From an uncultured Burkholderiales bacterium (lineage in GTDB: Bacteria > Pseudomonadota > Gammaproteobacteria > Burkholderiales > Burkholderiaceae_E), in NCBI GenBank assembly GCA_903903975.1, contig CAIVAS010000232.1, forward strand, positions 1 to 55,498: a DNA stretch of 55,498 bases, in the 5' to 3' direction. Both the position numbers and the translations under genes were made by a program. How positions within the stretch are numbered: the first letter of the stretch is position 1; each line of letters starts with the position of its first letter. The notes beneath the pieces are model-generated. The model was not told where the DNA came from and made no database searches. It saw only the letters and a program-made list of their open reading frames with translations. Below, one piece after another: positions 1 through 55,498 of this stretch.

Positions 1-617
1 TCCTGCAGGCCCCCGGCCAGGCACCGATGTTCCTGATCCTCTATTTTTTGGCGGCCGCCGTCGGCATGCCGCTGTGGGTGCGCCTCGCCAGACGACTCGG
101 CCTGCGCCGCGCCTGGCTCGCCGGCATGGCGCTGTCGATTGCGGCATTCGGATGGGCATTCGGGCTGGGCGCGGGCGACACGCTGGCCTTCGGGGTGATC
201 TGCCTGATGACCGGCCTGGCGCTGGGCGCCGATCTGGCCATGCCGCCGGCCATCCTGGCGACGATCCTGGCGGCCGACGATGCGCCGCGCGAGAGCGAAG
301 GCAGCCTCTTCGGCATCTGGAACCTGGCCACCAAGGTCAATCTGGCCGCGGCCGCCGGCCTGGCCCTGCCGCTGCTCGAGCTCCTGGGCTACATCCCGGG
401 TCAGCTGTCTGCCAATGCCGAAACCGCCTCAGCGGCCTCTGTCGCCGGAACGCAGGCTCTCGCGACAGCGCTTCCCGCGGTGTCATCGACCTCCGGCACC
501 ATCGCCCTGTCGGCCATCTATGCTCTGCTGCCCTGCCTCCTCAAACTGATCGCCGGGGTCCTGCTGCTGCGCGCGCCCCTGCCTCCCGACACCCCCAGCC
601 TCGAGACTCGACCATGA
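1..617 (+). CDS. MFS transporter, 5'-truncated by window edge
   Basis: The reading frame is open from base 3, so this is the C-terminal part (about 200 residues) of a major facilitator permease. Several hydrophobic helices are visible. A cytoplasmic-loop type stretch (PLWVRLARRLGLRRAW) and a later acidic/Ser-rich loop ending in GIWNLATKVN resemble the GPH/MelB-like MFS_2 branch. The stop overlaps the next start by ATGA, so the two are translationally coupled. Substrate unknown. In related bacteria an MFS gene of this type sits in a cluster with DUF3833, SDR, NTF2-like and cyclopropane-synthase-like lipid genes; that context is family knowledge, as the upstream part is outside the window. Confidence 0.75.
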   Translation, partial: LQAPGQAPMFLILYFLAAAVGMPLWVRLARRLGLRRAWLAGMALSIAAFGWAFGLGAGDTLAFGVICLMTGLALGADLAMPPAILATILAADDAPRESEGSLFGIWNLATKVNLAAAAGLALPLLELLGYIPGQLSANAETASAASVAGTQALATALPAVSSTSGTIALSAIYALLPCLLKLIAGVLLLRAPLPPDTPSLETRP

Positions 618-1270
618 CCGCATCGCTCACGACCTCCCCCGTGTCCCAGGCCCTGAGCCTGACGCCAGACCTGACGCCCCAGAGTGCACAAGCCATTGCG
701 CCACTCATGCGGCCAGATCTGATGCCAGGCCGACCGCTCACCCGCCGCGCCGCGCTCGCCGGCATGGTCGGTGGACTGGCAATCGCCAGCGGCTGCGCCG
801 GCGTCGATCCGGCGAGCTACGCCGCCGAAAAACCGGTCCTCGACCTCAAGACCTATTTCAATGGCGACATCGATGCCTGGGGCGTCTTCCAGGACCGTTC
901 GGGCAAGGTGGTCCGCCGCTTCACCGTGCTGATGAAATGCAGTTGGGTCGGCGACACCGGCACGCTCGACGAAGACTTCAGCTACAGCGACGGCACCAAG
1001 GAAAAGCGCATCTGGACGATCCGCAAGCTGCCCGCCGGACGCTACATCGGCACCGCCGGCGACGTGGTCGGCGAGGCGCAGGGCAACTCGGCCGGCAATG
1101 CACTCAACTGGCGCTACACCCTGGCACTCAAGGTCGACGGCTCGACCTGGAACGTCGAGTTCGACGACTGGATGTATCTGGTCGACGATCGCGTCATGCT
1201 CAACCGGGCCACGATGAGCAAGTTCGGCGTGCGCCTGGGCGAAGTCCTGCTCTCGTTCACCAAGCGCTGA
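614..1270 (+). CDS. DUF3833 family lipoprotein
   Basis: A 218-residue protein starting at the ATG that overlaps the MFS stop. Residues 44-61 form a signal sequence with a twin arginine (LTRRAALAG) and a lipobox ending in Cys61 (IASGC), so it is probably a lipoprotein, possibly Tat-exported. The remainder, with a DLKTYFNGDIDAWGVFQDRSG stretch near residue 80 and WNVEFDDWMYLVDDRVMLNRA near the end, matches my memory of DUF3833, which accompanies SDR and NTF2-like genes in a stress-lipid cluster. The biochemical role is not established. Longer upstream starts run antisense to the permease frame and are rejected. Confidence 0.8.
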   Translation: MTASLTTSPVSQALSLTPDLTPQSAQAIAPLMRPDLMPGRPLTRRAALAGMVGGLAIASGCAGVDPASYAAEKPVLDLKTYFNGDIDAWGVFQDRSGKVVRRFTVLMKCSWVGDTGTLDEDFSYSDGTKEKRIWTIRKLPAGRYIGTAGDVVGEAQGNSAGNALNWRYTLALKVDGSTWNVEFDDWMYLVDDRVMLNRATMSKFGVRLGEVLLSFTKR

Positions 1271-1274
1271 CCCG

Positions 1275-2117
1275 ATGTCACCGACGCCTTCCCAACGCCG
1301 CTCCTTTTTCGGACCGCTCAATCCCACCATCGAGAGCTGGGCCGGATACCGGGTCTGGGTGGTCGGCGCCTCCAGTGGCATCGGCGCCGAGCTCGCGCGC
1401 ACCCTGCACCGGCGCGGCGCCCGCGTCGCCCTGTCGGCAAGACGCGCCGACGCGCTGCAGGAGGTCATGGCCAATCTGCCGACACCGCCGGTCGACGCCG
1501 AAGACCCCACCCTGCCGCCCGAGTTCGTGCCGGTCGATGTCAATGACGCCGAGGCGGTGGCCGCAGCCTGCGCCGGGCTGCAGGCCCGCTGGGGCGGCAT
1601 CGACCTCGTCCTGTGGGTGGCCGGCATCTACACGCCGATGCAGGCCCAGACCTTCGATCTGCCCACCGCCAACCGGATGCTGCAGACCAACCTGGTCGCG
1701 GTCTACAACGGGCTGGCCGCGGTGCTGCCAATGCTGCTGTCGCAAGGCAAGGGCGGCATCGCGCTGGTCTCGAGCGTGGCCGGCTACAGTGGACTGCCGC
1801 AGGCGCTGGTCTATGGCCCGACCAAGGCCGCGATGATCAATCTGGCCGAATCGCTCTACTTCGATCTGCGCCCGGCCGGCGTCGGCGTCTATCTGGTCAG
1901 CCCGGGCTATGTCGATACCCCTGCCACCGCCGGCAACCCGTACACCATGCCGGCGCTGATCAGCACGAGCCAGGCGGCCGACGAAACCCTGGCCGGGATC
2001 GCGGCGGGCCAGTTCGAGGTGCACTATCCGAAGCGCTTTACCCGCTTTCTGAAGTTCGCACGCCTTTTGCCCTACCGCCTCTATTTCGCACTCGTGCGCC
2101 GAGTCACCGGCCAGTGA
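1275..2117 (+). CDS. Short-chain dehydrogenase/reductase
   Basis: A 280-residue classical SDR. It has the dinucleotide-binding motif GASSGIG at residues 31-37, a catalytic Ser in VSSVAG (about residue 167), and the Tyr180-x-x-x-Lys184 pair (YGPTK). The C-terminal tail is basic and aromatic (KRFTRFLKFARLLPYRLYFALV), suggesting membrane association. It starts 4 bases after the DUF3833 stop. NAD(P)-dependent oxidation or reduction of a carbonyl or alcohol is expected; the substrate is unknown, with a lipid intermediate plausible from context. Confidence 0.85.
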   Translation: MSPTPSQRRSFFGPLNPTIESWAGYRVWVVGASSGIGAELARTLHRRGARVALSARRADALQEVMANLPTPPVDAEDPTLPPEFVPVDVNDAEAVAAACAGLQARWGGIDLVLWVAGIYTPMQAQTFDLPTANRMLQTNLVAVYNGLAAVLPMLLSQGKGGIALVSSVAGYSGLPQALVYGPTKAAMINLAESLYFDLRPAGVGVYLVSPGYVDTPATAGNPYTMPALISTSQAADETLAGIAAGQFEVHYPKRFTRFLKFARLLPYRLYFALVRRVTGQ

Positions 2118-2124
2118 GCCCGCC

Positions 2125-2613
2125 ATGACCGAATCCGTCGCCCCTCAGGCGCCTCAGCTAACTCTGGCCTCCCAGACCGAGTCCCTCGCCCGGCTGGTCG
2201 GCTTTTTCGAGACGATCTCGCTCGCCGACGTCGGCCAGATCGGCGCTTTCTACACTGATGACGCCGACTTCAAGGACCCCTTCAACCAGGTCCGCGGCAT
2301 TCCGGCGATCACGGCCATCTTTGCGCACATGTTCGAGCAGGTCGATGCGCCGCGTTTCGTGGTTCGCGAGACCGTGCTGCAGGGTGACGCCGCCCTGCTG
2401 GTCTGGGATTTCGAATTCGCCTTTCGCAAACCGCTGCCGGCGGGACAGCAGTGCATCCGCGGCTGCTCGCATGTGCGCTTCGCCCCGGATGGCCGGGTCG
2501 CCTGGCATCGTGACTATTGGGATGCCGCCGAGGAGCTCTACGAGAAACTGCCCCTGATCGGCAGCCTGATGCGCTGGTTGAGGCGTCGCAGTGCGGTCGA
2601 CACCGGGCGCTGA
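2125..2613 (+). CDS. NTF2-fold (SnoaL-like) protein
   Basis: A 162-residue protein with the NTF2/SnoaL pattern: an N-terminal helix, DDADFKDPFNQVRGIPAI, a central FEQVDAPRFVVRETVLQGDAALLVWDFEF strand set, and VAWHRDYWDAAEELYEKLP. Such proteins are small isomerases, cyclases or binding proteins; no specific reaction can be assigned. It begins 7 bases after the SDR and completes the MFS-DUF3833-SDR-NTF2 run, which are likely co-transcribed. Confidence 0.75.
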   Translation: MTESVAPQAPQLTLASQTESLARLVGFFETISLADVGQIGAFYTDDADFKDPFNQVRGIPAITAIFAHMFEQVDAPRFVVRETVLQGDAALLVWDFEFAFRKPLPAGQQCIRGCSHVRFAPDGRVAWHRDYWDAAEELYEKLPLIGSLMRWLRRRSAVDTGR

Positions 2614-2614
2614 T

Positions 2615-2646
2615 AGACTGTGACAGTCTGTCATCGCTTGAGCGAT
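2615..2646. promoter_or_regulatory. Two adjacent short palindromes
   Basis: AGACTG-TGA-CAGTCT (2615-2629) is followed at once by ATCGCT-TG-AGCGAT (2633-2646). Both have perfect 6-bp arms and lie in the 92-base gap before the diiron-protein gene. They may be an operator pair or an attenuating hairpin; there is no T-tract. Role unproven. Confidence 0.35.
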
Positions 2647-2705
2647 TGCGGCGCATCGTCAAACGAGATTGCGCACTGATCGCCCCCCTGAGGCCACGAA
2701 ACCCG

Positions 2706-3536
2706 ATGCTCTACCCCGAACTGTTCAAGTCGCTCGAGCGTATGCGCTGGACCTTCGACGATGTCCCCTGGGATAAATTCGACCCGGCGCTGCTCTCGGA
2801 CGAGCAGGCCGAGACCATCAAGATGAACGCGATCACCGAGTGGGCGGCGCTGCCGGCCACCGAGATGTTCCTGCGCGATCACCGGCACGACTCCGACTTC
2901 AGCGCCTTCATGTCGGTCTGGTTCTATGAAGAACAGAAGCACTCGCTGGTGCTGATGGAATACCTGCGCCGCTTTCGGCCCGACCTGATGCCCACCGAAG
3001 CCGAGCTGCACGCCGTGCGCTTCGAATTCGACCCGGCACCGCCGCTCGAAACCCTGATGCTGCATTTTTGCGGCGAGATCCGGCTCAACCACTGGTATCG
3101 CTGCGCCGCCGACTGGCATACCGAGCCGGTCATCAAGCATCTCTACGACCTGATTTCGCGCGACGAAGCCCGTCATGGCGGCGCCTATCTGCAATACATG
3201 AAAAAGGCGATCAGCGAAGTCGGCGATGCCGCACGCGGTGCCTTTGCCAAGATCGGCCTGCTGATGGCCAGTGCCCGGCGCACCGCGCAGGCGCTGCATC
3301 CGACCAATCTGCATGTCAACAAGACGCTTTTCCCGAACGACACCGTTCAAAGCCGCCTGCCCGAGCCGGGCTGGCTTGAGCACTGGCTCGATGGCCAGAT
3401 CAAGTTCGATGAGGTCTGGGAGAAAAAGGTCGTCGAACGCATCCTCCACAATCTGTCGCTGCTCTTCGGTCGGGACCTGCCCACGGTGCAGGCGCTCAAC
3501 CGCTATCGCCGCGAACTGAACGCCGCGCCGGCCTGA
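2706..3536 (+). CDS. Ferritin-like diiron protein, acyl-ACP desaturase-like
   Basis: A 276-residue protein starting at ATG 2706; the open frame continues upstream but that part overlaps the NTF2 gene and lacks similarity. It has two E-x-x-H motifs, E76-Q-K-H79 (in FYEEQKHS) and E154-A-R-H157 (in SRDEARHG), plus Glu124 between them. That spacing and the EExxH/DExRH form match the metal ligands of soluble acyl-ACP desaturases and related diiron oxygenases. It probably activates O2 at a two-iron centre to modify an acyl chain, which suits the preceding lipid-type cluster. The substrate is not deducible. Confidence 0.75.
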   Translation: MLYPELFKSLERMRWTFDDVPWDKFDPALLSDEQAETIKMNAITEWAALPATEMFLRDHRHDSDFSAFMSVWFYEEQKHSLVLMEYLRRFRPDLMPTEAELHAVRFEFDPAPPLETLMLHFCGEIRLNHWYRCAADWHTEPVIKHLYDLISRDEARHGGAYLQYMKKAISEVGDAARGAFAKIGLLMASARRTAQALHPTNLHVNKTLFPNDTVQSRLPEPGWLEHWLDGQIKFDEVWEKKVVERILHNLSLLFGRDLPTVQALNRYRRELNAAPA

Positions 3537-3544
3537 GGATTGCG

Positions 3545-3570
3545 CCGGCCGGCAGCCTCGCGGCCGGCAT
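3545..3570. terminator. GC-rich inverted repeat between convergent genes
   Basis: GCCGGC elements separated by about 12 bases lie in the 67-base gap between the convergent diiron-protein and amidotransferase genes. No T-run follows, so it is only a weak terminator candidate. A tandem 12-bp repeat (TCAGCCGACCAG twice, 3592-3615) runs into the amidotransferase stop codon. Confidence 0.3.
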
Positions 3571-3603
3571 GATCCCCCGCCGGCTTGCGCCTCAGCCGAC
3601 CAG

Positions 3604-4317
3604 TCAGCCGACCAGACCGGCGGCCCAGGTGTCGTAGATCCGGAACGCCAGGCTGCGCATCGGCAGCAGGTGCGTGCGGCATCCCGCTGCGATCTGTGCT
3701 GGCGACTGCGCAGTCGGCACGCCGCTCAGGGCCTCGGCCTCCTGACGGTCGTTGACAACCCAGCCGTCGAGCTTGGGCTGATCGGCCTCCGGATGAAACT
3801 GCATGCCCAGATGCAGGCCGCCCCATTCGAAGGCCTGATGCGGGCAGGCGTCGTTGCCGGCCAGCCGGATCGCACCCTCGGGCAATGAGAAGGCTTCGTA
3901 GTGCCACTGCATGACGACCGGGCTGCGGGCATCGCCGAACCAGCGCTGCGCGGCGGCGGTCTCGGTAGCGTTGACCTGATGCCAGCCGATCTCGGGCGCC
4001 GGACTGGGACCGACGCTGGCGCCCAGCGTTCGCGCGAGCAACTGGCCGCCCAGGCAATGCCCGATCACCGGCAGACCGCGATCAAGCGCCAGGCGCATCA
4101 GCGCCAGCTCGGCGCGAATGTGATCGAGGTGTTCGTCATTGGCGCTCATCGGCCCGCCGAGTACGCACAAGCCGGCATATCCGTTGAGGTGCACAGGCAC
4201 GGTGTCGCCGGCATGCACCCGCACCAGGGACATCGGTCGGCCGCGCTCGGCCAGCCACTCGCCGAAATGGCCCGGGCCGTCGCCATCGGTATGCTCGATG
4301 ACCAGCACCGGCATCAT
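3604..4317 (-). CDS. Class I glutamine amidotransferase-like protein
   Basis: A 237-residue single-domain type 1 glutamine amidotransferase (GMP-synthase-like family). The nucleophile Cys88 lies in GHCLGGQ and the His175-x-Glu177 dyad in QFHPE, so the catalytic triad is intact. It has no partner synthase domain. Free-standing members hydrolyse gamma-glutamyl substrates or remain uncharacterised. The start overlaps the stop of the upstream small membrane-protein gene by 4 bases, so they form a two-gene unit divergent from coaA. Confidence 0.85.
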   Translation of the reverse strand: MMPVLVIEHTDGDGPGHFGEWLAERGRPMSLVRVHAGDTVPVHLNGYAGLCVLGGPMSANDEHLDHIRAELALMRLALDRGLPVIGHCLGGQLLARTLGASVGPSPAPEIGWHQVNATETAAAQRWFGDARSPVVMQWHYEAFSLPEGAIRLAGNDACPHQAFEWGGLHLGMQFHPEADQPKLDGWVVNDRQEAEALSGVPTAQSPAQIAAGCRTHLLPMRSLAFRIYDTWAAGLVG

Positions 4318-4559
4318 CGAGCCATCCTCGGCGCGGGTTCAGGCGCAGGCTCAGATCCCGACGAGGTCGACGACGACGACGCAGGCGGGGCGTCGGCCGG
4401 CAATCGATCGGGCGGCACGATGCGCAGCCGCTGCGGCTCGATCTGCCTGGTGATCCTGTCGGGCTCGCGTCCGTCGCCGCCCAGGGGTGCCATCCACCCG
4501 CTGAACCAGGCGAAGCACAGCAGGTTTGCGACGACGAGGGCACCGATCAGATATTTCAT
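4314..4559 (-). CDS. Small single-pass membrane protein, SPOR-protein-like N-terminus
   Basis: An 81-residue protein with one N-terminal membrane helix (residues 3-25), a short segment with EPQRLRIVP, and a Ser/Pro/Glu-rich low-complexity tail. The N-terminal layout resembles the start of SPOR-domain proteins found next to pantothenate kinase genes in betaproteobacteria, but the SPOR domain itself is absent. It is divergent from coaA with a 51-base gap and coupled by ATGA to the amidotransferase. Function unknown. Confidence 0.6.
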   Translation of the reverse strand: MKYLIGALVVANLLCFAWFSGWMAPLGGDGREPDRITRQIEPQRLRIVPPDRLPADAPPASSSSTSSGSEPAPEPAPRMAR

Positions 4560-4610
4560 GGCGGCAGTTTACGACAGGGGCGGATCTCAGCCTGCGGTAA
4601 GCTCGCCGCC

Positions 4611-5564
4611 ATGGACCCTGATACCGGCACCGAATTTTCGGCCTACGTGGTTTTCAACCGCGACGAATGGGCGAGTCTGCGCAACAACACACCACTGACG
4701 CTGTCGCAGGAGCAACTGACCGCGCTGCAGGGCGTGCTCGAGCAGGTCTCGCTCGATGATGTGGCGCAAATCTACCTGCCGCTGTCGCGGCTGCTCAACC
4801 TGCATTTCCGATCGGCGCGCACGCTGTCGGGCGTCAAGGACGAGTTCCTGAGCCGACCGGTCGGACGACGCCCCTATGTGATCGGCATCGCCGGCAGCGT
4901 GGCGGTCGGCAAGAGCACCTTTGCGCGAACCCTGCAGGCGCTGCTGGCCCGCTGGCCCGATCATCCCTCGGTCGCGCTGGTGACCACCGACGGCTTTCTG
5001 TATCCCAACGCCACACTGATCGAACGCGGTCTGATGAAGCGCAAGGGCTTTCCCGAGAGCTACGACCGCCGCCGGATGATCGAGTTCCTGGCCGATATCA
5101 AGGCCGGCAAGGCGCAGGTGAGCGCGCCGGTCTATTCGCATCAGGGCTACGACATCATGCCGGGCGAATCGGTCACCATCACCAGCCCCGACATCCTGAT
5201 CTTCGAAGGGCTCAATGTCCTGCAGACTGCCACGCTCGAGGCGGCCAGGCCGCCGTCGATCATCGTGTCCGACTTCTTCGACTTCTCGCTCTATATCGAT
5301 GCCCGCGAGTCGGACATCCAGGAGTGGTACGTCACGCGCTTTCTCAAGCTGCAGCGCACGGTCTTCCAGAATCCGAGCTCCTACTTTCATCACTACAAGG
5401 ATCTCGACGGCGACCAGACCCGCGAGGTGGCGCTCTCCATCTGGCGCGACACCAACCTGGCCAACCTGCGCGAAAATATTGCCCCCAGCCGCGAGCGGGC
5501 CAATGTCGTGCTGCGCAAGCGCCACGACCACCTGATCGGCGAGGTCTGGCTGCGGCAGATCTGA
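4611..5564 (+). CDS. coaA: Type I pantothenate kinase
   Basis: A 317-residue protein that phosphorylates pantothenate, the first committed step of CoA synthesis. The P-loop GSVAVGKST is at residues 95-103, preceded by RRPYVIGIAG. The family stretches VTTDGFLYPN, KRKGFPESYD, YSHQGYDIMP and FEGLNVLQ follow in order, and the C-terminus TNLANLRENI...HDHLIGEVWLRQI is typical. Length matches the family. Most Burkholderiales use the unrelated type III enzyme CoaX, which is not seen beside birA here, so this gene may supply the function. Confidence 0.95.
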   Translation: MDPDTGTEFSAYVVFNRDEWASLRNNTPLTLSQEQLTALQGVLEQVSLDDVAQIYLPLSRLLNLHFRSARTLSGVKDEFLSRPVGRRPYVIGIAGSVAVGKSTFARTLQALLARWPDHPSVALVTTDGFLYPNATLIERGLMKRKGFPESYDRRRMIEFLADIKAGKAQVSAPVYSHQGYDIMPGESVTITSPDILIFEGLNVLQTATLEAARPPSIIVSDFFDFSLYIDARESDIQEWYVTRFLKLQRTVFQNPSSYFHHYKDLDGDQTREVALSIWRDTNLANLRENIAPSRERANVVLRKRHDHLIGEVWLRQI

Positions 5565-5611
5565 GGCAGCGCACTCAGGCAGTTCAGCAGAGGCGGCTCA
5601 GCCCGCTCAGC

Positions 5612-6880
5612 TCAGCTCAGGCCAAGCGTGGTGCAGGTGTGCTCGGCAATCATGCGTTCTTCATCGGTTGGAATGACCCAGGTCGAAACCGCTGCGCCCT
5701 CAGGGCTTAAGCGCAGGCGCGATTCGCTGTTGGCCTGAGCCTCAATCTCCACCCCCAGCCATCGCAGGCGATCGCAGACCGCTGCCCGAACCGGCGCGCT
5801 GTGTTCGCCGATGCCGGCAGTAAACACCAGCGCGTCCAGACCGCCGAGCGCCGCCGCGAGCGACCCGGCCTCCCGTGCCACGCGATAGGTGAAGTGATCG
5901 ATGGCCAGCCGGGCGCTCGGCTCGCCGCTGGCCTGCAGCACCCGCATGTCGGCCGACAGACCCGACAGCCCGAGCAGCCCCGACTGATGGTAGAGCAGCG
6001 TCTCGATCTGATCGAGGCTCATGCCGCGCTCGCGCATCAGATGAAGCAGCACGCCAGGATCGAGGTTGCCGCTGCGCGTGCCCATCGGCAGGCCGTCGAG
6101 CGCGGTGAATCCCATGGTGGTGGCGATGCTGCGACCACCGAGCAATGCGCACATCGAGGCGCCATTGCCCAGATGCGCAACGATCACCCGGCCTGCGCCA
6201 GCCTGCGGCGCCAGCTCGGCAATCCGCCGCCCGACATATTCATACGACAGGCCGTGAAAACCGTATCGCCGCACACCCTCGTCGTAAAAGTGCATCGGCA
6301 GGGCGAAGAGCTCGGCCTCGATCGGCTGGGTGCGATGAAAGGCGGTATCGAAGCAGGCCACCTGCGGCAAGTCGGGGCGCAGGGTGAGCAGTGAGCGGAT
6401 CGGCGCGAGATTGTGCGGCTGATGCAGCGGCGCAAGTGCTGCCAGGCCCTCGAGTTGCGCGAGCACCGGGGCATCGATGCGCACCGGTCGGCTGTGCAGG
6501 CTCCCGCCATGCACCACCCGATGCCCGACACCGATCAGGCGCGCGCCCTGGAGCCGGGTCACGAGCCAGTCCCACAGGGCATTGAATGCGACCGCCTGGG
6601 TGTCGCGCTGCGCGAGCTGCCCGATCTGCGTAATGTGCCCGAGCATCGCGACCGACGAAGCCTGCGACAGCGTGAAGCCGTCTGCCGTCAGCTCGCTGCC
6701 GTCGCCGCGCCACGCCCGAATCTGCGGCCTTGTGCCGATACCCTCGATCAGGCCACGGATCACGCACTGCAATTCACCGCCGGCAAGATCAAAGACCTGA
6801 AACTTCAGACTCGACGAGCCGGCATTGACGACCAGAATCACCGACCGCTCGGCCCCTGCGGCAGACACAGCCGCGATCAT
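5612..6880 (-). CDS. ackA: Acetate kinase
   Basis: A 422-residue acetate kinase interconverting acetyl phosphate plus ADP with acetate plus ATP. Recognisable segments are VNAGSSSLKFQVF at the N-terminus, GVGHRVVHGG, CFDTAFHRTQP, RYGFHGLSYEYV, VAHLGNGASM, MGTRSGNLDPG and FTAGIGEHSAPVR. Its ATG overlaps the stop of the upstream pta-like gene (ATGA), giving a pta-ackA operon. It is convergent with coaA. Confidence 0.95.
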   Translation of the reverse strand: MIAAVSAAGAERSVILVVNAGSSSLKFQVFDLAGGELQCVIRGLIEGIGTRPQIRAWRGDGSELTADGFTLSQASSVAMLGHITQIGQLAQRDTQAVAFNALWDWLVTRLQGARLIGVGHRVVHGGSLHSRPVRIDAPVLAQLEGLAALAPLHQPHNLAPIRSLLTLRPDLPQVACFDTAFHRTQPIEAELFALPMHFYDEGVRRYGFHGLSYEYVGRRIAELAPQAGAGRVIVAHLGNGASMCALLGGRSIATTMGFTALDGLPMGTRSGNLDPGVLLHLMRERGMSLDQIETLLYHQSGLLGLSGLSADMRVLQASGEPSARLAIDHFTYRVAREAGSLAAALGGLDALVFTAGIGEHSAPVRAAVCDRLRWLGVEIEAQANSESRLRLSPEGAAVSTWVIPTDEERMIAEHTCTTLGLS

Positions 6881-7938
6881 GCTCCTGCCTCACATGCCGC
6901 ACCTGCCCCACCCGCCCCGCTTGCCACGTCCGCCGCACCTGCCATCGCACGTCGGCGCGAGCCGGCGATCAGTGCAGCCACCGCACACGAGGCCAGCCGC
7001 GACCGCACGCTGTCGGCCCGACTGGTCAGCACGATCGGCACGCGCGCACCCAGCACCACGCCAGCGGCCAGCGCGCCGGCCATGAAGGTGAGCTGCTTGG
7101 CCAGGATGTTGCCGGCTTCCATATCGGGCACGACGATGATGTCGGGGTCACCGGCCACCGCCGAGCGGATGCCCTTGATGCGCGCAGCCTCGGCGCTGAT
7201 CGCGTTGTCCATTGCCAGCGGGCCGTCGAGCAGGCCACCGGTGATCTGATCCCGATCGGCCATCTTGCACAGCGCGGCCGCATCGCAGGTCGACGGAATC
7301 TTCGCGGTCACCGTCTCGATGGCCGAGACAATCGCGACCTTCGGCAGCGCGATGCCCAGCACATGCGCCAGATCGATCGCGTTCTGGCAGATGTCGCGCT
7401 TGTCATCCAGCGTCGGAAAGATGTTGATCGCGGCATCGGTGATCATCAGCAGCTTGTGATAACCGGGCACGTCCATCAAAAACACATGCGACAGACGCCG
7501 CTCGGTGCGCAGTCCGGTCTCGCGCGCAACCACCGCAGCCAGCAGCTCATCGGAATGCAGGCTGCCCTTCATCAGCATCTCGGCCTCGCCGGCACGCACC
7601 AGATCGACTGCCGCCTGCGCGGACGCATGGCTGTGCGGCGTATCGACCAGCCGATAGGGCGACAGGTCGATCTGCAGGCGATCGGCGATCTCGCGGATGC
7701 GCTGCTGCGGGCCGACCAGGATCGGCACGATGAGATGGCGGGCCGCCGCTTCCACCGCTGCCTGCAGGGCGGCATCGCTGCAGGGATGCGCGACCGCGGT
7801 CGGCATCGCCTCAAGGCGATCGGCCTGCGCGAAGATCGGCTCGAACAGATCGGCGGCATGCTCCTCGCGCACGGCAAGGCCGGCCTCCTGGGTATCGCCG
7901 ATCGGCTGATCGGCCAACGGCCTCTGGCGCTTCCTCAT
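6877..7938 (-). CDS. pta: Phosphate acetyl/butyryl transferase
   Basis: A 353-residue PTA/PTB-family enzyme making acetyl phosphate from acetyl-CoA and phosphate. Typical segments are HPCSDAALQAAVEAA, VPILVGP, LMKGSLHSDELL, RRLSHVFLMDVPGY, ITDAAINIFPTLDDKRDICQNA, and DGPLAMDNAIS with PDIIVVPDMEAGNILAKQL. The start at 7938 is set by an AGGAG about 8 bases upstream; the longer frame runs antisense through cbbR. It lacks the N-terminal MaoC-like domain found in some relatives. Coupled to ackA and located next to the Calvin-cycle genes. Acetyl versus butyryl specificity cannot be read from sequence. Confidence 0.85.
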   Translation of the reverse strand: MRKRQRPLADQPIGDTQEAGLAVREEHAADLFEPIFAQADRLEAMPTAVAHPCSDAALQAAVEAAARHLIVPILVGPQQRIREIADRLQIDLSPYRLVDTPHSHASAQAAVDLVRAGEAEMLMKGSLHSDELLAAVVARETGLRTERRLSHVFLMDVPGYHKLLMITDAAINIFPTLDDKRDICQNAIDLAHVLGIALPKVAIVSAIETVTAKIPSTCDAAALCKMADRDQITGGLLDGPLAMDNAISAEAARIKGIRSAVAGDPDIIVVPDMEAGNILAKQLTFMAGALAAGVVLGARVPIVLTSRADSVRSRLASCAVAALIAGSRRRAMAGAADVASGAGGAGAACEAGA

Positions 7939-7969
7939 CGATACGCTCCTTTGCAATGCCTCAGCGCAT

Positions 7970-8899
7970 TCAGGCCGCGCTCGCCTGCTGCCCGAACATC
8001 CCGGCAAGATGGGCCTCGCCCTCCTCGAGCAAGAAGTAGCGAAAGGCCTCGGCCGCCGGCGACAGGAGCTTGCCGGCCGCATTGACCAGATGCCAGCGCC
8101 TCATGACCGGCAAACCCTCGACCGCCGGCGCGGCAATCAGCCCATGCTCCCATTCCAGGCCGATGGTGTGCTGCGACACCAGACTCACGCCGAGCCCGGC
8201 CATCACCGCCTGCTTGATCGCCTCGGTGCTGCCCATCTCCATCAGAAAAGTCGGTTGCAGGTGATGCTGCGACAGATACTCCTCAAGCACCGCGCGGGTG
8301 CCCGAGCCCGGCTCGCGAACGATGAAGGGCTCGCGGGCCAATGCCAGAGCAGGCACACTTTCGGCCCGGGTGAAGGCGTGATCGGGCGCAGTCACCAGCA
8401 CATGCGGATGCATCGCGAAGGGCTCGGCACGGTTGGGCCAGTCGCGCGGCGGACGCCCCATCACCGACAGGTCGATCTCGTTGGCCTGCATCATCGCCAC
8501 CAGCTGCTCGCGGTTGCCCAGCCGCAGCCGCACCTCGACGGCCGGATGCTCGTCGTGAAAGCGCGCCAACAGCCGCGGCAAAAAGTACTTGGCCGAGCTG
8601 ACCATACCAATGGCGAGCACCCCCGACTCGACCCGGGTCAGTCGCGCCATCGCATCCTCGGCTTCCTTGAGAGTGGCTTGCAGCCTTCTTGCGTAGACAA
8701 GGAAGTACTCACCTGCAGTCGACAGGACCAGGCGCCGGCCGGGTCGGTCGAAGAGCACCAGCCCGACCTGCGACTCGACCTCCCGGATCTGCATCGAGAC
8801 CGCCGGCGCACTCAGGTGCAGGGCTTCGGCAGCCCGCTGAACGCTGCCCTGGCGGGCCACTTCGGTGAAGACACGGAGCTGGCGGAAGGTGATGTTCAA
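7970..8899 (-). CDS. cbbR: LysR-type regulator of the cbb operon
   Basis: A 309-residue LysR regulator. The winged helix is at residues 1-62 (FRQLRVFTEVARQGSVQRAAEALHLS, then an AVSMQIREVE recognition helix), followed by a substrate-binding domain (VREPGSGTRAVLEEYL, MGSTEAIKQAVMAGLGVSLVSQHT) typical of CbbR. It is divergent from cbbL across a 119-base gap that contains LysR-type dyads. It is expected to activate cbbLSXYFPT in response to Calvin-cycle metabolites. Confidence 0.9.
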   Translation of the reverse strand: MNITFRQLRVFTEVARQGSVQRAAEALHLSAPAVSMQIREVESQVGLVLFDRPGRRLVLSTAGEYFLVYARRLQATLKEAEDAMARLTRVESGVLAIGMVSSAKYFLPRLLARFHDEHPAVEVRLRLGNREQLVAMMQANEIDLSVMGRPPRDWPNRAEPFAMHPHVLVTAPDHAFTRAESVPALALAREPFIVREPGSGTRAVLEEYLSQHHLQPTFLMEMGSTEAIKQAVMAGLGVSLVSQHTIGLEWEHGLIAAPAVEGLPVMRRWHLVNAAGKLLSPAAEAFRYFLLEEGEAHLAGMFGQQASAA

Positions 8900-8918
8900 G
8901 GCATTCTCATCAATTCAG

Positions 8919-8934
8919 TTAAGTATTTACTTAA
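8919..8934. promoter_or_regulatory. Candidate CbbR operator (palindrome)
   Basis: A perfect 16-bp palindrome, TTAAGTA-TT-TACTTAA, lies 20 bases before cbbR and 85 bases before cbbL. It fits the LysR T-N11-A rule and the TTA/TAA-flanked form of CbbR sites. The surrounding intergenic region is clearly more AT-rich than the coding DNA. Confidence 0.6.
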
Positions 8935-8946
8935 TCAAAACCAATC

Positions 8947-8959
8947 AAAGTCTGACTTT
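8947..8959. promoter_or_regulatory. Second dyad, possible CbbR activation site
   Basis: AAAGT-CTG-ACTTT lies 12 bases downstream of the first palindrome on the cbbL side. LysR regulators usually have a strong recall site and a weaker activation site nearer the target promoter, which this arrangement suggests. Confidence 0.4.
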
Positions 8960-8982
8960 ATCTTACGTGAAGGTCTCTTTAG

Positions 8983-10503
<1,521 letters not shown>

Positions 10504-10549
10504 ACACCGCCGACGCCGCCGACACCCCGACAACACGGAGCCAACCACC

Positions 10550-10984
10550 ATGATGACCAATCCGACCGGCCGCATCACCCAGGGCCAGTTCAGCTTCCTG
10601 CCCGACCTGACCGATGCCGAGATCACGATGCAGGTCGAATACGGCCTGAAAAAGGGCTTTGCCTGGAGCATCGAGTACACCGACGACCCGCATCCCCGCA
10701 ACACCTACTGGGAGATGTACGGCATGCCGATGTTCGATCTCTCCGACCCCGCCGGCGTGCTGATCGAGCTGAACGCCTGCCGCAAGACCTTTCCGTCGCA
10801 TTACATTCGACTGATGGCCTTCGACTCGACCCGCGGTGTCGAGTCGATCGCGATGAGCATGATCGTCAACCGGCCGGCCAATGAGCAGGGCTTCAGGTTG
10901 CATCGTCAGGAAGTCGAAGGACGCACGATGCGCTACACCATCCAGGGCTATGGTCTTGATCGCCCCGAGGGCGAGCGCTACTGA
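10550..10984 (+). CDS. cbbS: Ribulose bisphosphate carboxylase small subunit
   Basis: A 144-residue red-type small subunit (GQFSFLPDLTDAEITMQVEYGLKKGFAWSIEYTDDPHPRNTYWEMYGMPMFDL) with the C-terminal extension characteristic of form IC/ID, ending RYTIQGYGLDRPEGERY. A GGAG is 9 bases before the first of two adjacent ATGs. It assembles with CbbL as L8S8. Confidence 0.97.
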   Translation: MMTNPTGRITQGQFSFLPDLTDAEITMQVEYGLKKGFAWSIEYTDDPHPRNTYWEMYGMPMFDLSDPAGVLIELNACRKTFPSHYIRLMAFDSTRGVESIAMSMIVNRPANEQGFRLHRQEVEGRTMRYTIQGYGLDRPEGERY

Positions 10985-11069
10985 GTACGCTGCACTGAGC
11001 ACCCTGTACCAAGTAGCCTGATCAGACGCCGACGCTCAGACCGACACCCCGCCTCACCGGACGACCAAC

Positions 11070-12122
11070 GTGGCCAATCCGCTCTACACCATTCCTGGTT
11101 CGTCCCAGCCGCCGGCCACGCCGTCGGCGGTGGCGGGTGTCGCATCAAGCGCGGCCCCGACCGGCGCCCCGACTGTCACCTCACCCGGCACCGAGGCGAC
11201 CGCCTCAATAGCTGGCTCAGCGGCAATGTCAGCGCCCGACGCGGCCACGCCCGCCGCCCCCCGCACGGTCGCCGGCGTCCTGGCGCAAAGCCAGGTCGAG
11301 TCAGTGATGGACGAGCTCGACCGCGATCTGATCGGTCTTGCACCGGTCAAGACCCGCATCCGTGACGTCAGCGCCCTGCTGGTGATCGACCGGCTGCGGG
11401 CGCAGCTCGGTCTGGCCGCGCAGGCACCGTCGCTGCATATGTGCTTCACCGGCAATCCCGGCACCGGCAAGACCACGGTAGCCATGCGCATGGCGCAGAT
11501 CCTGCATCGCCTGGGCTATGTGCGAAAAGGCCATGTGGTGAGCGTGACCCGCGACGATCTGGTCGGCCAGTACATCGGCCATACCGCGCCCAAGACCAAG
11601 GAGATCCTGAAGAAAGCCATGGGCGGCGTGCTCTTCATCGACGAGGCCTACTACCTCTATCGCCCCGAAAACGAGCGCGACTATGGTCAGGAAGCCATCG
11701 AGATCCTGCTGCAGGTGATGGAAAACAACCGCGACGATCTGGTGGTGATCCTCGCAGGCTACAAAGACCGCATGGACACCTTCTTTCAGTCCAACCCGGG
11801 CATGAGTTCGCGCATCGCCCATCACCTCGAATTTCCCGACTACGGCACCGACGAGCTCCTGCAGATCGCCGATCGCATGCTCGATTCGACCCACTACCGT
11901 TTCGGCTCCGACGCGCGCGAGGCCTTCGACGCCTATCTGAAACGGCGCATCACCCAGCCTCATTTCGCCAATGCCCGCAGCGTTCGCAATGCGCTTGATC
12001 GCGCACGTCTGCGTCAGGCCAGTCGCCTGTATGTCGATCGCGAGCGCGAGCTGAGCGCCGACGACCTGAGCACGATCGAGCCGGCCGACATCCTGGCCAG
12101 CCGCGTCTTCCGGCAATCCTGA
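11070..12122 (+). CDS. cbbX: Red-type Rubisco activase, AAA+ ATPase
   Basis: A 350-residue protein if started at GTG 11070. Walker A is GNPGTGKT at residues 128-135, Walker B is VLFIDEA near 190, and the pore-loop region is [11 protein letters not shown]. CbbX removes inhibitory sugar phosphates from red-type Rubisco by pulling the large-subunit C-terminus. The first 70 residues are an unusual Ala/Pro/Thr-rich stretch without similarity. ATG 11226 (residue 53) would give 298 residues, closer to the usual length, but no convincing Shine-Dalgarno sequence precedes either site. Confidence 0.93.
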
Positions 12123-12135
12123 GCCGCGCCGCGCC

Positions 12136-12870
12136 ATGGCCCTCCTGCAGGCACTGATCTTCGATGTCGACGGCACGCTGGCCGACACAGAAGGCGCGCA
12201 TCTGGCCGCCTTCAACCAGGCCTTTGCCAGCGCGGGTCTGCCCTGGCACTGGGACGAGTCGCTCTATGTCAGCCTGCTCGAGGTCTCGGGCGGCAAGGAG
12301 CGCATGGCGCACTACCTCGCGAACCACGTCAACCGCAACGATGCAGGTGCCTCGGGCGAGAGCACTACCGCGATTGCGCCCGACTTCGACTCGCTGCATG
12401 CCATCAAGACCACCGCCTACACGCAACAGATGCGTGCCGGCACGCTCGCCCTGCGCCCCGGCATCGAGGCGATCTTCGCCGCCGCGCAAAAAGCGGGGCT
12501 GCGCCTTGCAATTGCCACCACCACCACCGAATCCAATATCGACGCGCTGATGCGGCCGCGGCTGGGCCCCGACTGGTCGCAGCGTTTCGAGGTGATCGAA
12601 CATGCCGGCACCGCACCCCGCAAGAAGCCCGATCCGCAGGTGTATCGTCAGACGCTGCAGCGTATGGGCCTGACTGCTTCCGAATGTCTGGCCATCGAAG
12701 ATTCCGCAAACGGCCTGCAAGCCGCGCTTGGCGCAGGCATTGCGACAATCATCACGCCCAACCCCTTCACCGCCCACCACAATTTCAAGGGCGCACTGCG
12801 AATCCTGCCAAGCCTTCAGGACACGGCCATTGCCGACCTGCATCGCTGGCACGCCGACGCCACACGCTGA
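12136..12870 (+). CDS. cbbY: HAD-family phosphatase CbbY
   Basis: A 244-residue HAD-superfamily subfamily IA enzyme: DVDGTLADTEG at the N-terminus (nucleophile and acid Asp), ATTTTESN as motif II, KKPDPQVY (motif III Lys), and IEDSANGL (motif IV). CbbY degrades xylulose 1,5-bisphosphate, an off-product and inhibitor of Rubisco, so its place beside cbbX makes sense. Starts 13 bases after the cbbX stop. Confidence 0.92.
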   Translation: MALLQALIFDVDGTLADTEGAHLAAFNQAFASAGLPWHWDESLYVSLLEVSGGKERMAHYLANHVNRNDAGASGESTTAIAPDFDSLHAIKTTAYTQQMRAGTLALRPGIEAIFAAAQKAGLRLAIATTTTESNIDALMRPRLGPDWSQRFEVIEHAGTAPRKKPDPQVYRQTLQRMGLTASECLAIEDSANGLQAALGAGIATIITPNPFTAHHNFKGALRILPSLQDTAIADLHRWHADATR

Positions 12871-12916
12871 ACTGCGCCCAGGCGCAGCGATATTCACGCC
12901 ATTTCCGAGAGCCACC

Positions 12917-14014
12917 ATGCCCCTGAGTCACCGCTGGACCCTGACCCGCTACCTGATCGAGGAGCGCCGCCGCTTTCCCGGCGCAAGCGGCGACCTCAAC
13001 GCACTGCTGCTCGATGTCTCGCTTGCCTGCAAGGCGATCGCCCGCGTCGTGGCCTTCGGCGGCCTGAGTGATGGCCTGTCGCAGATGCCGACCCAGGCGG
13101 TCGGTGGCGAACTGAACGTCCAGGGCGAAGTGCAAAAGCCGCTTGATGTCATCAGCAACGAGGTGTTCATGCGCATGAACGAGTGGAACGGCCACCTCGC
13201 CGGCATGGCCTCCGAAGAGATGGACGAGCCGCGCCAGATTCCGCAGGCCTATCCGCGCGGCAAATATCTGCTGGTCTTCGATCCGCTCGATGGCTCGTCC
13301 AACATCGACGTCAATGTCGCGGTCGGCAGCATCTTCTCGATCCTGCGCGCGCCGCAGGATGTGATCGACAGCGGCCGCGATGTGGTCGAGTCCGACTTCC
13401 TGCAGCCCGGCGCCAAGCAGATCGCCGCCGGTTATGCCATCTACGGCCCGACCACCATGCTGGTGCTGTCGGTGGGCAATGGCGTGGCCGGCTTCACGCT
13501 CAACCCCAATCTGGGCGAGTTCGTGCTGACCCACCCCGATCTGAAAGTGCCCCCCGACACCAGCGAGTTCGCGATCAATTCATCAAACAGCCGCTTCTGG
13601 GAGCCGCCGGTCAAACGCTATGTCGACGAGTGCCTGGCCGGAAAAACCGGCCCGCGCGGGCGCGACTTCAACATGCGCTGGATCGCGAGCATGGTTGCCG
13701 AGGCCCATCGCATCATGATGCGCGGCGGCGTCTTCCTGTATCCGCGCGATAACAAGGACCCGTCCAAGGCCGGCCGCCTGCGACTGCTCTACGAAGCCAA
13801 TCCGATCGGTTTCATCATGGAGCAGGCCGGGGCGCGCTGCAGCACCGGGCGCCAGCCGATGCTGGGCGTGCAGCCCACCTCGCTGCATCAGCGCATCGGC
13901 CTGGTGTTCGGCTCGAAAAACGAAGTCGAACGCATCGAGAGTTATCACAACGACAGCACCAACCGCGGCGCCGAGACGCCGCTCTTTGCCGAACGCAGCC
14001 TTTTCAGAGATTGA
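12917..14014 (+). CDS. cbbF: Class I fructose-1,6-bisphosphatase
   Basis: A 365-residue class I FBPase hydrolysing fructose 1,6-bisphosphate (and possibly sedoheptulose 1,7-bisphosphate) in the Calvin cycle. The metal/phosphate signature FDPLDGSSNIDV is at residues 121-132, with SEEMDEP before it and YPRDNKDPSKAGRLRLLYEANP near the C-terminus. ATG 12917 was chosen because the longer frame overlaps cbbY. Confidence 0.95.
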   Translation: MPLSHRWTLTRYLIEERRRFPGASGDLNALLLDVSLACKAIARVVAFGGLSDGLSQMPTQAVGGELNVQGEVQKPLDVISNEVFMRMNEWNGHLAGMASEEMDEPRQIPQAYPRGKYLLVFDPLDGSSNIDVNVAVGSIFSILRAPQDVIDSGRDVVESDFLQPGAKQIAAGYAIYGPTTMLVLSVGNGVAGFTLNPNLGEFVLTHPDLKVPPDTSEFAINSSNSRFWEPPVKRYVDECLAGKTGPRGRDFNMRWIASMVAEAHRIMMRGGVFLYPRDNKDPSKAGRLRLLYEANPIGFIMEQAGARCSTGRQPMLGVQPTSLHQRIGLVFGSKNEVERIESYHNDSTNRGAETPLFAERSLFRD

Positions 14015-14024
14015 CGAGCCGACC

Positions 14025-14909
14025 ATGTCCGAACGCCATCCCATCATCGCCATCACCGGCTCGTCCGGTGCCGGTACCTCATCGGTCACCCGGACCTTCG
14101 AGAACATTTTCCGCCGCGAGGAGGTCAAGGCCGCGATTGTCGAAGGCGACAGCTTCCATCGCTTCGACCGCAAGGAAATGCGCCTTCGTCAGGCCGAGGC
14201 TGAAAAAACCGGCGACAAGCACTTCAGCCACTTCGGCCCGGCCAACAACCTCTTTGTCGAACTCGAACAACTCTTTGCCACGTATGCCAAGACCGGCAGC
14301 GGCAAATCGCGCAAATACCTGCACGACCCGGTCGAGGCCGCGCCCTACAAGCAGGAGCCGGGCACCTTCACTGCCTGGGAAGACATCGGCCACGACACCG
14401 ACCTGCTGTTCTACGAGGGCCTGCACGGCGCGGTCGTGACACCCGAGATCAACATCGCGCGCCATCCCGATCTGCTGATCGGTGTGGTGCCGGTGATCAA
14501 CCTCGAATGGATCCAGAAGCTCTGGCGAGACAAGCATGTGCGCGGCTATTCGGCCGAGGCAGTGACCGACACCATCCTGCGACGCATGCCCGACTATGTG
14601 AACTACATCGTTCCGCAGTTCGCGCACACCCATGTCAACTTCCAGCGCGTGCCGGTGGTCGACACCTCCGATCCCTTCATCGCGCGCGACATTCCGTCGG
14701 CCGACGAGAGCATGGTGGTGATCCGCTTTGCCAACCCCAAGGGCATCGACTTCCCGTACCTGCTCAACATGATCAATGGCGCCTGGATGTCGCGCGCCAA
14801 CACCGTGGTCGTGCCGGGCGGCAAGATGGAACTCGCCATGCAACTGATTTTCACGCCCTTCGTGTGGCGGATGATGGAACGGCGCAAGCGCGCACGCGGA
14901 GCTCTCTGA
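14025..14909 (+). CDS. cbbP: Phosphoribulokinase
   Basis: A 294-residue proteobacterial-type phosphoribulokinase, making ribulose 1,5-bisphosphate. The P-loop variant [10 protein letters not shown] is at residues 12-21, followed by [30 protein letters not shown] and [15 protein letters not shown]. It starts 10 bases after cbbF and its stop overlaps the cbbT ATG by one base (TGATG). Confidence 0.97.
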
Positions 14910-16954
14910 TGACTGCAGCACTGATGACACCGGCGCCCTCTGCGGCGCTTGCCCGCCAGATGGCCGATGCAATCCGCATGCTCGCGGTCGATGCGGTCGA
15001 GCAGGCCAAGTCGGGCCACCCCGGCGCGCCGATGGGCATGGCCGAGATCGCCGAAGTTTTATGGAACCGCCATCTGCGCCACAACCCCACCGATCCGCAC
15101 TGGCCCGACCGCGACCGCTTCGTGCTCTCCAACGGCCATGGCTCGATGCTGATCTATGCGCTGCTCAACCTGACCGGCTATGACCTGCCGATGGACCAGC
15201 TGCGCCGCTTTCGCCAGCTGCATTCACTGACTCCCGGCCATCCCGAAGTCGGCATCACGCCGGGCGTCGAGACCACCACCGGCCCGCTCGGCCAGGGTCT
15301 GGCCAATGCGGTCGGCATGGCGCTGTCGGAAAAGCTGCTCGCCACCGAATTCAATCGCGAGGCCGCTGGTGAAACGCTCGCCATCGTCGATCACTTCACC
15401 TATGTCTTCCTGGGCGACGGCTGCCTGATGGAGGGCATCAGCCACGAGGTCTGTTCACTCGCCGGCACGCTGCGCCTGTCAAAACTCATCGCCTTTTACG
15501 ACGACAACGGCATCTCGATCGATGGCCATGTCGAAGGCTGGTTTACCGACGACACGCCGGCACGCTTTGCAGCCTATGGCTGGAATGTGATCGCCGCAGT
15601 CGATGGTCACGACACTGCTGCGATTGATGCCGCGGTGCGCGCCGCCAAGGCGCAAGCGGTGCTGCCCGACGGCAAGCCCACGATCATCTGCTGCAAGACG
15701 GTCATCGGCAAAGGTTCGCCCAACAAGGCCGGCACCCACGACGTCCATGGCGCAGCACTCGGCACGGCAGAAGTGGCCGCCACCCGCGCATCGCTTGGCT
15801 GGGCCGGCGCGCCCTTCGAGATTCCCACCGAGATCACCGCGGCCTGGGACGCCCGCCCGCGCGGCGCGGCGATGCAGTCGCAATGGCAGGCGCGCTTCGA
15901 TCGGTATCGCACGCATTTTCCGGCCGAGGCGCAAGCCTTCGAGCGGCGCATGAAGGGCGAGTTGCCCGAGGCCTGGTCGGACAAACTGCAGTCGGTCTTT
16001 GCCGGCATCATCGCCAAGCCCGATGCCATCGCCACCCGCAAGGCCAGCCAGAACGCGCTCGATGCGCTTGCGCCGCTGCTGCCCGAATTTTTTGGTGGCA
16101 GTGCCGACCTGACCGGCTCGAACCTCACCAACTTCAAGGGCTGCAAGATTGCCGGGCGCGACACCTGGGGCAATCACATGTCCTATGGCGTGCGCGAGTT
16201 CGGCATGGCCGCGATGATGAATGGCATGGCGCTGCACGGTGGCCACCTGCCTTATGGCGGCACCTTCCTCACCTTCAGTGACTACAGTCGAAATGCGATC
16301 CGCATGGCCGCGCTCATGAAGCAGCGGGTCATCCATGTGTTCACGCATGATTCGATCGGACTGGGAGAAGACGGCCCGACCCATCAGTCGGTCGAGCATG
16401 TGCCAAGCCTGCGCATCATCCCCGGCCTCGATGTCTGGCGCCCGGCCGATGGTCTCGAAACCGCGGTGGCCTGGGCCTATGCGGTCGAGCGGCGCGACGG
16501 CCCGAGCGCCCTGGCTCTGTCGCGCCAGAACCTGCCGCAGGTAGCCAGCGACAGCGCGCTGGTTGAGCAGATCCGCCGCGGCGGCTATGTGCTGGCCGAT
16601 GCGCCGAATGCGCGTGCGGTCATCATCGCCACCGGCTCCGAGGTGTCACTGGCACTGGCTGCACACAAGTTGCTCGCCGATGCCGGCATCGCGGTGCGGG
16701 TGGTCTCAATGCCCTGCAGCAATGTCTTCGATCGGCAGGACCTTGCCTGGCAGGACGCGGTGCTGCCGCCGGCGCTGCCTGCCGTCGCGGTTGAGGCGGC
16801 GCACCCCGACTTCTGGCGCAAGTATGTCGGGCGAACTGGCGCGGTGATCGGCATTGCAAGCTTTGGCGAATCGGCACCGGCCAAAGACCTGTATGCGCAC
16901 TTTGGCATTACCGCAGAGGCGGTGGTCAAGGCGGTGAGCGACAGGGTGCGCTGA
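14909..16954 (+). CDS. cbbT: Transketolase
   Basis: A 681-residue thiamine-diphosphate transketolase of full family length. Key segments are [37 protein letters not shown], the ThDP/metal motif [13 protein letters not shown], and [17 protein letters not shown] in the pyrimidine-binding domain. It regenerates pentose phosphates for Rubisco. It is the last cbb gene; cbbE, Z, G, K and A do not follow. Confidence 0.97.
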
Positions 16955-16963
16955 TCTCGGGTC

Positions 16964-16992
16964 GGGCGCCGCGATCAACGATCTCGGCGCCC
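16964..16992. terminator. Hairpin after cbbT
   Basis: GGGCGCC (16964-16970) pairs with GGCGCCC (16986-16992), and the interior GATC-AAC-GATC extends the stem after one mismatch. No T-run follows. It lies between the convergent cbbT and vapC genes, so it may act in either direction. Confidence 0.45.
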
Positions 16993-16994
16993 CG

Positions 16995-17429
16995 TCACTC
17001 AATTAATGGATTGCGCACTGCAAGCGCCGGAAACCGGGAGAAGTCGCGGTCGGCCGACCACAACTCGGCCACGCCGTTCGACAGACAGATCGCGGCGATG
17101 CGCGCATCGTGAATCGCCCCCCCGTGCGCCTTGCCCGCCAGCGCCAGCGGCTCCAGATGCTGCAGGTAGTCGTCGTCTTCCGCGATGAACGCGAGGTTGG
17201 CCAGCGTCTGCAAAGCGCGCAGTTGCGCGAAAGCCGTCTTGGCAGGCGTGGCGGTCTTGTAGATGCGGGGATGAGTGACGACCGCGATGAATTCGTGCGC
17301 ACACGGCCAGGGTATCGCCCATGCCCGGGCCCCGACGGCGAGCGACTCCAGCGTCAGGCGTGCACGGTCGTGAAAAGGTGAGTCCGCGCGGTGCGCATAG
17401 ACCAGGATGTTGGTGTCAACCGCGATCAC
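16995..17429 (-). CDS. vapC: VapC-type PIN-domain toxin
   Basis: A 144-residue PIN-domain ribonuclease. The acidic active site is visible: Asp5 in AVDTNILVY, Glu46 in CAHEFIAVV, Asp in IHDARIAAI and Asp in SADRDFSRF. The start is GTG 17429, giving a 14-base overlap with the antitoxin gene; the longer frame reads through the antitoxin. It would cleave RNA when released from VapB. Confidence 0.85.
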   Translation of the reverse strand: MIAVDTNILVYAHRADSPFHDRARLTLESLAVGARAWAIPWPCAHEFIAVVTHPRIYKTATPAKTAFAQLRALQTLANLAFIAEDDDYLQHLEPLALAGKAHGGAIHDARIAAICLSNGVAELWSADRDFSRFPALAVRNPLIE

Positions 17430-17658
17430 GGTAAATCTCGTCGCGTACCTTCTCCCAGCCGACATCCGCAAACGCCGGCGACAAGCCGTCTCCCCTGAAA
17501 GGCTGCACGGCAAAAGGCGCGGCGGTCTTGCGCCTGCGCGCCCGCAGCGCCAGATGCAGGCCCTCTTCGATCAGCGCCTTGAGCGTGGAGTTTTCCCGCC
17601 GCGCAACCGCTTTGCTTCGCTCCAGAAGGTCGTCCGGCAATTCGATCGTCGTCTTCAT
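17416..17658 (-). CDS. vapB: VapB-type ribbon-helix-helix antitoxin
   Basis: An 80-residue protein with the RHH start MKTTIELPDDLLERSKAVARRENSTLKALIEEGL and a C-terminal toxin-binding tail (VGWEKVRDEIYRDRG). The start at 17658 sits inside a palindrome, so autoregulation by the VapBC complex is likely. An upstream extension in the same frame (MFLPGRFNAT...) has no RHH similarity and would cross the operator. Confidence 0.85.
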   Translation of the reverse strand: MKTTIELPDDLLERSKAVARRENSTLKALIEEGLHLALRARRRKTAAPFAVQPFRGDGLSPAFADVGWEKVRDEIYRDRG

Positions 17659-17685
17659 ATGGGTCGCCCATATTACTGATATTGG
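17657..17685. promoter_or_regulatory. VapBC operator candidate
   Basis: ATATGGG-TCG-CCCATAT (17657-17673) is a perfect 7-bp inverted repeat overlapping the vapB start codon. The right arm also pairs imperfectly with ATATTGG at 17679-17685. Three half-sites of one motif at the start of an RHH antitoxin gene suggest cooperative autorepression. Confidence 0.55.
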
Positions 17686-17720
17686 CGGTATGGTAGTCGC
17701 ATTGAAACGACCGGGCAAAA

Positions 17721-17748
17721 ACAAAAGCCCGCCGAAGCGGGCTTTTGT
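17721..17748 (-). terminator. Strong rho-independent terminator
   Basis: A perfect 12-bp stem (ACAAAAGCCCGC / GCGGGCTTTTGT) with a 4-base loop. On the minus strand the stem ends in T-rich sequence and lies 15 bases after the stop of the PEP-CTERM fragment, so it most likely terminated that gene. Confidence 0.8.
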
Positions 17749-17762
17749 CTGAGCAGACCCTG

Positions 17763-17927
17763 TCAGGCTTGCTTACGACGCCGAGCCATGCCGATACCGG
17801 CCAGCGCGCTGCCCAACAGAATCAGCGTTCCGGGCTCAGGAACGTTGTTCAGGCGAACGTTATCAATGTCGAGCTGCTGCTCACTCGATGTGAACAGGAT
17901 GCCGATGGCCTTCCCGTTGTCGGTCGA
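17763..17927 (-). pseudogene. 3' remnant of a PEP-CTERM exosortase-substrate gene
   Basis: Minus-strand translation gives 54 residues ending at TGA. They contain LDIDNVRLNN, then the sorting signal VPEPGTLILLG, a hydrophobic stretch, and the basic tail MARRRKQA: a textbook PEP-CTERM tail. An in-frame TAG at 17928-17930 blocks the frame, and no further PEP-CTERM-like sequence is visible upstream. The ectodomain and signal peptide are lost. No exosortase is in the window. Confidence 0.8.
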
Positions 17928-18309
17928 CTAAGCGGCAGACCCGACACAGGCCACGGAATCGCACAGATGCCTTGGCTGGCATTCGAGCGGCTCTCAGATC
18001 GTCGGGCTCGGTCGGTCATGGAGGATCTCGGCCCGACTGCGAACGCGGAGCCGATCGTCGACTGCGGTTGGATGGCGCCTACCGGGCAATTCCGGTCATA
18101 CGATCGGTCGGCAAATCGCCGTGCGGATGACCGGTTTCAAAGTGCAGCCGCCATCGGTTCGCCGATCGGGCGATGTTTTCAGCCTGTACGCGACCGGGCT
18201 GAGTCCCTGAAGGCCGAGCTTGATGCGCGCGGTCTTGTGAACTGGCATGCCGGATGCTTCGTAGTCACTAGTTCGACAGCAAAACACAAAGCATGCATAT
18301 ATTGCTACA
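17928..18309. other. Unassigned stretch between PEP-CTERM remnant and TA pair
   Basis: About 380 bases. An open frame exists on the plus strand but starts antisense to the PEP-CTERM fragment and shows no family features. No repeat or tRNA was seen. Probably the scar of the rearrangement that removed the PEP-CTERM ectodomain. The last 20 bases contain AT-rich sequence that may be the promoter of the following pair. Confidence 0.5.
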
Positions 18310-18603
18310 ATGCAATACATGAATGCCGTCCAGGTCGCCCGCGCTAAGGAAGTCCGCGATGATGGCTCGATCGTCGAAATCATCATCTGGGAGCTTCCGG
18401 AGCCGCTGCCGCCCAGCACGCATCGATACAAGTACCGGCTGTTCTTCGGCGAGTCCGGCATTACCCGTGTGCGCTACGACAACGAGCGAGGCAAGGGCGA
18501 TCATCGTCACGTAGGTGATCGCGAGTACCAGTACAAATTCAACTCTGTGGAACAACTGCTCGCGGACTTTCAGTTCGACGTCGAGCGCTGGGAGTCGTCA
18601 TGA
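18310..18603 (+). CDS. TumE-type (DUF6516) toxin candidate
   Basis: A 97-residue protein with the DUF6516 pattern: a first strand pair ending in IVEIIIWELP, then HRYKYRLFFGESGITRVRYDNERGKGDHRH, and YKFNSVEQLLADFQFDVERW. TumE toxins are small putative nucleases paired with an HTH antitoxin. The stop overlaps the next ATG by 4 bases. ATG 18319 is an alternative start. Assigned from family memory. Confidence 0.7.
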   Translation: MQYMNAVQVARAKEVRDDGSIVEIIIWELPEPLPPSTHRYKYRLFFGESGITRVRYDNERGKGDHRHVGDREYQYKFNSVEQLLADFQFDVERWESS

Positions 18604-18956
18604 AGGCCATCATCGAAGTGTCTAGCAAGGGCTCGGTTTTCCAGACGGCAGCTGCCCAGGTCGAGGCCGCCCGAAAGGGGCATGTGCCCGACTTCCATCT
18701 AAGTTTTCAGTCTGCGCGTTCGCTGTTTGCAGAACTCACGCCTGCACGGCTCGACCTGCTCGACACGCTTCGCCGTGTTGGCCCGTGCAGCGTATATGCC
18801 TTGGCGAAGGCTGCTGAGCGCAACTACTCCAACGTGCACACAGATGTGGCGCGCATGGAGGAGTTGGGGCTGGTCGAACGCACCGACGAGGGTGACATTC
18901 TGGTCCCGTTCGAGTCAGTTGAAATTGTCGTTCCTCTGGCCCGCGCCGTAGCCTGA
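18600..18956 (+). CDS. TumA-like HTH antitoxin (HVO_A0114-type)
   Basis: A 118-residue protein with a C-terminal winged helix: SLFAELTPARLDLLDTLRRVGPCSVYALAKAAERNYSNVHTDVARMEELGLVERTDEGDILVPFESVEIVVPL. This is the HVO_A0114-like DNA-binding protein usually downstream of DUF6516 genes. It probably neutralises the upstream protein and represses the operon. Confidence 0.7.
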   Translation: MKAIIEVSSKGSVFQTAAAQVEAARKGHVPDFHLSFQSARSLFAELTPARLDLLDTLRRVGPCSVYALAKAAERNYSNVHTDVARMEELGLVERTDEGDILVPFESVEIVVPLARAVA

Positions 18957-19184
18957 GCAAGGGGCTCGAAGCGATCTGCGAACAGCCGTTTACTGAGTGG
19001 ACCAGCCGCTCGACTTAAATGGTGCCTAGGGCTGCTTCGGGTCGGCAGCCGCCCGCCAACTCAGTGCGTTCAACGCCCGGTATGTGCCACACCTGGCGTC
19101 ACCTGAACCGCGGGGCTGTGGCGAATCAAACCGTGTCGAGCTTCAGCGACGATGCGCAGCTCATCTTTGATGACGACCCAAACC

Positions 19185-20243
19185 TCAGGTGCCAGGCGCG
19201 TCGCTGCCGACGCCGGCCGCATGGGCCTGCTGATCGGCATGATAGGAAGATCGAACCATGGCGCCGACCGCGGCGTGAGTGAAACCTAACGCTTTCGCGG
19301 TGGCTTCGAACTGGCTGAAGACATCCGGATGCACATAACGGCGCACCGGCAGATGGTGAGCGGTTGGCGCGAGGTACTGGCCGATGGTGATCATGTCGAT
19401 GTCGTGGGCCCGCATGTCGCGCATGGTCTGCACGATCTCATCATCGGTTTCACCCAGTCCGACCATCAGCCCCGACTTGGTCGGCACGCCCGGCACGCGC
19501 TGTTTGAAGTCGGCCAGCAGCTTGAGCGAGTGGGCGTAATCGGAGCCGGGGCGGGCTTCCTTGTAGAGCCGCGGCACGGTCTCGAGGTTGTGATTCATGA
19601 CGTCGGGCGGCGCCGCCTCGAGGATAGCCAGCGCCCGGTCGAGGCGTCCGCGAAAGTCGGGCACCAGCACTTCGATCCGGGTGGACGGCGACTGGGCCCG
19701 GACCTGCCGGATGCAGTCGACGAAATGCTGTGCGCCACCGTCACGCAGATCGTCGCGATCGACCGAGGTGATGACCACATACGACAGGCGCAGGGCGGCA
19801 ATCGTGCGGGCGAGATTGTCGGGCTCCTCGACATCGAGCGGATCGGGCCGGCCGTGGCCGACATCGCAGAAGGGGCATCGCCGCGTGCACTTGTCGCCCA
19901 TGATCATGAAGGTCGCCGTGCCGTTGCCGAAGCACTCGCCGATGTTGGGGCAGGAGGCTTCTTCGCAGACGGTGTGCAGCCGATGCTCGCGCAGGATCTG
20001 CTTGATCTCGGTGAAGCGGCTGGTCGAGGTGGCCGCCCGCACCCGGATCCACGGCGGCTTGCGCAGTACCTCGCTGGCCGGCACCACCTTGATCGGAATG
20101 CGGGAGGTCTTGCCGGCGCCCTTGTGCTTGGCCGACGGATCGTAGGCGGGTGCTGCGGCGGCCGCTTCGGATGAGGACGTCGGGACCGTCGGGGCCGGGG
20201 TCACGGCTGGCGAGGGAGCGGCAGGAGCGGCAGGATTGGTCAT
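19185..20243 (-). CDS. lipA: Lipoyl synthase
   Basis: A 352-residue radical-SAM enzyme inserting two sulfurs into octanoyl-protein. Auxiliary cluster cysteines are Cys93, Cys98 and Cys104 ([12 protein letters not shown]); the radical-SAM cluster is Cys119-x3-Cys123-x2-Cys126 (CTRRCPFC). The C-terminal RSSYHA motif is present. The first 45 residues are an Ala/Pro/Ser-rich extension. Its ATG overlaps the lipB stop (ATGA). Confidence 0.97.
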
Positions 20244-20866
20244 TCGCGCTGGAGGTGATCGGACAGGGCGGCACCCAGATCGTGGGCGACCAGGGCGGGA
20301 TCGGGATGGCGCACCGGGCCGGCACGCGCCAGATCGGTCACCGCCAGGCCAGCATACCCGCAGGGGTTGATCGACTCAAACGGGCGCAGATCCATATCAA
20401 CGTTCAGGGCGATGCCATGAAAGCTGCAACCGCGGCTGACCTTCAGGCCAAGTGAGGCGATCTTGGCGCCGGGCTCGGGCAGACTGAGATAAAGCCCCGG
20501 GGCGCCGGGTTTGCGCATGACGCGCACCCCCTGCGCTGCGCAGACATCGATCGCGGCGGCTTCGAGCCGACAGACCAGGTCGCGCACGCCGAGCGCACGC
20601 CGGCGCAGGTCGATCAGGGTGTAGGCGACCACCTGTCCCGGGCCGTGATAGGTGACCTGCCCGCCGCGCTCGGTCGAAATAACGGGAATCTCGCCGGGGG
20701 TAAGTACATGCTCCGGCTTTCCGGAAAGCCCCTGGGTGAAGACTGGCGGATGCTCGACCAGCCAGATCTCGTCGGTGGTCTGCTCATCGCGGGCGACGGT
20801 GAAGGCGCGCATCGCATCGAGCGTCGGCAGATAGGGCGCTTTGCGGAAAGGGCGAATGAGGATCAC
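20240..20866 (-). CDS. lipB: Octanoyl-ACP:protein octanoyltransferase
   Basis: A 208-residue LipB moving octanoate from ACP to lipoyl domains. It has [16 protein letters not shown] near residues 67-82, Lys135 in [10 protein letters not shown], and catalytic Cys169 in INPCGY. Coupled to lipA downstream; ybeD lies 31 bases upstream. Confidence 0.96.
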
Positions 20867-20897
20867 GACGGCTGGCGATGAATCGTGGTCTGGCGGC

Positions 20898-21203
20898 TTA
20901 CAGGACGACCTTGACCAGCGGATGCGAGGTCAGCTCGCGATAGATCGCGTCGAGCTGGTCACGCGAGGTGGCGCGGATGGTGGCGGTCAGCCCGAGGTAG
21001 TTGCCTTTGCTGGAGCTGCGCAATTCGAGAGTCGAGACGTCGAAGTCGGGCGCGTGGCGGATGATGACTGCGGCGATGTCATTGGCGAACTCATCGACCC
21101 GCGCGCCCATGATCTTGATCGGGAAGTCGACCGGAAACTGGAGCAGCTCTGAGAGCCGGTCGGCAGGGCCTTCGGTCGGGGCGGGCGCGTCGGCAGACGT
21201 CAT
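20898..21203 (-). CDS. ybeD: DUF493 (YbeD-like) protein
   Basis: A 101-residue small alpha/beta protein: [36 protein letters not shown], then [38 protein letters not shown], the whole DUF493 domain. In many proteobacteria it sits between dacA and lipB as here. A regulatory role has been suggested for the family but is not settled. Its ATG overlaps the dat stop. Confidence 0.93.
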
Positions 21204-22078
21204 CGCGATGCTCGGGGGGCGGTGCTGGCTGAAGTGGCCTTGGCCTGCTGATAGGCCGCGTGCAACCGGGCAAAGACCGGCCCCGGCTCGCCGCTGCCAA
21301 CCGGGCGGCCATCGAGGCGGCTGATCGCCAGCACTTCCTTGGTGGCCGAACTCAGCATCAGCTCGTCGGCCGACTCGACTTCGGCACGCGAAATCGGGCG
21401 CATCTCGAAGGGCAGCCCCTGTGACTCGCACAGCTCCTGCAGCAGGCCGTAGCGGATGCCTTCCAGGATCAGCCGGTCGCGCGGTGGCGCCAGCACCCGA
21501 GCGTCGCGAACCACCCAGATGTTGCTCGACGACCCCTCGGTGAGGAAACCGTCGCGGTACATCACGCACTCGGCGGCGCCGGCATCGATCGCACTCTGGC
21601 GCGCCAGCACATTGCCCAGCAGCGAGGTGGACTTGATGTCGCAGTTGAGCCAGCGTTCATCGGGCAGCGAGACGGCGCTCACCCCGCGGGCAAGCTGCTC
21701 AGCGGGCACCCGCGGCAGCGCACTGCTCATCCCGAAGACCGTTGGCGTGACGCCCTTCGGAAAGGCATGGTCGCGCCGCGCAACGCCGCGGGTGACCTGC
21801 AGGTAGATGAACTGATCGTCCCAGGGATGGCGGGCGATCAGCGCATCGACCAGCCCGCGCCAGCCGTCGGCATCAAAGGGGTTGTCGATGCGCAGCCGGC
21901 CCAGGCTGCGTTCGAGGCGGGTGTAATGCTGAGACCATCGAAACGGCTGGCGGCCATAGACCGGCACCACTTCATAGACGCCGTCGCCGAAGATGAAGCC
22001 GCGATCGAGCACCGGCACCCGGGCTTCTTCGATTGGCGTGAATTCGCCATTGAGATAGACGATCTGAGGGTCGCTCAT
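21200..22078 (-). CDS. dat: D-amino acid aminotransferase-like PLP enzyme
   Basis: A 292-residue fold-type IV aminotransferase. It starts VYLNGEFTPIEEARVPVLDRGFIFGDGVYEVVPVYG, the PLP lysine is in NCDIKSTSLLGNVLA, and the cofactor phosphate loop is in EGSSSNIWVV. It probably makes D-alanine or D-glutamate for peptidoglycan, which fits its overlap with the D,D-carboxypeptidase gene upstream. Branched-chain aminotransferases share the fold, so substrate is inferred from context. Confidence 0.88.
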   Translation of the reverse strand: MSDPQIVYLNGEFTPIEEARVPVLDRGFIFGDGVYEVVPVYGRQPFRWSQHYTRLERSLGRLRIDNPFDADGWRGLVDALIARHPWDDQFIYLQVTRGVARRDHAFPKGVTPTVFGMSSALPRVPAEQLARGVSAVSLPDERWLNCDIKSTSLLGNVLARQSAIDAGAAECVMYRDGFLTEGSSSNIWVVRDARVLAPPRDRLILEGIRYGLLQELCESQGLPFEMRPISRAEVESADELMLSSATKEVLAISRLDGRPVGSGEPGPVFARLHAAYQQAKATSASTAPRASR

Positions 22079-23340
22079 CGCTTGAACCAGAGTTGGAGGG
22101 TGTCCCAGCTGCGCCCGAGGAAGCCGGCCTGCTCGACCTCGTCGAGGGCGATCAGCGGATGATCGGCGAGGGGCTTGTCGTCGAGTTTGATGTGCAGCGT
22201 GCCCAGGCGCTGGCCCTTGGCGATTGGCGCGAGCAGGGGCTCATTGCGTTCGATGTCGGCTTTGGCGCGGTCGGCCTGTCCCCGCAGCACGGTGACCAGA
22301 ATGCTGCCGCTGAATCCGGCCTTGACCTCCGGCACCGCGCCTTTCCAGACCCGGTAGCTGCCGACCGGTTTGCCCTTTGGATAGAGCTCGACCAGCTCGA
22401 AAGCCGAAAAGCCGTAGTTGAGCAGCTTTTGCGATTCGATCGCCCGGGCCGACTCAGAGGCGGTGCCAAGCACCACCGACAGCAGCCGTCTCGAGACGCC
22501 CAGCCCCGGCTGATCGCGCCGGCTCGAGGCAATCAGGCAAAAACCTGCGGCGTCGGTGTGGCCGGTCTTGACCCCGTCGACCGAGGGGTCGATGAACAGC
22601 AGCCGGTTGCGGTTGGGTTGCTTGATGCCGTTGTAGGTGTAATCGCGCTGGGCGTAGAGCTTGTAGAAATCGGGATGATCCTGGATCAGCCGGGCGCTCA
22701 GGGCCGCCAGATCACGCGCGGTGGAATAGTGCTGCGCGTCGGGCAGACCCGAGGCATTGGTAAAGCGTGTGTTCTTCAGGCCCATGTTCTGGGCCTGCGC
22801 ATTCATCTGCTTGACGAAGCCTTCTTCGCTGCCGCCGAGTGTCTCGGCAAGGATGATGGCCGCGTCGTTGCCCGACTGGATGATCAGCCCGTGAAGCAGT
22901 TCGTCGACGGTGGCCGGGCTGGCCGGCTCGACGAACATCCGCGAGCCGATCGCCTTGTAGGCGTAATCTGATACCGGCGGGCGGCTGTCGAGTGCGAGCT
23001 TCTTGTCCTGAATCGCATTGAAAGCGAGATAGGCGGTCATCAGTTTGGTGAGCGATGCCGGCTCGACCCGCATGTCGGGGTCGCTTGCCGCCAGGAGCTG
23101 CCCGGTGGTGAGGTCCATGAGCAGCCATGAACGCGCCGCGATCTGCGGGGCGCCCTGTGCGCCGAGCCCCTGGCTCGCGGGAACGCCCGCGGGTGCGGAC
23201 TTTGCCGGACCGCTGGCTGCGACGGACTTGCTGCCCGAACCCGTCTTGCCGGCCGCCCCGGCGGGCGACATCGGGATCGCCAGCGCGATCGCAAAAAGCG
23301 TGGCGATCGTTGCGGCACGAGCCTGGGTAGGGTGGAACAT
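22075..23340 (-). CDS. dacA: D-alanyl-D-alanine carboxypeptidase (PBP5/6 type)
   Basis: A 421-residue class C low-molecular-weight penicillin-binding protein. It has a signal peptide (residues 1-30), a Gly/Ser/Pro-rich linker, and the serine-protease triad of motifs: SLTK (Ser96-Lys99), SGN near 156, and KTG near 260. A C-terminal beta domain and an amphipathic end (LGRSWDTLQLWFKR) should anchor it to the periplasmic membrane face. It removes the terminal D-Ala of muropeptides. First gene of the five-gene minus-strand operon. Confidence 0.95.
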   Translation of the reverse strand: MFHPTQARAATIATLFAIALAIPMSPAGAAGKTGSGSKSVAASGPAKSAPAGVPASQGLGAQGAPQIAARSWLLMDLTTGQLLAASDPDMRVEPASLTKLMTAYLAFNAIQDKKLALDSRPPVSDYAYKAIGSRMFVEPASPATVDELLHGLIIQSGNDAAIILAETLGGSEEGFVKQMNAQAQNMGLKNTRFTNASGLPDAQHYSTARDLAALSARLIQDHPDFYKLYAQRDYTYNGIKQPNRNRLLFIDPSVDGVKTGHTDAAGFCLIASSRRDQPGLGVSRRLLSVVLGTASESARAIESQKLLNYGFSAFELVELYPKGKPVGSYRVWKGAVPEVKAGFSGSILVTVLRGQADRAKADIERNEPLLAPIAKGQRLGTLHIKLDDKPLADHPLIALDEVEQAGFLGRSWDTLQLWFKR

Positions 23341-23414
23341 TTGGGGGAGGCGTTCGCCGGTTGAAGGGCGAAAAGTGGTCGGGAAAGACGCCCGATTATA
23401 CCGGGGACGATGGC

Positions 23415-23936
23415 TCAGCCCCGTGTGCTCGGGGGTGAACCGCCCGATTCGCGTACTGCCCAGGCGGTGTTGGCAGCCTGGGCTGCAGCGGCGACCCGAT
23501 CGGCCGCCTCGGCGGTGGCGCGGGTTCGCACCAGATCGATGACTTCGCGCAGCACGCTGCGCATGACGGTCATGTTGACGCAGTCCTGCAGCCGCGCTTC
23601 GAGCACGCGTCCGGCGGCACCGAGCTCGCGCTCGACCGATCCGCGGATGCGCTGCTTGAAGTCGTCCAGGCGCGGATCGCGGGCATCGGTCCAGCCGGCG
23701 GGAAGCTCTTCGAGAATCCCCGAGAGCACGATCAGGCCATAGGCCACCAGCTCGTCGAGCAGCCCCGGCAGCTCGCCCGGGCGGACATGGTTTGGCAGCT
23801 GGGCGAGAGCGCGTCGGCCATCGATCAGGCGCAGCAGCCGCTTTGCCGGGGGCGACAGGCGAGCCAGTGCGGGCGAGGCCTCATCGGCATCGTCGGTTCT
23901 GGCATAGACCAGACGGGGATCGAGGGGCTCGGCCAT
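23415..23936 (-). CDS. Conserved-type hypothetical protein
   Basis: A 173-residue protein, mostly helical and Ala/Arg/Glu-rich. The N-terminal half (LSPPAKRLLRLIDGRRALAQLPNHVRPGELPGLLDELVAYGLIVLSG) looks like a winged-helix-type unit; the C-terminal half (VNMTVMRSVLREVIDLVRTRATAEAADRVAAAAQAAN) is a likely long helix. No catalytic motif. It follows the hydrolase gene by 9 bases, so it may be in an operon with it. Function not recognised. Confidence 0.6.
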   Translation of the reverse strand: MAEPLDPRLVYARTDDADEASPALARLSPPAKRLLRLIDGRRALAQLPNHVRPGELPGLLDELVAYGLIVLSGILEELPAGWTDARDPRLDDFKQRIRGSVERELGAAGRVLEARLQDCVNMTVMRSVLREVIDLVRTRATAEAADRVAAAAQAANTAWAVRESGGSPPSTRG

Positions 23937-23945
23937 CGACAGCGC

Positions 23946-24584
23946 TCAGCGCAACTCGCGCAGCAGCAGCTGCTTGATGACGGTCAGGCGATGGTGAAAG
24001 AAATGATCGGCACCCGGAATGACCACGACCGGCAACTCCTGCGGCCGGGCCCAGTCGAGGACCGACTGCAGCGGCACGGTGTCGTCGAGTTCACCGTGGA
24101 TCACCAGCGTGTCGCTGGGTACCGTCTCGATGGTGAAGCGCGAGGCCGCCGTGCCGATGAAGACCAGACGCGAGGCCGGTGAGCCGGCGTCAGTCAGGCG
24201 AGCCGCGACCCGGGAGAGCACGAAGGTGCCGAAGGAAAATCCGGCGAGGACCAGTGGCAGCGCCGCGCCTTCGGTGTTGATGTCGGCGGCACGCGCGGCC
24301 TCGACCACGGCAAGCAGGTCGTCGGTTTCGCCGCGGCCTTCGTCGTGCACACCGGCCGAATCGCCGACGCCGCGAAAGTCGGGCCGCCAGCAGACGAAGC
24401 CGAGCGCGAGCAAGGCCCGCGCCATCGTCTGGACGACCTTGTTGTCGCGGGTGCCGCCATAGAGCGGATGCGGATGCGCGATCACGGCGATGCCCCGTAC
24501 CGGACCTTGCACCGGGCGGTCGACGGCGATGTCGATGCGACCTGCCGCGCCGTTCAGGCCGATCACGCTGGTGTGGGCGTTCAT
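23946..24584 (-). CDS. Alpha/beta hydrolase
   Basis: A 212-residue cytoplasmic alpha/beta hydrolase. It has the HPHPLYGG oxyanion region near residue 37, the nucleophile elbow GFSFG, Asp in HGELDDTVPL, and the catalytic His in GADHFFHH. This is the small dienelactone-hydrolase/YycI-like group of unknown substrate, common in betaproteobacteria. Confidence 0.85.
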   Translation of the reverse strand: MNAHTSVIGLNGAAGRIDIAVDRPVQGPVRGIAVIAHPHPLYGGTRDNKVVQTMARALLALGFVCWRPDFRGVGDSAGVHDEGRGETDDLLAVVEAARAADINTEGAALPLVLAGFSFGTFVLSRVAARLTDAGSPASRLVFIGTAASRFTIETVPSDTLVIHGELDDTVPLQSVLDWARPQELPVVVIPGADHFFHHRLTVIKQLLLRELR

Positions 24585-24640
24585 GCGGGTCGCTTCAGTG
24601 GGGGGTATCAGTGGGGCGTATCAGGCGTGGATCGGCCGGG

Positions 24641-24952
24641 TCAGTCGATGCGCAGGCGCTCGACCGGCTCGCCATCGCGCAGGTGCTTCTCGACGATCTC
24701 GTCGATGTCCGATTTGTCGACGAAGGTGTACCAGATGCCTTCGGGATAGACGACCGCGACCGGGCCATGCTCGCAGCGATCGAGACAGCCCGCCTTGTTG
24801 ACGCGAACCTGCCCGGGGCCGCTCAGGCCGAGTTCCTTGACCCGCTGTTTGGCATGAACCTGCATCGCCTCGGCACCCTGGTGGGCACAGCATTCGCGAC
24901 CGTCGGTGCGCTCGTTGAGGCAAAAGAAGATGTGCTTGGCGAAATGGCTCAC
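24641..24952 (-). CDS. Thioredoxin-like [2Fe-2S] ferredoxin
   Basis: A 103-residue protein with the spaced cysteine set FFCLNER...GRECCAHQ and AGCLDRCEHGPVAVVYPEG typical of thioredoxin-like [2Fe-2S] ferredoxins. It ends in a helix (DIDEIVEKHLRDGEPVERL). It probably carries electrons in the cytoplasm; partner unknown. Confidence 0.88.
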   Translation of the reverse strand: MSHFAKHIFFCLNERTDGRECCAHQGAEAMQVHAKQRVKELGLSGPGQVRVNKAGCLDRCEHGPVAVVYPEGIWYTFVDKSDIDEIVEKHLRDGEPVERLRID

Positions 24953-24981
24953 GGCAGCCTGCCTTCAGGATCAATCGTCGA

Positions 24982-26124
24982 TTATAGCGAGCGGCCTGCG
25001 CTGCGACCGGTACGCCGCCAGAACCAGGCCATCGCGATCAGCGGCCACGCGAGTGCGATCAGGCGCAGCAGCCCCTGCAGATTGACCAGCCTGCCGGAGC
25101 TGAAACCGGCGAGCGCGTCTTCGAAATAGCGGTCGGGGGGCGCGAGATTGACCAGCAGCGTGCCGATGACCAGAAGGGTCAGTGCGATCGTGGCCCTGGC
25201 CCGGGGGCTGAGCGTCTCCAGGCCATACAGGGCGATCGTGCCGACCAGCAGTCCGCCTTGCGCACCCGGGGTCAGCCAGGCGAATGCTTCATCCGGACCG
25301 TAGACCCCCTGCATGGCGATGCTGCGCAGCCCGAACGCGGCGATCGCGGTGCTCAGCAGCACGATCAGCCTGCGCCGCGATCCGCGCACCAGCGCAAAGG
25401 CAATCGAACCGGTGGCACAGACCGCGCAGACCACGACCGCGGCTTCGATCGCCACGCCCCAGACTGCCGGCGCGGCCTCGCCCCAGAGCGCTTCGGTGAG
25501 CAGGGCCAGATCGGGCGGGTCGGGCAGATCGAGCGTGTTGACCAGGCGCTGCAGCAGCGGGCGCAGATTGCCGGTGGCAAAGAGCAGCCGCTGCGGCACC
25601 AGTTGCGTCGAGATCCACAGCAGCAGCATGACCCAGCCGGCCGGTGAGCCTTGTTCGAACCAGCGTTCGGCGACCGGGATCACCCGCCGACGGTCGCGCC
25701 GATCGGATCGATTGAGCTGCGCGCCGATCCAGCTGCCGACCACCGCGCCAAAACTGTTGGCGATCCAGTCGAGCAGCGATGGCACTCGGCCCGGCAGAAA
25801 GCTCTGGGCGGCCTCGAGCCCGAACGACAGGGCCACGCAGAACAGGCCCACCACCCCGACCGCCGTGGCGCTTGGCGCCCGCTTGAGCCAGCCGAGGGTG
25901 AGCAGCAGACCGAGCAGCAGATAGGCGAACAGGTTGCTGAGCAGGTCGAACCAGGTCCAGAAACGCGGCAAGCCCTGCCACAGGAAAGCCCAGGCGCTGC
26001 CGGTGTGCAACTTCCAGTCGCTCAGCGGATAGAGCGTGGCAATCACGATCGAGGCGACGAAGCCCGCGCCAAGCGCACGCATCAGCCGGCCGGAGGGCAA
26101 CTCGGTTGGCGACAGATCGATCAT
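24982..26124 (-). CDS. VanZ-like multi-pass membrane protein
   Basis: A 380-residue polytopic membrane protein. The N-terminal VanZ-like part (FVASIVIATLYPLSDWKLHTG, DLLSNLFAYLLLGLLLTL, EAAQSFLPGRVPSLLDWIANSFGAVVGSWIG) carries the family LSN and D-x-x-x-N-x-x-G signatures. Further helices follow. The start at 26124 was chosen because upstream codons approach the divergent birA promoter. Role unknown; VanZ was named for teicoplanin resistance but most members are uncharacterised. Confidence 0.75.
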   Translation of the reverse strand: MIDLSPTELPSGRLMRALGAGFVASIVIATLYPLSDWKLHTGSAWAFLWQGLPRFWTWFDLLSNLFAYLLLGLLLTLGWLKRAPSATAVGVVGLFCVALSFGLEAAQSFLPGRVPSLLDWIANSFGAVVGSWIGAQLNRSDRRDRRRVIPVAERWFEQGSPAGWVMLLLWISTQLVPQRLLFATGNLRPLLQRLVNTLDLPDPPDLALLTEALWGEAAPAVWGVAIEAAVVVCAVCATGSIAFALVRGSRRRLIVLLSTAIAAFGLRSIAMQGVYGPDEAFAWLTPGAQGGLLVGTIALYGLETLSPRARATIALTLLVIGTLLVNLAPPDRYFEDALAGFSSGRLVNLQGLLRLIALAWPLIAMAWFWRRTGRSAGRSL

Positions 26125-26185
26125 CTCGGGTCGCTCATGGTAAACAGGCAGCCTGCAGCGTGTCTGAGGCATCCGAGACTTTACG

Positions 26186-26974
26186 ATGATCCCGCCCGAT
26201 TTCGAGCACATCGACAGCATCGATTCGACCAGTCTCGCGCTGATGCGCCGACCCCTGCTGCCGATTGCCGACGCGCAGCGCCCGGGCTCGGCGCTCATCC
26301 TGCTGGCCGACCGCCAGCTTGCCGGGCGCGGCCGAAACGGGCGTCAGTGGCTCTCTGATGCGCAGCGTTCGCTCACCTTCTCGGTGGCCATCGATCGTCA
26401 GGCGAGCGGCGTCGTGCGGATGGGCTTTCCGCTGGCGGTCGGCGTTGTGCTTGCGCAGGTGCTCGCGGCTCATGGCGCCCGCCCGCTGCTCAAATGGCCG
26501 AACGATCTTTACTGCGAGGTGCCAGGCGGTGTGGCCAAGGCGGGCGGCATTCTGGTCGAGGTTCGGCATATCGGTCATCTGACCCGCACGGTGGTCGGGT
26601 GCGGGCTCAATCTGGCTGGTGTGCCCGAGTCGGCTGATCTTGGCCAGCCAGTCACCGCCTTCTTCGATGCCGCATCGATGCCGGCGCGGGTGCCGCTCGC
26701 GCAGGAATTGGGCGCGGCGATCTGCGCGGCCTTCGACGAATTCGAAAATCGGGGTCTGACCCCATTTTTGCGACACTGGCGACGTCTCGACATGCTGGCC
26801 GGTCATCCGATCGACCTGCTGCGCCCGGACGGCCAGCGCGAGCCGGCACGGGCATTGGGCATCGACGACGACGGCGCGCTGCTCATCGAGCGCCACGCCG
26901 GATCGCCGACCGAGCGGATCATCAGCGGCGAAGTCGGCGTTCGGCGTCGCGCATCCGGCGACCCGACGGCCTGA
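26186..26974 (+). CDS. birA: Biotin--[acetyl-CoA-carboxylase] ligase
   Basis: A 262-residue biotin protein ligase. It has the biotinyl-AMP motif GRGRNGRQW at residues 47-55, KWPNDLY near 103, and GGILVEVR. It lacks the N-terminal DNA-binding HTH of E. coli BirA, so it is a ligase only. In many betaproteobacteria coaX follows; here the next gene is convergent, with the two stops directly abutting. Confidence 0.95.
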   Translation: MIPPDFEHIDSIDSTSLALMRRPLLPIADAQRPGSALILLADRQLAGRGRNGRQWLSDAQRSLTFSVAIDRQASGVVRMGFPLAVGVVLAQVLAAHGARPLLKWPNDLYCEVPGGVAKAGGILVEVRHIGHLTRTVVGCGLNLAGVPESADLGQPVTAFFDAASMPARVPLAQELGAAICAAFDEFENRGLTPFLRHWRRLDMLAGHPIDLLRPDGQREPARALGIDDDGALLIERHAGSPTERIISGEVGVRRRASGDPTA

Positions 26975-28627
26975 TCAGGCGGCCACCCCGAAATCGAAGC
27001 CACGGCCGGGGGCGGCATCGAAGAGCGCCCGTGTGTACTCATGGCGCGGCGCGGTGAAGACCTGGGTCGCGGTGCCGTATTCGACCATCCGGCCCTTCGA
27101 CATCACCGCCACGTCATCGCAGACCTGCGCGGCCACGCGCAGATCGTGGGTGATGAAGAGCATTGCCAGATTGAGCCGCTCGCGGATGTCGGCCAGAAGC
27201 GTCAGCACCTGCGCCTGCACCGACACGTCGAGTGCCGAGACTGCCTCGTCGGCCACCAGCAGCTCGGGCTCCATGGCGAGCGCACGCGCGATGCAGATGC
27301 GCTGGCGCTGGCCGCCAGAGAACTGATGCGGATAGCGATCGAGCGAACTCGCGGGCATGCGGACCAGCTCGACCAGATTGCGGGCGCGCGCCAGGGCTTC
27401 GGTGCGCCCCAGACCGAAATTCATCGGCCCTTCGATCATCGCCTCGGCCACCGTGCGCCGCGGGTTGAGCGAACGGTAGGGATCCTGAAAGACGATCTGC
27501 ACGCGCTTGCGAACCGCGTGCAGCGCGCTGCTCGACTTGGTGGCGATGTCGTCGCCCGACAGCAGGATGGCGCCGCCGGTGGGATCGATCAGCCGCACGA
27601 TGCACCGTGCGACCGTTGATTTGCCCGAACCCGATTCGCCGACGATGCCCAGCGTGCGGCCGCGCCGGATCGAAAAGCTCACGTCAGTGGCGGCCACCAC
27701 ATTGCGGTCGGGGCCCAGCCAGCGCTTCGAAAAATAGGTCTTGTCGAGCCCGGCCACTTCGAGCACCACCGGTGCGCCCGGTACCTCAGCGCGCTCGACC
27801 ACCTCGAGCTTGGGCACCGCGCTCATCAGCATCCGGGTGTAATCGTGGCGGGGCCGCTTGAGCACGTCATCGCGGGGGCCGATCTCGACCAGATCGCCCA
27901 GCCGCAGCACCGCCACCCGGTTGGCCACCTCGGCCACGACACCGAAGTCATGGGTGATGAAGAGCACGCCGGTGCCATGGTTTTTTTGCAGCTCGAGGAT
28001 GAGGCGCAGGATCTGCGCCTGCGTGGTCACATCGAGCGCGGTGGTCGGCTCGTCGGCGATCAGCAGTACCGGGTCGAGGACCAGCGCCATCGCGATCACG
28101 ATGCGCTGGCGCTGTCCGCCCGACAGCTGATGCGGATAGCTCTCGATGATGCGGTCGGGGTCGGGCAGCAGCACTTCGCTGATGATCGCGCGGACCTTGG
28201 CGCGCCGCTCGCTCGCCGACAGCGTGGTGTGTTCGGCCAGTACCTCGTCAATCTGATCGCCGCAGGTCATGACCGGGTTGAGTGCGGTCATCGGCTCCTG
28301 GAAGATCATCGACATGCGGGTGGCGCGCAGCTCGCGCAGACGCGCCTGGGGGGCGTGGGTGATGTCTTCGCCCTGCAGCATGATGCGCCCGCCCTTGACC
28401 GGCAGCGACTTGGGCAGCAGCCCCATCACCGATTGCGCAATCACCGATTTGCCGGAGCCCGATTCACCCACCAGGCAGACGATCTCGCCGCGCCCCACCG
28501 AGAACGACACCTTCTGAACCGCCGAGGACCGGTCGCCGCCACTGGGCAGGCCGATGGTGAGTTCGTGGACTTCGAGGATCGGCGTGTCGGCCCGCTCGCT
28601 GCCTTCTTTTGCGACCGCCATGCTCAT
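26975..28627 (-). CDS. Dual ATP-binding protein of a Dpp/Opp-type ABC importer
   Basis: A 550-residue fusion of two ABC ATPases (DppD-DppF order, like GsiA). Each half has Walker A GESGSGKS, a Q-loop ([20 protein letters not shown]), signature LSGGQRQR or FSGGQRQR, and Walker B ([24 protein letters not shown]). The second Walker B has Ala in place of the usual Pro after the catalytic Glu. Each half carries the C-terminal oligopeptide-transporter extension ([20 protein letters not shown]). Starts with a 4-base overlap with the permease stop. Confidence 0.93.
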
Positions 28628-29595
28628 ACCCGCTTGGCCATCTTGGGGTCGAGCGTGTCGCGCAGCCCATCGCCCAGGATGTTGACCGCCAGCACCGTGA
28701 CTGCGAGAAAAATACCCGGGAAAAAGATGTTGTGCGGAAACTCGTTGAACTGGCTGCGACCTTCGGCCATCACATTGCCCCAGGTCGGAATGTCCGGCGG
28801 CAGGCCCACGCCCAGGAAAGACAGGATCGCCTCGACCAGGATGCCCGAGGCGCAGATGAAGGTGCCCTGCACGATCAGCGGCGCGACGGTATTTGGCAGG
28901 ATGTGCCGCAGCATGATCTTCCAGGTGGGCGTGCCCAGCGAGATCGCTGCCTCGACATAGGGCTCCTCGCGAATCGTCAGCACCAGCGATCGCACCAGAC
29001 GCGTCACCCGCGGAATTTCCGGGATCGCAATCGCGATCACCACGGTGAGCAGACTGCCGCGCCACATGGCCACCAGCGCGATCGCGATCAGGATGGCCGG
29101 GATCGACATCAGGCCGTCCATCACCCGCATCAGGATGCCGTCGAGCCAGCGGAGGTAGCCCGCCATCAGACCCAGCAGCGTGCCGAAGGTAATGGCAACC
29201 ACCGCAGTGAAAAGACCCACCAGCAGGGAGACTCGCGTGCCATAGAGCACACGGCTGTAGATGTCGCGACCGAAGCTGTCGGAGCCCATGCGAAAGGTGT
29301 GCTCGATCGTCTCGCCCTCGAGTGTGGTGATCTCGCCCGACTTGCCGGGCAACAGATCACGGCTGGCCGGATCAAAGAGCGAGGGGTCGACCGTGTCCAG
29401 CCAGGGTGCGGCGAGCGCAATCGCCACCAGCAGCAGCAGGACCGCGCCGCCCAGGCGTACCGAGCCGTTGCGACGCACCCGCTGCCACAGCGAGGGCTGG
29501 ACGACGACGGTGGCCGATTCGACCGACAGGGCCTCGAAATCGGGGGCCGCAGCGCTGGACGCCACCGCCGGAACAGGGGATGCCGAGGAGGCCAT
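28624..29595 (-). CDS. ABC permease, DppC-like
   Basis: A 323-residue inner-membrane permease with about six helices. The EAA loop region is EEPYVEAAISLGTPTWKIMLRHILPNTVAPLIV. A periplasmic GSDSFGRDIYSRVLYGTRVSL segment is typical of DppC/OppC. ATG 29595 lies one base past the DppB stop; an in-frame ATG at 29628 would overlap dppB by 32 bases. Confidence 0.92.
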   Translation of the reverse strand: MASSASPVPAVASSAAAPDFEALSVESATVVVQPSLWQRVRRNGSVRLGGAVLLLLVAIALAAPWLDTVDPSLFDPASRDLLPGKSGEITTLEGETIEHTFRMGSDSFGRDIYSRVLYGTRVSLLVGLFTAVVAITFGTLLGLMAGYLRWLDGILMRVMDGLMSIPAILIAIALVAMWRGSLLTVVIAIAIPEIPRVTRLVRSLVLTIREEPYVEAAISLGTPTWKIMLRHILPNTVAPLIVQGTFICASGILVEAILSFLGVGLPPDIPTWGNVMAEGRSQFNEFPHNIFFPGIFLAVTVLAVNILGDGLRDTLDPKMAKRV

Positions 29596-29596
29596 G

Positions 29597-30538
29597 TCAG
29601 TACCGGATGCGCGGATCAAAGAAGACATACGACAGATCGACCAGCAGGTTGATCACCACATAGATCACGGAAAAAAACAGGATCACGCCCTGGATGGTCG
29701 GAAAGTCGCGCGCCAGCACCGCATCGACCGTCAGGCGCCCGAGGCCGGGGATGGCATAGACCGACTCGGTGACCACCACCCCGCCGATCAGCAGCGCGAT
29801 GCCGATACCGATGACAGTGGCGATCGGCACGGCGGCGTTGGCCAGCGCATGGCGCATCAGCACCTTCGATTCGGGCAAGCCCTTGGCCCGCGCGGTACGG
29901 ATGTAGTCCTCGCCCAGGGTATCGAGCACGGCAGCGCGCGTGACCCGTGCGATCAGCGCGATATAGACCACCGACAGCGTGATCGCCGGCAGCACCAGAT
30001 GGATGAACCAGGGGCCCAGGCCGTCGGCAATCCGCTTGTAGCCCTGCACCGGCAACCAGCCGAGCTTGAGCGACACGCCCCAGATCAGCAGATAGGCCAG
30101 CACGAAGACCGGTACCGAAAATCCCATCACCGAAAAGCCCATCAGCGTGCGATCGAGCCAGCCGCCGAAGCGCCAGGCGGCGAGCACGCCCAGCGGCACC
30201 GCGATCAGCACCGCCACGACGATGGTGACGATGGTGAGCGACAGCGTGGGTTCGAGGCGTTGACCCACCAGCTTGGTGACCTCGGTCTTGTAGTAGTACG
30301 ACTTGCCGAGATCGCCATGCAGCATCCGGCCGAACCAGATGCCGAACTGCTGCGGAATCGACTTGTCGAGCCCGAGTCCCTCGCGGATCTGTGCGATCTG
30401 CTCGGGACTGGCCGCGTCACCCGCCAGCACAGCGGCCGGATCACCGGGGGTCAGCCGCAACATCAGGAAAACAAGGACGGCAACGACCAGCAGCACCGGG
30501 ATCGTCGCCGCCAGCCGGCGGGCGAGGAAAGCAAACAT
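29597..30538 (-). CDS. ABC permease, DppB-like
   Basis: A 313-residue permease. It has the classic N-terminus RRLAATIPVLLVVAVLVFLMLRLTPGDPAAVLAGDAA, and the EAA loop DYIRTARAKGLPESKVLMRHALANAAVPIATVIG. Paired with the DppC-like gene. Its ATG overlaps the stop of the binding-protein gene by one base (TGATG). Confidence 0.93.
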   Translation of the reverse strand: MFAFLARRLAATIPVLLVVAVLVFLMLRLTPGDPAAVLAGDAASPEQIAQIREGLGLDKSIPQQFGIWFGRMLHGDLGKSYYYKTEVTKLVGQRLEPTLSLTIVTIVVAVLIAVPLGVLAAWRFGGWLDRTLMGFSVMGFSVPVFVLAYLLIWGVSLKLGWLPVQGYKRIADGLGPWFIHLVLPAITLSVVYIALIARVTRAAVLDTLGEDYIRTARAKGLPESKVLMRHALANAAVPIATVIGIGIALLIGGVVVTESVYAIPGLGRLTVDAVLARDFPTIQGVILFFSVIYVVINLLVDLSYVFFDPRIRY

Positions 30539-32130
30539 CAGTTCTTCTTCAGGTTCCAGTAGATGTTGCCGTTGGTCACGAAGAAGCCCGAGATGTTCTT
30601 GCGCGCGGCCATCGGCTGGTCGTACTCGCCGAGGATGATGTGCGTGCCGATTTCATACATGCGGGCATGCATCTGGTCGGCGAGCTTCTTCTTCTCGGCT
30701 TCGTCGGTCGCCCGCATGAACTGGTTGCGCAGAACGACCAGCTTGTCGTCGGTGGCCCAGCCGAACCAGGTCGACTTCTCACCGCGCGTGTCGGTGGTCG
30801 GGTTGGCGATCGGGCTCCAGACGTCGAAGGCCTGCCACGAGGTCATGAACATATGCCAGCCGCCCTTGTCGATCGGGTCTTTCTTGGCCCGACGTCCGAC
30901 CAGGGTCTGCCAGTCCATGGCCTGCAGGTCGACCTTGAAGCCGGCCTGACGCAGCAGTTGCGCGCCGACATCGGGCAGCTTCTGGATCGCGGCCAGGTCG
31001 GTCGGCTTCATCAGCACGATCGGCGTGCCGTCGTAGCCCGAGGCCTTGAGCAGGTCCTGCGCCTTCTTCATGTTCGACTTCATCTGGATGTCGCTGCCGG
31101 CGGTGCTGCCATAAGGCGTGCCGCAGATGAACATCGAGCCGCAGGGCTTGTAGAGCTCTTTCACACCGACCTGGGCGCGCAGGAACGCCTCCTGATTGAA
31201 GGCCGCAATCGCCGCCTCGCGCACCTTCGGATTGTCGAAGGGTTTGTTCAGGTGGTTGAAGCGCGCCATGTACTGCAGCCCGTAGGTCGCGTACTTCGGC
31301 ATCTGCAGGGTGTCGTCTTTCTTGATGGTCTCGTAGTGATCGAAGCCGATCGCTTCGATGATGTCGACCTCACCCTTTTGCAGGGCGCTGACCTGCGCCT
31401 GGGTGTCGCGCAGGGCGAGGTTCCACTCGACCCGATCGACGTACACGCGCTTGCCGCCGGTGGTGCCCGACGGTGCTTCGCTGCGCGGCACGTATTTGGT
31501 GTTCTTGAGGTAGACCGCCTTGTCGCCCGGCTTGAATTCATCCGCCTTGAAGATGTAGGGGCCTGAACCGACGTATTCCTCGATCTGCTTGAAGGGATCG
31601 GTATCGGCGACCCGCTTGGGCATGATGAAGGGCACGCTCGACGACGGCTTGCCGAGTGCCTCGAGCATGAAGCCGCAGGCTTCGCCCAGGAAGATCCGGA
31701 AGGTGTCGGGTGCCGGCGAGTCCATGCGCTGCACGAACTGGAAGAGGGCCGAGCCCATGGCATCACGCTTGCCCCAGCGCTGCAGCGAGGCGATCACGTC
31801 TTCCGGCATCACCGGCTTGCCGTCATGGAACTCCAGACCCTTGCGCAGCTTGAAGGTCCACAGGCGATGGTCCGGGCTTTCGGTCCAGGACTCGACCATC
31901 TGCGGCCTGATCACGCCCTTCTCGTCGGTACCGAAGAGGGTGTCGTAGATCATGTAGCCGTGGTTGCGGCTCATGTAGGCGGTGGTCCAGATCGGGTCGA
32001 GCACCGCCAGGTTGGAGTGCGGAACGATCCGCAGGACGGTCTGCTGTGCTGAGGCCGGCGCTGCCGCCGTCAGGGCGGCACCGAACAGAAGGGCGGCTGC
32101 CGAGCGCTTGAAAAGGCTGCTTGGGGACAC
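30538..32130 (-). CDS. Periplasmic peptide-type solute-binding protein
   Basis: A 530-residue SBP family 5 (DppA/OppA-type) protein. The signal peptide is residues 1-28 with an ASA-Q cleavage site. Family segments include LRIVPHSNLAVLDPIWTT, MVESWTESPDHRLWTFKLRKGLEFHDGKPVMPEDV, and GSGPYIF. The start is GTG with AGGAG 11 bases upstream. It captures the substrate for the importer encoded downstream; peptide, amide or another ligand cannot be told apart. Confidence 0.93.
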   Translation of the reverse strand: MSPSSLFKRSAAALLFGAALTAAAPASAQQTVLRIVPHSNLAVLDPIWTTAYMSRNHGYMIYDTLFGTDEKGVIRPQMVESWTESPDHRLWTFKLRKGLEFHDGKPVMPEDVIASLQRWGKRDAMGSALFQFVQRMDSPAPDTFRIFLGEACGFMLEALGKPSSSVPFIMPKRVADTDPFKQIEEYVGSGPYIFKADEFKPGDKAVYLKNTKYVPRSEAPSGTTGGKRVYVDRVEWNLALRDTQAQVSALQKGEVDIIEAIGFDHYETIKKDDTLQMPKYATYGLQYMARFNHLNKPFDNPKVREAAIAAFNQEAFLRAQVGVKELYKPCGSMFICGTPYGSTAGSDIQMKSNMKKAQDLLKASGYDGTPIVLMKPTDLAAIQKLPDVGAQLLRQAGFKVDLQAMDWQTLVGRRAKKDPIDKGGWHMFMTSWQAFDVWSPIANPTTDTRGEKSTWFGWATDDKLVVLRNQFMRATDEAEKKKLADQMHARMYEIGTHIILGEYDQPMAARKNISGFFVTNGNIYWNLKKN

Positions 32131-32222
32131 TTTTAGGGCTCCTAGAGGGTGTGCCCGATACGTCTGGAAGGCATCGGGAAGGGCGACCTTAGTTCAACAC
32201 CCAAGCCAATGCAAGACTTGTG

Positions 32223-32280
32223 CCGCACCGCGAAGGGGCATTTCCGGTGCGGATCGACGGCACCCGAGGCCGGCCTCGGG
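32223..32280. terminator. Two inverted repeats between amidase and ABC operon
   Basis: CCGCACCG (32223-32230) pairs with CGGTGCGG (32245-32252), and CCCGAGGCC-GGCCTCGGG (32263-32280) is a perfect 18-bp palindrome just after the amidase stop. No T-run, so it may attenuate rather than fully terminate transcription into the ABC genes. Confidence 0.4.
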
Positions 32281-32287
32281 GCAGATC

Positions 32288-33751
32288 TCAGCCAAGCGAC
32301 GGGCGCATCGCGCCCCAGGGCGTGACCTCTTCGTAGGCTCGTGCGGCCCGCAGGCAGAGGTCTTCGCGATGGTTGGGCGCCACCAGTTGCAGGGCGAGCG
32401 GCAGGCCGGTGCGCGAAAAGCCGCAGCCCATCACCAGCGCCGGCTGCTGGGTCAGATTGAAGGGGTAGGAAAACGGCGTCCACCAGGTCCAGTCGACGCC
32501 ATTGATCGGCGTGACGCCAGGCGGCACCGGCGGCATCACCTGGCCGACGTCAAAGGGTTGCACCGCGGTCGCCGGCGTGAGCATCAGGTCCCAGTCCTGG
32601 TGGAAGGTCTGCATCTGCACCGCCAGCGCACCGCGCTGACTCTGGGCGTCGAGAAAGTCGCCGATGGAAAAGCGCGCGGCGAATTCAATCGATTCGCGCA
32701 GCCCCGGGTCGAGCTGGGCAAGTTGCTCGGGCGGCAGGCGGTAGAGCAGGTTGCGCGCTGACGAGAACCAGTGCACCGCGAAAGTCTGGGCGCAGTCGGC
32801 GATGCCAGGGTCGACCGCCTCGACGGTTGCGCCCAGCTCGGCGAAGACTTTGGCGGCCGCGGCCACCGCCGCTTCGATCTCGGGGTCGACGAAGGGCACA
32901 TAGCCCATGCGCGGGCTGTAGGCGATGCGCAGGCCGCGCAGCGAGGTGCCCAGCGGCAGCCGCCCGGCGCGCGAGGCATCGCCCTTGAGCGCGGCCGCCC
33001 AGCTGCCGTGGGGCGCAGGCAGCGAGCTGAAGTCGCGATAGTCGGGCTGCGCGAGCACATCGAGCATGAGCGCGGCGTCCTCGACCGTGCGGGCCTGTCC
33101 GCCGACATGGGCGACCGTGCCCATCGGCGACATCGGCCAGGCCGGCACGCGGCCGAATTGCGCTTTCAGGCCGACCGTCCCGGTGAAGGCGGCCGGGATG
33201 CGGATCGATCCGCCGCCATCGGTGCCGGTGGCCAGCGGCCCCAGTCCGGCGGTGATGGCAGAGACCGCGCCGCCCGAGGATCCGCCCGGCGTCTTGGACA
33301 GATCCCAGGGATTGCGGGTGATGCCCGACAGCGGACTGTCGGTCGATCCGCGCCAGCCGAATTCAGGTGTGGCAGTCTTGCCGAGCAGCACCGCGCCGGC
33401 CTCGCGCAGCCGCGCGGTGGAGGGCGCATCGACATCCCAGCGTTGTGACGGATCGACCGTCTTTGATCCGCGCAGGGTCGGCCAGCCGCGGGTGAGCAGC
33501 AGGTCCTTGATCGAGACCGGCACGCCATCGAGCGGCCCAACCGGTACACCGCGCTGCCAGCGGTCCTGAGAGAGGCGGGCATCGCGCAGCGCCGACTCAT
33601 GGTCGACCAGCACGAAGGCATTGAGCTTGGGATTGAGGCGATCGATGCGATCGAGCGTGGCCCGGGTCACATCAAGCGGCGACAGCTGCTTGCGCCGATA
33701 AGCCACCAGCAGATCAGTAGCGCTGAGATAGGCGAGGTCGTCGTTGTCCAT
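32288..33751 (-). CDS. Amidase (amidase signature family)
   Basis: A 487-residue amidase with a complete Ser-Ser-Lys triad region: Lys in GVPVSIKDLLL, the Gly/Ser-rich TPGGSSGGAVSAITAGLGPLATGTDGGGSIRIPAAF containing both serines. It cleaves a C-N amide bond; substrate unknown. It lies on the same strand as, and 157 bases before, the ABC importer, so it may process the imported compound. Confidence 0.92.
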   Translation of the reverse strand: MDNDDLAYLSATDLLVAYRRKQLSPLDVTRATLDRIDRLNPKLNAFVLVDHESALRDARLSQDRWQRGVPVGPLDGVPVSIKDLLLTRGWPTLRGSKTVDPSQRWDVDAPSTARLREAGAVLLGKTATPEFGWRGSTDSPLSGITRNPWDLSKTPGGSSGGAVSAITAGLGPLATGTDGGGSIRIPAAFTGTVGLKAQFGRVPAWPMSPMGTVAHVGGQARTVEDAALMLDVLAQPDYRDFSSLPAPHGSWAAALKGDASRAGRLPLGTSLRGLRIAYSPRMGYVPFVDPEIEAAVAAAAKVFAELGATVEAVDPGIADCAQTFAVHWFSSARNLLYRLPPEQLAQLDPGLRESIEFAARFSIGDFLDAQSQRGALAVQMQTFHQDWDLMLTPATAVQPFDVGQVMPPVPPGVTPINGVDWTWWTPFSYPFNLTQQPALVMGCGFSRTGLPLALQLVAPNHREDLCLRAARAYEEVTPWGAMRPSLG

Positions 33752-33977
33752 GGCACGGTGGAAAGATGGGCGCCGGATCGACCATCGGGCCGGGCGGCGC
33801 GGGTTCAGGGGCTGAATGGGTGGATGCGTTGCCGGCTAGGTTGCCGGCTGATTTGCGGCGATCGAGGTCAGCGTAGCACAATGGATTTTGGCCCCGCGCA
33901 ACGCTTGTCCCGCCCAGCCGGGCCTGCACTCACCTTGATTCATCCACCTTTTTTCATCCCCTGACGGAGCACACCGA
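33752..33977. promoter_or_regulatory. Divergent promoter region, amidase / M81 peptidase
   Basis: A 226-base gap between divergent genes. A T-rich patch (CACCTTTTTTCATCCCC) precedes the M81 gene, followed by GGAG 8 bases before its GTG. GTTGCCGGCTAG/GTTGCCGGCTGA is a short tandem repeat near 33830. No clear operator was identified. Confidence 0.4.
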
Positions 33978-35483
33978 GTGGCCACCATCGCGATCGGCGG
34001 AATGCAGCACGAGACCAATACCTTCGCGCCGTCGAAGGCCGACTATGCCGCCTTCGAGGCGGGCGGCGGCTGGCCGACGATCCAGCGCGGTGCCTCGCTT
34101 TTCGAGGCGGTGGCCGGCGCCAACATTCCGGTGCAGGGCGCCATCGAGGCGCTGCGCGCCCGCGGCCACACGATCGTGCCGTTGACCTGGGCGGCGGCAT
34201 CGCCCTCGGCGCAGGTCACGCAGCATGCCTTCGAGACCATCGTCGGCGACCTGATCGCCCGTCTGAAGGCCATGGATCAGGTTGACGGTGTCTACCTCGA
34301 TCTGCACGGCGCGATGGTCTGCGAGCATGTCGATGACGGCGAGGGCGAAATCCTGCGGCGTGTGCGCGAGGTGGTCGGTGCACGCGTGCCGGTGGTGGCG
34401 AGCCTCGATCTGCATGCCAATGTCACGCGGCAGATGGTCGCGATGTCCGATGGCCTGACCATCTATCGCACCTATCCCCATGTGGACATGGCCGAGACCG
34501 GCGGGCGTGCTGCGGCGCTGCTCGATGCGATGCTGTCGCAGGGCAAGCGTCCGTCCAAGGCCTTCCGGCAGTTCGACTACCTGACCGGCATTCCGTCGCA
34601 GTCGACCTTCATCGAGCCCTGCCAGAGTTTGTATGGCCGCATCGCCGACATCGAGCGGCGTCATGGTGTGTCGGTCGATTTCGCACCCGGCTTTCCGATG
34701 GCCGATTTCCCCGAGTGCGGCATGTCGGTGGTGGCCTACGGCCCGAGCCCGGCGGTGGCGCAGGCCGCGCTCGACGAGATCGGCGATGCGGTCGCGGCGG
34801 CCGAACCTGATTTCGCGCTCGAGCTGCTCACGCCCGACGAAGCCGTGCAGCGCGCAATGCGCACCGGCGCGCCCGGCTCACCCACGGTGCTGGCCGATAC
34901 CCAGGACAACCCTGGCGCCGGCGGCAATGGCGACACCACCGGCCTGCTCGCGGCGCTCATCCGGCATCGTCCGCCCGATGCGGTGCTGGGCCTGCTGATC
35001 GATCCGCCCAGTGCGGCGCGCGCGCACGAGGCCGGCCAGGGGGCGACGCTCGAATTCGCGCTCGGTGCGATCTCGGGTGTGGCCGGTCATGTGCCGGTGG
35101 TTGGCCGATTCACGGTCGAGCGCCTGGGCGACGGCGTCTTCACCTGCACCGGCCCGATGTTTCGCGGCTTTCGCATGACGCTGGGGCCGATGGCGCTGCT
35201 GCGCGAAGAGAACTCGGGCGTGCGGGTGGTCCTGGCCAGCCGCAAGGCCCAGGCGGCCGATCAGGAAATGTTCCGCCATGTCGGTATCGAGCCGGTGCGC
35301 CAGCGCCTGCTGGCGCTCAAGAGCTCGGTGCATTTCCGGGCCGACTTCCAGCCGATTGCCCGTGAAGTGCTGGTGGTGCGCTCGCCCGGCCCGGCACTGG
35401 CCGACCCGGTCGATTTCGCCTGGACGCGGCTGCGTCCGGGCATTCGCATGCGCCCGCTCGGGCCGGTGTTTACTCGGGCTTGA
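33978..35483 (+). CDS. M81 family metallopeptidase (MlrC-like)
   Basis: A 501-residue protein of the MlrC/microcystinase group. It begins IAIGGMQHETNTFAPSKADYAAF and has DLHGAMVCE, SLDLHANVT, YRTYPHVDMAETG and TQDNPGAGGNGDTTG, which supply the likely zinc ligands. The first characterised member degrades linearised microcystin; most relatives act on unknown amides or peptides. GTG start with GGAG upstream. Its 3' end overlaps the convergent solute-binding protein gene by 14 bases. Confidence 0.9.
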   Translation: MATIAIGGMQHETNTFAPSKADYAAFEAGGGWPTIQRGASLFEAVAGANIPVQGAIEALRARGHTIVPLTWAAASPSAQVTQHAFETIVGDLIARLKAMDQVDGVYLDLHGAMVCEHVDDGEGEILRRVREVVGARVPVVASLDLHANVTRQMVAMSDGLTIYRTYPHVDMAETGGRAAALLDAMLSQGKRPSKAFRQFDYLTGIPSQSTFIEPCQSLYGRIADIERRHGVSVDFAPGFPMADFPECGMSVVAYGPSPAVAQAALDEIGDAVAAAEPDFALELLTPDEAVQRAMRTGAPGSPTVLADTQDNPGAGGNGDTTGLLAALIRHRPPDAVLGLLIDPPSAARAHEAGQGATLEFALGAISGVAGHVPVVGRFTVERLGDGVFTCTGPMFRGFRMTLGPMALLREENSGVRVVLASRKAQAADQEMFRHVGIEPVRQRLLALKSSVHFRADFQPIAREVLVVRSPGPALADPVDFAWTRLRPGIRMRPLGPVFTRA

Positions 35484-36447
35484 CGCCTGAGGCCTTGAAC
35501 ACCTCGCCCCAGCGCGGGGTGTCCTTGCGCACGATCTCGGCAAACCCCGCCGGCGTCGTGCCGGTGGGCAGCAGGCCGAGCTCAAGGATCTTCTTCTTGC
35601 CCTCGGGCGACTGCAGGATCTTGTTGATCTCCTGGCTCATGCGCTCGACCACCGCCTTGGGCGAGCCCTTCGGGGTCACGATGCCGTTCCAGCCGACCAG
35701 GTCGAGCGTCGGATAACCCTGCTCGGCAAAGGTCGGGGTGTTCGGATACAGGGGCCAGCGTTTGGTGCCGGTCACCGCCAGCAGGTTGGCCCGACCGCCC
35801 TGGATGAAGGGCCCGGTGGTGGCAAAGTCGTGCACGCCCATGGTGGCGATACCAGCCACGATGTCCTGGGTGGCGGGGCCTGCGCCCTTGTAGGCAACAT
35901 GCACGGTATCGAGCTTGGCGGCCTGGGTAAACATCTCGCCGTAAAGGTGCGACGAGCTGCCCACGCCGAAGGATCCGAAGGTGGTCTTGCCCGGATTCTT
36001 CTTCACATAAGCCACGTATTCGTCGAGGGTCTTGATGCCGCTTGCCGACGAGACGATCAGGCCGAGCGCCGCTTCGCCGAGCTGCGTCACCGTGTCGAAG
36101 TCCTCCTGCGAATACGGCAGCTTGGTGTAGGCGAACATGTTGATGCAGTAGTTCGACGAGTTGATATACACATAGGTGTAGCCATCGGGCGGCGACTGCT
36201 TGGTCGCCGTGATGCCGATGATGCCGTTGGCCCCGACCTTGTTCTCGACGATGACCTGCTGGCCGAGCACCGGGCTGAGTTTTTCGGCCAGATAGCGCGA
36301 GACGATGTCGGTTTGTCCGCCGGGCGGATAGGGCACGATCAGTTTGATCGGCCGATCGGGCCAGGCTTGCGCGAAGGCGGGGGTGAGCGATGTCAGCGAG
36401 GCGAGCGCAAGTGTTGCGCCCGCCAACAGGCGTGTGAACCGGTTCAT
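35470..36447 (-). CDS. Bug-family tripartite tricarboxylate transporter binding protein
   Basis: A 325-residue periplasmic binding protein. The signal peptide ends AFA-Q (residue 26), followed by the family hallmark WPDRPIKLIVPYPPGGQTDIVSRYLAEKL, then QQVIVENKVGANGIIG. Bug proteins are massively expanded in Burkholderiales and bind small carboxylates or amides. No TctA/TctB membrane partners are in the window. Confidence 0.93.
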   Translation of the reverse strand: MNRFTRLLAGATLALASLTSLTPAFAQAWPDRPIKLIVPYPPGGQTDIVSRYLAEKLSPVLGQQVIVENKVGANGIIGITATKQSPPDGYTYVYINSSNYCINMFAYTKLPYSQEDFDTVTQLGEAALGLIVSSASGIKTLDEYVAYVKKNPGKTTFGSFGVGSSSHLYGEMFTQAAKLDTVHVAYKGAGPATQDIVAGIATMGVHDFATTGPFIQGGRANLLAVTGTKRWPLYPNTPTFAEQGYPTLDLVGWNGIVTPKGSPKAVVERMSQEINKILQSPEGKKKILELGLLPTGTTPAGFAEIVRKDTPRWGEVFKASGVKPE

Positions 36448-36551
36448 TCATGTCTCCGAATGGAATTGTGGGCGCAGTCTAACGGCTTTGCCGCCTGCAC
36501 CCCGGTGTAGGCTGCGGCTATCCATCGAAGGCCCTCACGAAAGGAGACACC

Positions 36552-37967
36552 ATGACCGAACCGCTCTGGCGCTGGTCCGCCACCGACCTGGCACACACCA
36601 TCCGCACCCACCGTATTTCGAGCCGCCAGGCCACCGAGTCGTGTCTGGAGCGCGTGGCCGAGGTCAACCCGCGGCTCAATGCAATCGTCGAGGTCCTGCA
36701 CGACAGCGCACTCGCCGCCGCCGACGCAGCTGATCGGGCAGTCGCCAATGGCGAGCCGCTCGGTGTTCTGCATGGTGTGCCGGTGACCACCAAAGTGAAC
36801 GTCGATCAGCGTGGCTGCGCGACCACCAACGGCATCGTGGCTCTGCGCGATGCCATCGCAACCGACGACAGTCCGGTGGTGGCCAATCTGCGGCGGGCGG
36901 GCGCAGTGATCTTCGGTCGCACCAACACGCCGGCTTTCTCGTTTCGCTGGTTCACCGACAACGACCTGCATGGCCGCACGCTCAACCCCTGGTCGCGCGA
37001 GCACACGCCGGGCGGCTCGAGCGGCGGCGCCTCATCGGCGGTCGCCTCGGGCATGGGTCCGATCGCGCACGGCAACGACATCGCAGGCTCAGTGCGTTAT
37101 CCGGCCTACTGCACCGGCATCTATGGCCTGCGGCCCTCGGTCGGGCGCATCCCCAATTTCAACCCGAGTGCGACCGAGGAGCGTCCGCCGGCGATGGCGA
37201 TGATGTCGGTCCAGGGGCCGCTGGCCCGTACCGTGGGCGATCTGCGGATTGCGCTGCAGGCGATGTCGGCGGCCGATATCCGTGATCCGGCCTGGGTGCC
37301 GGCGCCGCTGCAGGGCGCAGCCCTGTCGCGCCCGATCAAGGTGGCCTACAGCGCGTCGATCCCCGGTGTCACCGTGCATCCTGCGGTGGCGGCGGCGGTC
37401 GAACGCGCGGCCCGCTGGCTGTCGGATGCCGGCTATCGGATCGAGGCGGTCGAGCCGCCCGACATGGTCGAAGCCGCGAAGCTGTGGCAACTGATTGCCG
37501 ACAACGAGGCGCGGCTGGTGATGGGGCCGCTGGTCGAGCGGCTCGGCGACGATGGCATCCGGACCGCCTTCAGCGCGATGACGCGCCATACCCCGGTGCT
37601 CGATACCGAGGGCTACTTCCGCGCGCTGGCCCGGCGCACGACGCTCATCCGCCGCTGGAATGCCTTCCTGCAGGACTATCCGCTGGTGCTGGGGCCGCTG
37701 AGCGCCGAGCCGCCGTTTGCCTGGGGGCTCGATGTCGAATCGCCCGAGGGCATGGATCGCATCATTGCTGCGCAGATGCCGCAGTTCAGCGTGCCGCTGC
37801 TGGGCTTGCCGGCGATCTGCGCACCGGCCGGCTCGGTCAATGGCTTGCCGATCGGTGTGCAGCTCATCGGCGCGCGCTTTCGCGAGGACACCCTGCTCGA
37901 TGCCGCCGAGGTGCTCGAGGCCCGTCACCCGTGTGTGGCACCGATCGATCCGGTGTTCGCGGCATGA
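36552..37967 (+). CDS. Amidase (amidase signature family)
   Basis: A 471-residue amidase. Lys is in GVPVTTKVNVDQ and the signature is TPGGSSGGASSAVASGMGPIAHGNDIAGSVRYPA. The usual T-D-G-G-G-S is G-N-D-I-A-G-S here, with the catalytic serines kept. AAGGAG precedes the ATG. The stop overlaps the next ATG by 4 bases, coupling it to the dioxygenase. Divergent from the Bug protein. Confidence 0.92.
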   Translation: MTEPLWRWSATDLAHTIRTHRISSRQATESCLERVAEVNPRLNAIVEVLHDSALAAADAADRAVANGEPLGVLHGVPVTTKVNVDQRGCATTNGIVALRDAIATDDSPVVANLRRAGAVIFGRTNTPAFSFRWFTDNDLHGRTLNPWSREHTPGGSSGGASSAVASGMGPIAHGNDIAGSVRYPAYCTGIYGLRPSVGRIPNFNPSATEERPPAMAMMSVQGPLARTVGDLRIALQAMSAADIRDPAWVPAPLQGAALSRPIKVAYSASIPGVTVHPAVAAAVERAARWLSDAGYRIEAVEPPDMVEAAKLWQLIADNEARLVMGPLVERLGDDGIRTAFSAMTRHTPVLDTEGYFRALARRTTLIRRWNAFLQDYPLVLGPLSAEPPFAWGLDVESPEGMDRIIAAQMPQFSVPLLGLPAICAPAGSVNGLPIGVQLIGARFREDTLLDAAEVLEARHPCVAPIDPVFAA

Positions 37968-39100
37968 CCCCTGCCGAGTTGCCGGCGCAGCAGGATCTGC
38001 CCTGCGCCTGGTACGGCCCGCAGATGAGCGCGAGCCCCAAAGACTGGACGCTTGCGCTCAGCCAGGTTGATTGCCGCGAGATCCGGGCCGCGCTCGATGC
38101 CTGGCTGGCGCGCCAGGCTGATTTCGCAGATGAAGGCGATCGGGCCGGCAGGAGCGATCGAGCAGCCGGCAGCGCTTCGAGCAGCCCGGCACCGCTGAGC
38201 GCCGCCGATTTCGCCCTGCCCACGCTCGGGCCCCGCCTCGCACAGCTTCGCCACGAGCTCCTGCATGGTCGCGGGTTCTTTCTGCTCACCGGCATTCCGG
38301 TCGGGCACTGGTCGCAGCGTGATGTGGCCCTGGCCTTCATCGGACTGGGCGCGCATCTTGGCAATGCCCGCTCGCAAAACGCGGCCGGCCATCTGCTCGG
38401 TCATGTGCGCGATCTCGGTCTGGCCAGCACCGACCCCAATGTCCGCCTGTATCAGACCCATGAGCGGCAGACCTTCCATACCGATTCCTGCGATGTGGTT
38501 GGCCTGCTGTGCATCAACGAAGCGCAGCAGGGTGGCGACTCGCTGCTGGTGAGCTCGACCACGATCTACAACGAGATGCGCCGGCGTCGCCCCGATCTTG
38601 CGGCGCTGCTCTTCGAGCCACTGGCCACCGACCGGCGCGGCGAGGTGCCCATCGGCATGAAGCCCTGGTTCGATATCCCGGTCTTCAACTGGCATGACGG
38701 TTCGCTGAGCGCGCTCTATCAGCGCCAGTACATCGACAGTGCCCAGCGTTTCGAGAATGCGCCAAGGCTGACCGCTGCCAAGGTCGAAGCGCTCGATCTC
38801 TTCGATGCGCTGGCCAACGATCCGGCGCTGAATTTCACGATGCGTCTTGCGCCCGGCGACATGCAGTTCGTGCACAACCACAACCTGCTGCACGATCGCA
38901 GCGGCTTTATCGACTGGCCCGACGCGGCACGGCGTCGTCATCTGCTGCGGCTGTGGCTCGCGGTGCCGGGTGCGCGAGCGCTGCCGCCGGTGTTTGCGCA
39001 GCGCTATGGCAGCGTCACGGTTGGCGACCGGGGTGGCATTGTGGTGCCAGGCACCACGCCCTGCGTGCCGCTCGATGAGGGGACTCGCGCAACAGTTTAA
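37964..39100 (+). CDS. TauD/TfdA family Fe(II)/2-oxoglutarate dioxygenase
   Basis: A 378-residue dioxygenase. The metal site is HxD in QTFHTDSCDVVGLL, with the distal His in VHNHNLLHDRSGF and a 2-oxoglutarate Arg in DAARRRHLLRLWLAV. The N-terminal 80 residues include a Ser/Ala/Gly-rich insert. The last third (MRLAPGDMQFVHNH) is typical of gamma-butyrobetaine hydroxylase-like TauD proteins. It probably hydroxylates the compound released by the coupled amidase, an inference from overlap only. Confidence 0.88.
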   Translation: MTPAELPAQQDLPCAWYGPQMSASPKDWTLALSQVDCREIRAALDAWLARQADFADEGDRAGRSDRAAGSASSSPAPLSAADFALPTLGPRLAQLRHELLHGRGFFLLTGIPVGHWSQRDVALAFIGLGAHLGNARSQNAAGHLLGHVRDLGLASTDPNVRLYQTHERQTFHTDSCDVVGLLCINEAQQGGDSLLVSSTTIYNEMRRRRPDLAALLFEPLATDRRGEVPIGMKPWFDIPVFNWHDGSLSALYQRQYIDSAQRFENAPRLTAAKVEALDLFDALANDPALNFTMRLAPGDMQFVHNHNLLHDRSGFIDWPDAARRRHLLRLWLAVPGARALPPVFAQRYGSVTVGDRGGIVVPGTTPCVPLDEGTRATV

Positions 39101-39122
39101 GCGCCCGCTTTTCGCGACAGTC

Positions 39123-39136
39123 TTGATGCACCTCAA
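39123..39136. promoter_or_regulatory. FNR/Anr-like box
   Basis: TTGAT-GCAC-CTCAA matches the TTGAT-N4-ATCAA consensus at 9 of 10 positions. It lies 132 bases before the membrane cytochrome gene in an otherwise empty 168-base gap, so it could control the two cytochrome genes in response to low oxygen. A -10 element was not clearly identified. Confidence 0.45.
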
Positions 39137-39268
39137 GGCCCTGCATTGAGTCGGCATGAACAATCGGGGCATGGCCTCAGCAGGTTCAACCCCTTCGCTT
39201 TCGATTGCGTCGTTTTCGCCGATATCGTGTTCTGCCGATTCGGTTGAGCCAGCTCACCAGGCCCCGGC

Positions 39269-39856
39269 ATGAGGCCGGCCTCGGCCCAGCTGATCAGCCG
39301 CGAGGTCCTGCCCTTTTATGCAAGCCTGGCGGCACTGGCCGCCGGCACGCTGCTGATCGACGCCGTGCTCCATCTAGTAGATGCGGTCTGGATCGGCCGC
39401 TACCTCGGCATTGCCGGGACCCTCATCATCATCGGGTCCTTCGGCTATTCGCTGCGCAAGCGAAAGCTGATCACCCGCGGCAATCCGGTGATACTGCTGC
39501 GCACCCACGAACGCATGGCCTGGTTTGGCTCGCTGCTGGTGCTGGTTCATGCCGGCATTCACTTCAATGCCCTGCTCGGCTGGCTGGCGGTCAGCGCGAT
39601 GCTGATCAATGTCGCCAGTGGCCTGACCGGCAAGGTCCTGCTGCGCCGCGCACGAAACCGGCTCGATGCGGCGCGCGAGCGTCTGCGAGGCGAGGGCCTC
39701 TCGGACGAGGCGCTCGATGAGCGGCTCTACTGGGACAGCCTGACCGTCGATACAGTCAAGCAGTGGCGTGCTCTGCATCGTCCGATCACGCTTGCCTTCG
39801 GCGTGCTGGCGCTTGCGCACATCATCGGCATCAGCCTGTTCTGGGGCTGGCGATGA
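39269..39856 (+). CDS. Four-helix membrane protein, probable diheme b-type cytochrome
   Basis: A 195-residue protein with about four membrane helices (roughly residues 15-37, 46-63, 84-118, 172-194). Histidines His80 and His94 lie at one helix end and His170 and His184 at another, each pair separated by 14 residues, the spacing seen in bis-histidine diheme cytochrome b proteins. His35 and His98 are extra. A charged loop (residues 126-170) joins the last two helices. It is coupled by ATGA to an octaheme cytochrome c gene, so it probably passes quinol electrons to it. I do not recognise a named family. Confidence 0.65.
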   Translation: MRPASAQLISREVLPFYASLAALAAGTLLIDAVLHLVDAVWIGRYLGIAGTLIIIGSFGYSLRKRKLITRGNPVILLRTHERMAWFGSLLVLVHAGIHFNALLGWLAVSAMLINVASGLTGKVLLRRARNRLDAARERLRGEGLSDEALDERLYWDSLTVDTVKQWRALHRPITLAFGVLALAHIIGISLFWGWR

Positions 39857-40683
39857 AGGCCCTGTGGCTGAAGATCAAGGGATGGCTGGCGATCCTGCGC
39901 CGCCGCTGGTTTCTGGCATCAATCTCGGTGGCACTGATCGGTGTGGTGGCGCTGACCTTCATCAATCCGCGACTGATGATCAGCCCCGGCGCATTGATCC
40001 CGGCGCATGCCGACCTGTCGACCGACTGCTTTGCCTGTCATGCGCCCTTGCGTGGCGTGTCGGCGCAGCGCTGTGTGAGTTGCCATGCGGTGGCCGACAT
40101 CGGCCTGCGCACCAGCACCGGCAAAGCGATTGCAGCCAGCACAACGCTGCCGTTTCATCAGGCGCTGATCGCGCAGGACTGCATGGCCTGCCACAGCGAT
40201 CACAGCAGCCCGAGACTGGTCGGCGAGCGCGGCGTCAAACCCTTCTCGCATGAGCTGCTGCGCCCGGCGACTCGCGAGCGCTGCGAGAGCTGCCATGCGG
40301 CACCGGTCAATGACCTGCATCGCGGTCTGAACAGCGGCTGCGTGCAATGCCATCGCCCGCCGGCCTGGACGCCTGCCACCTTCGAGCATGAAAAATATTT
40401 TTTACTCGAGAGTGACCACAACGCACCGTGTGCGACCTGCCATCTCGGCAATGTGTTCAGCCGCTACACCTGCTATGGCTGCCATGAGCACACCGCCTCG
40501 AATATCGAGCGCAAGCACCGCAAGGAAGGCATCAACGACTTCCAGAACTGCGTGACGTGTCATCGCAGTGCGAACGAGGAGCCCGAGCACGGCCGCGCGG
40601 GCGGACGTGAGTCAGGCAAGCCGGGTGAGGCGCTGACCTCCGGTAAGGCCGGGAACCCAGGCGAGCGGCGCGAACGCGATTGA
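39853..40683 (+). CDS. Membrane-anchored octaheme c-type cytochrome
   Basis: A 276-residue protein with one N-terminal membrane anchor (residues 20-37) and eight CxxCH heme sites, the first Cys at 59, 74, 110, 144, 163, 193, 207 and 233. Many extra His residues (for example FHQ, DHS, FSHE, LHRG, EHEK, DHN, EHT) could be distal ligands. The layout suits a periplasmic multiheme electron carrier of the cytochrome c3/NapC-NrfB type. The last 40 residues are a Gly/Glu/Arg-rich disordered tail. No terminal reductase gene is adjacent. Confidence 0.85.
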   Translation: MKALWLKIKGWLAILRRRWFLASISVALIGVVALTFINPRLMISPGALIPAHADLSTDCFACHAPLRGVSAQRCVSCHAVADIGLRTSTGKAIAASTTLPFHQALIAQDCMACHSDHSSPRLVGERGVKPFSHELLRPATRERCESCHAAPVNDLHRGLNSGCVQCHRPPAWTPATFEHEKYFLLESDHNAPCATCHLGNVFSRYTCYGCHEHTASNIERKHRKEGINDFQNCVTCHRSANEEPEHGRAGGRESGKPGEALTSGKAGNPGERRERD

Positions 40684-40758
40684 GCGGATTGTGCAGCGCC
40701 GCTGCCGACGCAGCCTGGTCAAACGGTCACGTCATCAGAACGTCAGAACCTGAGAGGC

Positions 40759-41076
40759 TCAGGGCGTCGGCCCCCACGGTGCCGACATCATCAGCTTGTT
40801 TTCCTGATGTTTCAGCAGAGGGCGCAGCTGCTTGGCAAAGGCCATGAATTCAGGATCGGAAAACAGTCCCGCCCAGAAGGCGCGACGGTCGGCGTCATCG
40901 TTGAACTTCCACAGATGCACCAACTGGTTGATCGCGCCGATATCGCCGGTGAAGTAGCCCACCAACCTTGGCGGATGCTTGGCCACGGCCGGCCAGCCCT
41001 GGGTTTTGTAGAGCTCAACGACATCGGCCATCTTGCCGACGACGACGTCATAGGTGCGGAGTTCGAAAATTGCCAT
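40759..41076 (-). CDS. NIPSNAP family protein
   Basis: A 105-residue ferredoxin-fold protein: MAIFELRTYDVVVGKMADVVELYKTQGWP, GYFTGDIGAINQLVHLWKFNDDADRRAFWAGLFSDPEFMAFAKQLRPLL, the complete NIPSNAP domain. ATG 41076 is the conserved start; the longer frame adds an unrelated leader. Function unknown in bacteria, often near acyl-CoA or aromatic catabolism genes. Confidence 0.88.
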   Translation of the reverse strand: MAIFELRTYDVVVGKMADVVELYKTQGWPAVAKHPPRLVGYFTGDIGAINQLVHLWKFNDDADRRAFWAGLFSDPEFMAFAKQLRPLLKHQENKLMMSAPWGPTP

Positions 41077-41168
41077 GGTGGATGTCTCCCGGTGGTGAGG
41101 TGTCTGCGGGCAGTGTAGCCTTGCCCTGCCGTCCCCTCCCAACGCTTCATTCACCGACCGAAACGCTC

Positions 41169-41783
41169 ATGACGATCATCCTGGTAAGACACGGCGAGAC
41201 TGCGCTCAATGCCGCTCGCACTCTGCAGTTCCCTGATACGCCGCTTGGCGAGCGAGGCCTGGAGCAGGCTCGGGCGGTTGGCCGTCGTTTTGCTGGCGCC
41301 CCCCCCAAGGCGATCGTGAGCAGCGACATGGCCCGCGCGCGGCAGACGGCTGACGCCATTGCCAAGGCCACCGGTCTGTCGGTGATCGAGTCGCCGCTGC
41401 TTGGCGAGCGCAATTTCGGCGATCTGCGCGGCAGCCGTTTCGATGATCTGCCCTACGACCCGATCCATGATGATCGCGGCCCGCCCAACGGCGAATCGAT
41501 GGCCCAGTTTCGCGCCCGCATCGCGCAGGCCTACAGCTGGATCCTTGCCATGCGCGAGCAGGTTGGCGGCGATTTGGCAGTTGTCTCGCATGGCCTCTTC
41601 ATCCGCGAATTCCTGGCCGCCCATGCGCATCTGCCCGAGGGGCTGGATGTGCCCGAAAAGCTCGAGAACACCTCGGTGTCGATCCTGCTGGCCGAGCCAC
41701 CCCACACCGCGCAGCTGATCGGATGCAGCCTGCATCTGGAGGGCGATGCACGCGGTGACGGTCGCGGCGTGGTGGGTGTCTGA
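41169..41783 (+). CDS. Histidine phosphatase family protein
   Basis: A 204-residue phosphoglycerate-mutase-like phosphatase. It has the phosphohistidine motif LVRHGET at residues 5-11, a second Arg/Glu region (SDMARARQTADAI, ERNFGDLRG), and the second His in VVSHGLFIREFL. Substrate unknown. The stop overlaps a likely CTG start of the next gene (CTGA). Confidence 0.9.
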   Translation: MTIILVRHGETALNAARTLQFPDTPLGERGLEQARAVGRRFAGAPPKAIVSSDMARARQTADAIAKATGLSVIESPLLGERNFGDLRGSRFDDLPYDPIHDDRGPPNGESMAQFRARIAQAYSWILAMREQVGGDLAVVSHGLFIREFLAAHAHLPEGLDVPEKLENTSVSILLAEPPHTAQLIGCSLHLEGDARGDGRGVVGV

Positions 41784-42658
41784 GTCTGGGCTTTGACCCC
41801 GGCCTGATTCTGCTGGCGCTCGCGCCAGTCTTTCTGCTGTCGATCGCACTTGAAGCCTGGTGGTTGCGACGCAGCGGCGGCACACGCTATGCCTGGCTCG
41901 ATACCCTGTCGAATGCGGTGCTCGCCCTGATGCATCAGGGCGCTGATCTGCTTGCCAACCTGCTCTTCATCAACACCGCCTATGCCTGGGTCTGGTCGCA
42001 TGGCCTGAAGCTCTTTTCGGCCGACCTCACCGGCTTTGCCGTGGCCTTCCTGTTTCAGGATTTCCTGTACTACTGGTTTCATCGCGCCAGTCATCGGGTG
42101 CGCTGGCTCTGGGCCAGCCATGTGACCCACCATTCGAGTGAGCGGCTGAATCTCTCAACCGCGTTTCGCCAGAGCCTGACCTATCCGATTTCGGGCATGT
42201 GGGTCTTCTGGCTGCCGATGGCTTGGGTGGGGTTTGCGCCCGACGTGATCATCCTGGTGGTCGGCCTGAACCTCGCCTTCCAGTTCTTTGTGCACACCGA
42301 GCTCACCGGCCGCCCCGGCAGGCTGGGATGGCTGTTCAACACGCCGTCGATGCACCGCGTCCATCACGCCCGCAATCCGGGCTATATCGACCGCAACTTC
42401 GCCGGTGTGCTGACGATCTGGGATCGGCTCTTCGGCACATTCGTTGCCGAGACTGAACGCCCCGAATACGGCATCGTGCGCCAGCTTCATACCCGCAATC
42501 CGCTGGTCCTCACTTTTCACGAGTGGCGCGACATGTTCAGCGATGCCTGGCGCGAGCGTGACTGGCGTTATCTCATCAAGCCGCCGGAGTGGGTCGGGCC
42601 GGGGCGCCTGACCGGGCCGTCGTTGCAGCCAGACCAGCGGCGACGCCCTCACACTTGA
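41780..42658 (+). CDS. Fatty acid hydroxylase / sterol desaturase family protein
   Basis: An integral-membrane diiron enzyme with the three histidine boxes HRASH, HVTHH and HRVHH plus NPGYIDRNFAGVLTIWDRLFGTF. The frame extends upstream of any ATG: the hydrophobic helix GLILLALAPVFLLSIALEAWWL clearly belongs to the protein, so the true start must be at or before CTG 41786. CTG 41780 (M-S-L-G-F-D-P) overlapping the previous stop gives 292 residues and fits best. A non-AUG start is therefore likely, or the base is a sequencing error. Confidence 0.85.
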   Translation: MSLGFDPGLILLALAPVFLLSIALEAWWLRRSGGTRYAWLDTLSNAVLALMHQGADLLANLLFINTAYAWVWSHGLKLFSADLTGFAVAFLFQDFLYYWFHRASHRVRWLWASHVTHHSSERLNLSTAFRQSLTYPISGMWVFWLPMAWVGFAPDVIILVVGLNLAFQFFVHTELTGRPGRLGWLFNTPSMHRVHHARNPGYIDRNFAGVLTIWDRLFGTFVAETERPEYGIVRQLHTRNPLVLTFHEWRDMFSDAWRERDWRYLIKPPEWVGPGRLTGPSLQPDQRRRPHT

Positions 42659-42682
42659 CATATTAACGCGTCACGTTAATAT
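42655..42682 (+). promoter_or_regulatory. HigBA promoter with embedded operator
   Basis: A consensus -35 TTGACA (42655-42660) and a -10 TAATAT (42677-42682) are 16 bases apart. A perfect inverted repeat ATATTAACG / CGTTAATAT with a 5-base spacer fills 42660-42682, exactly between and over them. The higB GTG at 42689 is 7 bases after the -10, so the transcript may be leaderless. Confidence 0.75.
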
Positions 42683-42688
42683 CGAGTC

Positions 42689-42970
42689 GTGGCGATCAAG
42701 CGTTTCAAGTGCAAGGACACCAAGGCCCTCTTCGATGGGCGCAGGGTGCGTCGCTGGGTGAACATCGAGCGAGTCGCGCTTCGCAAACTTTCGCAACTCG
42801 ACTGGTCGGCGGTGCTTGATGATCTGAAAATCCCGCCCGGGAACCGACTCGAATCGCTTAAGAATGATCGACAGGGCCAGCACAGCATTCGCATCAACGA
42901 ACAATGGCGTCTGTGCTTCATCTGGACGGCAGACGGCGCCGCCGAAGTCGAGATTGTCGACTATCACTAA
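42689..42970 (+). CDS. higB: HigB-type toxin (RelE superfamily)
   Basis: A 93-residue protein with the HigB pattern: AIKRFKCKDTKALFDGRRVRRW, then RLESLKNDRQGQHSIRINEQWRLCFIWTADGAAEVEIVDYH. The conserved GQ/SIRIN..WR..F.W core and the C-terminal DYH are intact, so it is probably an active ribosome-dependent mRNA interferase. GTG start with no Shine-Dalgarno. Confidence 0.93.
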   Translation: MAIKRFKCKDTKALFDGRRVRRWVNIERVALRKLSQLDWSAVLDDLKIPPGNRLESLKNDRQGQHSIRINEQWRLCFIWTADGAAEVEIVDYH

Positions 42971-42982
42971 AGGAGTTCAGCC

Positions 42983-43282
42983 ATGCGTACCGTCCTGCCC
43001 ATCTCGCCCGGCGAGATGCTCGAAGAAGAATTCCTGAAGCCTCTGGGCCTCACGAAATATCGCCTTGCGAAGGACATCGGGGTTCCGCCGCAACGGATCG
43101 GTGACATCGTCGCCGGCAAGCGCGCGGTCACGGCGAATACAGACCTCAGGCTTTGCCGCTATTTCGGCCTCAGTGACGGTTGGTGGTTGCGCGGGCAGGC
43201 CAGCTACGACACGGCGCTGGCGCGCGAGGCCATGCAGGATGAGCTTGCAAGGATTCCTCGCTGCGCGCTTCTTCCCGCCTGA
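42983..43282 (+). CDS. higA: HigA-type HTH antitoxin
   Basis: A 99-residue XRE-type protein: ISPGEMLEEEFLKPLGLTKYRLAKDIGVPPQRIGDIVAGKRAVTANTDLRLCRYFGLSDGWWLRGQASYD. It neutralises HigB and represses the operon through the palindrome upstream. AAAGGAG lies 9 bases before its ATG, unlike higB, so the antitoxin should be translated more strongly. Confidence 0.95.
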   Translation: MRTVLPISPGEMLEEEFLKPLGLTKYRLAKDIGVPPQRIGDIVAGKRAVTANTDLRLCRYFGLSDGWWLRGQASYDTALAREAMQDELARIPRCALLPA

Positions 43283-43291
43283 CCTAATCCC

Positions 43292-44851
43292 TCAGGCCAC
43301 GTTGCGCGTGCGCCCTTTCCAGAACGGCTCGCGAAGCGCGGTCTTGAGAACCTTGCCCGCGCCTGACAAAGGCAGGGCCTCCACGAAATCGATGCTGCGC
43401 GGGCACTTGTAGCCGGCGATCAGTGATTTGCAGTGCGCGATCAGCGCCTCGGGCGTGGGGTCCTGCCCGGGCTTGCGCACCACCACCGCATGCACCGACT
43501 CGCCCCACTGCTCGCTCGGAATGCCGATCACCGCGCAGGCTGCAATTGAGGGATGCTGCGCCAGCGCATTCTCGACTTCGGCCGAGTAAATGTTTTCGCC
43601 GCCGCTGATGATCATGTCCTTCAGACGATCGGCGATGAAGATGAAGCCGTCGTCGTCCATGTAGGCGCCATCGCCGGTATGCATCCAGCCGTTCTTGAGG
43701 GCGGCTGCGGTCTGCTCGGGTTTGTTCCAGTAGCCCTGCATCACATTCGGACCCCGCACGATCACTTCGCCCACGGTGCCGCGCGGCACCTCGCGTCCCT
43801 CGGTGTCGACGATGCGCACCTCGCAGCAAAAGCTCGCCCGGCCGGCGGCCCGCAGCTTGCCGAATTTGCGGCCCTCGGCGGTATGCGCCCAGGCCGGGTT
43901 GATGGTCGCCAGCGGCGAGAGCTCGGTCATGCCGTAGGCCTGCATGAAGCCCACCCCCGGCAGCGCGGCCATGGCCCGCTCGATCACCGCTTCCGACATC
44001 GGTGAGGCGCCATAGGCGATGGTGTGCAGCGCGCTCAGGTCGCGCGGCTGCTTCATCGCCGGATGGTCGACCATCATCTGGATCATGGTCGGCACCAGCA
44101 GCACATGGGTGACCCGGTCGCGGGCCATGATGTCGAGCACCCCCTCCGGGTTGAAGCCCGGCACGATCGAATGCGAATTGCCTTCGATCCAGTGCGGCAT
44201 CGCCACCCCCATATCGGCCAGATGAAACATCGGCGCGGCATGCAGATAGGTGCCGTTGGGGGTGGCCAGACCATCGGCGCGCATCGCCAGGCCCGAGCTG
44301 CACAGATTGGTGTGGCTGAGCATCACGCCCTTGGGAAAGCCAGTCGTGCCGCCGGTATAGAAGATGCCGGCCAGATCATCTCCGCGCCTGCCGGCATCCG
44401 CGACCGGTGCCGAGGCGGCAATCAGCGCCTCGTAATCATGGGTGCCGGCGGGCGCCTGCGCGTCGCCGCAGTAGATGACTTCGCGCAGGGTTCTGGCATC
44501 GCGCCGCAAGCCTTCGATCATCGGGCGAAAGTTCTCGTCGACCAGCAGCAGGGTCGATCCGGAATCGTCGAGCGAATAGACGATCTCGGCGGCCGACCAC
44601 CGTGTGTTGCAGGGGTTGAGCACGCCACCGGCCCAGGGCACGGCCATCTGGTATTCAAGGTAGCGGTCGGAGTTGAGCGAGAGCATGGCGACCCGATCGC
44701 CGGCCTTGATGCCGAGCGACTGCAGCCCGCCGGCAAGGCGCGCCACGCGATCGGCAAACTCTTTGAAAGTGCGGCTGCGGTCGCCAAAGCGCACGGCAGT
44801 GCGCTCGGGATGCTGCTGGACCGCACGGTGAAGGGCTTGGGTGAGATACAT
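43292..44851 (-). CDS. Long-chain acyl-CoA synthetase (AMP-binding)
   Basis: A 519-residue ANL-family ligase. It has the ATP loop YTGGTTGFPKGV, the YGMTELSP motif, MHTGDGAYMDDDGFIFIADRLKDMIISGGENIYSAEVE, and the catalytic Lys in SGAGKVLKTALREP. It activates a carboxylic acid to its CoA thioester. Chain length is not deducible. First gene clockwise of a minus-strand group with a thioesterase and a dioxygenase. Confidence 0.92.
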   Translation of the reverse strand: MYLTQALHRAVQQHPERTAVRFGDRSRTFKEFADRVARLAGGLQSLGIKAGDRVAMLSLNSDRYLEYQMAVPWAGGVLNPCNTRWSAAEIVYSLDDSGSTLLLVDENFRPMIEGLRRDARTLREVIYCGDAQAPAGTHDYEALIAASAPVADAGRRGDDLAGIFYTGGTTGFPKGVMLSHTNLCSSGLAMRADGLATPNGTYLHAAPMFHLADMGVAMPHWIEGNSHSIVPGFNPEGVLDIMARDRVTHVLLVPTMIQMMVDHPAMKQPRDLSALHTIAYGASPMSEAVIERAMAALPGVGFMQAYGMTELSPLATINPAWAHTAEGRKFGKLRAAGRASFCCEVRIVDTEGREVPRGTVGEVIVRGPNVMQGYWNKPEQTAAALKNGWMHTGDGAYMDDDGFIFIADRLKDMIISGGENIYSAEVENALAQHPSIAACAVIGIPSEQWGESVHAVVVRKPGQDPTPEALIAHCKSLIAGYKCPRSIDFVEALPLSGAGKVLKTALREPFWKGRTRNVA

Positions 44852-44871
44852 CGTCGGGTCTCCGGTTGCGG

Positions 44872-45330
44872 TTATTCGTTATTGACTGATGGTGTGACAG
44901 GCGGTGTGCTGTCCCAGCAGCGGGCGAGCAGCTCAGCAGGCCAGGGTCGCGACTGCCGCACCGCGCGTTCGATCCAGACATGGCGCACGCGTCCGCGCCC
45001 GGCCAGCAGCGGCTCAGCCTGTGCGCCGACATCCCACATCTCGACGGTGTGCTCCATGCTGCTGCGCCCGACCTTGTCGACCCGGATGCGGCACAGCACA
45101 GCACCCGGCGGGTTCACCTCGCGCAAGAAATCGTAGGTCGTGCTGGCCATGACCGCGGCAAAGGGATGGGTGCGGTCGCGGATGCCCATCGCCACATACC
45201 AGCCATGGAAGGTCCGGTTGATGAAGGCGAAGTAGCGCGCGTTGTTGACATGATTCGAGAAGCGGTCATCGGGCAGGTCGTCGTCGGTGACCTCGATGCG
45301 CAACTCGTGGCTTTGCAGGGGTGCCGTCAT
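44872..45330 (-). CDS. Hotdog-fold acyl-CoA thioesterase
   Basis: A 152-residue 4HBT-like protein. It has a typical DRFSNHVNNARYFAFINRTFHGWY (Asp/Asn near the hotdog helix), then TYDFLREVNPPGAVLCRIRVDKVGRSSMEHTVEMWD. It probably hydrolyses an acyl-CoA. It lies 20 bases upstream of the ligase gene, with opposite activity, suggesting a CoA-balancing or proofreading pair. Confidence 0.85.
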   Translation of the reverse strand: MTAPLQSHELRIEVTDDDLPDDRFSNHVNNARYFAFINRTFHGWYVAMGIRDRTHPFAAVMASTTYDFLREVNPPGAVLCRIRVDKVGRSSMEHTVEMWDVGAQAEPLLAGRGRVRHVWIERAVRQSRPWPAELLARCWDSTPPVTPSVNNE

Positions 45331-45342
45331 CGCTTTCAGCGC

Positions 45343-46245
45343 TCAGGCCACCTGGCCGGCCGCAGCCAGCTCGTGCGCGAATACATCCGGCCGGTCGGAC
45401 GTGGTGGCGCGCTGCATGTCGCGTGCAAAGCGGGTGTCGTCAAAGGGCGTGCCGCGATGCATGGTGCAGCGGTTGTCCCAGAGCACCAGGTCGCCGACCC
45501 GCCAGCGATGCAGATAAGTGAAGCGCCGCTCGGTGGCATGCGCAATCAGTTGGGCGAGGAGCGTCTGCGCAGCCGAATCGTCCATGCCGCGGATGCGGCC
45601 GATATGCGAGGCCAGATACAGCGAGCGTCGGCCCGAATCGGCAAGGGTGCGAACCAGCGGGCGCGCCAGCGGCGCAAAGGCGATGCGCTCGGGCTCAGAA
45701 AAATCGGTAAAGCCTAGCCGTTCGCGCGAATAGAGCAGCGAGTGCTCGGCGATCAGACCGTCGATCTTGTCGAGCGTGGCGGCATCGAGCCCATCGTAGG
45801 CGGCGCGCAGGTCGGCGAATTCGGTGTGCCCGCCGACTGGTGCGACCGAGCGGCAATAAAGCATCGAGGTGTAGCCGGTTGGCTGCTTGAAGGAGCTGTC
45901 GGTGTGCCACAGCCGGTTGCCGAGCTGAAATTGCCGCAGGCGGTTGTCCTTGTCCCAGACCTTGCCATCGGGCGTGAGGTTGGCGATATCGGCGATTTCT
46001 TCGCGCACCCGCAGAGCCTGCCCGGGCATGATCGAGGCCACGCTGCGTTCGAGCGGACCGAAGATTTTTGCGAAGTCGAGATGCTGCTGAACCGTGAGGT
46101 TCTGGGCGGTGAAGATCAGCACCCCGTACTCGGTAAAGGCGGCGCGAATCGCCTGTTCATCGGCAGGCGAGAGCGGCTGGGCCAGGTCGATATCGCCGAC
46201 CTCAGCGGCAAAGCCGGGTGTCATGGCAGACAGGGTGATCGGCAT
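45343..46245 (-). CDS. TauD/TfdA family dioxygenase
   Basis: A 300-residue Fe(II)/2-oxoglutarate dioxygenase. It has HxD in LWHTDSSFKQ, the distal His in DNRCTMHRGTPFD and Arg in ARDMQRATT. Sequence is close in style to TfdA (2,4-D dioxygenase) and its many aryloxyalkanoate relatives. Substrate unproven. It is the promoter-proximal gene of the dioxygenase-thioesterase-ligase group, and its start is 188 bases from the divergent acyl-CoA dehydrogenase. Confidence 0.9.
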   Translation of the reverse strand: MPITLSAMTPGFAAEVGDIDLAQPLSPADEQAIRAAFTEYGVLIFTAQNLTVQQHLDFAKIFGPLERSVASIMPGQALRVREEIADIANLTPDGKVWDKDNRLRQFQLGNRLWHTDSSFKQPTGYTSMLYCRSVAPVGGHTEFADLRAAYDGLDAATLDKIDGLIAEHSLLYSRERLGFTDFSEPERIAFAPLARPLVRTLADSGRRSLYLASHIGRIRGMDDSAAQTLLAQLIAHATERRFTYLHRWRVGDLVLWDNRCTMHRGTPFDDTRFARDMQRATTSDRPDVFAHELAAAGQVA

Positions 46246-46308
46246 GGTGTCTCCTGCATTGGCGTGTGGCGCCGTCGTCGGTCGCGGGCCATTCCTGCGA
46301 GCTTATCC

Positions 46309-46356
46309 CGGATTCCTTCTGTCGGAATCCGTATCTCGGAATCCCCTGATCCGGTA
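46309..46356. promoter_or_regulatory. Repeat cluster in divergent promoter
   Basis: CGGATTCC (46309-46316) and GGAATCCG (46324-46331) form a perfect inverted repeat, followed by CGGAATCC (46337-46344) and a weaker GGTAATCCGATTC copy. Four half-sites of one 8-base motif lie between the divergent dioxygenase and dehydrogenase genes, which suggests an operator for an unlinked regulator. Confidence 0.5.
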
Positions 46357-46433
46357 ATCCGATTCTGCCCGGCGCAGCCCTGTCACGCCTCGCGTAACAT
46401 CGACCGATTGCCACCGACCTCACTGCCCAGACC

Positions 46434-47594
46434 ATGAACCACGCCCTCAGAGACCCGATTGACCAGGCCGCGCTGCTCGAGCGCGTCAGTGCTTTTGCCC
46501 GCGAGGTGGTGGCGCCCGGCGCCATCGTCTGGGAGCGCGAACGTCGCGTCGGACGCGAGGCGATCGATCAGGCTGCGGCCTTCGGCCTGTGCGGCATCGA
46601 GGCGCCGCGCGAACACGGCGGGCTGGGCCTGCCATTTTCGATGAAGGTGAAGGTCACCGAGCGGCTGGCCGCCGCCGATTTCGGTTTTGCGATGTCGCTG
46701 ATCAATACCCAGAACGTCTCATTCAAGCTGCTGCGCGATGCCGTGCCCGAGGTCGCCGCCCGCTATGTGCCAGGCCTGATCGCCGGCAAGCTGATCGGCT
46801 GCACCGCGCTGACCGAGCCGCATGCCGGATCCGACTTCGGTGCCATCAAGACCCTGGCTACCAAGGTGGATGGCGGCTGGCGCATCAGCGGACGCAAGGC
46901 CTGGATCGTGAATGCGCCGATCGCCGATGTCGTTATCCTCTTTGCCCAGACCGAGGCCGGCGCCGGCCCGCGCGGCATCGCCGGCTTCGTGGTCGATGCC
47001 CGTCGTGCCGGTTTCATCCATGAGACCGGTTTTGATCTGGCCGGCCAGCACACCATCGGTGCGGGCGGCTTCACGCTTGACGGCTATCTGGCTGCCGACA
47101 ACGAAATGCTGCAGCCGCCCGGGCTGGCCTTCAAATCGGCGATGACCTCGATCAATGGCGCGCGCACCTACATCGCGGCGATGGCCTGCGGTATGGTCGG
47201 CGAGGCGCTGCGCATCGCTGCCGAATACGGCGAGCGACGCACCACCTTTGGTGAGCCGCTGGCCGCGCACCAGGGATGGGGCTGGCGTCTGGCCGAAGCC
47301 TCGGCAGAACTTGCCGCCTGCCGGCTGATGGTGGCGCATGCGGCGTCGCGCATCGATGACGGGCTCGATGCCCAGATCGAGGCGGCGCAGGCCAAGCTGC
47401 TGTCGACCCGCATGGCCGATCGTCAGATTGCGGCGCTCGCCCAGGCAATGGGTGCCGAGGGTCTGCGCGAGGTGCATCCCTTCGGCCGCCATCAGGTGGG
47501 CGCGCGCGTGTCCAACTTTGTCGATGGCTCGACCGAAGTCATGCTCGATCGGATCGCGGCCGGCGTGCGCCGGTCTGCCGCCGCCGCGGGCTGA
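46434..47594 (+). CDS. Acyl-CoA dehydrogenase
   Basis: A 386-residue FAD-dependent acyl-CoA dehydrogenase. It has the N-terminal helical domain, LIGCTALTEPHAGSDFGAIKTLATKVDGGWRISGRKAWIVNAPIADV in the middle, and YGERRTTFGEPLAAHQGWGWRLAEASAELAACRLM plus VDGSTEVMLDRIAAGVRR at the end. It introduces an alpha-beta double bond in an acyl-CoA. Chain specificity unknown. Confidence 0.92.
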   Translation: MNHALRDPIDQAALLERVSAFAREVVAPGAIVWERERRVGREAIDQAAAFGLCGIEAPREHGGLGLPFSMKVKVTERLAAADFGFAMSLINTQNVSFKLLRDAVPEVAARYVPGLIAGKLIGCTALTEPHAGSDFGAIKTLATKVDGGWRISGRKAWIVNAPIADVVILFAQTEAGAGPRGIAGFVVDARRAGFIHETGFDLAGQHTIGAGGFTLDGYLAADNEMLQPPGLAFKSAMTSINGARTYIAAMACGMVGEALRIAAEYGERRTTFGEPLAAHQGWGWRLAEASAELAACRLMVAHAASRIDDGLDAQIEAAQAKLLSTRMADRQIAALAQAMGAEGLREVHPFGRHQVGARVSNFVDGSTEVMLDRIAAGVRRSAAAAG

Positions 47595-47638
47595 GCTGCA
47601 CGTCGCTGATTTGCACGCCACTGAGCTGCACTCACTCA

Positions 47639-48508
47639 TTGCAAGCGAATTTACGCGGTATCCGGCTGATGGCCGGCGCAATGGCCTGCTTCGTCGTCAA
47701 TGACATGCTGGTCAAGATCGTGAGTCAGCACCTGCCCGCGGCGCAGCTGATTTTTCTGCGGGGCCTGATGGCCAGCGTGCTGATCCTGGCGATTGCCGGG
47801 ATCAGCGGCACGCCGATGCGCAGGGCCGAGCTGACCCAGCCCGCGGTGATGGTGCGGGCCGCGATCGATGGCATCGCATCGATCTTCTATCTGGTGTCGC
47901 TGTTTCACCTGCCGATCGCCAATGCCACCGCGATCAACATGGCTTCGCCGCTTTTCATTGCGCTCTTTGCGGTGATCTTGCTGGGTGAGCGCATCGATGC
48001 GCGCCGGGGCCTTGCGATCGGGGTGGGCTTTGTGGGCGTGCTGATGGTGATCCAGCCGCGCTCCCAGGGCTTCAATGACTTCTCGCTGCTTTGCCTGCTG
48101 GCAACCTTCCTGCACGCGGTGCGCGATCTGGCCACGCGGCGCATTGCCCCCGGCATTGCGTCATTGGCGATCACCCTGAGCACTGCAGTGGCGGTCACGC
48201 TGATGGCAGGCGGGCTGTCGGTCTTTCAGGGCTGGCAGACACCCGGCGCATTCGAACTCGGCACGCTGGCCGGTGCATCGGTGTTTCTGTCGGCCGGCTA
48301 TCTGATGATCATTGCCAGCACCCGCAGCGGTGACCTGTCGGTGGTGGCGCCCTTTCGTTATACCGGGCTGATGTGCGCACTGCTGCTGGGCTGGCTGGTC
48401 TGGGGAGATGTGCCCAATGCGCTGGCCTGGCTAGGCATTGCGCTGCTGCTGGCGGCGGGACTTTATCTGCTCGGGCGAGAGCGCGCGCGCAGCGTTGCCG
48501 CCAATTAG
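47639..48508 (+). CDS. EamA/DMT family transporter
   Basis: A 289-residue protein of about ten helices with two EamA repeats. Start is TTG 47639 or ATG 47669; the ATG (MAGAMACFVVNDMLVKI) falls at the typical N-terminus, but neither site has a clear Shine-Dalgarno sequence. Exporter of small metabolites; substrate unknown. Confidence 0.88.
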   Translation: MQANLRGIRLMAGAMACFVVNDMLVKIVSQHLPAAQLIFLRGLMASVLILAIAGISGTPMRRAELTQPAVMVRAAIDGIASIFYLVSLFHLPIANATAINMASPLFIALFAVILLGERIDARRGLAIGVGFVGVLMVIQPRSQGFNDFSLLCLLATFLHAVRDLATRRIAPGIASLAITLSTAVAVTLMAGGLSVFQGWQTPGAFELGTLAGASVFLSAGYLMIIASTRSGDLSVVAPFRYTGLMCALLLGWLVWGDVPNALAWLGIALLLAAGLYLLGRERARSVAAN

Positions 48509-48591
48509 GCAGCGACTGGCAGGTCAACAGCAAGCAGCCCGATATAGTGCCTATTGCCCCGTGAACCTTCTGCCATGACAACCCGCTGCCA

Positions 48592-49851
48592 ATGACCACT
48601 CAGCCCTCAGCTTCCTCAGCGCCTGTACCCCAGGTTGCTGCCGACACCGTCCCCCGCATCAACCCCGCCTACCTGAACATCGGTGAATCGCTGGTACGCG
48701 AGCTCTCGCGCATGATGTCAGTGCCCGGCATGATTTCGCTGGCTGGCGGCTACCCAGGCCCCGAGCTTTTTGATCGCGACGGCATTCGCGACGCGGCCCA
48801 TGCCGCACTCACCGATGCGCCGGTGGCCTGTCTGCAATACGGGCCGACCGAGGGGCTGCCCGGGCTTCGCGAGTCGATCTGCGAATGGATGTCGACCTGC
48901 GGCACCACGGTCACGCCGGACGACGTGCTGGTCACCGGCGGCTCGCAGCAGGGCTTCGATCTGCTGGTGCGCACCCTGCTTGCGCCGGGCGATGCCGCGA
49001 TGGTCGAGCGGCCGACCTACACCGGCCCGCTGCGCGTGCTGAAGGTGGCCGGCGTGAAGACGATCACTGTGGGCGTCGATGCGCAGGGGCTTGATGTGGA
49101 TGAGCTCGAGAGCCTGCTTCGCGACCCTGCGGTGCCGCGCCCGAAAATGCTCTATGTGGTGCCGACCTTCGCCAATCCCAGCGGCGCCACCATGCCGATC
49201 GAGCGGCGTCTGAAGCTGCTGGCGCTGGCCGTCGAATATCGCTTTGTGATTGTCGAAGACGATCCTTATGGCCAGCTGCGCTTCGAGGGCGAGCCGGTGC
49301 CGCATGTGGCCGCCCTGGTCGACCAGGTGCCGGGGTCGCGCGACTGGGTGGTGCATCTGGGCAGCTTCTCGAAGGTGATTGCGCCCGGCCTGCGCGTGGC
49401 CTGGCTGACTGCGCCGCCCGCACTGCGTCGTGCCGCCATGTTGGCCAAGCAGCTCGATGACATCTCCAACCCGGGCTTCACCCAGATGACCGTGCACCGC
49501 TATCTCGCCGCAGGCCGGCTTACCGCGCATCTGCCGGTGATCGCGGGTGCCTACCGTGCGCGCGCGGGGGCGATGCGCGATGCCATCGGCCAGCATCTGG
49601 CGGGTCGGGTGGCCTTCAATATTCCGCAGGGCGGTATGTTCATGTGGGGCCGGCTCGAAGGTGACTTCAGCACTCGTGACCTGCTGGCGCTGGCGCTCGA
49701 GGAGAAGGTCACCTTTGTGCCGGGCGACATCTACTATGGCGACAAGCCCGACTTTCGCACGCTGCGCCTGGCCTTTGCCACACCGAGCCCTGCGCAGATC
49801 GCAGAGGGTGTGGCGCGCATCGGGCGCGCGGTCGCAAAGCTCGCGGGCTGA
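48592..49851 (+). CDS. PLP-dependent aminotransferase (MocR/2-aminoadipate type)
   Basis: A 419-residue fold-type I aminotransferase without an N-terminal regulator domain. It has GTTVTPDDVLVTGGSQQGFDLLVRTLL, MLYVVPTFANPSGATM, IVEDDPYGQLRFEG, and the PLP Lys in LGSFSKVIAPGLRVAWL. Members use 2-aminoadipate, aromatic or branched amino acids. Context gives no choice. Confidence 0.9.
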   Translation: MTTQPSASSAPVPQVAADTVPRINPAYLNIGESLVRELSRMMSVPGMISLAGGYPGPELFDRDGIRDAAHAALTDAPVACLQYGPTEGLPGLRESICEWMSTCGTTVTPDDVLVTGGSQQGFDLLVRTLLAPGDAAMVERPTYTGPLRVLKVAGVKTITVGVDAQGLDVDELESLLRDPAVPRPKMLYVVPTFANPSGATMPIERRLKLLALAVEYRFVIVEDDPYGQLRFEGEPVPHVAALVDQVPGSRDWVVHLGSFSKVIAPGLRVAWLTAPPALRRAAMLAKQLDDISNPGFTQMTVHRYLAAGRLTAHLPVIAGAYRARAGAMRDAIGQHLAGRVAFNIPQGGMFMWGRLEGDFSTRDLLALALEEKVTFVPGDIYYGDKPDFRTLRLAFATPSPAQIAEGVARIGRAVAKLAG

Positions 49852-49918
49852 GCGAGACGCGCGCCTTCACCTAAGCGAGTAGGCGCCCTTACACGAGCGA
49901 GGCACGCGCCTCCACATC
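49852..49918. repeat. Three degenerate 22-23 bp tandem repeats
   Basis: GCGAG recurs at 49852, 49875 and 49897, each followed by a GCGCC-type element and a CAC or TAC segment, in the 91-base gap between the aminotransferase and enoyl-CoA hydratase genes. Function unknown. Confidence 0.45.
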
Positions 49919-49942
49919 AATTCGACCTCAGGAGACAACGCG

Positions 49943-50746
49943 ATGAGCACTGCTACTGACCTCACAAGCCAGACCGACGAAGTGCTGTATTCGGTTGCCG
50001 ACCATATCGCCACCATCCGGCTCAATCGGCCCGATCGCCAGAACACCATCACGCGGCCGATGCTCGCCGCCATCAGTCGTTGTCTGGTGCAGGCCAATAC
50101 CGACAATGAGGTGCGGGTCATCCTGATCACCGGCTCGGGGCGCTTTTTTTGCGCCGGTCTCGATCTGCGCGGTGGCAGCGGCATCGGCGAGGGCACGATG
50201 AATGCGACCCTCGATCTGCGTGAAGCACCGCCCATCGTGCTTCACCACATCGACAAGCCCACCCTCTGCGCGCACAACGGCTCGAGCGCGGGCTATGGCA
50301 TGGACCTCGCGCTCGGCTGCGACATCCGCATCATGGCGAGCGAATCGAAAATGGCGCCGTCGTTTACCGTGCGCGGTGTCGTGCCCGAATCGGGCGGCAC
50401 CTGGATCCTGCCGCGCCTGATCGGCTGGTCAAAAGCCACCGAGCTGATTTTCACCGGCCGCACACTCAGCGCCGCGCAGTGCCTCGAACTCGGCCTGGTC
50501 TCGCATGTGGTACCGGCCGACGAGTGTCTGGCCGCTGCTCAGGCGCTGGCGACCGAGATCGCAGCCAACGCGCCGCTGGCGGTGCAGGCGGCCAAACGGA
50601 TGATGCGCATGTCGGCCAGCGAAAATTTCGATGACCATGTTCACCATGTCTATCTGCAACTACTGCCGCTCTTTCAGACGAGCGATTTCAAGGAAGGCAT
50701 GGCGTCCTTCATGGAAAAACGCGAGGCGAAGTTCGAGGGACGCTGA
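49943..50746 (+). CDS. Enoyl-CoA hydratase/isomerase
   Basis: A 267-residue crotonase-fold enzyme. Oxyanion-hole regions are GRFFCAGLDLRGG and NGSSAGYGMDLALGCDIRIMA, with the catalytic-position Glu in VVPESGGTWILPRLIGW. CAGGAGA precedes the ATG. It would hydrate or isomerise the product of an acyl-CoA dehydrogenase. Confidence 0.92.
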   Translation: MSTATDLTSQTDEVLYSVADHIATIRLNRPDRQNTITRPMLAAISRCLVQANTDNEVRVILITGSGRFFCAGLDLRGGSGIGEGTMNATLDLREAPPIVLHHIDKPTLCAHNGSSAGYGMDLALGCDIRIMASESKMAPSFTVRGVVPESGGTWILPRLIGWSKATELIFTGRTLSAAQCLELGLVSHVVPADECLAAAQALATEIAANAPLAVQAAKRMMRMSASENFDDHVHHVYLQLLPLFQTSDFKEGMASFMEKREAKFEGR

Positions 50747-50809
50747 GCCGACCCGAGGGTCAGAGGGCGGCTGCGCTCGACCGGGCTGATCGCCTCGCGT
50801 GACGCGGGA

Positions 50810-51787
50810 TCAGACCGTGCCTGTAAAGCGCGTCACGATCGCGGCATAGCGCTGCGGCCAGTCGCGCAGGCTGCTGTCGTCGGAGCCGCCGATCACGCGA
50901 TTCAGAAAGGCGCTGGTGAGCTCGCGGGTCGCGGTCTTGACCTGCGCATTGAGCAGATCGCCGCCTGGGCTTGTGCGGTCGGTGAACATGCTGTGCGAGC
51001 CGCCGGTAAACACCGCCAGCATCTTGCGGCTGCCACCGACCGCCTCGAAGACCGCGAGCCGATCCTCGGCGCCACTGTAGTAGCCGGGCACGCGGATGAT
51101 GTCTTCGGTGGCGGTGATGTGCAGGCTCGGGATCTGCACCGGCGCAAGGATCTGGCTCATCGAGGTTTCGCCGTAGAAGGGCGGCGCCGAGATCAGGATG
51201 GCGGCGCTCACCCGCGGCTCGCGCAACGTGATCGTGCTGCCATTGCGCGCCACGGTGGCGCCGGCGGCCATCAGCGTGGTGTTGGCGCCATATGAATGAC
51301 CTGCGGCGACGATGCGCCGGCCATCGAGGCGTGCACCGAGCTCGCCGCCCAGCACATTGTCGAGTGCAAAGCGCAGGTCATGGACGCGGTCGATGGCTTC
51401 TGACTCATTAGCCGCGTCCTGCAGGCGCGAGACCAATGCAAACGGACTGCCGCTGCTCCACAGGCTGCGGTCGCTGCCGACATGCTGCAGGTGCAGGCTG
51501 GCAAATCCCTGGCTGGCCCAATGCGTGCCGAGATAGGTGTAGCCGTTGCGTGAGCCGCCCAGCCCATGCGAGAAGACAATCAGCGGCACCGGCTGCTCAG
51601 GAGTGGCGGCATTCGGCAGATACAGTCGCGCCGGCACCGACCGGCCGCGCGTGCTGTCGGTCCAGTCGAGGTTGATCGCCTGATAGGGCAGCTCCTGTGC
51701 CTGCAGGCTGCGTGCGCCGGGGCCGCAGTTGGCAAACACCACGGCCGAGGCCGTGCCGAGCAAAAAGGTGCGACGTGCTGCTTTCAT
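50810..51787 (-). CDS. Exported alpha/beta hydrolase
   Basis: A 325-residue esterase-like protein. The N-terminus MKAARRTFLLGTASAVVFANC is a Tat-type signal, possibly lipidated at Cys21. The catalytic domain has VFSHGLGGSRNGYTYLG, the nucleophile elbow GHSYGAN, and a late His in FTGGSHSMFTD. It resembles platelet-activating-factor acetylhydrolase/PET-hydrolase-like esterases. Substrate unknown. Confidence 0.85.
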   Translation of the reverse strand: MKAARRTFLLGTASAVVFANCGPGARSLQAQELPYQAINLDWTDSTRGRSVPARLYLPNAATPEQPVPLIVFSHGLGGSRNGYTYLGTHWASQGFASLHLQHVGSDRSLWSSGSPFALVSRLQDAANESEAIDRVHDLRFALDNVLGGELGARLDGRRIVAAGHSYGANTTLMAAGATVARNGSTITLREPRVSAAILISAPPFYGETSMSQILAPVQIPSLHITATEDIIRVPGYYSGAEDRLAVFEAVGGSRKMLAVFTGGSHSMFTDRTSPGGDLLNAQVKTATRELTSAFLNRVIGGSDDSSLRDWPQRYAAIVTRFTGTV

Positions 51788-51902
51788 GGCGGTCTCATGC
51801 CAGGAGGGGGATGGCGATCTTATCCCTCCTGATGCGCTGATTGAATGGCGGATCGAGCCGTTGATCAGTCCGCGGGCATTACGTCGCCGTTCTCAGACCT
51901 CG

Positions 51903-52748
51903 TCAGACAGGTGTGTCGCCGGCAATCGTCACGCGATGCCCATAGCGCCGATGCGGGAAGTAGTCCCAGACCGCCAGATGCTGCGCGCAGCGGTTGTCCC
52001 AGAAGGCAATCGAGCCGGGCGCCCAGTGAAAGCGGCATTTGAAGTCATCGAGTTCGATGTGCCGAAACAGCATCTGCAGAATGGCGTCGCTCTCGGACTT
52101 GCGCAGGCCTTCGATGCGGGTGGTGAAGCCGCTGTTCACATAGAGCGCCTTGCGGCCGGTGACCGGATGCGTGCGCCCGATCGGATGGCTCGACACCGGA
52201 TAGTCGCCGGCGCCCTGCTTCTGACGCACGCCGTAGGTATAGCCGCCGTCGTGCACTGCGCGCAGGCCGTCGAGCATCTTGCGGATTGGCTCGGAGAGCG
52301 AGTCCCAGGCGGCATACATGTTCGCAAAGAGCGTGTCGCCGCCGCCATTGGCAGGCACTTCGTGCATGTAGAGGATCGAGGCCATCGGCGGTTTTGCATC
52401 GCAGGACACATCGGTGTGCCAGACCTCGCCGGCCACGCCCTTGGAGTTTTCGTCGGCCTTGATTTCGAGCACCTCGGGATGGGCCTTCATCCCATAGACC
52501 GGATGAACATGCAGCTCGCCGAAGCGGCGCCCGAAATCCTTGTGCTGCTCGACGCTCATTTTCTGATCGCGAAAGAAGATGACCAGATGCTCGGCGAGTG
52601 CCCGCTTGACCTCGGTGAGCTGCTGCTCGCTGATCGGGCGAGACAGATCGATCCCGTCGAGGGTGGCGCCGATGGTGGGCGTGAGCCGGGTCACCCCGAT
52701 GGTTTCATAGCCGGTGATCGGCCGATCGGCCACGTCGAATCGCTTCAT
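51903..52748 (-). CDS. TauD/TfdA family dioxygenase
   Basis: A 281-residue 2-oxoglutarate dioxygenase. HxD is in EVWHTDVSCDAKPP, the distal His in DNRCAQHLAVWDYFPHRRYGHRVTI, with the C-terminal Arg present. It fits the TauD taurine/alkylsulfonate-type family in length. GGGAG lies 7 bases before the ATG. Isolated on the minus strand beside an unrelated hydrolase. Confidence 0.9.
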   Translation of the reverse strand: MKRFDVADRPITGYETIGVTRLTPTIGATLDGIDLSRPISEQQLTEVKRALAEHLVIFFRDQKMSVEQHKDFGRRFGELHVHPVYGMKAHPEVLEIKADENSKGVAGEVWHTDVSCDAKPPMASILYMHEVPANGGGDTLFANMYAAWDSLSEPIRKMLDGLRAVHDGGYTYGVRQKQGAGDYPVSSHPIGRTHPVTGRKALYVNSGFTTRIEGLRKSESDAILQMLFRHIELDDFKCRFHWAPGSIAFWDNRCAQHLAVWDYFPHRRYGHRVTIAGDTPV

Positions 52749-53085
52749 TGCAGTCTCCCTGAGGGCTGCGTCATCGCGCAGCGTCAGGTCAAGACTAACG
52801 CCACTTGGCGCGGGAAGCCAGCCGGGTGCCACGTCAGGGGCTCTCGGACGCCCGCGCTGGGCGCGGTTCATCGAGAGCAAGGGCGGGTGGCATGCGATGC
52901 ATGCCCTCGCCGTCGTGGATGTTTCTGGCGACGCCGATCTGGCCGCTCGCACCGGTTGCGGCCTCGCGTTAGGTGAAGCGCGACAGACTCAGCGTGCCCG
53001 CGCCATGTTTCGCAGCAGTCATTGCCAGACGTCCGTTCGCGGTGACGATATCCCGGGACCAGTCATCCCGGACATTGATACGACG
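52749..53085. other. Gene-free stretch with a long hairpin
   Basis: About 337 bases without a recognised gene. A hairpin GGCATGC-GAT-GCATGCC (52889-52905), extended outward by a bulged GGCGGG/CTCGCC stem to about 52911, is the main structure. The region marks the edge of the second toxin-antitoxin patch. Confidence 0.5.
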
Positions 53086-53463
53086 CTAAGCCAAACCTTT
53101 TGCACGTGCCTTATTGCCGACGCCACCGAGCCCTTGTGCGATGAATGTGAGTACAAGAGCATTGAGCGAGACTCCCTCCGCGCGAGCGCGCATGGCCAGT
53201 TGCGCGTGAACGGTCTTCGGGACGCGAGCGACGAATTTGCCGGAAGCGACGCCGCCGCTGTTTGGAGCCGACACAGGCAACTTCTTGGATTTCAGGGCTG
53301 CAATGGTGGCCTTCAGCGCATCAAGGCCGTTCTCAATGGCTTCATCGATGCTCTCACCATCGGAGATGCATTCCGCAAAGTCCGGGAACGAGATGAGATA
53401 ACCACCTCCTTCTTCCGCAGAGAGGGGGCGCACTTCAAATGGGTAGTCGTTTAGCTTGCTCAT
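53086..53463 (-). CDS. hicB: HicB-type antitoxin
   Basis: A 125-residue protein. The N-terminal HicB fold is YPFEVRPLSAEEGGGYLISFPDFAECISDGESIDEAIENGLDALKATIAAL. The C-terminal ribbon-helix-helix is GKFVARVPKTVHAQLAMRARAEGVSLNALVLTFIAQGL. Intact. Its partner toxin gene upstream is frameshifted. Confidence 0.93.
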   Translation of the reverse strand: MSKLNDYPFEVRPLSAEEGGGYLISFPDFAECISDGESIDEAIENGLDALKATIAALKSKKLPVSAPNSGGVASGKFVARVPKTVHAQLAMRARAEGVSLNALVLTFIAQGLGGVGNKARAKGLA

Positions 53464-53466
53464 GGC

Positions 53467-53693
53467 TCATGCTCCATCGATGAGTTCGACGAACTTCCGC
53501 ACGTAGATCGGTTTGATGGGTCGGTGTGCTGGGACGGGCAGGGTTCGACCGTCTTCTCGAATGAACACGCAGTGGCTGCTCTTCTGGTGACGCCAGCCGA
53601 TGCTGTGATGGCGCGCAACAGTCTGCAGGCGCTGATTTGCCAATCAAGTTGGGCTCGCCGCATGGCGGCCAGAAGCTTGGTTGCCGTGCTCAA
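53467..53693 (-). pseudogene. hicA: Frameshifted hicA toxin gene
   Basis: Minus-strand reading from a TTG at 53693 gives STATKLLAAMRRAQLDWQIS; a one-base loss near 53629-53631 then throws the frame, and the +1 frame gives LQTVARHHSIGWRHQKSSHCVFIREDGRTLP, then VPAHRPIKPIYVRKFVELIDGA with a stop 3 bases before hicB. The KSSHCVF segment holds the catalytic His of HicA. Restoring one base yields a full-length dsRBD-like toxin, so the gene is recently inactivated or the base is a sequencing error. Confidence 0.75.
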
Positions 53694-54161
53694 GCGTCAT
53701 GATACTACTGGTGAGATCGCGATGCGACCGGCGCTCTCGAGTTTGGTTCAGATACTTGCGACGATTCGACGAACGACCAGTCTCAAGTTGAACCGCTCCA
53801 TCACCCGGAATATCGCCCCGGGTTGTAATGGGTCGCGCACCACCGTTTGCAACCGGACACCGACAGATCGCTGTGCGTCGCACCTCAGAATTTCGTCGCT
53901 GTAGAGCCGGTATGTGCTGCTTAGCTGTCAGCCGCCGCAGAATGGCGCTTACCGGCCATAGGCGGGCACCGGTGATCTGCTCAGAATTTTCTCTGTCGGC
54001 CCGCACAGGATGGATGGTTTTCGGCGGACAACGTGGGCTTCGTTTTGCCCGCTTCGCAAGTCTTTGAAAACTGTAAAGTCGGCACTCAAGCCTGACCGTC
54101 CGGTAAACCCATCGTTCCCCTGACCAGGTGAGCAAAGATGATCGCGCCGTTCAGTGCAGAA
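53694..54161. other. Unassigned stretch
   Basis: About 470 bases. A 164-codon open frame on the minus strand (to 54135) has an Arg/Ser/Pro composition without hydrophobic periodicity, and no family is recognised. It probably is not a gene. No repeat or attC-like site was found. Confidence 0.5.
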
Positions 54162-54437
54162 CTACCGCTTTCCACCGGCTTGTTTCTCGAATTTCCGCCA
54201 GTAGGCGAATTCGGCTTCGTGGACCTCGATGTCCAGCTCTTCAACCCTCGACTGAATCTTTTCCTGAGCATCGATGACGCCTTTGTTGTAGACGCTTGGA
54301 CCGACTTCCTCCAGGAAGAAAGACAACAGCCCACTGGCGGCGATGTTGCCGATCTTCTCCTCCATGTTCTCTCGAAAATAGCGTTCGATCGATGCGACTG
54401 CCCGCTGCCTGTCTTCCTTTGTGAGTTCGATGGGCAT
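54162..54437 (-). CDS. DUF2164 family protein
   Basis: A 91-residue protein: MPIELTKEDRQRAVASIERYFRENMEEKIGNIAASGLLSFFLEEVGPSVYNKGVIDAQEKIQSRVEELDIEVHEAEFAYWRKFEKQ, the whole DUF2164 domain. GGAG lies about 13 bases before the ATG. Function unknown; a small helical protein often near toxin-antitoxin genes. Confidence 0.85.
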   Translation of the reverse strand: MPIELTKEDRQRAVASIERYFRENMEEKIGNIAASGLLSFFLEEVGPSVYNKGVIDAQEKIQSRVEELDIEVHEAEFAYWRKFEKQAGGKR

Positions 54438-54534
54438 GAGACCGGGGACTCCAGTTCGTGGCCGTTCGGGCGAGCAAGCGACATGGCTCGTGGCGTGTAT
54501 GGCCAAAGCCCAGATCACGAACTGCCCCGGTTGG

Positions 54535-54696
54535 TCACAGGTTTCGGGTTGAGTGATGCACTCTCAAGATTTCAACGTTATCGCCACGCACTCTATGAAT
54601 TGCGATGTAATTCTTGTGCAGGACCAACTCACGGGTACCAGGGACGCGGCCAGCTTTGCCCATACCTGGATGGGCCTTGAGTTTGGTCACTGCATC
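54535..54696 (-). pseudogene. C-terminal remnant of a RelE/ParE-type toxin
   Basis: Minus-strand translation gives 53 residues: DAVTKLKAHPGMGKAGRVPGTRELV, LHKNYIAIHRVRGDNVEILRVHHSTRNL, then TGA. The GRVPGTREL and Y-x-x-x-x-R-V-R-G-x-x-V-E-I-L-R-V-x-H motifs are those of ParE/RelE toxins. An in-frame TAA (54697-54699) precedes it and no start codon or N-terminal half is found, so it is a decayed fragment. Confidence 0.75.
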
Positions 54697-54697
54697 T

Positions 54698-54962
54698 TAC
54701 AGCTCCAGCACAAAACTGGTCGCGCGCGCCTCCAAGTTCAGCGGGCTGTTCACCAAGGGGGACCTCAAGTTGCCCGCCGAAAACCGGTCATCCAAGGCAG
54801 GCCGGCAGAGCAAATTCTGAGCAGGTCACCAACGGCCGCTTCTCGCCGGTAGGCGCCATCCGTGCAAAAGGCTGATGCGACCCGCAACCGTACTCCAAAC
54901 GTTCGCCGAGCATGAATGCATTCAATCAGGTAATATGAATGCACTGAATGCGTAGTGAGAAA
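54698..54962. other. Intergenic region upstream of FitAB-type pair
   Basis: About 265 bases. Apart from the operator repeats at 54913-54951, no gene is supported. Possible remnants of the antitoxin of the RelE/ParE fragment could not be identified. Confidence 0.45.
54913..54951. promoter_or_regulatory. TA operator: TGAATGC repeats
   Basis: TGAATGCATTCA (54913-54924) is a perfect 12-bp palindrome, and two more direct TGAATGC copies begin at 54936 and 54945. TAATAT at 54931-54936 could be a -10 element. They lie just before the antitoxin gene, consistent with autoregulation by its RHH protein. Confidence 0.6.
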
Positions 54963-55223
54963 ATGAATATGGCAATGCTGACGGTTCGCAACATCACCGA
55001 CGAAGTACATCGTGCCCTGCGCGTGCGTGCCGCCCAGCGCGGCCACAGCATGGAGGCCGAGGTCCGTGAAATCCTGGAGTCTGCGGTCATTCCGCGGGGG
55101 CGCGTGAAGCTGGGCTCGCTGCTGGCTGACATGGGCAGGCGAGCCAAGCTGAGTGATGAAGAGTTTTCCGTCTTCGACCAGGTGCGTAGCAAGGCGCCTG
55201 CTCGCCCCGTGAGCTTCGAATGA
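54963..55223 (+). CDS. FitA/VapB-type antitoxin
   Basis: An 86-residue protein in the FitA/StbC style: MLTVRNITDEVHRALRVRAAQRGHSMEAEVREILESAV, a ribbon-helix-helix, then a linker and a C-terminal toxin-binding tail. Several in-frame ATGs (54948, 54963, 54969, 54975) are possible; 54963 was chosen arbitrarily among them. Its stop overlaps the toxin ATG (ATGA). Confidence 0.9.
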   Translation: MNMAMLTVRNITDEVHRALRVRAAQRGHSMEAEVREILESAVIPRGRVKLGSLLADMGRRAKLSDEEFSVFDQVRSKAPARPVSFE

Positions 55224-55498
55224 TCCTTCTGGACACCAACGTGGTGTCGGAGCCACTGCGTCGGGCACCCGATGCGCGTGTCACAGAGTGGATCGACGCC
55301 CAAGCACTGGAAACACTGTTCTTGTCGTCCGTTACGGTGGCTGAGCTGCGCGCCGGCTTGGCGCTACTGCCGGCAGGTAAGCGCCAGGTGGGATTGCAAG
55401 AAAGTCTGGAAACGCGGGTGCTGCCGTTGTTCTCTGGCCGAGTGTTGTCGTTTGATCTGGGCTGCACTCAAGCCTATGCGGATTTGATGGCCAAGGCA
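55220..55498 (+). CDS. FitB/VapC-type PIN toxin, 3'-truncated by window edge
   Basis: 93 codons remain open to the end of the window. It begins MILLDTNVVSEPLRRAPDARV, with Asp5 and Glu42 (SVTVAELRAGL) as PIN active-site acids, and is read in frame to AYADLMAKA. FitB-type toxins run to about 140 residues, so roughly a third is missing. Coupled to the antitoxin by a 4-base overlap. Confidence 0.92.
   Translation, partial: MILLDTNVVSEPLRRAPDARVTEWIDAQALETLFLSSVTVAELRAGLALLPAGKRQVGLQESLETRVLPLFSGRVLSFDLGCTQAYADLMAKA

Follow-up and report, generated by a model that had tools for sequence, protein, structure and literature searches.

A five-helix, probably diheme b-type membrane protein paired with an octaheme cytochrome c in Burkholderiales: a candidate inner-membrane electron outlet related to the PCC3 module

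By what route could electrons cross the inner membrane through a small membrane protein and a multiheme cytochrome encoded by two overlapping genes, and from which donor would they come? The question is raised by a locus in the 55,498-nucleotide stretch of DNA from an uncultured Burkholderiales bacterium that was analysed here (contig CAIVAS010000232.1, hereafter the window). The features of this locus are collected in Table 1. The histidines of the membrane protein lie at positions 35, 80, 94, 98, 170 and 184. His80 and His94 are spaced 14 residues apart (HX13H), as are His170 and His184. A preliminary description of this DNA had placed a 195-residue membrane protein here with these two histidine pairs on two helices, and a stop codon overlapping the start of an anchored cytochrome with eight CxxCH sites; both reading frames, the coordinates and the overlap are confirmed.

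The cytochrome has a single hydrophobic segment, near its N terminus, and its eight CxxCH motifs are found at residues 59, 74, 110, 144, 163, 193, 207 and 233. Four Pfam models of the cytochrome c3/c7 type exceed their curated cut-offs on this protein. All eight motifs, together with nine further histidines, are invariant in the aligned rows (12/12), and these nine residues could be enough to serve as distal ligands of eight bis-His hemes. DsrJ, OmcA/MtrC, DmsE, NrfB and QrcA were considered as names for the cytochrome and rejected, the model matches being far below the cut-offs. No second match to the cytochrome profile was found in the window's own genome. The G+C content of the gene pair is 64.5%, compared to 65.1% for the whole window.

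Table 1. Positions of the gene pair and its predicted elements in the window
Feature	Position	Strand	Basis or remark
Five-helix membrane protein, predicted diheme b-type, 195 aa	39269..39856, stop included	+	ORF; ligand His conserved
His80 codon, TM3	39506..39508	+	His in 47/47 close and 9/9 distant rows
His94 codon, TM3	39548..39550	+	His in 47/47 close and 9/9 distant rows
SGLTG motif (SGxxG), TM4	39617..39631	+	S117, G118 and G121 each in 47/47
His170 codon, TM5	39776..39778	+	His in 47/47 close and 9/9 distant rows
His184 codon, TM5	39818..39820	+	His in 47/47 close and 9/9 distant rows
Membrane-anchored octaheme c-type cytochrome, 276 aa	39853..40683	+	ATG at 39853 within ATGA overlapping the b stop; stop ends at 40683
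Heme-binding region	40027..40563	+	First CxxCH 40027-40041, last 40549-40563
Presumed Fnr-type box TTGA-N6-TCAA, TTGATGCACCTCAA	39123..39136	.	146 to 133 bases upstream of the start of the b gene
-10-like hexamer AACAAT	39159..39164	+	4/6 match to TATAAT; consensus match only

A scan of contigs with the b protein gave 12 loci, and a multiheme gene lies directly downstream in every one of them (12/12). Profile searches, each of which counts the own genome, found the b protein in 29 of 398 genomes of a phylum sample (24 strong and 5 weak matches), in 9 of 74 genomes of the family, and in 18 of 399 genomes of an order sample (11 strong matches, including a split b gene, besides 6 weak ones and 1 fragment). 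After duplicates, fragments and a split copy (G663) had been dropped, 47 distinct close loci including the window were retained, and nine distant rows were compared beside them. The protein family extends to a Myxococcota locus (L009). A multiheme cytochrome gene adjoins the b gene in all 47 close loci; the downstream cytochrome carries 8 CxxCH motifs in 37 of them, 10 in nine and 12 in one. Since the ligand histidines and the adjacent multiheme gene are kept in 47/47 loci, the association is not due to chance. Conservation of the histidines among homologs, which had been set beforehand as one of two refuting tests, is complete in the close and the distant rows alike (Table 1), and the adjacency of the two genes in other genomes, which was the other, is found in all the close loci. 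The earlier reading of the pair as an electron conduit, in which a diheme b protein of the bis-His type works with an octaheme cytochrome, is accordingly a sound one. W166, which precedes H170 by four residues on TM5, is present in 47/47 close rows; at the position four before H80 on TM3, the window has L76, and W occurs in 1 of 45 rows, duplicates included. H35 and H98 are histidine in all 47 close loci and in only 3 of the 9 distant rows each. A third heme held by H35 and H98 was considered and rejected as a general heme pair because each residue is replaced in 6 of the 9 distant rows, H35 by R, A or a gap and H98 by K, R or E.

The dN/dS ratio is 0.125–0.161 for the b gene, compared to four near relatives, and 0.219–0.257 for the c gene, compared to three of the four. 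On these sequence comparisons, the pair is judged to be real, conserved and under purifying selection, also in the clade that has no reductase gene (see below). It should be mentioned that in one locus (L113/L121, G663:C58:15022-15497) the b gene is spread over two frames, although the reductase and cytochrome genes next to it are intact; this reflects either a frameshift or an assembly error. The record of another locus, L003 (CAMCXH010000148.1), is titled as a Bordetella parapertussis MAG, and its b gene is almost a copy of those from Burkholderiales MAGs; the title is probably a mislabel.

The AlphaFold2 model of the b protein is weak (pLDDT 62.6, from a 13-row alignment). The five helices were taken from it, and the helices at residues 73–98 and 154–191 hold H80/H94 and H170/H184, respectively. 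The model of the cytochrome has a pLDDT of 44.7, and only its single N-terminal helix was used. Stretches rich in Arg and Lys follow TM2 and TM4 of the b protein. From the five helices and the positive-inside rule, we infer a cytoplasmic N terminus, a periplasmic C terminus and a parallel course of TM3 and TM5. Because TM3 and TM5 would run in the same direction, the expected heme-binding pairs are H80/H170, at the inner (cytoplasmic) face, and H94/H184, at the outer face near the periplasmic cytochrome. The pairing given in the preliminary description, 80/184 and 94/170, is therefore probably wrong. Foldseek and VIA-align matches of the b protein model (designed bundles, coiled coils, CorA and other chains) are unrelated, mostly helical-bundle proteins and were set aside as uninformative. 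No relative was found in the PDB by sequence profile.

No Pfam or NCBIfam model matches the window b protein at its cut-off. DUF4405 scores 11.2 bits on it (cut-off 26.7) and matches 5 of 13 rows of the b family, with a best E of 0.0039. Ferric_reduct (PF01794) reaches one of 13 rows at E 0.26, short of a model match. Prokaryotic cytochrome b561 (PF01292) reaches two of 13 rows, the window protein not among them, with a best E of 0.0012; its score on L009 is 16.4 bits against a cut-off of 30.1. In the MsrPQ system, the FRD-like b protein MsrQ supplies its periplasmic partner, a molybdenum enzyme, with electrons that come from quinol or a flavin reductase. The window b protein, compared by description only, is like MsrQ in that it would feed a periplasmic partner, and the partner differs. 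The CbcL-type proteins of Geobacter are located at the inner membrane and have a diheme b part and a multiheme c part fused in one chain; by the same kind of comparison, the window pair has both elements but on two separate chains. The ferric reductase domain (FRD) has been described with two HX13H helices for two b hemes, in a passage of PMC5566968. The b protein has two such helices, as does the ferric reductase/NADPH oxidase domain (FRD, PF01794), and, as in FRD systems, 26 of 45 relatives have an FAD/NAD(P) reductase available to serve the cytoplasmic side. In contrast to FRD systems, this flavoprotein is encoded by a separate gene and has an extra 2Fe-2S domain, and the b protein is partnered by an octaheme cytochrome; beside the window pair itself there is no FAD/NAD(P) reductase. 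A literature search of titles and abstracts, with partial coverage of subscription journals and with bioRxiv outside its range, found neither a description of a reductase/b/octaheme operon nor biochemistry for any member of the family.

The preliminary description recognised no named complex. A related module, that of PCC3, is already in print. In the passages of He et al. 2017 (PMC5566968) that treat it, an inner-membrane protein, annotated as hypothetical, goes with a periplasmic multiheme cytochrome; a two-heme, FRD-like, quinone-linked hypothesis is put forward for the inner-membrane proteins of PCC3 and PCC4, for which the motif SGxxG is also named. PCC3 is discussed for Fe(II) oxidation, and a passage of a 2025 paper still calls it functionally untested (PMC12442390). 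The window family was compared with five proteins (L042, L044, L115, L116 and L120) that are labelled PCC3-like here by sequence marks rather than by comparison with the sequences of He et al. The profile–profile match is 97.9% with an E of 3.2e-13 over residues 41–132, an alignment that does not extend to TM5. The pattern W-X3-H-X13-H on both helices and SGxxG are invariant in the five proteins. The cytochrome downstream has 24 CxxCH motifs in L042 (L071), where a 27-heme ORF follows, and 21 in L044 (L073); on these two PCC3-like cytochromes the A2 cytochrome profile scores 115 and 109 bits, respectively.

The window b protein is like PCC3 in its five helices, with HX13H on TM3 and TM5 and SGxxG on TM4, and in the tryptophan four residues before the first histidine of TM5. 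The adjacent multiheme cytochrome is a further likeness; ahead of its first CxxCH, an N-terminal stretch PG....(A/G)H is common to both. The window b protein has 195 residues, compared to about 300 for the PCC3 inner-membrane protein, and has no W before H80, whereas PCC3 carries W on both helices (WX3HX13H). The window cytochrome has 8 hemes against a PCC3 median of 21. Unlike PCC3, the window pair is adjoined by no outer-membrane porin or extracellular multiheme cytochrome, neither being found among the nine scanned neighbours, while an Fnr-type box is present at the window and a flavoprotein is encoded beside 26 of 45 relatives. A search of the own genome for MtrB-type porins gave no match, the same search being silent in every control genome as well. 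Judged by profile similarity, the b protein shares common descent with the PCC3-like inner-membrane proteins, as a distant cousin of what has been proposed as a system for metal respiration. Because of the differing length and heme number, the missing TM3 tryptophan and the lack of an adjacent porin or extracellular cytochrome, the window pair was not filed as PCC3; it is, by these marks, a compact relative of the PCC3 inner-membrane module and not without precedent. For the destination of the electrons, earlier given as periplasmic or extracellular acceptors, the periplasm is the safer claim. An extracellular destination is unsupported at the window since neither an adjacent porin or extracellular cytochrome nor a second match to the cytochrome profile in the genome was found.

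The preliminary description had also stated that no oxidase, reductase or dehydrogenase gene is adjacent. This is correct at the window and does not hold for the family. In 26 of the 45 loci with enough upstream sequence to be testable, a gene of about 400 aa for an FAD/NAD(P)/2Fe-2S reductase lies directly upstream of the b gene, with best profile scores per locus of 271–721 bits. Two loci reach a contig end or a run of N, and a frameshift interrupts one. Pfam scans of four of the 26 found FAD-binding, NAD-binding and Fer2 (2Fe-2S) domains in all four, some of the FAD matches being below cut-off; a hydrophobic N-terminal stretch, taken as an anchor, is present in nine aligned reductases. The closest NCBIfam model is that of flavohemoprotein, below its cut-off. 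The remaining 19 of the 45 loci, the window among them, have no adjacent reductase. A genome-wide search of 35 genomes gave a reductase match at E 1e-20 or better in 28. There is no match at this threshold in G010, G093, G081, G173, G073, G105 and G133 (completeness 78% for G133 and 65% for G173), all of which have the pair. Since the pair is found without the reductase at both the locus and the genome level, the reductase is not obligatory. The best match in the window's genome has 123 bits, and those of the four nearest genus mates have 112–128 bits. Three genus mates that have no b gene give 99–152 bits, so matches of this size are general homologs rather than orthologs.

At least nine changes, six of which are forced by well-supported branches, are needed to explain where the reductase occurs on the b tree. 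A simple loss of the reductase inside the window's genus was rejected: the b proteins of the reductase-bearing genus mates G444, G448 and G449 come from another part of the tree, so transfer is more likely than loss within the genus. Remnants are found at other loci. A 115-codon ORF at L064:8373-8717 (minus strand), directly before an intact b/c pair, joins the anchor to a broken C-terminal end of the reductase, with the FAD/NAD part gone. Weak anchor-like matches lie before the b gene at L060:7318-7500 and L066:7034-7216 (minus strand; E 0.0055 and 0.03), two loci that are near relatives; an anchor-less reductase homolog is encoded elsewhere in their genomes (G041 C41 and G101 C24).

In a second group (L043, L045 and L046), the b protein is accompanied by a longer protein that bears the reductase and by a cytochrome with 6–7 CxxCH motifs. 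The profile link between this group and the window family is 97.2%, with an E of 2.9e-11 over residues 41–188, and a reductase is present in L117 and L118 too. The combination of reductase, b protein and multiheme c is thus shared by two distinct branches of the superfamily. This arrangement in the relatives suggests, by its gene content, a split chain of the ferric-reductase kind. Quinol had been suggested as the donor. Given that 26 of 45 loci have the reductase next to the pair, quinol becomes one of two candidates, and for the family donation by a flavoprotein is no less likely. A separate operon type was observed at L072:3568-7135, L074:5755-9121 (reversed) and L075:6768-10247, in which a b protein and a cytochrome of 6–7 CxxCH motifs go with a longer reductase whose N terminus is extended by a His/Met-rich stretch. 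In L072, the next gene, on the other strand, encodes a large membrane protein that by eye resembles a metal-efflux RND pump; a metal-linked role of this operon type is possible.

Upstream of the b gene, the sequence TTGA-N6-TCAA occurs as its sole exact copy in the window, where the chance mean is 0.40 and at least one copy is present in 35 of 100 shuffles. The hexamer AACAAT starts 36 bases from the start of the box. We take the box to be of the Fnr type and the spacing of the hexamer to be that of class II. Among relatives, upstream regions were usable in 43 of the 47 loci, and 11 of the 43 contain the box, whereas 300 shuffles average 0.31 and never exceed 3; the density elsewhere in the same loci gives an expectation of 0.17 (first 39 regions). 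These 11 boxes represent about seven independent sites, some being shared (L002/L003/L005, L054/L055 and window/L004). All of them fall within the window's own order, in 11 of 17 regions there and 0 of 26 others, with order membership assigned by kinship or record title. A distance of exactly 36 bases separates the start of the box from that of the best -10-like hexamer (4/6) in the window, L004, L107, L052 and L056, and one of 35 bases in L053; in L002, L003, L005, L054 and L055 the matches are 3/6 or lower. The own genome encodes an Fnr (236.6 bits, curated cut-off 228) with a Cys-x2-Cys-x5-Cys cluster and further Cys, and the cut-off is exceeded in 1 of 14 control genomes. Control of the pair by Fnr is predicted for the window's order.

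We propose, with moderate confidence, that the two proteins form the membrane-spanning core of an electron outlet in the inner membrane, leading from the cytoplasmic side to the periplasm at low oxygen. The two b hemes would be stacked across the membrane, with H80/H170 inside and H94/H184 outside, and would hand electrons to the periplasmic eight-heme chain. In the reductase-bearing relatives, electrons of NAD(P)H would enter via the reductase, in the manner of a split ferric reductase. The window's lineage yielded no reductase ortholog, and there the electrons may come from quinol or from another cytoplasmic flavoprotein. Expression would rise as oxygen falls, and the acceptor may be a periplasmic carrier or a diffusible oxidant. 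A more specific reading of the family, to which we give slightly less than an even chance, is that of a split transmembrane NAD(P)H dehydrogenase bypassing the quinone pool. It would be composed of an anchored NAD(P)H/FAD/2Fe-2S protein, two b hemes and a periplasmic wire of eight to twelve hemes, switched by Fnr at low oxygen in the window's order; the window would hold a stripped form that lacks the flavoprotein and uses another donor.

The pair may instead be a quinol:cytochrome conduit, in which the b protein oxidises quinol, the octaheme cytochrome feeds periplasmic acceptors and a flavoprotein is an optional extra input. This is a credible possibility, though on balance a doubtful one: the reductase stands beside the pair in 26 of 45 relatives and also in the distant second group (b protein and about seven hemes), whereas the purifying selection on the pair in a clade without the reductase agrees with quinol as donor, and H35/H98, conserved in 47/47 close rows and expected close to the periplasmic face, could form part of a quinone site. 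The published model of the related PCC3/PCC4 proteins, in the passages of PMC5566968 devoted to it, is likewise quinone-linked. A reversed, inward chain, from a periplasmic donor through the c and b hemes to quinone or NAD(P)+, has been proposed for PCC3 in iron oxidisers, and the relatedness to PCC3, linked in print to Fe(II) oxidation as a proposal, speaks for it; we consider it unlikely here, given a predicted Fnr control that fits a low-oxygen role and no porin or extracellular cytochrome adjoining the window pair. That the window lineage keeps only a decaying, functionless leftover of a three-gene system is very improbable. In its favour, the window clade has no reductase gene, and the remnants at other loci show the operon to be capable of decay, but the dN/dS values of 0.125–0.257, the intact ligands, the preserved overlapping start and the pair's own Fnr-type box all stand against decay; a dead pair was rejected on the dN/dS values and the intact ligands.

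Should the split-dehydrogenase reading of the family be true, the PCC3 inner-membrane proteins, modelled as quinone-linked, would join a superfamily with flavin-fed branches. Electron crossing of the inner membrane is an open step for PCC3-type conduits. In the compact relative, which is small, has the reductase in 26 of 45 testable loci and, within the window's order, carries a predicted oxygen switch, the question of the donor becomes directly testable in a two- or three-gene system. If a flavoprotein feeds the hemes, the cell would have a route for NAD(P)H discharge outside the quinone pool.

The nine scanned neighbours in the window are ordinary genes, encoding TctC, an amidase, TauD, NIPSNAP, a histidine phosphatase, a fatty-acid hydroxylase, HigB, an HTH protein and an AMP-binding enzyme. 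Two of these form a HigB-like toxin and HTH antitoxin pair at 42689-43282 (PF05015 and HTH_3). In relatives, genes picked by eye near the operon encode VIT1 and Usp (L012), a cation ATPase (L008), a PRC-barrel protein (L007) and Hsp20 (L057). No one-CxxCH ORF is found between the TauD gene and the b gene in the window. A gene with one CxxCH motif is divergent from the b gene at L002:5234-5830, L003:3001-3522 and L005:5012-5533 (minus strand), with a PF13442 match in L005; its product is a possible periplasmic partner.
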